Part shown: piece after piece, positions 1 through 34,577 of the stretch
How positions within the stretch are numbered: the first letter of the stretch is position 1
Layout of the letters: each line of letters opens with the position of its first letter
Source: Dysgonamonadaceae bacterium
Lineage (GTDB): Bacteria; Bacteroidota; Bacteroidia; Bacteroidales; Azobacteroidaceae
DNA length: 34,577 nt
NCBI GenBank assembly: GCA_031260045.1
Contig: JAIRKO010000057.1
Coordinates: forward strand, 1-34,577
Direction: 5' to 3'
The notes under the pieces: model-generated
Database searches by the model: none
The model's input: only the letters and a program-made list of their open reading frames with translations
What the model was told of the DNA's origin: nothing
Translations under genes and position numbers: made by a program

Positions 1-168
1 TTCGGGGTGAAAAGAACTGCGAACGTCGCGGTATTCGTCATTTTCCGTGATTTCAAGGTAGGCTTTATCGTTAGCGTCTTTCCATACCGTGTCAATTTGC
101 TCGTCATTGCAGGAAGCGAAAGCAAAAGCGGCGAGCAGGGGTATTGTCGAAAAAATAATTCGTTTCAT
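1..168 (-). CDS. Lipoprotein, N-terminal 56 residues only (possible FKBP-type prolyl isomerase)
   Basis: This gene runs off the left edge of the window. The ATG at 168-166 opens a 56-residue reading frame starting MKRIIFSTIPLLAAFAFASC, a signal peptide ending in a lipobox with the acylated cysteine at residue 20, so the product should be an envelope lipoprotein. The start overlaps the glyS stop as ATGA, which implies translational coupling. The mature part begins with an acidic stretch containing WKDANDKAYL. In Bacteroidales I recall an FKBP-type peptidyl-prolyl isomerase lipoprotein following glyS, and this N-terminus is compatible, but no catalytic domain is visible here. Lipoprotein nature is seen; the isomerase identity is inference from position. 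Confidence 0.7.
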   Translation of the reverse strand, partial: MKRIIFSTIPLLAAFAFASCNDEQIDTVWKDANDKAYLEITENDEYRDVRSSFHPE

Positions 169-1706
169 ATTGTTTTCAATAAATTTTTCATGCTGAGTTT
201 TTCTGCGATAACCTGCTCCAGCCGGACGATGGGGACGCGCTCCTGTTGCATCGTATCGCGGTAGCGAATTGTAACCTGATTGTCGACCAAACCGTCGTGG
301 TCGACGGTAACGCAATAAGGCGTTCCGATAGCGTCCTGCCTGCGATAGCGTTTCCCGATGGAATCTTTTTCGTCGTATTGACAGTGATATTCAAATTTCA
401 GGTTATCCATAATTTCCCGCGCTTTTTCGGGCAACCCGTCTTTTTTCACCAGCGGTAAAACGGCTAACTTGACGGGCGCAAGCGCCGGCGGGATTTTTAG
501 AACCGTCCGCGTTTCGCCGTCTTCCAATTTTTCTTCCGAATAAGCGCCGGTCAAAACGCTCAAAAACATCCTGTCCACGCCGATCGAAGTTTCAATCACA
601 TAAGGAACGTAAGACCTGTTGAGTTCGGGATCGAAGAACTGAATTTTCTTGCCCGAAAACTTTTCATGACTGCTCAAATCAAAATCGGTGCGGGAATGAA
701 TGCCCTCGACTTCCTTAAATCCGAAAGGCATTTCAAATTCGATGTCGGTAGCGGCATTGGCATAGTGCGCCAACTTGTCGTGGTCGTGGAAACGGTATTT
801 TTTATCGCCCAGTCCCAAGGCTTTGTGCCAGCGCATACGGGTTTGCTTCCACTTTTCAAACCACGCCGCTTCTTCGCCCGGACGCACAAAAAACTGCATT
901 TCCATCTGTTCAAATTCGCGCATCCTGAAAATAAATTGGCGGGCGACGATTTCGTTGCGAAATGCTTTCCCAATCTGGGCGATTCCGAAAGGAATTTTCA
1001 TGCGACCGCTTTTTTGCACGTTCAGGAAGTTGACAAAAATCCCCTGCGCCGTTTCGGGACGCAGGTAAATTTTCGTAGCGCCGTCGGCGGTCGAACCCAT
1101 TTCGGTTGAAAACATCAGGTTGAACCGACGAATTTCCGTCCAATTTCGGGTGCCGGATACCGGACACACAATTTCTTCGTCGATGATGATTTGCCGCAGT
1201 TCTTCGAGGTTTTCGTCGTTCAATGCTTTGGCGAAACGGGCGTGCAGGGCTGCCTTTTTGGCTTCGGTTTCCTGCACGCGGGGATTGGTTTCCCTAAATT
1301 TTTGTTCGTCAAACGCATCGCCGAAACGTTTGGCGGCTTTTTCCGTTTCCCGATTGATTTTATCTTCGTATTTTGCGATTTGTTCTTCAATCAGCACATC
1401 GGCGCGGTAGCGTTTTTTGGAATCTTTATTGTCGATGAGCGGGTCGTTGAAAGCGTCGACATGTCCCGACGCTTTCCAAACGGTGGGATGCATGAAAACG
1501 GCGGAGTCGATGCCCACAACATTTTCGTTCAGCAACGTCATGCTGTCCCACCAATATTTTTTGATGTTGTTTTTGAGTTCCACGCCGTTTTGCCCGTAAT
1601 CGTAAACGGCGCCCAGCCCATCGTAAATATCCGACGAGGGGAACACAAAACCATACTCTTTGCAATGGGAAACCAATTTTTTAAAAATTTCTTCTTGTGA
1701 TGCCAT
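165..1706 (-). CDS. glyS: Glycyl-tRNA synthetase, dimeric alpha2 type
   Basis: Charges tRNA-Gly with glycine in the cytoplasm. The 513-residue protein is the single-chain eukaryote/archaea-like class II enzyme rather than the alpha2beta2 form. Class II motif 2 is seen at about residues 249-270 (FRNEI...RQFIFRMREFEQME), motif 3 at about 370-383 (VIETSIGVDRMF), and the anticodon-binding domain fills about 415-505. A charged insert at about 90-175 is usual for this type. The start MASQEEIF is chosen because it aligns with the family N-terminus. The stop overlaps the next gene as ATGA. A tRNA-Gly gene lies at 26639-26711 of this window. Identification is secure; the symbol could also be given as glyQS. 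Confidence 0.97.
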   Translation of the reverse strand: MASQEEIFKKLVSHCKEYGFVFPSSDIYDGLGAVYDYGQNGVELKNNIKKYWWDSMTLLNENVVGIDSAVFMHPTVWKASGHVDAFNDPLIDNKDSKKRYRADVLIEEQIAKYEDKINRETEKAAKRFGDAFDEQKFRETNPRVQETEAKKAALHARFAKALNDENLEELRQIIIDEEIVCPVSGTRNWTEIRRFNLMFSTEMGSTADGATKIYLRPETAQGIFVNFLNVQKSGRMKIPFGIAQIGKAFRNEIVARQFIFRMREFEQMEMQFFVRPGEEAAWFEKWKQTRMRWHKALGLGDKKYRFHDHDKLAHYANAATDIEFEMPFGFKEVEGIHSRTDFDLSSHEKFSGKKIQFFDPELNRSYVPYVIETSIGVDRMFLSVLTGAYSEEKLEDGETRTVLKIPPALAPVKLAVLPLVKKDGLPEKAREIMDNLKFEYHCQYDEKDSIGKRYRRQDAIGTPYCVTVDHDGLVDNQVTIRYRDTMQQERVPIVRLEQVIAEKLSMKNLLKTI

Positions 1707-1728
1707 ATTTTAAATTTTAATTAGGGCG

Positions 1729-1736
1729 CAAAGTAA
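1729..1736 (-). promoter_or_regulatory. Possible -7 box for glyS
   Basis: On the minus strand this reads TTACTTTG, one base off the Bacteroidota -7 consensus TAnnTTTG, about 23 bases before the glyS ATG. I see no clear -33 TTTG at 19-21 bases, so this is a weak call. Confidence 0.3.
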
Positions 1737-1804
1737 GTTATTTTTTTTAATTAAGTAAAATTTCTGCGGATGGGTGGATTTGGCTTTGCCGATAATGCAT
1801 GGCT

Positions 1805-2746
1805 CTACCACGCTCGCAAAAGCCCCAATGCACGGTTATACTCCTCAACAATCTGTTTCATAATCGTTTCGACCGGCTCAATGCCGTCGATCAGCGATGC
1901 AATTTGTCCGATTTCGAGTTCGCCTTCCGTCAAATCGCCTTCAAAAATGCCGGTTTTGGAACGTCCCTGTCCCAATAGTTGAAGTAATTCGTCGGCTGGA
2001 GCGCCCCTGTCTTCCGCTTCTTTCACGCGGGCGAAAAACGGGTTTCTAACCATCCGCGTGGGCGATAATTTCTTCAATGCCAAAAGCGTATCCCCTTCTT
2101 CCAATTTTGTACAATGTTCTTTAAACCGAATATCGGCAGAACTTTCTTCCGAAAGGGCAAAGCGCGTACCGATTTGCACCCCGTCGGCGCCCAAACTCAT
2201 CGCAGCCAGCGCGCCGGCTCCGGTGGCAATACCTCCTGCGGCGATTAACGGCAAGCCGGTTGCCCGCCTCACTTGCGGAATTAGCGCCATTGTGGTTGTT
2301 TCCTCTTTCCCGTTGTGTCCTCCGGCTTCAAAACCTTCAGCGACAACTGCGTCCACACCGGCTTCTTCGGCTTTCAGGGCAAATTTGGAACTGGAAACGA
2401 CATGTACGACAGTTATTCCCTGATCTTTCAATTGTTTAGTCCATGTTTTCGGATTGCCTGCCGAACTGAAAACTATTTTCACGCCCTCTTCCATGATCGT
2501 TTTTATGATTCCTTCGGCTTCACGGTAAATCAGCGGTACATTCACGCCGAAAGGCTTGTCGGTAGCCGATTTGCATTTACGGATGTGTTCGCGCAATAAA
2601 TCGGGCGTCATGGATCCTGCGCCCAAAAGACCTAATCCGCCGTTGTTACTCACGGCTGAGGCGAGACGCCAACCGCAACACCATACCATTCCGCCCTGTA
2701 TGACGGGGTATTTTATTTTGAAAAGATTTGTTATTTTGTTTTCCAT
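1805..2746 (-). CDS. FabK-like enoyl-ACP reductase / nitronate monooxygenase family flavoprotein
   Basis: A 313-residue FMN-dependent TIM-barrel enzyme of the 2-nitropropane dioxygenase/FabK family. Near the N-terminus is the FMN-site motif YPVIQGGMVW (residues 13-22), followed by NNGGLGLLGAG (34-44). AEGFEAGGHNG (136-146) contains His144, the conserved family histidine, and GADGVQIGTRF (186-196) binds phosphate. The layout closely follows Streptococcus FabK as I remember it, which favours a role as enoyl-ACP reductase in fatty acid synthesis, but nitronate oxidation cannot be excluded from sequence. The reading frame stays open for 22 more codons upstream (to 2812), but MENKITNLFK is the family-like start, and the start at 2812 would lie upstream of the promoter at 2774-2805. 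Monocistronic by position. Confidence 0.88.
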   Translation of the reverse strand: MENKITNLFKIKYPVIQGGMVWCCGWRLASAVSNNGGLGLLGAGSMTPDLLREHIRKCKSATDKPFGVNVPLIYREAEGIIKTIMEEGVKIVFSSAGNPKTWTKQLKDQGITVVHVVSSSKFALKAEEAGVDAVVAEGFEAGGHNGKEETTTMALIPQVRRATGLPLIAAGGIATGAGALAAMSLGADGVQIGTRFALSEESSADIRFKEHCTKLEEGDTLLALKKLSPTRMVRNPFFARVKEAEDRGAPADELLQLLGQGRSKTGIFEGDLTEGELEIGQIASLIDGIEPVETIMKQIVEEYNRALGLLRAW

Positions 2747-2773
2747 TGCAAATAATTTTAATAAACAATTACA

Positions 2774-2805
2774 CAAAACTACTGTTTTTCCGTCATTTGT
2801 CCAAA
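2774..2805 (-). promoter_or_regulatory. Bacteroidota sigma-ABfr-type promoter of the FabK-like gene
   Basis: The minus strand has TTTG (2805-2802), a 20-base spacer, then TAGTTTTG (2781-2774), a full match to the TTTG / TAnnTTTG promoter pattern. The predicted transcript start lies about 20 bases before the ATG at 2746, which supports that start over the upstream one. Confidence 0.75.
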
Positions 2806-2924
2806 TTCGCAAATTTGATATGTCTGTGAAAATTTGCGTAATCTTGTGGACAATGAATTATTCAAAGGCAAAAGGATTATACTCCTCAAAAAATATACTT
2901 CTACTACAATTTATATTGTTGACT

Positions 2925-3182
2925 TTATAGTTTGCAATGAATACCTCCATTTAAGTAAGTAGACAGCATTTTTTCGGATATTGCTTCAATTGGATCTCCG
3001 CAAAATGGAGGTTTATCCGTTTTAAATACAACAATATCGTACATTTTTCTCCATTCCGATTGATCGAAAGAACAACATTCATTAACAAAGCATAAGGGAA
3101 AATTTTTCCCCTGAAATTCTTTGATTTTTAAATCATACATTTTCATATTCAATGGCAGTACTCCTGATAAATAGGGAGACAT
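2925..3182 (-). CDS. Small hypothetical protein, possibly a gene fragment
   Basis: An 85-codon reading frame starting MSPYLSGVLP, with further possible starts at residues 13 and 15 (MKMYDLKIKE). It is hydrophilic, has four cysteines (positions 31, 36, 37 and 61) and no signal peptide or membrane segment. I do not recognise a family. Its base composition is clearly more A+T-rich than the neighbours, and it starts where an IS1595 transposase remnant ends. A full promoter match sits 50 bases upstream inside that remnant (3233-3263), which is the main argument for expression. It may be a real accessory gene, or the tail of a gene cut by the insertion. Confidence 0.4.
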   Translation of the reverse strand: MSPYLSGVLPLNMKMYDLKIKEFQGKNFPLCFVNECCSFDQSEWRKMYDIVVFKTDKPPFCGDPIEAISEKMLSTYLNGGIHCKL

Positions 3183-3196
3183 AATATTTTCACTAT

Positions 3197-3386
3197 AGAT
3201 AACTTTAACGGCTTATTTCTAAAATTTTTGAGCAAAAATAGGTATAAATTATGATTTCTCAAATTGTACCTAAATTCGCACTCTTTAGATATGTAAATAG
3301 AAGTTGTGTTTATGCACTCCCCTAAATTTTGCTAACCTGACTTTACAGAGCCCCCAAAAGTTCTCAATACCATTGATATGATTGTG
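3197..3386 (-). pseudogene. IS1595-family transposase, C-terminal remnant with a frameshift
   Basis: Reading the minus strand from 3386, the frame gives HNHINGIENFWG followed by LCKVRLAKFRG, the hallmark end of the catalytic domain of IS1595-family DDE transposases, then a stop at 3287-3285 after FYLHI. A different frame immediately continues with KECEFRYNLRNHNLY and then LLKNFRNKPLKLS, which is the normal end of these transposases, so a small indel near 3290 broke the gene. The N-terminal two thirds are missing: upstream of about 3387 the plus strand carries another gene's tail. This is a dead, truncated mobile-element relic. I could not define terminal inverted repeats or a target duplication. 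Confidence 0.78.
3233..3263 (-). promoter_or_regulatory. Promoter-like element inside the transposase remnant
   Basis: The minus strand reads TTTG (3263-3260), 19 bases, TATTTTTG (3240-3233), a full TTTG / TAnnTTTG match about 50 bases before the ATG of the small ORF at 3182. The same bases encode the decayed C-terminus of the transposase, and the region is A+T-rich, so a chance match is possible. Confidence 0.5.
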
Positions 3387-3609
3387 TCCTACGGCAAATG
3401 TCGGCGTATTTTTCGACCAACAGGGCGCGACCGCTTCGCTGAAAGTCGCCGTTATATCGGAAAATGGTCCGAAGCGGATTTCTTGCCTTACGCCGGCTTT
3501 GTTGGCGGGGAAGACTTATACGCTGCGCATCGTTACGCGGTATTCCAGTGGCGGAAAACAGCTCAAAGACCTGCGCACCATTGTTTATAATCTGCCGATA
3601 AAAAGTTAA
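3385..3609 (+). pseudogene. C-terminal fragment of a DUF4469-type (HU-like) DNA-binding protein
   Basis: A plus-strand frame without a proper start gives ANVGVFFDQQG, then TPALLAGKTYTLRIVTRYSS, then LKDLRTIVYNLPIKS and a stop at 3607-3609. This resembles the Ig-like C-terminal domain (DUF4469) of Bacteroidota DNA-binding-domain proteins, where the pattern is roughly 'P.LPAG.Y.L.V.T.YS....LK.PRT..Y'. The N-terminal HU-like half is absent and the fragment abuts the transposase relic at about 3385, so the gene was probably cut by that insertion or a later deletion. The remaining bases 3610-3725 show nothing else I can support. Family assignment is from memory of the pattern and is moderate. Confidence 0.5.
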
Positions 3610-3725
3610 GTCGCAGGGTAACACCCGTACCCAACCGGCAACCGTCCATCGCGTCCCAAAAGTCCCTTGTTGAGGACAATTGGGACACGTGGGACAGTTT
3701 TGGGCGATCAGCTGCAAAGCCCACC

Positions 3726-5042
3726 TTAATCATTCACCATCATTCTCACCCGCCACGCTTGCGGATACAGGTTATTAGCCCTGCTCCAAATATTCTTCAC
3801 AAACCCCAGCGGATGGTTCTGATAAGTTACCGCCACAAATCCGGACGGAAGCGCCGTCGGAATATCGCGTAACGGTTCTTTCCGCAAGTACTTCAAGGCG
3901 GCGTCCCTATTCAGTTCCCAACGCGGGAAAGCGGTTTCGGACAATGCCGTCGACATCGCCAGCGCGTGGTTCGGTATCGCGTCTTTCCCCTTGATTTCCC
4001 CTAAGGCGACGCCCGCCGACAGCATCCGCAACGACTTCTTCAGGTACAGATATTCCCTGTAACGGGTTGCCGGAAACGCAAGCGCGGCGTTGTTTTCCGA
4101 AAAGAAAACGTACTCGCCGGGCGCGGAAAGCCATTGGGAAAACGGTAGGGTAAGGGTTGTTTCCATGCGGCGGGGCGCGGCGTCAGGGGGGCGTTCCGGC
4201 TCGCCGCTACGCCTTAGCGCGGCGATGAAAAACCCCTCCCCCTTTGTTTTGTGGGGCATGAAACGGCGGGGCGGTTCCAAGAGTTCCGCGCCGAAGTCTT
4301 GGCAAATGTGGTCGACGTTGTCTTCATTTTCTTCGCGGTTGTAGGTGCAGGTGCTGTAAATCAGCAGTCCGCCGGGTTTTAGGGCAGGCAGAACGTCGGC
4401 GATGATTTGCCTTTGCCGACCGGCGCAGCACTCCACGTTCCGCTCCGACCATTCCGCGATGGCTACGGGGTCTTTCCTGAACATCCCTTCGCCCGAACAG
4501 GGCAAATCACAAACGATTACGTCGAAAAACGCTTTTAGTTTCCCCACCTCCGCCGCCGATGCGTTGGTAACGACAGTGTGCGGATTTCCCCATTTAATCA
4601 GGTTTTCCAACAAGATGGCGGCGCGCGGACGAACCGTTTCGTTGGCGACCAGCAGGCTTCCTTCCGGCAACATCGCCGAGAGGTGCGTTGATTTTCCGCC
4701 GGGGGCTGCGCACAAATCCAGCGTTACAGCCGCTTCCAGGACATACTTCGTTATGAAATATTCCAAAAACATGGACGACGCCTCCTGCACATAGTAGCAA
4801 CCGGCGTGGAAAAGCGGGTCAAGCGTGAAACGCGGGCGGCGGCGGAGGTAATAGGCGTTTGACGCCCACGCGACGGGGGATTCCGGTTCAAAAACCGTCG
4901 GAGGCAGGCGGTTGGCGTTCGTTTTTTGCGGATTCCAGCGGATACTCGTCGGCGGCTCGCAGCGGAGCGCCTGCTCGAAAGCTTCCCATTCTTTGCCGAG
5001 TAGCGCTTTTGTTTGGGAAATGAATGCTGCGGGGAGTTGCAT
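3726..5042 (-). CDS. rsmF: 16S rRNA m5C methyltransferase, RsmF/NOL1-NOP2-Sun family
   Basis: SAM-dependent RNA cytosine-5 methyltransferase, 438 residues. The SAM-binding motif I is LDLCAAPGGKST (about residues 108-119). The two family cysteines are present: motif IV PCSGEG (Cys182) and motif VI IYSTCTYN (Cys232, the nucleophile). The C-terminal third ends in GFVAVTYQNHPLGFVKNIW, the PUA-like RNA-binding module of RsmF-type proteins. The start MQLPAAFISQ is preferred over an ATG 17 codons upstream (5093) because the family begins near this point. The exact rRNA target cannot be read from sequence; RsmF (YebU) C1407 is the best guess. It probably stands alone, with a palindromic repeat between it and hisD. 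Confidence 0.9.
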   Translation of the reverse strand: MQLPAAFISQTKALLGKEWEAFEQALRCEPPTSIRWNPQKTNANRLPPTVFEPESPVAWASNAYYLRRRPRFTLDPLFHAGCYYVQEASSMFLEYFITKYVLEAAVTLDLCAAPGGKSTHLSAMLPEGSLLVANETVRPRAAILLENLIKWGNPHTVVTNASAAEVGKLKAFFDVIVCDLPCSGEGMFRKDPVAIAEWSERNVECCAGRQRQIIADVLPALKPGGLLIYSTCTYNREENEDNVDHICQDFGAELLEPPRRFMPHKTKGEGFFIAALRRSGEPERPPDAAPRRMETTLTLPFSQWLSAPGEYVFFSENNAALAFPATRYREYLYLKKSLRMLSAGVALGEIKGKDAIPNHALAMSTALSETAFPRWELNRDAALKYLRKEPLRDIPTALPSGFVAVTYQNHPLGFVKNIWSRANNLYPQAWRVRMMVND

Positions 5043-5100
5043 GGGGTATTGTTTTTTGTTCACTTTGCGGGGATTTCCGAAAACGTTTTTCAACCTCGCC

Positions 5101-5188
5101 GCGTCATTGCGAACCGCGAAGCGGTGAAGCGCAATCCAGAATTATGCTGCGGTCTGGATTGCTTCAGGCTTTGCCTTCGCAATGACGG
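5101..5188. repeat. Palindromic intergenic repeat, copy 1 (complete)
   Basis: The left arm starts GCGTCATTGCGAACCGCGAA and ends in GCAATCCAG; the right arm starts CTGGATTGCTTCAGGC and ends in CGCAATGACG. The arms are imperfect inverted copies around a short A+T-rich centre, so the element would fold into a long hairpin in RNA. It fills the 160-base gap between hisD and the rsmF start. Related copies are at 16005, 17217, 21234, 28871 and 31014. Confidence 0.85.
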
Positions 5189-5203
5189 CTACGGTATTAC
5201 GCA

Positions 5204-6484
5204 TTAGCGCATCATTCGGAGTAGCACGGCATTTTTATGGGCTGTCATCTGTTCGTTTTCCGCTAAAATCCCGATGGTTGCCCCCAAATGTCGTATGCCG
5301 TCTTTTGAAATCTCTTGAAAGGTGATTTTCTTCGTGAAACTGTCTAAGTTAACGCCGCTGTACATGCGGGCGTAGCCGTTTGTCGGCAGGGTGTGGTTAG
5401 TTCCAGAGGCGTAGTCGCCCGCGCTTTCGGGGGTGTAGTGTCCGAGAAACACCGAGCCGGCATTGGTAATTTGGTCGGCAAGTGAGCGGTAGTCCTTTGT
5501 TTCAATAATTAGATGTTCCGGCGCGTACAGGTTGGTCAGTTCGACGATTTCTTCGCGGGTGCGCAACACAATGATGCGGCTGTGGGCAAGCGACTTTTCC
5601 GCCTGTTCCTTTCGCGGCAGCGTATTTAACTGGCTGAGAACTTCCCGCGCAACGGCTTCGGCGAGCGTTTCGGACGTTGTGAGCAAAATCGCCTGACTGT
5701 CGGCGCCATGCTCGGCTTGCGAGAGCAAATCGGCGGCGACAAAATCGGGATGCGCCGTTTCGTCGGCAATGACTTCCACTTCCGAAGGACCGGCGGGCAT
5801 GTCGATGGCGACTTCTTTCAAACCGACCGCCTGCTTGGCAGCCGTTACGTATTGATTGCCTGGACCGAATATTTTATATACTTTGGGAACGCTTTCCGTG
5901 CCGTAAGCCATCGCGCCGATAGCCTGTGCACCGCCGATTTTGAAGATTTTATCCACGCCCGTCGCTTCCGCTGCGAAAATCACGGCAGGGTGAATTTTCC
6001 CGTCTTTGTCGGGCGGCGTGCAGAGAACGATTTCCCTGCAACCGGCAATTTTAGCGGGTATGGCAAGCATCAAAACGGTGGAAAACAACGGCGCCGTCCC
6101 GCCCGGAATGTAGAAACCGACCTTTTCGATGGCAACGGCTTTTTGCCGGCACACAACGCCCGGACTGGTTTCTATTTCCGCAAACGTTTGCTTTTGCGCC
6201 GCGTGGAACTTTTCGATATTGGCTTTTGCCTGTAAAATGGCTTGCTTCAAGGCTTGGGAAACTGCGGTTTTGGCTTCCGCTTTTTCCGCTTCGGAAAGGA
6301 GTAAAGCATCGGGGGTCGCGTGGTCAAATTCCCGTTCATAGCGGCGAACCGCCTCATCTCCGTTTGTCTTCACGTCGTCCAAAATCCCGCCAACCACGTC
6401 CGACAAACGGCTCGCATCCATAGACGGACGGCGGATTAACGCCTCCCACTCGCTTCGGGGCGGATAGTTAATTGTTTGCATCAT
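5204..6484 (-). CDS. hisD: Histidinol dehydrogenase
   Basis: Catalyses the last two steps of histidine biosynthesis (L-histidinol to L-histidine, NAD-dependent, zinc enzyme). The 426-residue length is normal. Seen motifs: FYIPGGTAPLFSTVLML (124-140), FGPGNQYVTAAKQAV (206-220), DMPAGPSEVEVIAD (228-241), LLSQAEHGADSQ (253-264, zinc ligands Gln256 and His259), YAPEHL (320-325, catalytic Glu323 and His324), and ESAGDYASGTNHTLPT (353-368, Asp357). His416 near the end is the last zinc ligand. The ATG at 6484 overlaps the hisG stop as ATGA; a second ATG follows at once. It is coupled to hisG, but no hisC or hisB follows. Confidence 0.96.
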   Translation of the reverse strand: MMQTINYPPRSEWEALIRRPSMDASRLSDVVGGILDDVKTNGDEAVRRYEREFDHATPDALLLSEAEKAEAKTAVSQALKQAILQAKANIEKFHAAQKQTFAEIETSPGVVCRQKAVAIEKVGFYIPGGTAPLFSTVLMLAIPAKIAGCREIVLCTPPDKDGKIHPAVIFAAEATGVDKIFKIGGAQAIGAMAYGTESVPKVYKIFGPGNQYVTAAKQAVGLKEVAIDMPAGPSEVEVIADETAHPDFVAADLLSQAEHGADSQAILLTTSETLAEAVAREVLSQLNTLPRKEQAEKSLAHSRIIVLRTREEIVELTNLYAPEHLIIETKDYRSLADQITNAGSVFLGHYTPESAGDYASGTNHTLPTNGYARMYSGVNLDSFTKKITFQEISKDGIRHLGATIGILAENEQMTAHKNAVLLRMMR

Positions 6485-7332
6485 AAAATCATTTTTTCGA
6501 TTGGAACGACCAGAATGCCCTCTGTGCCTAAGTTCTTCAGTTTGCCGATGATTTCCCAAAACCGTTTTTCGTCGATAACCGAATGTACGGAACTCCAGCC
6601 TTCCTGCGCCAGCGGGACAACCGTCGGGCTGCGCATACCGGGAAGGATGTTGAATATTTCGGGCAAAACGCTGTTGGGCGCGTTCAGCAGGATGTACTTT
6701 TTATCTTCGGCGGTTTGCACGGCGTCGACCCTGAAAATCAGTTCTTTGAGTATCCGCTCTTTTTCCCCGTTCAGCGATTTGTTGGCGATTAATACCGCTT
6801 CCGAATGTAGCGCCGTTTCCACTTCCTTCAAATGGTTGCTCATTAAGGTGCTACCCGAACTGACGATGTCGAAAATGGCGTCGGCAAGACCGATGCCCGG
6901 CGCAATTTCCACCGAGCCGCTAATGGTGTGAATCTCCGCCTTTATCGCGTTCTTCTTCAGAAAATCGGAGAGGACGACCGGATAGGAAGTGGCGATTTTT
7001 TTTCCGTTGAACCAACTGAGGGTTTTATAATCTTCTTCCTTCGGTATGGCTAAGGAAAGGCGGCATTTGCCGAAACCCAGCCGTTTGATCATTTCGGCGC
7101 CGCCCTGTTTCTCCAGAAACTCGTTTTCGCCGACAATTCCTGCGTCGGCAACACCGTCGGCTACTGCCTGCGGAATATCGTCGTCCCGCAGGAATAGCAG
7201 TTCGGCGGGGAAATCTTTTGCCGGAATCAGTAGCGTTCTTTTTGCGGATGGTAATCTAACTCCCGCTTCTTGCAGGAGGTTTAGCGTTTCTTCGTTTAGG
7301 CGACCTTTGCCCTGTATTGCAATACGTAACAT
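6481..7332 (-). CDS. hisG: ATP phosphoribosyltransferase, long form
   Basis: First and committed step of histidine biosynthesis, joining ATP and PRPP. At 283 residues it is the long (HisG_L) form, with a C-terminal ACT-like domain for feedback inhibition by histidine, so no HisZ partner is needed. The N-terminus LRIAIQGKGRLNEETLNLL, the segment VADGVADAGIVGENEF, and the PRPP-binding region LADAIFDIVSSGSTLMSN are typical; the C-terminal regulatory part includes LPGMRSPTVVPL. The start codon lies 38 bases from a TACTTTTG promoter box. It forms a two-gene unit with hisD through a 4-base overlap. Confidence 0.96.
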   Translation of the reverse strand: MLRIAIQGKGRLNEETLNLLQEAGVRLPSAKRTLLIPAKDFPAELLFLRDDDIPQAVADGVADAGIVGENEFLEKQGGAEMIKRLGFGKCRLSLAIPKEEDYKTLSWFNGKKIATSYPVVLSDFLKKNAIKAEIHTISGSVEIAPGIGLADAIFDIVSSGSTLMSNHLKEVETALHSEAVLIANKSLNGEKERILKELIFRVDAVQTAEDKKYILLNAPNSVLPEIFNILPGMRSPTVVPLAQEGWSSVHSVIDEKRFWEIIGKLKNLGTEGILVVPIEKMIL

Positions 7333-7369
7333 ATTTCGGATATTGTTTGTTTACTATAAAAATTGGGTG

Positions 7370-7377
7370 CAAAAGTA
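7370..7377 (-). promoter_or_regulatory. -7 box of the hisGD promoter
   Basis: The minus strand reads TACTTTTG, a full match to TAnnTTTG, 38 bases before the hisG ATG. No TTTG is seen at the usual upstream spacing, so the -33 element is weak or absent. Confidence 0.5.
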
Positions 7378-7429
7378 CGAAAAAAAATCTATTGTATGGG
7401 TGTGGGGTGATATTGTTGTGGCTTTGCGG

Positions 7430-7468
7430 CGTCATTGCGGGGATTGCGGGTCAAGCCCGCAATGCCGG
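7430..7468. repeat. Short palindromic repeat between hisG and mfd
   Basis: The plus strand reads CGTCATTGCGGGGATTGCGG followed by GTCAAGCCCGCAATGCCGG; TTGCGGGTCAAGCCCGCAA is a near-perfect palindrome. It shares the CGTCATTGCG head with the larger repeat family in this window but has a different body. It lies between divergent promoters. Confidence 0.65.
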
Positions 7469-7509
7469 AAATAGCAGCCCGCACTCTTCATAGTATAACG
7501 GTTTTTGCG

Positions 7510-7517
7510 TACATTTG
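7510..7517 (+). promoter_or_regulatory. -7 box of the mfd promoter
   Basis: TACATTTG on the plus strand fits TAnnTTTG and ends 14 bases before the TTG at 7532. A possible earlier TTG start at 7505 would overlap this box and precede the transcript start, which argues for 7532. No -33 TTTG is evident. Confidence 0.5.
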
Positions 7518-7531
7518 CAAAAATTTTCAAC

Positions 7532-10500
7532 TTGGAAAAATCAACAATAAAAGCATTATTTACTTCGCATCCGCAGGTCAAAGCCGCTTTGTCGCTCTTG
7601 GGACAATCCCAAACGCCGGTTTTCCTGTCCGGACTGCACGGTTCGGCTGGAAGTGCGGTCGCTGCCGCCCTTTTCGCAGAGTCGTCCTGCCGATTCCTCT
7701 GCATTTTGAACGACCCGGAAGACGCCGGTTATTTCTACCACGACTGTTGCCAGATATTGAGCGACGAAAATGTGCTGTTTTTCCCGTCGGGTTTCAAACG
7801 AAACATCCGTTACGGACAAAAAGATCCCGCCAGTGAAATCCTGCGGACGGAAACACTGAACCGCCTGAATGCCGATGAAAAAACCTATCTGATTGTAACT
7901 TATCCCGAAGCGTTGGCAGAAAAAGTCGTTTCCGAAAACGCGCTTCAAACCGGTACGCTGACCGTTTCGCAAGGGGAAAAAATCAATACCGCATTTGTGG
8001 AAGAAGTTCTGGAATCCTACGGATTTGAATGGGTCGATTATGTTTACGAGCCGGGGCAATATGCCGTCAGAGGCTCCATTATCGACGTGTTTTCCTTTTC
8101 CGGCGAATACCCTGTTCGCATCGACTTCTTTGGCGATGAGGTGGAAAGCCTTCGCTCTTTCGACGTGGAAACCCAGTTGTCCAAAGAAAAACTGACTTCC
8201 ATTTCCATTATTTCCGCGCGACCGGGCGATCGCGAAACAACGCTTTTTTCTTACCTCAACCCCTCTTCCCGCCTGCTTTTCCGCAACGAAGAATGGGTTT
8301 ACGAACGGATTGAGGGCATTTGGAACGAAGAACCGGCGCTTGCCAATGAGGAAACTTTCCAATCGCTTGACGAAATACGGCTTTTGCTTACGCCTGCGGA
8401 AATTATCCGGGAGCAGGCTTGCAAATTCGGACGGATACGTTTAGCCCCCGCCCCCTCCGAAAGGGTGGAGGAGTGGGCGGGCATATCCTTCCAAACCGAA
8501 CCCCAACTCTCTTTCCAAAAAAACTTCGATCTGGTAGCCTCAACCCTCAAAGAAAAAACGGAAGCAGGTTATCAAATCTACATCCTCAGCGACAACGAAA
8601 AACAAATTGACCGCATCCGCTCCATCTTCGACGACCGGAACGACAATATCGCTTTCACGCCCATCTTCAAAACCCTTCACGAAGGTTTTATCGACAAAAC
8701 CACGCGGATTTGCCTTTTTACCGACCACCAGTTATTCGACCGTTTCCACAAATACAACCTGAAATCCGAACGGGCGCGGTCGGGAAAAGTCGCCCTTTCC
8801 CTCAAAGAGTTGCAGCAATTCCGGCAAGGCGATTACATTGTGCATATCGACCATGGCATCGGCAAATTCGGCGGACTGGTACGCACCGAAATCAACAGGA
8901 AAATGCAGGAAGTAATCAAACTGATTTACCTGAACGACGATATTATTTTCGTCAGTATCCACGCATTACACAAAATTTCCAAATACAGGGGTCGGGACAA
9001 TGAGCCGCCGAGACTGAACAAACTGGGTTCGGGCGCATGGGAAAACCTAAAAGAAAAAACCAGGAAAAAAGTCAAGGACATTGCCAAGGAATTAATTCTG
9101 CTCTATTCCCGCCGTCGGGAAGAAAAGGGCTTCGCTTTCTCGCCGGACACTTATTTGCAGCAAGAACTGGAAGCGTCTTTTATTTACGAAGATACGCCCG
9201 ACCAGTTGAAAGCCACCGGCGAAGTCAAACAGGACATGGAAAGCGCACGCCCCATGGACAGGCTGGTTTGCGGCGACGTCGGTTTCGGGAAAACGGAAGT
9301 GGCTATCCGCGCGGCATTCAAAGCCGCCGCCGACGGCAAACAGGTCGCCGTGCTGGTTCCCACCACCCTGCTGGCTTATCAGCATTACCATACATTTAAG
9401 GAACGGCTGAAAAATTTCCCGATTACGACGGCTTACCTTTCCCGCGCGAAAACGCCCAAACAGACAAAAGAAATCCTGCAAAACCTGAAAGACGGCAAAA
9501 TAGAAATCCTGATTGGGACGCATCGAATAATAAACCGCGATGTTGTGTTCAAAGATTTGGGATTACTGATTATCGACGAGGAACAAAAATTCGGAGTGAG
9601 CGTAAAAGAAAAACTCAAACAACTGAAAACCAATGTCGATACCTTGACCCTGACCGCTACGCCCATTCCCCGCACCCTGCAATTCAGCCTGATGGGTGCG
9701 CGCGATTTGTCGAATATTGCGACGCCGCCGCCCAATCGCCACCCGATTCAAACCGAAGTGCACCGTTTCGGCGGGGAAATTATCCGCGAAGCCGTGAACT
9801 TTGAAATGAGCCGTAACGGTCAGGTTTTCATTGTCGGCGACCGAATTTCCGGGTTGGAAGAAATGGCTGCTTTGGTTCGCAGGGAAGTTCCCGACGCCCG
9901 TATTGCCGTCGGACACGGGAAAATGGAGCCGGCGGAGTTGGAAGAAACGGTGATGGATTTTGTCAATTACGAATACGATGTGCTGATTGCCACTACTATT
10001 GTCGAAAACGGCATAGATATTCCCAATGCCAATACGATTATCATCAACAATGCCCACCATTTCGGGCTGAGCGATTTGCACCAGTTGCGCGGGCGCGTGG
10101 GACGCAGCAATCGCAAAGCGTTTTGCTACCTGCTTTCGCCGCCGTTGCGCCTGCTCACTCCCGAAGCCCGCCGGCGGCTGCAAGCCATTGAGAATTTTTC
10201 GGAACTTGGAAGCGGAATCCATGTCGCCATGCAGGATTTGGACATTCGCGGCGCAGGAAACATGCTTGGAGCCGAGCAAAGTGGATTCATTGCCGATTTG
10301 GGTTACGAAACCTACCAAAAGATCCTCAGCGAAGCCGTACACGAACTGAAAAACGAAGAGTTTTCCGATTTGTATAAAGATGAAAATGCCGTCGACACCG
10401 GCGAAAATTACGTAAATGAAACCAACGTGGAAAGCGATTTGGAACTGCTCTTTCTGGCTTCTTACATTCCCGGCGATTCGGAGCGCATCTCGCTTTATCG

Positions 10501-10867
10501 GGAACTGGACGGCATGGAAGACGAACGCGGCGTTGAACCGTTTCGGAAAAAATTGCAGGATCGTTTCGGGGAAATTCCCCAGCGGGGCGAAGAACTGATT
10601 CGGATTGTACGGCTACGGCTCCTCGCAAAGAAATTGGGTATTGAGAAAATATCCCTGAAAGCGGGGAAAATGACGCTTTTTCTGGTATCCCAAGCCGATT
10701 CGGCTTATTACCAAAGCGAAGCATTCGACAAACTATTGCAGTTTGTGCAAAAAAATTACAGGCAAACGCAGTTGAAAGAGCAAAACGGGCGGCGTTCGGC
10801 GACGGTTGCCGGCATTGATTCGGTGGAAAAAGCGGTTCGGGTTTTGGAGGAAATAACCGACATGTAA
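7532..10867 (+). CDS. mfd: Transcription-repair coupling factor
   Basis: ATP-dependent DNA translocase that removes RNA polymerase stalled at DNA damage and recruits UvrA. About 1111 residues, full length. The N-terminal UvrB-like region is followed by the RNA polymerase-interacting CarD-like domain at about 431-455 (FRQGDYIVHIDHGIGKFGG). The helicase core has Walker A GDVGFGKTEVA (about 582-592), the Walker B box DEEQKFGV (about 683), TATPIPRTLQFSLMGARD, and motif VI LRGRVGRSNR. The C-terminal TRCF domain lies at about 970-1060. No in-frame ATG exists near the front; the TTG at 7532 gives MEKSTIKALFTSHPQVKA, which matches the Bacteroides Mfd N-terminus in length as I recall it. Its partner RNA polymerase genes lie just beyond. 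Confidence 0.97.
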   Translation: MEKSTIKALFTSHPQVKAALSLLGQSQTPVFLSGLHGSAGSAVAAALFAESSCRFLCILNDPEDAGYFYHDCCQILSDENVLFFPSGFKRNIRYGQKDPASEILRTETLNRLNADEKTYLIVTYPEALAEKVVSENALQTGTLTVSQGEKINTAFVEEVLESYGFEWVDYVYEPGQYAVRGSIIDVFSFSGEYPVRIDFFGDEVESLRSFDVETQLSKEKLTSISIISARPGDRETTLFSYLNPSSRLLFRNEEWVYERIEGIWNEEPALANEETFQSLDEIRLLLTPAEIIREQACKFGRIRLAPAPSERVEEWAGISFQTEPQLSFQKNFDLVASTLKEKTEAGYQIYILSDNEKQIDRIRSIFDDRNDNIAFTPIFKTLHEGFIDKTTRICLFTDHQLFDRFHKYNLKSERARSGKVALSLKELQQFRQGDYIVHIDHGIGKFGGLVRTEINRKMQEVIKLIYLNDDIIFVSIHALHKISKYRGRDNEPPRLNKLGSGAWENLKEKTRKKVKDIAKELILLYSRRREEKGFAFSPDTYLQQELEASFIYEDTPDQLKATGEVKQDMESARPMDRLVCGDVGFGKTEVAIRAAFKAAADGKQVAVLVPTTLLAYQHYHTFKERLKNFPITTAYLSRAKTPKQTKEILQNLKDGKIEILIGTHRIINRDVVFKDLGLLIIDEEQKFGVSVKEKLKQLKTNVDTLTLTATPIPRTLQFSLMGARDLSNIATPPPNRHPIQTEVHRFGGEIIREAVNFEMSRNGQVFIVGDRISGLEEMAALVRREVPDARIAVGHGKMEPAELEETVMDFVNYEYDVLIATTIVENGIDIPNANTIIINNAHHFGLSDLHQLRGRVGRSNRKAFCYLLSPPLRLLTPEARRRLQAIENFSELGSGIHVAMQDLDIRGAGNMLGAEQSGFIADLGYETYQKILSEAVHELKNEEFSDLYKDENAVDTGENYVNETNVESDLELLFLASYIPGDSERISLYRELDGMEDERGVEPFRKKLQDRFGEIPQRGEELIRIVRLRLLAKKLGIEKISLKAGKMTLFLVSQADSAYYQSEAFDKLLQFVQKNYRQTQLKEQNGRRSATVAGIDSVEKAVRVLEEITDM

Positions 10868-10913
10868 TTTTACGCAACGCTTCCGAATACACAAAAATAT
10901 TTCCCTCAGGTTA

Positions 10914-10944
10914 TTTGCATATAAAAAAATAAACATTACCTTTG
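10914..10944 (+). promoter_or_regulatory. Promoter of tRNA-Val
   Basis: TTTG (10914-10917), a 19-base spacer, then TACCTTTG (10937-10944): a full match to the Bacteroidota promoter pattern, 23 bases before the mature tRNA 5' end. Confidence 0.85.
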
Positions 10945-10967
10945 CAACACTTTTAGCGAAAACAAAG

Positions 10968-11042
10968 GGGCGTTTAGCTCAGCTGGTTCAGAGCATCTGC
11001 CTTACAAGCAGAGGGTCGGGGGTTCGAATCCCTCAACGCCCA
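10968..11042 (+). tRNA. tRNA-Val (anticodon TAC)
   Basis: A 75-nt cloverleaf: acceptor GGGCGTT/AACGCCC, D-stem GCTC/GAGC, anticodon stem TCTGC/GCAGA with loop CTTACAA (anticodon TAC), T-loop TTCGAAT, discriminator A. The CCA end is not encoded. It has its own promoter and a hairpin downstream. Confidence 0.97.
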
Positions 11043-11067
11043 CAAACACAATCCCCTCGTGCAAGAC

Positions 11068-11107
11068 AAAGGGCGAAAGAAACCGGAATATCCGTCTTTC
11101 GCCCTTT
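11068..11107. terminator. Hairpin shared by convergent tRNA-Val and rpoC
   Basis: A perfect 13-bp inverted repeat, AAAGGGCGAAAGA (11068-11080) and TCTTTCGCCCTTT (11095-11107), with a 14-base loop. It lies between the ends of the plus-strand tRNA and the minus-strand rpoC, so it can stop both. There is only a short T run within the stem base, so it is not a textbook intrinsic terminator. Confidence 0.7.
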
Positions 11108-11135
11108 ATCTTTCGCAATATCTATTGTTTCAGAC

Positions 11136-14100
11136 TTATTGCAGACTCATTTCGCCATTTTCCAGCATGGCAAAACTTTCAGCGCGCCTCAAACTCATCT
11201 GCGCTCGTTCCATTTTCTCCTTGTTGCCGACAATGATTTTGTCATAGGCTTTCAATCCGGTGCCGGCAGGTATCAAATGTCCGCAAATCACGTTTTCTTT
11301 CATGCCTTCCAAATGGTCGACTTTGCCGTTGATGGCGGCTTCGTTCAGCACTTTGGTGGTTTCCTGAAAAGAGGCTGCCGACATGAAACTTTTCGTCTGC
11401 AAAGCCGCCCGCGTAATTCCCTGCAATACTTGGCTGGCTGTTGCCGGTACGGCGTCGCGCACTTCAACCAGTTTCAGGTCGCGGCGTTTCAGCGCCGAAT
11501 TTTCATCGCGCAGTTTGCGTGCCGTAACAATCTGTCCCGGTTTCAGGTTGGTGGAATCGCCGGCATCCACAACGACTTTCTTATTCCAAATGTGGTCGTT
11601 TTCTTCCATCACTTCCTGTTTGTCAACCAATTGCTGTTCGAGGAAGCAGGTGTCGCCCGGTTCTACGATTTCCACCTTGCGCATCATTTGGCGCACAATC
11701 ACTTCAAAATGTTTGTCGTTAATTTTCACGCCCTGCAAACGGTAAACGTCCTGAACTTCGTTTACAATGTATTCCTGAACAGCCGTCGGACCGTTGATTG
11801 CCAGAATGTCGGAAGGTGTAATAGCGCCGTCGGAAAGCGGCGTTCCCGCACGGACATAATCGTTTTCCTGCACCAAAATCTGTTTGGAAAGCGACACCAA
11901 ATAAATTTTGTATTCGCCCGTTTTGGAGGTTACGATTACTTCCCGATTGCCGCGCTTGATTTTCCCGAACGAAATTTCACCGTCAATTTCGGAAACCACA
12001 GCCGGATTAGAAGGGTTACGAGCTTCAAACAATTCCGTCACACGCGGAAGACCGCCGGTGATGTCGCCGGTTTTACCTACGGCGCGCGGAATTTTCACCA
12101 GTACCTCGCCCAACTTGATTTCATCGCCTTCCTCTTTCACAATATGAGCGCCCAAAGGCAGATTATAAGTTTTCTGTACGACGTCGTTTTTGTCGACAAT
12201 TTGAGCAGCAGGCGCTTTGGTGCGGTCGCGCGATTCGACGATAATTTTTTCCCGCAAACCGGTCGTTTCGTCGTATTCCACTTTATAAGTTACATTTTCA
12301 ATGAAATTTTCAAACTTGATTTTACCCGGAACTTCCGAGACGATAACCGCATTAAACGGATCCCATTCGATAATCACATCGCCTTTTTTTACCGTATCGC
12401 CCGCTTTGAAAAACAGTTTTGCCGCATAAGGAATGTTATGCGAAGACAATACTATTTGCGTATGCGGGTCTACAATACGCAATTCCGACAAACGGCTGAT
12501 TACGATTTGATGCGATTTTCCCTGTTCGCCGACAATTTTTATGGAGCGAAGTTCGTCGATTTCCAACGCCCCGTCGTATTTGGAAACTACATTGTTTTCA
12601 GCTGCAATGTTGGAAGCGATACCGCCCACGTGGAAAGTACGCAAAGTAAGCTGCGTACCCGGTTCGCCGATGGATTGCGCCGCAATAACGCCCACCGCCT
12701 CGCCTCGCTGAACCATATGTCCGGTAGCCAAATTACGCCCGTAACATTTGGCGCAAACGCCTTTCTTCGATTCGCAGGTCAATACCGAACGGATTTCGAC
12801 CCGTTCAATCGGCGAATTTTCAATTATTTCGGCTTTGTCTTCGGTGATTTCATCTCCGGAACGAACAATAATTTTACCGCTAATCGGATGGAGGATGTCA
12901 TGCACGGACACGCGCCCCAAAATCCGTTCGTAAAGAGACGCAATCGTTTCCTCGTTGTTTTTCATTTCGGTAGCGACCAAACCGCGCAAAGTGCCGCAGT
13001 CTTCCTCGTTAATGATTACATCGTGGGAAACATCGACCAAGCGACGCGTCAAATAACCCGCATCCGCCGTTTTCAGGGCGGTATCTGCCAACCCTTTCCG
13101 CGCGCCGTGCGTAGAAATAAAATATTCCAATACCGACAAGCCTTCTTTGAAGTTTGAAAGGATGGGGTTTTCAATGATTTGGCTGCCTTCAGCCCCGCTC
13201 TTCTGCGGTTTTGCCATCAATCCGCGCATACCCGACAACTGGCGTATCTGTTCTTTCGACCCGCGCGCGCCGGAATCCAGCATCATACACACGGAATTGA
13301 AACCCTGATTGTCATTGCGTAACTGCTTTATCAAAATATCCGACAAACGGGAATTGATGTGCGTCCAAGTATCTATAATCTGATTATAACGTTCGTTATA
13401 GGTGATGAAACCCATGTTGTAGTTGTTCATAATCTGCTCCACTTCGTCATAACCTTCCTTTACCAACTGTTCTTTTTCCTCCGGAATAATAATGTCCTCC
13501 AGATTGAACGACAAACCGCCCTTGAAAGCCATCGTATATCCCAAATTCTTGATGTCGTCGAGGAATTGCGCGGTTTTTGCCACGCCGCAAGTTTTAATGA
13601 TTTTACCGATAATATCGCGCAACGATTTTTTGGAAAGAATTTCGTTGATAAAACCCACTTCCTTCGGAACAAATTTGTTGATCATCATACGCCCTACGGA
13701 GGTTTCCACGCAATGATTAACCGGTTTGCCATCCACCCAATCATCGACATAAATCTTTACTTTGGCGTGAATATCCACCTGTTTGTTGTCGTAGGCAACG
13801 ATTGCTTCTTCGGGTCCGTAAAACCTTAGCCCTTCTCCTTTTGCGCCGTCGCGCATACGGGTGATGTAATACAATCCCAACACCATATCTTGCGAAGGCA
13901 CGGTGATGGGCGCCCCATTGGCGGGATTCAGGATATTGTGCGAAGCCAGCATCAGCATTTGCGCTTCGAGAATCGCTTCATTGCCTAATGGAAGATGAAC
14001 AGCCATCTGGTCGCCATCGAAATCGGCGTTGAAAGCCGTACACGAAAGCGGATGCAACTGGATTGCCTTTCCCTCAATCAATTTCGGCTGAAAGGACTGA

Positions 14101-15431
14101 ATACCCAGCCGGTGCAAAGTCGGGGCGCGGTTCAGCAACACCGGGTGCCCTTTCATCGCAAATTCGAGAATATCCCACACAACCGGCTCTTTCCTGTCCA
14201 CTATTTTCCTTGCCGATTTAACGGTTTTAACAATGCCGCGATCAATCAGTTTGCGAATAATAAACGGTTTATATAATTCCGCCGCCATGTTTTTCGGGAG
14301 ACCGCATTCGTGCATCTTTAATTCGGGACCGACCACGATTACCGAACGGGCGGAATAATCGACCCGTTTACCCAACAGATTTTGACGGAAACGTCCCTGT
14401 TTTCCTTTCAAACTATCGGACAGGGATTTCAGCGGACGATTGGATTCGGTTTTAACGGCGCTCGACTTGCGGGAATTGTCGAACAGCGAATCGACGGCTT
14501 CCTGAAGCATCCGTTTTTCGTTCCTCAAAATCACTTCGGGGGCTTTGATTTCGATTAACCGTTTCAGGCGGTTGTTGCGGATAATCACCCTGCGATACAA
14601 ATCGTTCAAATCGGAAGTGGCAAAACGCCCGCCGTCCAACGGAACCAAAGGTCGCAATTCGGGCGGAATGACGGGAACAACTTTCACAATCATCCATTCT
14701 GGACGATTTCGGTTTTTCGATTGGCGGAACGATTCCACAATCTGCAAGCGTTTCAGCGCCTCGTTTTTCCGCTGTTGCGAAGAATCGTTGCCAGCTTTGT
14801 GGCGCAGTTCGTAAGACAAATCGTCCAAATTCAGCCTTGCCAGCAAGTCGTGAATTGCTTCCGCCCCCATTTTGGCGATAAACTTATTGGGGTCGGTATC
14901 GTCCAGCAACTGGTTTTCCTTCGGAAGATTTTCGATAATATCCAAATATTCGTCTTCGGAAATCAAATCATAGACATTTTTTTCTGCAACAATGCCGGGT
15001 TGGATAATCACGTAACGTTCGTAATAAATAATCGAATCCAACTTTTTTGACGGTAATCCCAACAGATAACCGATTTTATTGGGCAGGGAACGGAAATACC
15101 AGATATGCGCCACCGGCACAACGAGATAGATATGCCCCATCCGTTCGCGGCGGACTTTCTTTTCCGTAACTTCCACCCCGCAACGGTCGCAAACGATGCC
15201 TTTGTAACGGATTCTTTTGTATTTGCCGCAATGGCACTCGTAATCCTTTGTGGGACCGAAAATCCGTTCGCAAAACAAACCGTCGCGTTCGGGCTTGTAA
15301 GTACGGTAATTGATGGTTTCCGGTTTGATTACTTCCCCGCTCGACCGGTTTAAGATTTCATCCGGCGACGCCAATCCGATTGATATTTTTGAAAAACCGC
15401 TTTTTGTTTTAATTTCTTTTCTGAAAGCCAT
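11136..15431 (-). CDS. rpoC: RNA polymerase beta-prime subunit
   Basis: Catalytic large subunit of RNA polymerase, 1431 residues. The N-terminal zinc site is seen at Cys66, Cys68, Cys81 and Cys84 (ECHCGK...CDRCGVEV). The active-site Mg-binding motif NADFDGDQM is at 468-476. Bridge-helix and trigger-loop regions ([16 protein letters not shown] and [21 protein letters not shown]) and the second zinc site ([16 protein letters not shown]) are intact. It is the last gene of the superoperon on this strand and is followed by a hairpin. Oddly, it starts 1910 bases after rpoB ends, where about 100 bases are usual; no strong promoter is visible just upstream, so expression may depend on read-through. 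Confidence 0.99.
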
Positions 15432-15562
15432 ATTATATTGTTTTTAATTCAATGTTTATAAAAATTAATCTTTATCCGGCAAATTAAACAATTTCCTGAT
15501 TTCTTCCATAGATTTGCCTTATATCGCCCGCATTGCGGAGTTGCACTTCAATATTTGGTAGT

Positions 15563-15667
15563 TTAATCTTCTTCATTGGAAGATTTTTTTTTGTCAATTA
15601 TCAATAAGATAATTGTTGTAATGATTGCAATTACTGAAATTCCTAAATAAAATGTTGATAGAGTCAT
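15563..15667 (-). CDS. 34-residue single-pass membrane micro-protein (cassette A, second gene)
   Basis: ATG at 15667, stop at 15563. The product MTLSTFYLGISVIAIITTII continues LLIIDKKKSSNEED: one membrane span (about residues 5-24), then a lysine cluster, then an acidic tail. The start overlaps the stop of the preceding 68-residue gene as ATGA, so the two are very likely co-translated. I know no family for it. A structurally matching gene of exactly the same length lies at 32971-33075, also directly downstream of a small two-span protein. Arguments for reality are the overlap, the membrane-protein pattern and the second example. Confidence 0.6.
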   Translation of the reverse strand: MTLSTFYLGISVIAIITTIILLIIDKKKSSNEED

Positions 15668-15870
15668 AATTTTCTTTTTAGTTTAAAAAATGTTATTGCT
15701 GCGATAAATAATACTACGATTGTCGTTATTGCGCTGAATTGCATTCGTAATGGGTTGTCTTTGTTTTGTTCGAGGATTAAGGTAATAATGATACCTCCGA
15801 TAATTAGTTGAATGATATTGATACACATATCTCCAATTTTTTCATTTAGATCAATTTTCTTGTTTTCCAT
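15664..15870 (-). CDS. 68-residue two-span membrane protein (cassette A, first gene)
   Basis: The product starts MENKKIDLNEKIGDMCINII and has two hydrophobic spans (about residues 17-34 and 45-62) joined by a short polar loop (EQNKDNPLRMQ), ending in KLKRKL. The layout (charged N-terminus with an 'IG' motif, hairpin of two spans, basic end, about 60 residues) is shared with the gene at 33080-33256, and may correspond to the Bacteroidota family DUF6722, which I recall only vaguely. The stop overlaps the start of the 34-residue partner. Lies in the unusual rpoB-rpoC interval, same strand as both. Function unknown; both ends of the hairpin should face the same side of the inner membrane. Confidence 0.65.
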   Translation of the reverse strand: MENKKIDLNEKIGDMCINIIQLIIGGIIITLILEQNKDNPLRMQFSAITTIVVLFIAAITFFKLKRKL

Positions 15871-15881
15871 ATAAAAAATAT

Positions 15882-15968
15882 TTAAGTGAATAATTCCAGT
15901 TGTTGGCTGCCGTCCTTTAGTTCTTTGTCAACGATGTAAATGTTTTTGTTGTAAAATTCAGCAGGCAT
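15882..15968 (-). CDS. Very short ORF or 3' gene fragment before cassette A
   Basis: ATG at 15968 gives 28 residues, MPAEFYNKNIYIVDKELKDG then SQQLELFT, ending 11 bases before the 68-residue gene. The frame is also open for nine codons upstream (KPNLRNNR before the ATG), back to a TGA near the palindromic repeat. It could be a small leader protein of the cassette or the tail of a larger gene destroyed when the repeat inserted. I do not recognise it. Confidence 0.25.
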   Translation of the reverse strand: MPAEFYNKNIYIVDKELKDGSQQLELFT

Positions 15969-16004
15969 CCGATTATTTCTAAGGTTTGGTTTCAAATTGT
16001 CGCA

Positions 16005-16097
16005 GCGTCATTGCGAAGGTGAAGCCTGAAGCAATCCAGAAAAAAACCTCTGCGTAATTCTCTGGATTGCTTCACCGCTTCGCGGTTCGCAATGACG
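16005..16097. repeat. Palindromic intergenic repeat, copy 2 (complete)
   Basis: Left arm starts GCGTCATTGCGAAGGTGAAG and ends in GCAATCCAGA; right arm starts TCTGGATTGCTTCACCGC and ends in TTCGCAATGACG. It lies between rpoB and rpoC, between the lipoprotein genes and cassette A. The bases from 16098 to 16223 show nothing further that I can support. Confidence 0.85.
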
Positions 16098-16223
16098 TAT
16101 GCGGTATTTTGATTTCACTGCTACGCCCGCAATGATGTCTGTAATAATTTAGCCTCGCGAAAATTTGAAACGCACCCGTTTCTGAGGCGAATTTAAGCAA
16201 AAAATCTGAAATTAATCATTTTC

Positions 16224-16700
16224 TTAACGCTTAACTCGTTCATAAATCCACAGCAACGGCTGCGGTATATCAGTGATATTCCCATGCAACAACTTCATTT
16301 CGATTTTATTTTCCTTCGCGTCCGTAAACCGCCAGCCGTAAATAAACGTGCAACACTCCCCTTTTACATTGTCGTAGTATATATACAAGGAATCCGATTT
16401 CAGTTCAAAGGTTTTCAGGCGCGCGTCGGTGTGGGCGGTATCGTGATAATGTTTCACTGTTCCGTCGGGGAAAAACTCCCAAACCCGGTAATCGTCCACC
16501 GCGCGGAGAAGCGTATAATCCCACGCATCATTTTCTTCGATTATTTTCCATTGACCGGCGATTGACGGGACGTCCGCAGGGTTTTCGCTCGGCTTCCGTT
16601 CGGACGGATTAGCCGCCACCACTTCCGGCTCGTGGGTTTCAAAACAAGCCATTGCGATACTCAGGGCAAAAAGAGCAAATAAAAATTTTAGCGTTCTCAT
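16224..16700 (-). CDS. Lipoprotein with a lipocalin-like domain
   Basis: A 158-residue protein with signal peptide and lipobox (MRTLKFLFALFALSIAMAC, Cys19), then a Pro/Glu-rich linker (ERKPSENPADVPS) and a compact domain starting SIAGQWKIIEE and including VWEFFPDGTVKHYHD and SLYIYYDNVKG. This 'GxW...F..DGTV' pattern is typical of small lipocalin-like/META-type beta-barrel lipoproteins of Bacteroidota. Expected location: inner leaflet of the outer membrane or inner membrane. The start overlaps the stop of the upstream lipoprotein gene as ATGA, so the two form a unit. It sits between rpoB and rpoC. No specific function is suggested. Confidence 0.8.
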   Translation of the reverse strand: MRTLKFLFALFALSIAMACFETHEPEVVAANPSERKPSENPADVPSIAGQWKIIEENDAWDYTLLRAVDDYRVWEFFPDGTVKHYHDTAHTDARLKTFELKSDSLYIYYDNVKGECCTFIYGWRFTDAKENKIEMKLLHGNITDIPQPLLWIYERVKR

Positions 16701-17166
16701 TCTATTGACGATAATTCAAAAATATTGGCAGGCATATATCGCGCATTGGGAGCGGACATTATGACAGAACAATTCGTAACGTCCCCGCTTATCCGAACCT
16801 GCAAGCCGTCGACCCGATACGCTTCGGGAACGGGATAGCGGGCAACAATCGGGCAGGGCATCACCTTTTCATACATGTTTTGCAACTCAAACGCAAACGT
16901 GTCGATACTTTCCGCTTCGATGTCGATGAAAATATCTTTGCCTATCGTTTGAAAAATATTATTTCGCCGGACGGTAGCCGGTTCGTTAACCAACACCTTT
17001 ACCGTTTGTTTATCCGTGCAGGGCGCATAGGTAACGGTGGCAAATTTGGGAGTTTCCGAATCACCGGTTTCCGGTTTCGATGGGGCGTTGGTTCAGGAGC
17101 GTCGCCGGAACAAGCTATGAGCATGAATAGGGCGAGGGGTGCGAATGTGAATTTTAGTAGAGTCAT
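16697..17166 (-). pseudogene. Lipoprotein gene interrupted by a one-base frameshift in a C run
   Basis: The ATG at 17166 gives MTLLKFTFAPLALFMLIACS, a clean lipoprotein signal (Cys19), followed by GDAPEPTP. At the CCCC run in 17083-17086 this frame leaves the sense path; the next frame reads PSKPETGDSETPKFATVTYA and stays open to the stop at 16697, ending NIFELSSIE. Adding one C to the run would join the two into a protein of about 156 residues with a proline-rich linker reading PEPTPPSKPETG, which is fully natural. So this is one gene with a single-base deletion: a phase-variable tract, a fresh pseudogene, or a sequencing error. The C-terminal domain is unknown to me. The stop overlaps the next lipoprotein start. 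Confidence 0.75.
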
Positions 17167-17216
17167 TTTATTTAATTACGAACTACGAATTAAGAATTAG
17201 GGGGTATTTCAACCTC

Positions 17217-17240
17217 ACTGCGTCGCTTTCGCAATGACGG
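17217..17240. repeat. Palindromic repeat, half copy 3
   Basis: CTGCGTCGCTTTCGCAATGACG: only the CGCAATGACG end of the repeat remains, shortly upstream of the frameshifted lipoprotein gene and after rpoB. Confidence 0.5.
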
Positions 17241-17341
17241 GTGCGTCTCTTTTGCATTTCATCTTGCGATGGTGAAAGTTACGATTTTAGAGCCGCGATA
17301 CTTGTCCTGCGCAGGATAATGTTTTTCCCGCCGCCGCGCCC

Positions 17342-20300
17342 TTACTCCAACCGCACGCTCAACCCCAGCCCCCGCATCTCGTGGAGCAACACATTCAGCG
17401 ATTCGGGAATGCCCGGTATAGGCAGCAGATCGCCTTTCACAATCGCCTCGTAAGCCTTAGAACGACCCATCACATCGTCCGACTTAAGCGTCAATATTTC
17501 CTGCAAAAGAAACGACGCGCCGAACGACTCCAACGCCCAAACTTCCATTTCCCCGAAACGCTGCCCGCCGAATTGCGCCTTACCGCCCAAAGGTTGCTGC
17601 GTAATCAGCGAATAAGGACCGATGGAACGGGCGTGCATCTTATCGTCGACCATATGACCGAGTTTCAGCATATAAATCATGCCGACCGTAGCGGGCTGGT
17701 CGAAACGGTCGCCCGTGCCGCCGTCGTAAAGGAACGTGCGCCCGCAACGGGGAAGTTCGGCTTTGTCAGTCCATACGTTTAAATCGGCGAGCAAAGCCCC
17801 GTCGAAAATCGGCGTCGCAAATTTCATATCAAGAATTTTGCCCGCCCATCCCAAAACTGTTTCAAAAATCTGCCCCAAATTCATACGGGAAGGCACGCCA
17901 AGCGGGTTCAGAACAATATCCACCATCGACCCGTCTTCGAGGAACGGCATATCTTCGTCGCGCACAATCCGCGAAACGATGCCCTTGTTCCCGTGCCGCC
18001 CCGCCATCTTGTCGCCCACTTGCAGCTTGCGTTTTTTGGCAATATACACCTTCGCCAACTGAATGATGCCCGACGGCAGTTCGTCGCCAATGGTAAGGTC
18101 AAGTTTTTTGCGGCGTAGTTCGGCGTCATGTTCCTTGTATTTCTTTATAAAATTATTGATTACATTCTTAATCATGGTATTTTTAACGGGATCCAGCGTC
18201 CATTTGGTTACCAGCACTTCGAGGAAATCAATTTTATCCAGTTCCTCACGGGTAAACCGCGCTCCTTTCGGAATAATTTCCACGCCCATGAAATCTTTCA
18301 CGCCCTGCGACACTCTGCCGTCGGTGATGACGCACAATTTATCGAGCAACATTTCCCTGAGCGCCGCTACCACTTCATCAAAAGCGTCGTCCAACAGGGG
18401 TAATTTCGCCTTTTCCGCCAAACGGGCTTTTCTGTTTTTTGCATTCAAAATACCGGCTTTCGAGAACAGGCTACGCCCGACGACCACGCCCCGCAACGAC
18501 GGCGGCGCCTTTAATGAAGCGTCTTTCACATCGCCGGCTTTGTCGCCGAAGATGGCGCGGAGCAATTTTTCTTCCGGCGATGGGTCGGTTTCGCCTTTCG
18601 GCGTAATTTTACCAATCAGGATGTCGCCCGGTTCCACCCGCGCACCTACGCGAATCATGCCGCGTTCGTCCAAATTACGGGTGGCGTCTTCGCTGACATT
18701 GGGAATATCGGGGGTCAGTTCTTCCGTTCCGCGCTTGGTTTCGCGCACTTCCAAAATGTATTCGTCCACATGCACCGACGTGAAAACATCTTCCCGCACC
18801 ACCCGTTCGCTGATTACAACCGCATCCTCAAAATTATAGCCTTTCCAAGGCATAAACGCCACTTTCAGGTTTTTTCCGATGGCAAGTTCGCCCTGTTCGG
18901 TGGAATAGCCTTCGGTGAGAATTTGGTTTTTCACAACGCGGTTGCCCATTCTCACAATCGGGCGTAAATCGACGGTCGTATTCTGGTTTGTTTTCCTGAA
19001 TTTCGGGATAATATAGGTTTTCAGCGCCGGCTCGAAACTGACAAATTCTTCCGTTTCGGTGCGGTCATATTCAATGTCAATGCGGGCTGCGTCTACATAA
19101 GTTACTCTGCCGTTTCCTTCGGCGGTAATTTGCGTGCGGGAGTCCGTAACCAGCCTGCCTTCGATGCCGGTTCCGACAATCGGGGCTTCGGGCGTCATCA
19201 GGGGAACGGCTTGGCGCATCATGTTTGAACCCATCAGGGCGCGGTTGGCGTCGTCGTGTTCAAGAAAAGGAATCAGCGCGGCGGCAATCGAGGCGATTTG
19301 CGTGGGCGAAACGTCCATCAAGTCTATCGCTTCCGGCTCAATAATCGGATAATCCGCATCCTGCCGCGCTTTGACGCGATGACCGGTAAAAAACCCTTCG
19401 TCGTCCATCGGCGCATTGCCTTGCGCGATTACTCTGCTTTCTTCTTCTTCTGCCGTCAAGTATATAATGCCGTTGTCCGCCAAATTTACCTTTTTGTCGG
19501 CAACGCGGCGGTAGGGCGTTTCAATAAAACCGAGTTTATTTATTTTCGCATATACGCAAAGCGACGAAATCAAACCGATGTTCGGTCCTTCCGGCGTTTC
19601 AATTGGACAGAGGCGACCGTAATGCGTATAGTGTACGTCGCGAACTTCAAAACCGGCGCGTTCGCGCGACAAACCGCCAGGTCCCAAAGCCGACAGACGG
19701 CGTTTGTGCGTAAGTTCCGCCAGCGGATTGGTCTGATCCATGAATTGCGACAAAGCATTGGTGCCGAAAAACGAATTGACTAAGGAAGAAATCGTTTTTG
19801 CATTAATCAGATCGATGGGAGTAAACACTTCGTTATCGCGCACATTCATGCGCTCGCGGATGGTACGCGCCATACGCGCCAACCCGATGCCGAACTGGGC
19901 GTATAACTGCTCGCCGACGGTGCGCACGCGGCGGTTGCTCAAGTGGTCGATGTCGTCCACGCTTGCTTTGGAATTGCTTAATTCGATCAGGTATTTGATA
20001 ATTTCGATAATGTCTTCTCTGGTGAGGACTTTCACGTCGGAAGAGGTGGTGAGGTTCAGTTTTTTGTTGATTCTGTAACGACCTACTTCGCCCAAATCAT
20101 ATCTTTTTTCGGAAAAAAACAGGTTGTGGATTACTTCCCTTGCGCTGGTATCGTCGGCGGGGTCGGCACTCCGCAATTGACGGTAAATGTAAACGATGGC
20201 GTCGCGTTCGGAGTTGCTGGGGTCTTTTTGCAAGGTATTGTAAACAATGGCAAAGTCGGAAAGGCTTTGGTCTTCGCGGTGCAGCAAAACGGTTTGAACG

Positions 20301-21178
20301 CCCGAAGAGCGGATTTGGTCAAGGTGTTGCTCTTCAATCTGGGTTTCGCGGTCAATTAACACTTCGTTCCGTTCGATGGAAACGACTTCGCCCGTATCTT
20401 CATCGACAAAATCTTCCACCCAACTTCTCAACACGCGCGCCGCCAGTTTCCGCCCGACGGATTTTTTCAGATTGGTCGGATTCACCTTGATTTCTTCGGC
20501 GAGATTGAATATGCCCAAAATATCTTTGTCGCTTTCAAAGCCGATGGCTCTTAACAGCGTGGTTACGGGCAGTTTCTTTTTCCGGTCAATATAGGCATAC
20601 ATCACATTGTTGATGTCGGTTGCAAATTCAATCCACGAACCTTTGAAAGGAATGATACGCGCCGAATACAATTTAGTGCCGTTGGAATGGGTGCTTTGCC
20701 CGAAAAACACGCCCGGCGAACGATGAAGCTGGGAAACCACGACCCGCTCGGCGCCATTGATGACGAACGTTCCTTTGGGCGTCATATAGGGGATGGGACC
20801 TAAGTAAACGTCTTGCACCACCGTATCGAAATCTTCATGATCGGGATCGGTACAGTAGAGTTTCATTTTTGCTTTGAGCGGAACGCTGTATGTCAAACCT
20901 CTGTCAACGCATTCTTCGATGGTATAACGCGGGGGGTCGATGAAATAATCCAGAAACTCAAGGACAAAGTTGTTGCGGGTATCCGTAATCGGGAAATTTT
21001 CGGCGAATACTTTGTACAAACCTTCGTTTTTTCTCTTTTCGATGGGGGTATCCAATTGCAGGAAATCTTGGAAAGACTTCAATTGCACTTCGAGGAAATC
21101 AGGATAAGGCAAGTTTTTTTTTATCGACGCGAAGTTAATTCTTTTGTCGCTGTTCGTTGTTGTTTTTTTTTGAGACAT
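17342..21178 (-). CDS. rpoB: RNA polymerase beta subunit
   Basis: Second large subunit of RNA polymerase, 1278 residues, full length. The rifampicin-binding region is seen as [20 protein letters not shown] followed by [19 protein letters not shown], with wild-type-looking residues (the S, H and S positions are all present). The C-terminus includes [15 protein letters not shown] and [20 protein letters not shown], which form part of the active centre and clamp. The start [20 protein letters not shown] is the natural one. It follows rplL after 326 bases (repeat and hairpin), and is separated from rpoC by 1.9 kb of unrelated genes. Identification is secure. Confidence 0.99.
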
Positions 21179-21233
21179 CGTATAATTAAAATATATTTAA
21201 ATAAATATGTGCGGAAAATAAAATTATTTTTTA

Positions 21234-21377
21234 TTCTGGATTGCTTCAGGCTTCGCCTTCGCAATGACGTGTGCGATGTTTTTTACCTTGCCGCTTCGCC
21301 TTTGCTGGCGACGACTGCGATAATTTAGCCTCACTGCGTCATTGCGAACCGCGTAGTGGTAAAGTAATCCAGAAAAA
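21234..21377. repeat. Palindromic repeat, copy 4 (two arms in outward order)
   Basis: CTGGATTGCTTCAGGCTTCG...CGCAATGACG at about 21238-21269, then about 70 bases, then GCGTCATTGCGAACCGCG...AATCCAG at about 21339-21377. The arms occur in the reverse order from the complete copies, as if two adjacent elements each lost one half. It fills most of the 326-base rplL-rpoB gap. Confidence 0.75.
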
Positions 21378-21443
21378 CACTTATGAACTAATTATGAACA
21401 CATTACTTAAAAAATGACTACGAACTGAAATTAGACACAAAAA

Positions 21444-21475
21444 GGTTAAGAACCTTCAAAGGGAGATTCTTAACC
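21444..21475. terminator. Hairpin downstream of rplL (attenuator candidate)
   Basis: GGTTAAGAA (21444-21452) pairs with TTCTTAACC (21467-21475), 9 bp with a 14-base loop, 29 bases after the rplL stop on the minus strand. No U run follows. In many bacteria the rplL-rpoB gap holds a partial terminator or processing site that sets the ratio of ribosomal protein to polymerase; that role here is inference. Confidence 0.5.
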
Positions 21476-21504
21476 AGAAACTACTCAAGAAAACAGGAGC
21501 GATT

Positions 21505-21885
21505 TTATTTAAATTCAACTTCCGCTCCGGCTTCTTCCAAAGATTTTTTCAGCGCTTCGGCTTCGTCTTTGGTAGCGCCTTCTTTGATAGGCGCCGGAGC
21601 GCTATCAACGATGTCTTTCGCTTCTTTCAGACCAAGACCGGTTAATTCTTTAACCGCTTTAACGATAGCCAATTTATTGGCGCCGGCGCTTTTCAAAACG
21701 ACATTAAAAGACGACTTTTCTTCTTTTTCTTCAGCGGCGGCAACCGAACCTCCGCCCGACGCAACCGCAACAGCGGCGGCAGCCGGTTCGATACCATATT
21801 CTGTTTTAAGAACTTCAGCAAGTTCATTTACTTCCTTTACGGTTAAGTTTACTAATTGTTCAGCAAAAGCTTTCAAATCTGCCAT
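21505..21885 (-). CDS. rplL: 50S ribosomal protein L7/L12
   Basis: Stalk protein of the large ribosomal subunit that recruits translation GTPases, including EF-Tu encoded upstream. 126 residues: N-terminal dimerisation helices (residues 1-32, [20 protein letters not shown]), an Ala/Gly hinge (about 35-55), and the C-terminal factor-binding domain with [20 protein letters not shown] and [13 protein letters not shown]. Separated from rplJ by a 96-base gap containing a strong inverted repeat. Several copies per ribosome are expected, so hairpins on both sides may help raise its relative output. Confidence 0.98.
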
Positions 21886-21927
21886 GATAGTATAAATTTT
21901 AATTGTTTATTAATTTAGTTATGTTAG

Positions 21928-21975
21928 TTAACGAGTAGACGAGACTTTTTGACCTTAAACTCGTTTACTCGTCAA
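21928..21975. promoter_or_regulatory. Strong inverted repeat between rplJ and rplL
   Basis: TTAACGAGTAGACGAG (21928-21943) and CTCGTTTACTCGTCAA (21960-21975) are inverted copies with 14 of 16 identical; in RNA the two differences become G-U pairs, giving a 16-bp stem with a 16-base loop. It begins 6 bases after the rplJ stop. Likely an RNA stability, processing or attenuation element; there is no U run. Confidence 0.55.
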
Positions 21976-21981
21976 CTCCGT

Positions 21982-22500
21982 TTACTTTTTCTCACCAAGG
22001 GTTTTCAAAACCCCGTGGATGGTTTTCCCACCCGATTGAAGAGCCGAAACAATGTTTTTAGCCGGCGATTGCAACAGTGCGATAACATCGGCTATAAGTT
22101 CGTTTTTGCTCTTAATGGAAACAAGAATATCCAGATTTGCCGCTCCTACATAAAATCCTTCCTCTACATAAGCCGCTTTCAATTTAGGAATATCGGTTCC
22201 TTTTGAAAACGATTTAATCAGCTTGGCGGGGCTGTTGGCATTGTTTGAATACATCACAGCCGTATTGCCCTTCAAAGCAGGATCCAGAGCGGAATAATCT
22301 ACATCTAATTGTTCCAGCGCTTTCTTAAACAGGGTGTTTTTTACAACAACCAGTTTAATCTCTTCTTTATAACATTCTCGCCTCAAACTACTTGTTCTTT
22401 CCGCATCCAGCGTAGCAATATCGGTCAAATAGAAGTGAGAATATTCACCCATGGTAGCAGCAATCTGTTTGATAACAGCGGATTTATCTTCCTTTTTCAT
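21982..22500 (-). CDS. rplJ: 50S ribosomal protein L10
   Basis: Base of the ribosomal stalk, binds 23S rRNA and the L7/L12 dimers. 172 residues, normal length. Opens MKKEDKSAVIKQIAATMGEY and contains FYLTDIATLDAERTSSLRRE and AVMYSNNANSPAKLIKSFSK, as in other L10 proteins; the C-terminal helix (IADVIALLQSPAKNIVSALQ) anchors L7/L12. It follows rplA by 8 bases. L10 is an autoregulator of its operon in other bacteria; I see no proven leader site here. Confidence 0.97.
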   Translation of the reverse strand: MKKEDKSAVIKQIAATMGEYSHFYLTDIATLDAERTSSLRRECYKEEIKLVVVKNTLFKKALEQLDVDYSALDPALKGNTAVMYSNNANSPAKLIKSFSKGTDIPKLKAAYVEEGFYVGAANLDILVSIKSKNELIADVIALLQSPAKNIVSALQSGGKTIHGVLKTLGEKK

Positions 22501-22508
22501 AATTCAAA

Positions 22509-23210
22509 TTAATTAATTTCGTCTACCGATTTAGGGTCAATTTTCAGACCCGGACTCATTGTACTTGAAAGATAAATGCTCTTTACATACGTCCCCTTTG
22601 CAGCTGCGGGTTTTAACTTGACGAGCGTAGCGACAAATTCCTTTGCGTTATCCCCGATTTGATCGGAAGTGAAAGAAATTTTACCGACGGAAGTATGAAC
22701 AATTCCCGCTTTATCGACTTTGAAATCAATTTTGCCTTGTTTTACTTCTTTCACGGCTTGCGCTACATCATTGGTAACCGTTCCGCTTTTTGGGTTCGGC
22801 ATCAATCCGCGAGGCCCGAGTACACGACCTAAAGCGCCGATTTTACCCATAATAGCCGGTTGCGTGATAATCACATCAATATCCGTCCAACCGCCTTTTA
22901 TTTTTTCAATATATTCATCAAGACCCACATGATCGGCGCCTGCCTCTTTGGCGGCAGTTTCCTGATCGGGCGTAGTTAATACGAGAACCCTGACTTGCTT
23001 ACCTGTTCCGTGAGGCAATGAAACAACGCCTCTTACCATTTGGTTAGCTTTACGGGGGTCAACACCTAAACGAACGTCAATGTCAACGGAAGCATCGAAT
23101 TTGGTAGTCGTGATTTCCTTCACCAAAGCAGACGCTTCTTTTAGCGTGTATGCCTTCCCTTCTTCAACTTTGCCTAAAGCCAACTTTTGATTTTTTGTAA
23201 GTTTACTCAT
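22509..23210 (-). CDS. rplA: 50S ribosomal protein L1
   Basis: Forms the L1 stalk that moves deacylated tRNA out of the E site. 233 residues, standard. The signature [20 protein letters not shown] followed by PHGTGK is present, as are [18 protein letters not shown] and the conserved closing pattern [20 protein letters not shown]. It lies between rplK (15-base gap) and rplJ (8-base gap). L1 represses its own operon in many bacteria by binding mRNA; this is not demonstrable here. Confidence 0.98.
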
Positions 23211-23225
23211 AATCTCTATTGAAGT

Positions 23226-23669
23226 TTAAATATTTACAGGGAATGCCCCTTTTACAGTTATACCCATGCTCCGGGCTGTTCCGGCAACCATTTTCATTGC
23301 CGAATCCATCGTAAAACAGTTTAAGTCTCCCATTTTATCTTCGGCGATGGCTTTCACTTGTTCCCAAGTAATTTCAGCCACTTTCGTGCGATTAGGCTCT
23401 GCCGATCCTCTTTTTTGCTTGCTTGCGTCCAACAATTGAACGGCTACAGGCGTATTTTTGATGATAAAATCGAAAGACTTATCGGCGTAGTAAGTAATAA
23501 CCACCGGCACTACTTTCCCTGCCTTGTCTTGGGTTCTGGCATTAAATTGCTTGCAAAACTCCATTATATTAATACCTTTAGAACCCAACGCGGGACCTAC
23601 CGGCGGGGAAGGGTTTGCCGCCCCTCCTTTAATCTGTAATTTTAGCTGTCCAGCAATCTCTTTTGCCAT
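23226..23669 (-). CDS. rplK: 50S ribosomal protein L11
   Basis: Binds the GTPase-associated centre of 23S rRNA and is required for stringent-response sensing. 147 residues. Contains the proline-rich [20 protein letters not shown] that is diagnostic for L11, the central [19 protein letters not shown], and the C-terminal rRNA-binding domain ending [12 protein letters not shown]. It lies 73 bases after nusG and 15 before rplA. Confidence 0.98.
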
Positions 23670-23742
23670 TTTGAATAAAATTTAGTTTATTTAATTTTCT
23701 TACAACACAAAAAAATAGCCCGAAGAGCGTAACCTAATCGAA

Positions 23743-24282
23743 TTATTCTTTTTCAACTTGCATATAGCCCAATTCGAGGGGCGTCCCACGTCCAAATATT
23801 TTTACAAGCACCGTCAGTTTCTTTTTTTCGGGATTAATTTCTTTCACTTCACCGAGGAAACCGTTAAACGGACCGTAAATCACTTTGACCGTTTCGCCGA
23901 TTATGTATTGAACATCGAATTCTTCCGGTTGTTCCTGCAATTCATCGACGGTACCGAGTATTCGGTTCACCTCCGATGCACGCAAAGGAGTCGGATTGTT
24001 TCCTCCGAGAAATCCAATGACAAAATTGACGTTTTTCAGGAAATGTACGACTTCTCCTACCAAAATTGCCTCAACAATAACGTAACCCGGAAGATAGGTG
24101 CGTTCTTTCAACACTTTCTTTCCGTTACGCTGCTGAAACACTTTTTCCGTAGGAATTAAAACTTGAAAAATATAATTCTTCAAGTCCGAATTTCTAACTT
24201 CAGCCTCCAAATATTCTTTTATTTTATTCTCTTTGCCGCTGACGGCGCGAAGAACATAAAATTTCTTTTCACTTTCGGACAT
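23743..24282 (-). CDS. nusG: Transcription antitermination factor NusG
   Basis: Transcription elongation factor that binds the polymerase clamp and links it to the ribosome or Rho. 179 residues: NGN domain (about 6-115) with FYVLRAVSGKENKIKEYLEA and ERTYLPGYVIVEAI, then a C-terminal KOW domain (about 128-176) with VKVIYGPFNGFLGEVKEINP. Directly follows secE (7 bases), the usual pairing. Length and domain order are normal for housekeeping NusG, not for a capsule-locus paralogue. Confidence 0.97.
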   Translation of the reverse strand: MSESEKKFYVLRAVSGKENKIKEYLEAEVRNSDLKNYIFQVLIPTEKVFQQRNGKKVLKERTYLPGYVIVEAILVGEVVHFLKNVNFVIGFLGGNNPTPLRASEVNRILGTVDELQEQPEEFDVQYIIGETVKVIYGPFNGFLGEVKEINPEKKKLTVLVKIFGRGTPLELGYMQVEKE

Positions 24283-24289
24283 GCTTCAA

Positions 24290-24493
24290 TTAAAAGATTT
24301 TCGAATAAAAGACTTTGACCACGGATTCAAAAACGAAGTCAATACCAAATACCACTAACGCCAAAATAAGGGAAGCTGTCATTACAATGATAGTGCTACT
24401 TGCCAATTCCTGCTGAGTAGGCCAAGAAACCTTATGTACAAGTTCGCTATAAGATTCTTTTGTATAGTTCGCTATTTTCAAAAAAAAATTCAT
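24290..24493 (-). CDS. secE: Preprotein translocase subunit SecE
   Basis: Small essential subunit that clamps SecY in the inner membrane. 67 residues, the short single-span form of most bacteria. An amphipathic helix with SYSELVHKVSWPTQQEL (the family VxWPTxxE motif) precedes one membrane span (about residues 34-58, IIVMTASLILALVVFGIDFV). The ATG at 24493 is preferred to an in-frame GTG at 24514, which falls inside the tRNA-Trp gene. It lies between tRNA-Trp and nusG, as in other Bacteroidales. Confidence 0.95.
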   Translation of the reverse strand: MNFFLKIANYTKESYSELVHKVSWPTQQELASSTIIVMTASLILALVVFGIDFVFESVVKVFYSKIF

Positions 24494-24511
24494 ACGAAAT
24501 ATTTTTATCGG

Positions 24512-24584
<73 letters not shown>

Positions 24585-24691
24585 GTATGGTTACATAATA
24601 ATACCCACATCCAACCATCAACGGTTATTTTCCTATAACCCGTTCAAACGCAATGTTTGCAACGCTTCTCCGCTACACGTATAACATTCCA

Positions 24692-24724
24692 TTTTGGGAA
24701 AGAAAATTTTATTCTTTCCCAAAA
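24692..24724. terminator. Perfect 13-bp hairpin after tuf
   Basis: TTTTGGGAAAGAA (24692-24704) and TTCTTTCCCAAAA (24712-24724) pair perfectly with a 7-base loop, starting 16 bases after the tuf stop. There is no U run on the minus strand, so it may be a 3'-end stabiliser or a partial terminator that lets tuf be made in excess over the ribosomal protein genes downstream. Confidence 0.6.
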
Positions 24725-24740
24725 CAAAATATTTCCATTA

Positions 24741-25928
24741 TCAGCTGATGATTTCCGTAATCTGACCGGAACCGACGGTACGACCGCCCTCGCGGATAGC
24801 AAAACGCAAACCTTCGGAGCAAGCTACGGGATAAATCAAATCCACTTTGATTTCCAAGTTATCGCCAGGCATCACCATTTCGGTGCCGTCAGGCAACGTG
24901 ATTTCGCCCGTTACATCCAACGTGCGGATATAGAATTGCGGACGGTATTTGTTGTGGAACGGCGTATGGCGACCACCTTCTTCTTTCTTCAATACGTAAA
25001 CCGAAGCTTTGAAAGAAGTGTAAGGTTTCACTTTCCCCGGATGGGTAATAACCATGCCGCGTTTTACTTCCTCTTTGTCAATACCGCGAAGCAACAAACC
25101 TACGTTATCGCCGGCTTGCCCTTCGTCAAGGATTTTACGGAACATTTCAACGCCCGTAACAACCGATTTTTTACCTTCGGCGCCCAAACCGATGATTTGA
25201 ACTTCTTCGCTGGTTTTGATGATACCGGTTTCAATACGTCCCGTAGCAACGGTACCACGACCGGTGATGGAAAATACGTCTTCAACAGGCATCAAAAAAG
25301 GTTTGTCGACGTCGCGCGGAGGCAGAGGAATCCATGTATCAACGGCTTCCATCAACTCCATGATTTTGTCTTCCCATTCGGCAACTCCATTCAAGCCGCC
25401 CAACGCGGAACCTTTGATAATCGGGGTATTGTCGCCGTCAAATTCGTAGAAAGAAAGCAATTCGCGCATTTCCATTTCCACCAATTCCAACATTTCGGGA
25501 TCATCAACAATATCCACCTTATTCATGAAAACAACCAATTTCGGCACGTTTACCTGACGAGCCAAAAGGATGTGTTCGCGAGTTTGAGGCATAGGACCAT
25601 CCGTAGCGGCAACTACAATAATAGCGCCGTCCATTTGGGCAGCACCGGTAACCATGTTCTTCACGTAGTCGGCGTGACCCGGACAGTCAACGTGAGCATA
25701 GTGGCGGTTCGCAGTTTCATATTCAACATGAGCGGTATTAATCGTAATACCTCTTTCCTTTTCTTCCGGCGCGTTGTCGATTGAATCGAATGAACGTATT
25801 TCCGAAAGACCTTTCTTTGCCAATACTGTTGTAATAGCGGCAGTTAATGTAGTTTTACCGTGGTCGACGTGACCGATTGTACCGATGTTAACATGAGGTT
25901 TCGATCGGTTAAAATGTTCTTTTGCCAT
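24741..25928 (-). CDS. tuf: Elongation factor Tu
   Basis: GTPase that delivers aminoacyl-tRNA to the ribosome. 395 residues, normal. G motifs: GHVDHGKT (19-26, P-loop), DCPGHADY (81-88), NKVD (136-139), and the SAL motif in [10 protein letters not shown]. Domains 2 and 3 follow, with [13 protein letters not shown] and the C-terminus [15 protein letters not shown]. It lies between tRNA-Thr(GGT) and tRNA-Trp, the conserved Bacteroidota arrangement. Only one tuf copy is in this window. Its high expression is supported by the strong promoter at 27028-27058. Confidence 0.99.
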
Positions 25929-25992
25929 AATCTACTTTATTCTTTAATATTAATGAATGTTTATTTTTTAATTTAAATTGTTTTTGTTTTCG

Positions 25993-26064
<72 letters not shown>

Positions 26065-26074
26065 AATACCTAAT

Positions 26075-26605
26075 TTATTTGACGCGAATTTCATTAAAAT
26101 ACCCATCAAGAGATATAAATTTCGTTTCTTTCTTTAATTCTACCGATGCGTGATTCCAAAACAATACCTGTACTCGAAAATTTTGCTCTTTAATTTTTCG
26201 TATCACCGGAACATAATCCGCATCGCCGGCAATAAGGATAAAAATATCATGTTTTGGATCTGCTTCCATAGAATCCGCCAACATGTCAACAACTACCTGT
26301 GTATCTACCCTTTTTTCTTTGTTGCTGTAATTTCTATCGACAATAACGGGTTCAAAACCGACTTTTTCTGCCATATTCCACACCGAATCCGATTCCGGAG
26401 GGCGAGAACCATAAAATTTAGCCACTTTTATCGGTTTATTATTCGCAATCTCTAACACTTTTCCAAAGTCTAACCTGAACGTGTTATCAAAATCTTTTGT
26501 TTCGATCGCTCCCAAAATATCGGGAGATGTGCCGCGAAACACAGCGCCTAATCTTTTCCCTTCTATCCAGAGATTGGAATTATCCAAATAAATAAATGCA
26601 GCCAT
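26075..26605 (-). CDS. NYN-domain protein, putative RNase, inside a tRNA cluster
   Basis: 176 residues forming a single NYN (PIN-like, LabA/DUF88-type) domain. The acidic residues of the metal site are visible: Asp8 in IYLDNSNLW, Asp101 in KRVDTQVVVDML, Asp107, and Asp128/Asp130 in LIAGDADYVPVI. The family cleaves RNA; substrates are mostly unknown. The gene lies between tRNA-Gly (33 bases upstream) and tRNA-Thr(GGT) (10 bases downstream) in a transcript that must be cut into tRNAs, so a role in tRNA processing or turnover is tempting but inferred only from position. No promoter of its own is visible. Family assignment is strong, role unknown. Confidence 0.88.
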   Translation of the reverse strand: MAAFIYLDNSNLWIEGKRLGAVFRGTSPDILGAIETKDFDNTFRLDFGKVLEIANNKPIKVAKFYGSRPPESDSVWNMAEKVGFEPVIVDRNYSNKEKRVDTQVVVDMLADSMEADPKHDIFILIAGDADYVPVIRKIKEQNFRVQVLFWNHASVELKKETKFISLDGYFNEIRVK

Positions 26606-26638
26606 AAACTTATTACTTCAACAACGGCACATTCAAAG

Positions 26639-26711
26639 AGCGGAAGACGGGACTCAAACCCGCGACCCTCAGCTTGGAAGGCTAATGCTCTATCAACTGA
26701 GCTACTTCCGC
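26639..26711 (-). tRNA. tRNA-Gly (anticodon TCC)
   Basis: 73 nt: acceptor GCGGAAG/CTTCCGC, D-stem GCTC/GAGC, anticodon stem TTAGC/GCTGA around loop CTTCCAA (anticodon TCC), T-loop TTTGAGT, discriminator T. CCA is not encoded. Confidence 0.96.
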
Positions 26712-26766
26712 AAATTCAATTACGACTTCTTTATGTTAATTATTTCACTCGCAATTGTTTTTGTGG

Positions 26767-26849
26767 TGGGCAGTGATGGATTCGAACCACCGAAGACGTA
26801 AGTCAGCTGAGTTACAGTCAGCCCCATTTGGCCACTCTGGTAACTGCCC
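26767..26849 (-). tRNA. tRNA-Tyr (anticodon GTA)
   Basis: 83 nt, class II with a long variable arm. Acceptor GGGCAGT/ACTGCCC, anticodon stem GCTGA/TCAGC around loop CTGTAAC (anticodon GTA), T-loop TTCGAAT, discriminator A. Confidence 0.96.
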
Positions 26850-26902
26850 TCAATTACGAATCACAACAGAAAACAGAAAAAAAATAATTCGTAATTGCTC
26901 CG

Positions 26903-26976
26903 AGCCTCTTGTCGGATTCGAACCAACGACCCCGAGATTACAAATCACGTGCTCTGACCGGCTGAGCTAAAGAGGC
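26903..26976 (-). tRNA. tRNA-Thr (anticodon TGT)
   Basis: 74 nt: acceptor GCCTCTT/AAGAGGC, D-stem GCTC/GAGC, anticodon loop TTTGTAA (anticodon TGT), T-loop TTCGAAT, discriminator T. The anticodon stem CGTGA/TCTCG has a T-T mismatch at 29-41; I cannot tell if this is normal for the lineage. It is the first gene after the superoperon promoter. Confidence 0.94.
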
Positions 26977-26990
26977 AATACATCAAATAT

Positions 26991-27024
26991 CCGTTTCGGA
27001 TTAGCGAATAAAAAACCGAAACGG
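26991..27024. other. Inverted repeat between the superoperon promoter and the first tRNA
   Basis: CCGTTTCGG (26991-26999) and CCGAAACGG (27016-27024) form a 9-bp stem with a 16-base loop. It lies just downstream of the -7 box, so it could be a 5' leader hairpin of the tRNA transcript, or an end structure for the upstream hpf transcript. Confidence 0.5.
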
Positions 27025-27027
27025 GTG

Positions 27028-27058
27028 CAAATGTAATATTTTTTTTCGATAGTCCAAA
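27028..27058 (-). promoter_or_regulatory. Promoter of the tRNA-tuf-rpl-rpo superoperon
   Basis: The minus strand reads TTTG (27058-27055), 19 bases, TACATTTG (27035-27028): a full match to the Bacteroidota promoter. The predicted start is about 45 bases before tRNA-Thr(TGT). It lies just after the hpf stop. Confidence 0.85.
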
Positions 27059-27068
27059 ATAATAGTTC

Positions 27069-27371
27069 TTATTTTTTAGAAATTTTCTTTTCTTTGAACT
27101 TTACGACTTGGCGTTCCAATTTTTCTACGCATCTGTCAATGGCTTCCTCGAAAGTATCGGCTATTTCTTGTGCGAAAAACTCATGTCCGGGTGCGAATAT
27201 CTTTATTGAAGCGTCTTTATTTGCAGCAGTTTCCGGTTTTACTACTTTCAAAATTACATCGGACGAAACGATACTGTCGTTAAACTTCGCCAAATGATTT
27301 ACTTTTTTTTGAATGAAACTTTCCAATTTCACACCGGCTTCAAAATGAATAGAATGAATTGCAATTTCCAT
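27069..27371 (-). CDS. hpf: Ribosome hibernation-promoting factor, short form
   Basis: 100-residue HPF/YfiA-family protein that binds the 30S decoding centre and inactivates ribosomes in slow growth. The fold pattern is visible: MEIAIHSIHFEAGVKLESFI, a middle strand with VILKVVKPETAANKDASIKI, and EIADTFEEAIDRCVEKLERQ in the second helix. It lacks the C-terminal dimerisation domain of long HPF. Unlike its neighbours it has a full Shine-Dalgarno sequence (27379-27386). It follows xerC by 18 bases and rpsU is the first gene of the same unit, so a gene that silences ribosomes is co-transcribed with a ribosomal protein gene. Confidence 0.93.
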   Translation of the reverse strand: MEIAIHSIHFEAGVKLESFIQKKVNHLAKFNDSIVSSDVILKVVKPETAANKDASIKIFAPGHEFFAQEIADTFEEAIDRCVEKLERQVVKFKEKKISKK

Positions 27372-27378
27372 AATAAAA

Positions 27379-27386
27379 CCTCCTTT
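27379..27386 (-). promoter_or_regulatory. Full Shine-Dalgarno sequence for hpf
   Basis: The minus strand reads AAAGGAGG, then 7 bases, then the hpf ATG. Bacteroidota genes generally lack such sites, and I see none as strong elsewhere in this window. It overlaps the 5' leader directly after the xerC stop. Confidence 0.8.
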
Positions 27387-27389
27387 CGT

Positions 27390-28271
27390 TTAAGCTCTCG
27401 GATGAGCCTGATGATATACTTTTTTTAATTCTTCAAAAGTTGTATGCGTGTAAACTTCGGTTGAAGAAAGACTTGCGTGTCCCAATAATTCTTTAACGGC
27501 ATTCAAATCCGCACCGTCGTTCAGCATACTTGTCGCAAAAGTGTGCCGCAACACATGAGGGCTTTTTTTAGACAGGTTCGGGATTTCGGACAGCCGTTTA
27601 GTTACGATACCATATATAATTGAATTGGATAATGTTTTGCCGTTTTTCCGGACAAAAAAGGCATTATTCGCCGGCGTTTCTATTGTTTCACTCCTTATAT
27701 TAATATAAGACTGCAAAACATCCCTCAAAGTATCGGAAAACGGTATCAAGCGCTGTTTGTTTCTTTTTCCGATTACTTTTATCGTTTTGGCTTGAAAATC
27801 AACATCTTCGTTTTTCAAACCGGCTAATTCGGCGCAACGAATACCGGTTGTGTAAAAAACGTCTAAAATCGCTTTATCGCGTTCCCCTTCAAAAGCGTCT
27901 TCATCGTCCCAACCGGAAAATAACTTTGCCATATCCAAATCTTTAACAAAATGCGGAAGCGGTTTTTTCACCTTCGGTCCCCGTATGTTTTTGAGCGGAG
28001 TGGTTTCAATATATTTATTTTTACACAGATACTTAAAGAACGATTTCAAAGAACTTAATTTTCGGTTTACGGAGAGCGGAGAGTAATTTTCACTCATCAG
28101 GAAAACAATCCACCGCCGCACCCACACGGCGTCAATTGTTTCCGGTTGAAAAGCGGAATCGCCGGCTACAAATTCCTTAAACTGATACAAATCATTTTTG
28201 TAAGACTCAACCGTATGAGCGGAATAATTTTTCTCATACAGCAAATACTGTAAAAACGATTCTATCATCAT
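27390..28271 (-). CDS. xerC: Tyrosine recombinase, XerC/XerD type
   Basis: Site-specific recombinase, 293 residues, most likely the housekeeping enzyme that resolves chromosome dimers. The N-terminal SAM-like domain (about 1-90) is followed by the catalytic domain with Arg145 (TTGIRCAELAGL), Lys169, His239 and Arg242 (PHVLRHTFATSML), His265 (LLGHASLSSTEVY) and nucleophile Tyr274. All catalytic residues are present. Two ATGs are adjacent at 28271 and 28268. The setting rpsU-xerC-hpf is a conserved Bacteroidota arrangement as I recall it, which argues against it being a mobile-element integrase despite the nearby tRNA genes. Confidence 0.92.
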   Translation of the reverse strand: MMIESFLQYLLYEKNYSAHTVESYKNDLYQFKEFVAGDSAFQPETIDAVWVRRWIVFLMSENYSPLSVNRKLSSLKSFFKYLCKNKYIETTPLKNIRGPKVKKPLPHFVKDLDMAKLFSGWDDEDAFEGERDKAILDVFYTTGIRCAELAGLKNEDVDFQAKTIKVIGKRNKQRLIPFSDTLRDVLQSYINIRSETIETPANNAFFVRKNGKTLSNSIIYGIVTKRLSEIPNLSKKSPHVLRHTFATSMLNDGADLNAVKELLGHASLSSTEVYTHTTFEELKKVYHQAHPRA

Positions 28272-28349
28272 ACTTTTTTATTTGAGATATACGAAATCAG
28301 GAAGTAAAGTATGAACTACCAAACTTTTATCAAGAAAAAAACAGGATTA

Positions 28350-28541
28350 TTATTCTTCTGCCTGATATAATTTTTGAACGTAAATAGCGTGAACTTTTTG
28401 TTTTCTTTTTTCAACAGACGGTTTTGTGAAGGCTTGTCTTTTACGCAGTTCTTTAGTCACACCGGTCTTTTCTAATTTTCATTTGAACATTTTTAAGGCG
28501 CGTTCAATATTTTCGCCTTCCTTCAATGGAACGATAATCAT
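28350..28541 (-). pseudogene. rpsU: 30S ribosomal protein S21 gene with an in-frame TGA at codon 21
   Basis: From the ATG at 28541 the frame reads MIIVPLKEGENIERALKMFK, then TGA (28481-28479), then KLEKTGVTKELRKRQAFTKP and on to VHAIYVQKLYQAEE and a TAA at 28350. The two halves together are a normal 63-residue bS21; the stop replaces a residue that is Arg or Lys in the family, so one C-to-T change (CGA to TGA) explains it. Everything after the stop is still conserved and the promoter is intact, so the lesion is recent or a sequence error. TGA is used as a normal stop by glyS, hisG and others here, so a changed code is unlikely. bS21 sits next to the anti-Shine-Dalgarno of 16S rRNA. Confidence 0.9.
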
Positions 28542-28595
28542 AATTTTCTTTTGATAAGTAAATTTTAAAATGTTAATATTTAGTATTTCGGACGG

Positions 28596-28626
28596 CAAAG
28601 ATAGAGGAAAGTTTCTCAATAACAAA
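28596..28626 (-). promoter_or_regulatory. Promoter of rpsU-xerC-hpf
   Basis: The minus strand reads TTTG (28626-28623), 19 bases, TATCTTTG (28603-28596): a full match to the Bacteroidota promoter, about 55 bases before the rpsU ATG. Confidence 0.85.
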
Positions 28627-28699
28627 ACATTTTTAAATTGTTTTTAAAAACAAGCCGTTTTTTTGTAGATTAACAAAAGGAAAGGTTTCATTTATTTTG

Positions 28700-28774
28700 T
28701 CGAGGTACCAAGATTCGAACTTGGGACCCCCTGCTCCCAAAGCAGGTGCGCTAACCGGACTGCGCTACACCTCG
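28700..28774 (-). tRNA. tRNA-Pro (anticodon TGG)
   Basis: 75 nt: acceptor CGAGGTG/TACCTCG (one G-U pair), anticodon stem CCTGC/GCAGG around loop TTTGGGA (anticodon TGG), T-loop TTCGAAT, discriminator A. CCA is not encoded. Confidence 0.96.
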
Positions 28775-28787
28775 ATTTTTGCGACTG

Positions 28788-28795
28788 CAAAGATA
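28788..28795 (-). promoter_or_regulatory. -7 box of tRNA-Pro
   Basis: The minus strand reads TATCTTTG, a full TAnnTTTG match 13 bases before the tRNA. At the -33 distance there is only a T-rich run (TTTT), so the upstream half is imperfect. Confidence 0.6.
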
Positions 28796-28870
28796 TGAAT
28801 TTTTTTAATAGAAAAAAAGAGGAACTCTTCCGGATAAAATTGATTTCATCGATTTTCAATTGACCCCACT

Positions 28871-28962
28871 GCGTCATTGCGAAGGTGCAGTCTGAAGCAA
28901 TCCAGAGCCAACCACCGCGCAATTCTCTGGATTGCTTCACCACTTCGCGGTTCGCAATGACG
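28871..28962. repeat. Palindromic intergenic repeat, copy 5 (complete)
   Basis: Left arm starts GCGTCATTGCGAAGGTGCAG and ends in GCAATCCAGAG; right arm starts CTCTGGATTGCTTCACCAC and ends in TTCGCAATGACG. It lies between tRNA-Pro and the end of the zinc-ribbon gene. Confidence 0.85.
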
Positions 28963-28988
28963 ATTGCGATAATTTACCTTTTTCCCCT

Positions 28989-29861
28989 TCACTCCACGCC
29001 AGCAAGTTGCGGATCAATAATAATCCGCCCGCAATGTTCGCAAACAATAGTTCTTTTACGCAGTTTGATGTCTAATTGACGTTGGGGTGGAATTTTATTA
29101 AAACAACCGCCGCAAGCGTCGCGCTGAATGTAAACGACAGCCAACCCGTTGCGGACGCTTTTGCGAATGCGTTTAAATGCAATCAAAAGACGAGGGTCGA
29201 TGGTTGTTTCCAACTGTTTGGCTTTTTCCCGCAGTTGATCTTCCTGAGTTTTCGTTTCGGAAACAATTTCATCCAATTCCTCTTTTTTAGATTTCAAATC
29301 GGCTTGACGTTCTTCCAGCAAGGCTTTACTTTTGGCAACTTCGTCGTTAATTATTTTCAAATCGGCGGTAAATTCCCTGATGTGCTTTTCCGCCAATTCC
29401 ACTTCAAGCCCCTGAAATTCAATTTCTTTCGATAGTGTATCAAATTCCCGGTTGTTACGAACATTATCCAATTGTTCTTTGTACTTGCTTATCAAAGCGT
29501 CGGCATCGGTAATTTTAATTCGTTCTTGCCCGATAGCGGTATCAAGATCCTTGCCGTCCAACTGTAAATTCTGGATGCGCGTTTGTAAGCCAACCACTTC
29601 ATCTTCCAAATCCTGCACTTCCAAAGGAAGTTCGCCGCGCAGTGTTTTGATTTTATCAATTTCCGTAAGCATGGTTTGCAATTTATATAAATTGACCAAT
29701 TTTTGTTCAATCAACACGTCGCCGTCCGAATCAACATCTTGATTGATAACGGGCTGTACTTTCGTTATTGGTTCGGCAGCCGCCTTTTTTTTAGATTTTT
29801 CCGAGCTTGTTTTTGTTGCTTTTGTCGCTTTTTTTGCAGTTGTTTGTTCTTTCTTTGCCAT
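28989..29861 (-). CDS. Coiled-coil C4 zinc-ribbon protein (DUF164 family)
   Basis: 290 residues. A Lys/Ala-rich N-terminus (about 1-30) is followed by a long coiled coil (about 50-225) and a C-terminal zinc ribbon with CGGC and CEHC pairs (DACGGCFNKIPP...TIVCEHCGRII). The family (CT398-like) is widespread and thought to be nucleic-acid or ribosome associated, with no settled function. It lies 8 bases after the Nif3 gene and is clearly co-transcribed; the Nif3/DUF164 pair recurs in many bacteria, suggesting a shared process. The basic N-terminal tail could contact RNA or DNA; that is inference. Confidence 0.9.
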   Translation of the reverse strand: MAKKEQTTAKKATKATKTSSEKSKKKAAAEPITKVQPVINQDVDSDGDVLIEQKLVNLYKLQTMLTEIDKIKTLRGELPLEVQDLEDEVVGLQTRIQNLQLDGKDLDTAIGQERIKITDADALISKYKEQLDNVRNNREFDTLSKEIEFQGLEVELAEKHIREFTADLKIINDEVAKSKALLEERQADLKSKKEELDEIVSETKTQEDQLREKAKQLETTIDPRLLIAFKRIRKSVRNGLAVVYIQRDACGGCFNKIPPQRQLDIKLRKRTIVCEHCGRIIIDPQLAGVE

Positions 29862-29869
29862 ATTTTAAT

Positions 29870-30964
29870 TCACATAAAATTTACGGGATTTGTATCCGCC
29901 ATTGAAAAATGAAGCGCAAAGTTAGTGTATTTTTTTGTGATAATATTATAAAATATTTCTTTTGTGGCGACTTCCGATTCATAATGCCCGATAACAGCCA
30001 AAAGGATACGGTTTTCCACGTCGTAATAATCATTGTATTTCGCTTCGCCGGTGATGAAAATGTCGGCTTCGCAAGCGATGGCGTCGGGAATTAAAAACGC
30101 TCCGCTACCGCCGCATAAGGCGATTTTCCGGATTTGTTTACCCGTAAGCGGCGAATGTTTAAGCGTTTGCAAGTCGAAAAGGGTTTTTAGTTTGTGCAAA
30201 AAAGATTGTTCGCTTTCGGGATTCGGAAGTTCGCCGATAACTCCGGAACCGACTTGCGCCCACTCGTTTTCCAAAGGGAAAAAATCATAAGCCGGTTCTT
30301 CGTAAGGATGCGCGGCAAGCAACGCCCTGAGCGCCGCCGACTTTTTATAAACCGGAACAATCGTTTCGATGCGGATTTCCGATTCGGTGTGAAATTCGCC
30401 GACGCTACCCGCATAAGGACGCGCCGCCTCGCCTGCGCGGAAAGTGCCTGAACCCGAAGTGTTGAAACTGCAGGAATCATAATTCCCAATCTGTCCTGCA
30501 CCCGCGTTGAACAAAGCATTTCGGAGCGTTTCCGCGTGCGCTTCAGGAACAAACGTTATTAATTTCAGCAGGCTATTTTTTTTCGGACTCAAAGCGCGGA
30601 CGTTCTGCAAACCGATTTTCCCCGCCAGATGGTAATTGACGCCGCCAAAAGCATTGTCCATATTGGTATGCGAAGCATAAATGACAATGTCGTTTTTGCA
30701 GGCTTTGATTACGCAACGTTCGACATAGGTTTTTCCCGTCAGTTTTTTCAAAGGCTTGAACAGAAGCGGATGATGGGATATAATCAGGTTGCAATCCTTT
30801 TTTATCGCTTCGTTTATAACTTCTTCCGTTATATCCAAACACAAGAGGACGCCGCGTGCTTCGGCGGAAATGTCGCCTATCTGTAAGCCCGAATTGTCAA
30901 AATTTTCCTGAAGCGGAAGTGGGGCGTAATTTTCTAATTCATCTATAATCTGGGAAATTTTCAT
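29870..30964 (-). CDS. Nif3-family dinuclear metal centre protein
   Basis: 364 residues, the long form with a PII/CutA-like domain inserted in the middle (about 130-235). Metal-binding histidines are seen in LIISHHPLLFKPLKKL (N-terminal part) and in the C-terminal HYESEVATKEIF; a conserved Asp lies in ASHTNMDNAFGGVNYHLA. The family is often named GTP cyclohydrolase 1 type 2 (YqfO/YbgI), but the activity is not established in general. Paired with the downstream DUF164 gene (8-base gap). No promoter is evident upstream; a partial palindromic repeat sits 50 bases before the start. Confidence 0.93.
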   Translation of the reverse strand: MKISQIIDELENYAPLPLQENFDNSGLQIGDISAEARGVLLCLDITEEVINEAIKKDCNLIISHHPLLFKPLKKLTGKTYVERCVIKACKNDIVIYASHTNMDNAFGGVNYHLAGKIGLQNVRALSPKKNSLLKLITFVPEAHAETLRNALFNAGAGQIGNYDSCSFNTSGSGTFRAGEAARPYAGSVGEFHTESEIRIETIVPVYKKSAALRALLAAHPYEEPAYDFFPLENEWAQVGSGVIGELPNPESEQSFLHKLKTLFDLQTLKHSPLTGKQIRKIALCGGSGAFLIPDAIACEADIFITGEAKYNDYYDVENRILLAVIGHYESEVATKEIFYNIITKKYTNFALHFSMADTNPVNFM

Positions 30965-31013
30965 GTTTTTGTTTGTGTAAGTCGTAAAATTATTATTTAA
31001 GGAATAAAATTTT

Positions 31014-31052
31014 CCGGATTGCTTTACCGCTTCGTGGTTTGCTGAATGACGG
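31014..31052. repeat. Palindromic repeat, half copy 6 (degraded)
   Basis: CCGGATTGCTTTACCGCTTC, then GTGGTTTGCTGAATGACGGG: the right arm of the repeat with several changes and no left arm. It fills the gap between ftcD and the Nif3 gene. Confidence 0.6.
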
Positions 31053-31056
31053 GCTT

Positions 31057-31950
31057 TTACTCTACATGCGTTTCCAAAATTTGCCCCACAGAAAAATTTT
31101 CCAACCCCAAATAATAAGAAACCGTATCTACAACGGCTTGCAGCGGCAATAAACCGACGAGTTCGGAACCGGCAACCGTAACGCCATATCGTTGGGCTTC
31201 AAAGCGAACCGTTTCTACGGCTTGGTAAACGGCTGTTTTCGTATAGTCCGTCAAATTCATGGAAACTTGAACTTTGTTACGGTCTTTCAATTCGACGCCC
31301 ATCGCTTTGCAAAACCGCAAGCCGCCGCCGATGGAACGCACTTTTTTTGCAATCCTGTCGGCAATTTCCAATTTGTCCGTATTTAAGTTTACGTTGAAAG
31401 CAATCAGCGGCAGACGTGCGCCGACAACCGAAGCGCCGGCAGTAGGATGCCGTTCGCCGGGACCAAAATCGGGTTTCCATTCGGGAAGTTTCATTTTTTC
31501 GGTTAATCCCTCAAAAGCGCCTTTCCTGATAGCGGCAAGATTTTGCCGATGGGCTGCCGAAGCCGATTTTTCGTACAGATAAACCGGAAGCGCATATTTC
31601 AGGGCAAGCATCCGCGCCGTATCTTTTGCCAGCGCGTCCGCTTCTTCGAGACTCATTCCTTTCAGCGGGATAAAGGGGATAACATCGGCGGCGCCAATTC
31701 TGGGATGTTGACCTTTATGCCTGGTCAAATCAATTTCCCCGACGGCAATTCCGACGGCTTCAACGACGGCTGTTTTCATCGCCTCCGGTTCGCCGATGGC
31801 AGTAACGACCATGCGGTTATGGTCTTTATCGCTGCTGTAATCCAGCAGTTTAATATTTTCCTTTGCCCTGAAAGCGTTTACGATTCGTTCTATTTTTTCC
31901 AAATCCTGCCCTTCGCTGAAGTTGGGGACACATTCGACGATTTTGTTCAT
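31057..31950 (-). CDS. ftcD: Glutamate formimidoyltransferase
   Basis: Transfers the formimino group from N-formimino-glutamate to tetrahydrofolate in histidine breakdown. 297 residues, the single-function transferase without the cyclodeaminase half found in animals. Diagnostic stretches: IVECVPNFSEGQDLEKIERI, DHNRMVVTAIGEPEAM, HKGQHPRIGAADVIPFIPL (the folate/active-site region), and GARLPLIAFNVNLNT. It follows the ROK kinase gene by 22 bases, so they are probably co-transcribed. Other hut genes (hutH, hutU, hutI) are not in the window, so a full histidine-use pathway cannot be judged. Confidence 0.95.
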   Translation of the reverse strand: MNKIVECVPNFSEGQDLEKIERIVNAFRAKENIKLLDYSSDKDHNRMVVTAIGEPEAMKTAVVEAVGIAVGEIDLTRHKGQHPRIGAADVIPFIPLKGMSLEEADALAKDTARMLALKYALPVYLYEKSASAAHRQNLAAIRKGAFEGLTEKMKLPEWKPDFGPGERHPTAGASVVGARLPLIAFNVNLNTDKLEIADRIAKKVRSIGGGLRFCKAMGVELKDRNKVQVSMNLTDYTKTAVYQAVETVRFEAQRYGVTVAGSELVGLLPLQAVVDTVSYYLGLENFSVGQILETHVE

Positions 31951-31972
31951 GTCCTCTAATTCGTATTGAAAG

Positions 31973-32938
31973 TTACGCCTCCCAAGCTAAAGCGCTCGCC
32001 CCCAAGATAGCAGCCTCCGCATCATTCAGCGTGGATACCGTGATTTCGGTTTTTCCCGCAAAGATGCTCAATACATTTTTGTCCACCGCTTTTTTCAAAG
32101 GTTCCAGCAGGAAGTCGCCCGCATGAGCCAACCCGCCAAACAGGATAATGGTTTTCGGGCTGGAATATGCAATGAAATCGGCTATCGCCTCGCCCAAAAT
32201 CCTGCCGGTAAATTCAAATATTTCAATCGCCATCGCATCGCCGGATTTGGCGGCGTCGTACACATTTTTGGCGGTTATCGGAACGGCGGTAATGTTTCGC
32301 AACAAAGTTTTCCTTTCGGGATAGATTTCCAAAAACTCGCGGGCGGTTCTCGCCACCCCCGTCGCCGAAGCGTAGGTTTCCAGACAACCGGTGCGCCCGC
32401 ATCCGCAGAGGCGTCCGTTGTGGCGCACCGGACGCGTGTGTCCCAATTCGCCGGCGAAACCGTCATGACCGACAACCAACTGTCCGCCGACGACAATGCC
32501 GCTGCCTAAACCTGTTCCCAACGTAATCACGATAAAATCTTTCAATCCCTTCGCCGCGCCGTAAGCCATCTCGCCCAAAGCGGCGGCATTGGCGTCGTTG
32601 GTCAGTTTGCAGGGCAATCCCGTTTTTTCCGAAATCATTGCAGCCAAAGGCACCACCTCCGATTTCGCCCAAGGAATGTTAGCCGCTTTTTCAATCGTGC
32701 CGTCGTTCATATTACCGTTGGGAACGCCCATCCCGATGCCCGTAATTTTGCCCGAAAAATTATGTTTAACGATCAGTTCGTTAATTGCTTTTCCCAGAGC
32801 CTCCGCATAAGTTTCGCCGGTATTGTAATCAACCGTACTGATGGAAGTGCGAACCGGTATGTCTCCTCTCCTGTCCACAAACCCGACGACGGTATTCGTA
32901 CCGCCCATATCCACTCCTATTGCATAAAGTTTGTCCAT
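31973..32938 (-). CDS. ROK-family sugar kinase, probable glucokinase
   Basis: 321 residues. ATP-binding GVDMGGTNTVVGF at 8-20, catalytic-site region TNDANAAALGEMAYG, the second phosphate loop ITLGTGLGSGIVV, and the ROK zinc motif GHTRPVRHNGRLCGCGRTGC followed by LE. These match bacterial glucokinases of the ROK group; fructokinase or N-acetylmannosamine kinase activity is possible. No helix-turn-helix domain is present, so it is an enzyme and not a ROK repressor. It follows the micro-protein cassette B by 32 bases and precedes ftcD by 22. Confidence 0.92.
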   Translation of the reverse strand: MDKLYAIGVDMGGTNTVVGFVDRRGDIPVRTSISTVDYNTGETYAEALGKAINELIVKHNFSGKITGIGMGVPNGNMNDGTIEKAANIPWAKSEVVPLAAMISEKTGLPCKLTNDANAAALGEMAYGAAKGLKDFIVITLGTGLGSGIVVGGQLVVGHDGFAGELGHTRPVRHNGRLCGCGRTGCLETYASATGVARTAREFLEIYPERKTLLRNITAVPITAKNVYDAAKSGDAMAIEIFEFTGRILGEAIADFIAYSSPKTIILFGGLAHAGDFLLEPLKKAVDKNVLSIFAGKTEITVSTLNDAEAAILGASALAWEA

Positions 32939-32970
32939 TGTTTTTTATTTTTATGGGTTAATAATATTAA

Positions 32971-33075
32971 TTAATCATTTTCATCTAAAAACCTTTTACC
33001 TGCCTTTGTTTTTGACCAAACAAACACACCAATAAAGAACGCAAGCAAAGCAAAATCAGCATATAATCCTTCCAT
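32971..33075 (-). CDS. 34-residue single-pass membrane micro-protein (cassette B, second gene)
   Basis: ATG at 33075, stop at 32971. Product MEGLYADFALLAFFIGVFVW then SKTKAGKRFLDEND: one membrane span (about residues 6-20), a basic stretch, then an acidic tail. Length (34) and layout equal those of the gene at 15563-15667, though residues are barely alike. It begins 4 bases after the stop of the 58-residue gene and ends 32 bases before the ROK kinase start. I know no family. Too short for standard gene callers. Confidence 0.6.
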   Translation of the reverse strand: MEGLYADFALLAFFIGVFVWSKTKAGKRFLDEND

Positions 33076-33079
33076 AATT

Positions 33080-33256
33080 TTATTTTTTAACTGTTAAGAA
33101 AAACAAACCTAAACTAAATGTTACAATGGTTATTACAATTCCAACTGTATATAATAACCATATTTCTTTAAATGTACCTACAAATGTAGATATAACTACC
33201 GCCGTTGCGACGTACTTGGACACGTCCATAAACCACTTTCCTATTTCCCTTTTCAT
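33080..33256 (-). CDS. 58-residue two-span membrane protein (cassette B, first gene)
   Basis: ATG at 33256. The product starts MKREIGKWFMDVSKYVATAV and ends GIVITIVTFSLGLFFLTVKK: two membrane spans (about 14-28 and 33-54) with a short linker (GTFKEIW) and basic ends. I think it belongs to, or is near, the Bacteroidota family DUF6722 (short proteins starting KxIGK...DVSKY), from memory and without a search. A TACATTTG promoter box lies 24 bases upstream. Its companion is the 34-residue gene that follows. Function unknown. Confidence 0.68.
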   Translation of the reverse strand: MKREIGKWFMDVSKYVATAVVISTFVGTFKEIWLLYTVGIVITIVTFSLGLFFLTVKK

Positions 33257-33279
33257 TGAAATATAATATGAATTGGGTG

Positions 33280-33287
33280 CAAATGTA
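33280..33287 (-). promoter_or_regulatory. -7 box of cassette B and probably ROK-ftcD
   Basis: The minus strand reads TACATTTG, a full TAnnTTTG match, 24 bases before the 58-residue gene. A TTTG occurs only 13 bases upstream, too close, so the -33 half is doubtful. Confidence 0.5.
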
Positions 33288-33301
33288 ATGAAATTTCAAT
33301 C

Positions 33302-33331
33302 AAAAAAAAAAGCCGTGCGTTTTTCACGACT
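33302..33331 (-). terminator. Intrinsic terminator after the 42-bp repeat array
   Basis: On the minus strand AGTCGTG, loop AAAAACG, CACGGCT (7 bp with one G-U), followed by a run of nine or ten T. This is a textbook terminator for a minus-strand transcript coming from the repeat array. Confidence 0.8.
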
Positions 33332-33404
33332 AATCGCTTATTCTGTGGAAACACAGGCGGACATTGCATTGCGGTCTTGCGTAAAGCAATTACCCTTTGT
33401 TGAG

Positions 33405-33614
33405 ACGCTTCCGGAAACATACAAAAGTCTCTTGCAGGAGTGCGGGACACTTTCGGAAGCATACAAAAGTCTCTCGTAGGGGTGCGAAACACTTTCGGGA
33501 ACATACAAAAGTCTCTCGCAAGGGTGCGGGACACTTTCGGAACTTCCGAAAATGAGAAATCGGTTTGCGAGCCATTTTCGGAACTTCCGGAAACGCAAAA
33601 ACCGGTTTGCGGGA
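33405..33614. repeat. Tandem array: five 42-bp units of two subtypes
   Basis: Units start at 33405, 33447, 33489 (subtype 1, core CATACAAAAGTCTCT) and 33531, 33573 (subtype 2, core TCGGAACTTCCG and CGGTTTGCG), together exactly 210 bases. All begin with a form of ACACTTTCGGAA. Because 42 is a multiple of three and no stop occurs, all three minus-strand frames stay open through it, giving 14-residue repeats such as RTPARDFCMFPKVS or ERLLYVPESVPHPC. I recall similar repeat peptides as spurious ORFs in other Bacteroidota, so I treat it as a minisatellite, not a gene. It fills the 440-base gap between cassette B and frdB, flanked by terminators. Confidence 0.85.
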
Positions 33615-33640
33615 TGTTTGCGCTGTTAAATTGTTTTCAC

Positions 33641-33678
33641 AAAAATAAGGCGCATGAAAAACCATGCGCCTTATTTTT
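33641..33678. terminator. Strong bidirectional terminator after frdB
   Basis: AAAAATAAGGCGCATG (33641-33656) pairs perfectly with CATGCGCCTTATTTTT (33663-33678): 16 bp, 6-base loop, with A/T ends that act as U runs in either direction. It starts 20 bases after the frdB stop. Confidence 0.9.
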
Positions 33679-33697
33679 CGTTTTACGTATGTAGCCG

Positions 33698-34453
33698 CTA
33701 ATCAGATAATTTGGCTTTCAGAAATTCTCTGTTCAACCGCGCAATATGGCTAATTGATACGCCTTTTGGACATTCCTTTTCACAGGCGCGGGTATTGGTG
33801 CAGTTGCCGAAACCCAATTCGTCCATTTTTGCAATCATCGCTTTCACCCGTTCTTTCGTTTCCGGTTTTCCTTGCGGCAACAATGCCAACTGGCTGACTT
33901 TTGCCGAGACAAACAGCATTGCCGAACCGTTTTTGCAGGCGGCGACGCAGGCTCCGCAACCGATGCAGGAAGCGGCGTCCATCGCTTCGTCGGCAACCGG
34001 CTTGGGAATGGGAATCGCGTTGGCGTCGGGAACGCCGCCGGTATTGACCGACACGTAACCGCCAGCCTGAATGATTTTGTCGAATGCATACCGGTCGACC
34101 ATCAAGTCGCGAATGACCGGAAATGCTGCCGACCGCCAAGGCTCGACCGTAATTGTGTCGCCGTCGTTGAAATGCGGCATGTGAAGCTGGCAGGTAGTAA
34201 CCCGGTCGTCGGGACCATGCGGGTGACCGTTGATATACAACGAACACATTCCGCAGATGCCTTCGCGGCAATCGTTGTCGAATGCCACCGGCTCTTTCCT
34301 CTCGTTCACTAATTTTTCGTTCAGGATGTCAAGCATTTCGAGAAACGACGTATCGCCCGATATTCCATCCAATTTGTAGGTTTCAAAACCTCCTTTTTCC
34401 TTGGGCCCTTTTTGACGCCAGACTTTTAATTTGATGTTTATTACTTTTTCCAT
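33698..34453 (-). CDS. frdB: Fumarate reductase/succinate dehydrogenase iron-sulfur subunit
   Basis: Electron-carrying subunit of the quinol:fumarate reductase complex at the inner membrane, central to succinate production in anaerobic Bacteroidales. 251 residues. [2Fe-2S] ligands Cys62, Cys67, Cys70 and Cys88 ([10 protein letters not shown]...TTCQ); the [4Fe-4S] and [3Fe-4S] ligands are Cys163, Cys166, Cys169, Cys173 ([11 protein letters not shown]) and Cys218, Cys224, Cys228 ([15 protein letters not shown]). All are present. It follows frdA by 12 bases. The direction in the cell (reductase or dehydrogenase) cannot be read from this subunit; the anaerobic lineage favours fumarate reduction. 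The symbol sdhB is equally usable. Confidence 0.95.
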
Positions 34454-34465
34454 TTCTTCTTATAG

Positions 34466-34577
34466 TTACGATTTATAATTCCGCTGCAGCCTCTCCACAA
34501 ATTCATAATCCAACGGTTCCTTCACAAGTTCCGGCTCCTTGTCCTCACCCGCATATTGCCAGCAAGCGGCATAAGAA
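34466..34577 (-). CDS. frdA: Fumarate reductase/succinate dehydrogenase flavoprotein subunit, C-terminal 36 residues
   Basis: The gene enters from the right edge. The visible end reads SYAACWQYAGEDKEPELVKE then PLDYEFVERLQRNYKS and a stop at 34466. The closing pattern, a Trp-x-Tyr followed by acidic residues and a final RNYKS, fits the C-terminus of the flavoprotein of Bacteroidota succinate:quinone oxidoreductases, and the position before frdB supports it. The FAD domain and active site lie outside the window. Confidence 0.8.
   Translation of the reverse strand, partial: SYAACWQYAGEDKEPELVKEPLDYEFVERLQRNYKS

Follow-up and report, generated by a model that had tools for sequence, protein, structure and literature searches.

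The rpsU gene, encoding ribosomal protein bS21, is interrupted by a premature in-frame TGA at codon 21, and the 42 codons 3′ of this stop are intact (28541..28350, minus strand; positions refer to the window, by which we mean the whole stretch of DNA analysed, 34,577 nt). What lies behind this stop and the clustered lesion to which it belongs? Most probably the cause is mundane, be it a genuine null allele or a consensus error confined to this locus, and as it stands the finding points to no new genetic code or mechanism. At close to even chances, we favor a real loss-of-function allele of an ordinary rpsU that is the sole copy and whose loss is tolerated.

Read through the stop, the frame belongs to the bS21 family, scoring 62.9 bits against PF01165 (cut-off 27). 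The 42-aa C-terminal piece alone scores above the cut-off (31.4 bits, E 1.6e-7) and the 20-aa N-terminal piece alone below it (23 bits, E 6.5e-5). An intact relative's bS21 matched 25 distinct PDB sequences, with no bearing on the interruption. The open frame of ~63 codons expected of a functional bS21 is absent, given the TGA at codon 21. The sequence-only reading had described exactly this: a bS21 frame complete except for a TGA at 28481..28479, undamaged downstream codons, and a position that is Arg or Lys in the family—true of all 98 other distinct sequences, which include the best 80 of 181 loci. Its proposed promoter likewise holds up. The upstream elements correspond to a Bacteroidetes-type promoter (Table 1), and both are kept in three of the four closest relatives (L037, L034, L039), the fourth (L035) lacking the G of TTTG. 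No Shine-Dalgarno-like run was seen 5′ of the rpsU ATG, in agreement with a reported survey in which no Bacteroidales qualified as having a strong Shine-Dalgarno sequence at rpsU (PMC9976891).

Table 1. Features in and around the interrupted rpsU. The comparison with 98 other distinct sequences includes the best 80 of 181 loci.
Feature	Coordinates	Strand	Remark
rpsU (bS21) frame, 63 codons + TAA, broken at codon 21	28350..28541	-	Both flanks of the stop match PF01165
In-frame TGA, codon 21	28479..28481	-	Arg in 97, Lys in 1 of the 98 others
Codon 18, ATG (Met)	28488..28490	-	Lys in 95, Arg in 3 of the 98 others
Codon 23, TTA (Leu)	28473..28475	-	Phe in 76, Tyr in 22 of the 98 others
Three A/T transversions unique to the present sequence, 8 nt apart (28489, 28481, 28473)	28473..28489	-	
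rpsU promoter: TTTG (28626-28623), 19-bp spacer, TATCTTTG (28603-28596)	28596..28626	-	Read from sequence
tRNA-Pro(TGG), upstream of rpsU	28699..28774	-	
xerC-like integrase (presumed name), intact neighbour, comparison gene	27390..28271	-	

Upstream of the tRNA-Pro gene, positions 28872-28962 hold two nested perfect inverted repeats with arms of 15 and 12 nt, presumably resembling a dispersed intergenic palindrome. Elsewhere in the window, at 33404-33542, lies a tandem array with a 42-bp unit (3.3 copies, 84% matches).

How did the stop arise? Codon 21 is AGA in all four closest relatives (L037, L034, L039, L035), which makes an A-to-T transversion at 28481 the simplest change, rather than a C-to-T transition. 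The single C-to-T step suggested earlier from the sequence alone is thus probably wrong: of the 99 distinct sequences, only two have CGA, from which it would start, at codon 21, neither of them belonging to the four closest relatives, and the alterations extend to codons 18 and 23. These two further changes, K18M (28489) and F23L (28473), each lie 8 nt from the stop-making one, and the remaining seven differences from L037 are all transitions. A/T transversions make up 3 of the 7 lineage-unique changes in rpsU as compared to 60 of 790 in ten neighbouring genes. By rough, after-the-fact reckoning, at least three A/T transversions among seven have a probability of 0.012, and three random sites falling within 17 of 189 nt one of 0.019, which makes a single linked event, be it a biological multi-base mutation or a faulty run of consensus, more probable than three independent ones. 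Clusters of this kind are not unique to rpsU, since another one, with three A/T transversions within 20 nt, occurs in a fast-changing part of rpoB in the same lineage. Two particular routes were considered and rejected: gene conversion, as the derived 21-mer has no second match in the window and the derived 20-mer none in the assembly (up to 3 mismatches), and template switching at a quasi-palindrome, as, judged by eye, only two of the three changes make a local inverted repeat more perfect.

The rpoB region is unusual in its own right. The gene (17342-21178) has 139 nonsynonymous and 238 synonymous unique changes, against at most 51 and 120, respectively, in each of three close relatives; its identity to L188 is 77-88% in 300-nt steps, compared with 88-93% from rplL to nusG, and its best protein match among 33 genomes searched (the present one included) is G018, at 86%. 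Between rpoB and rpoC lies a gap of 1.9 kb (15432-17341) with two small ORFs (158 and 99 aa), the corresponding gap in relatives being ~50 bp (L188), ~280 bp (L191) or ~2.5 kb (L189).

A profile search of the whole source assembly (1.99 Mb, 57 contigs, 81.6% complete), of which the window is one contig, returned a single rpsU match, with one TGA inside. Among 57 relatives searched, 46 have a match (24 of 33 genomes within the genus), and none of these 46 has a stop within the matched stretch; the comparison with close relatives called for by the sequence-only reading thus sets the present gene apart, and the disabling change is absent from the matched relatives, as expected for a null allele. 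For sequence-level comparison, 111 overlapping loci were collected—31 from the assembly and its relatives, 30 of them from the 46 relatives with a match, plus the best 80 of 181—and among the resulting 99 distinct sequences only the present one contains an internal stop. Of 393 sampled genomes of the order, the present one included, 351 gave an rpsU match, with no stops among the matches listed. The nearest named matches are in draft genomes of Candidatus Azobacteroides, Dysgonamonadaceae and Candidatus Symbiothrix, relatives that we take to be termite-gut symbionts. The literature accessible to us, in part, on the genetic code and pseudogenes of Azobacteroides, on rpsU nonsense mutations and on in-frame stops in draft genomes held nothing on the present locus.

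Substitution patterns hint at relaxed constraint on rpsU and fall short of proving an old pseudogene. Its lineage-unique changes are 5 nonsynonymous to 0 synonymous versus 2:11 summed over four relatives (one-sided Fisher 0.0025); once the cluster of three is set aside, little of this excess is left (2:0 versus 2:11, Fisher 0.057), and the two other changes, V53I and H59Y, fall at variable sites. In a comparison based on three relatives, the rpsU count is 6:1 and that of ten neighbouring genes in this lineage 283:507 (Fisher 0.011). The neighbouring genes themselves show a raised nonsynonymous share that is common to the present lineage and relative C (233:457), not A (61:194) or B (75:195).

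A real null allele would imply the following course of events. Three A/T transversions within 17 bp would have arisen in a single local event or through a small number of linked changes, with TGA replacing the conserved Arg codon 21. Translation would stop at this codon, leaving a 20-residue N-terminal stub and losing the C-terminal two thirds; functional bS21 would be missing from ribosomes, a loss tolerated by the cell. With its promoter undamaged and its frame otherwise intact, the gene would have been hit recently. We infer rather than observe that the three bases are real, that the changes have a linked origin, that the protein is truncated and that its loss is tolerated.

A consensus or assembly error, to which we assign a chance somewhat below even, would mean three wrong bases within 17 bp, stemming from a poor read or a low-coverage strain variant, in an rpsU that is in truth intact. 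A conserved frame after the stop is expected from a sequence error too, and speaks to this extent against a null allele; here the frame is perfect on both sides, with no stop in any matched relative. The cluster could stem from a single bad read just as well as from a single mutation, the assembly is a draft in 57 pieces, and the stop was picked as an outlier, which favors rare errors. In addition, an F. johnsoniae bS21 null could not be made and bS21 was called essential there (PMC9976891); this is the sole Bacteroidia species that we found to have been tested. By that result, a fixed null in the sole copy is unexpected, making an error almost as likely as a real allele. Against an error stands the position of rpsU, 6 kb inside the nearer end of the window. 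So does the make-up of the cluster: swaps restricted to A and T are unexpected as short-read errors.

An error-prone assembly might also be expected to contain other interrupted frames, and no general excess of these was apparent in a sample of 432,577 bases (398,000 of further stretches plus the window). At a 40-codon setting, the scan found no TGA-interrupted frame and three candidates, all with TAA, that look like gene boundaries, although L175:7666 among them may represent a broken gene. With the 25-codon setting, one of four candidates has TGA (L175:18133); flanked by ORFs of 496 and 621 codons, it is probably a gene end. At 20 codons, TGA accounts for two of six. The assembly is hence not riddled with stops, as far as the 40-codon setting goes. 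Of stops planted in 174 ORFs, the scan recovered 78, 78 and 61 at 40, 25 and 20 codons, respectively; it therefore misses more than half, and would miss a stop 20 codons from a start.

Could the null allele be real and yet without consequence, with an intact rpsU sitting in the unassembled part of the genome? The search for a second copy proposed by the sequence-only reading, whose list of options (error, fresh null mutation, second copy, recoding) was the right one, found none in the assembly, but ~18% of the genome is missing, and the 16S rRNA and prfB were also not found. Given that two rpsU matches occur in only 3 of the 351 matched genomes of the 393-genome order sample (G268, G270, G404), we consider a hidden copy very improbable.

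Recoding is equally hard to credit. It would require that an amino acid be inserted at the UGA of codon 21, through readthrough, a suppressor tRNA or an altered code, to yield full-length bS21. The conserved frame after the stop would fit, as would the release factors: prfA was found, and prfB (RF2) had no match in the incomplete assembly. We read the latter as incompleteness, as the 16S rRNA—looked for on account of its anti-Shine-Dalgarno sequence—is missing from the assembly too, along with ~18% of the genome, and as prfB scores over the cut-off in two close relatives, G018 (82% complete) and G022 (84%). G018, the closest by rpsU sequence, combines this prfB with AGA at codon 21. The more complete relatives G017 (96%) and G023 (92%) also have no prfB match over the cut-off; a weaker full-length match is present there in the prfB search, and the corresponding match here is prfA.

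UGA is, moreover, a frequent stop. TGA terminates 45 of 174 coding ORFs in the 432,577-base sample and 6 of 25 window genes chosen by hand, at odds with the rarity or absence of UGA stops expected under reassignment. For tuf, the terminating codon is TGA here and in relative C but TAA in A and B, the length being unchanged. TGA had been said to serve as a normal stop in overlapping gene pairs, and both pairs examined bear this out: in the presumed hisG and hisD, the TGA at 6483..6481 overlaps the ATG at 6484, and in the ORF pair 16697-16996 / 16224-16700 the upstream gene's TGA overlaps the next start. A changed code is thus as unlikely as first judged. None of the 32 tRNAs found in the incomplete assembly has the anticodon UCA (tRNA-Trp has CCA). 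The same assembly yielded no tRNA-Sec over the cut-off, as a selenoprotein would require, its eight weak matches falling on ordinary tRNAs, and no RNA structure beyond chance was detected (z 0.06 after the stop, -0.18 around it). Two missense changes beside the stop would also be unexpected at a functional recoding site. In sum, UGA recoding here is unlikely.

Least plausible of all is a split bS21, with the 20-aa N-terminal fragment made alongside a C-terminal one that begins anew at codon 28: there is an in-frame GTG seven codons after the stop, but nothing was seen that marks a start at this position, and no internal stop occurs in the 98 other distinct sequences (including the best 80 of 181 loci). 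Recoding and a split gene, taken together, retain a small share of the probability. That the stop is real and fixed in the sole rpsU, giving a Bacteroidales lineage that lacks full-length bS21 or makes it by UGA readthrough, is a barely better prospect.

If real, the allele would amount to a natural test of translation initiation in Bacteroidia after bS21 loss: in this class bS21 masks the anti-Shine-Dalgarno tail, and with the stop fixed in a sole copy start-site choice would differ from that of the relatives. If an error, it would serve as a reminder that clustered base errors in drafts can mimic the loss of essential genes.

How does this locus compare to known systems? Under UGA reassignment, as in code 4 and similar codes, in-frame UGA codons likewise occur in conserved genes; here, in contrast, many genes end at UGA in the ordinary way, and the tRNAs found in the assembly include none with a UCA anticodon. 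Null and nonsense alleles and pseudogenes of housekeeping genes do occur in bacterial draft genomes. As in those cases, promoter and frame are kept, there is one premature stop and a sole copy was found, but the present rpsU differs in that two missense changes at conserved sites flank its stop. Loss or alteration of bS21 also has precedents among bacteria. An F. johnsoniae strain with codons 43-64 deleted is viable, and its ribosomes are largely without bS21, whose C-terminal part mainly contacts the 3′ tail of the 16S rRNA, and the authors suggest that the N-terminal portion is essential (PMC9976891). The protein is nonessential in B. subtilis and L. monocytogenes (PMC9976891), and rpsU deletion and point variants have been described in the latter, Listeria monocytogenes (PMC11006974, PMC10977602). 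The F. johnsoniae and Listeria mutants are viable laboratory strains, unlike the present allele, and while the F. johnsoniae truncation lacks codons 43-64, the rpsU reported here retains only 20 codons before its stop.
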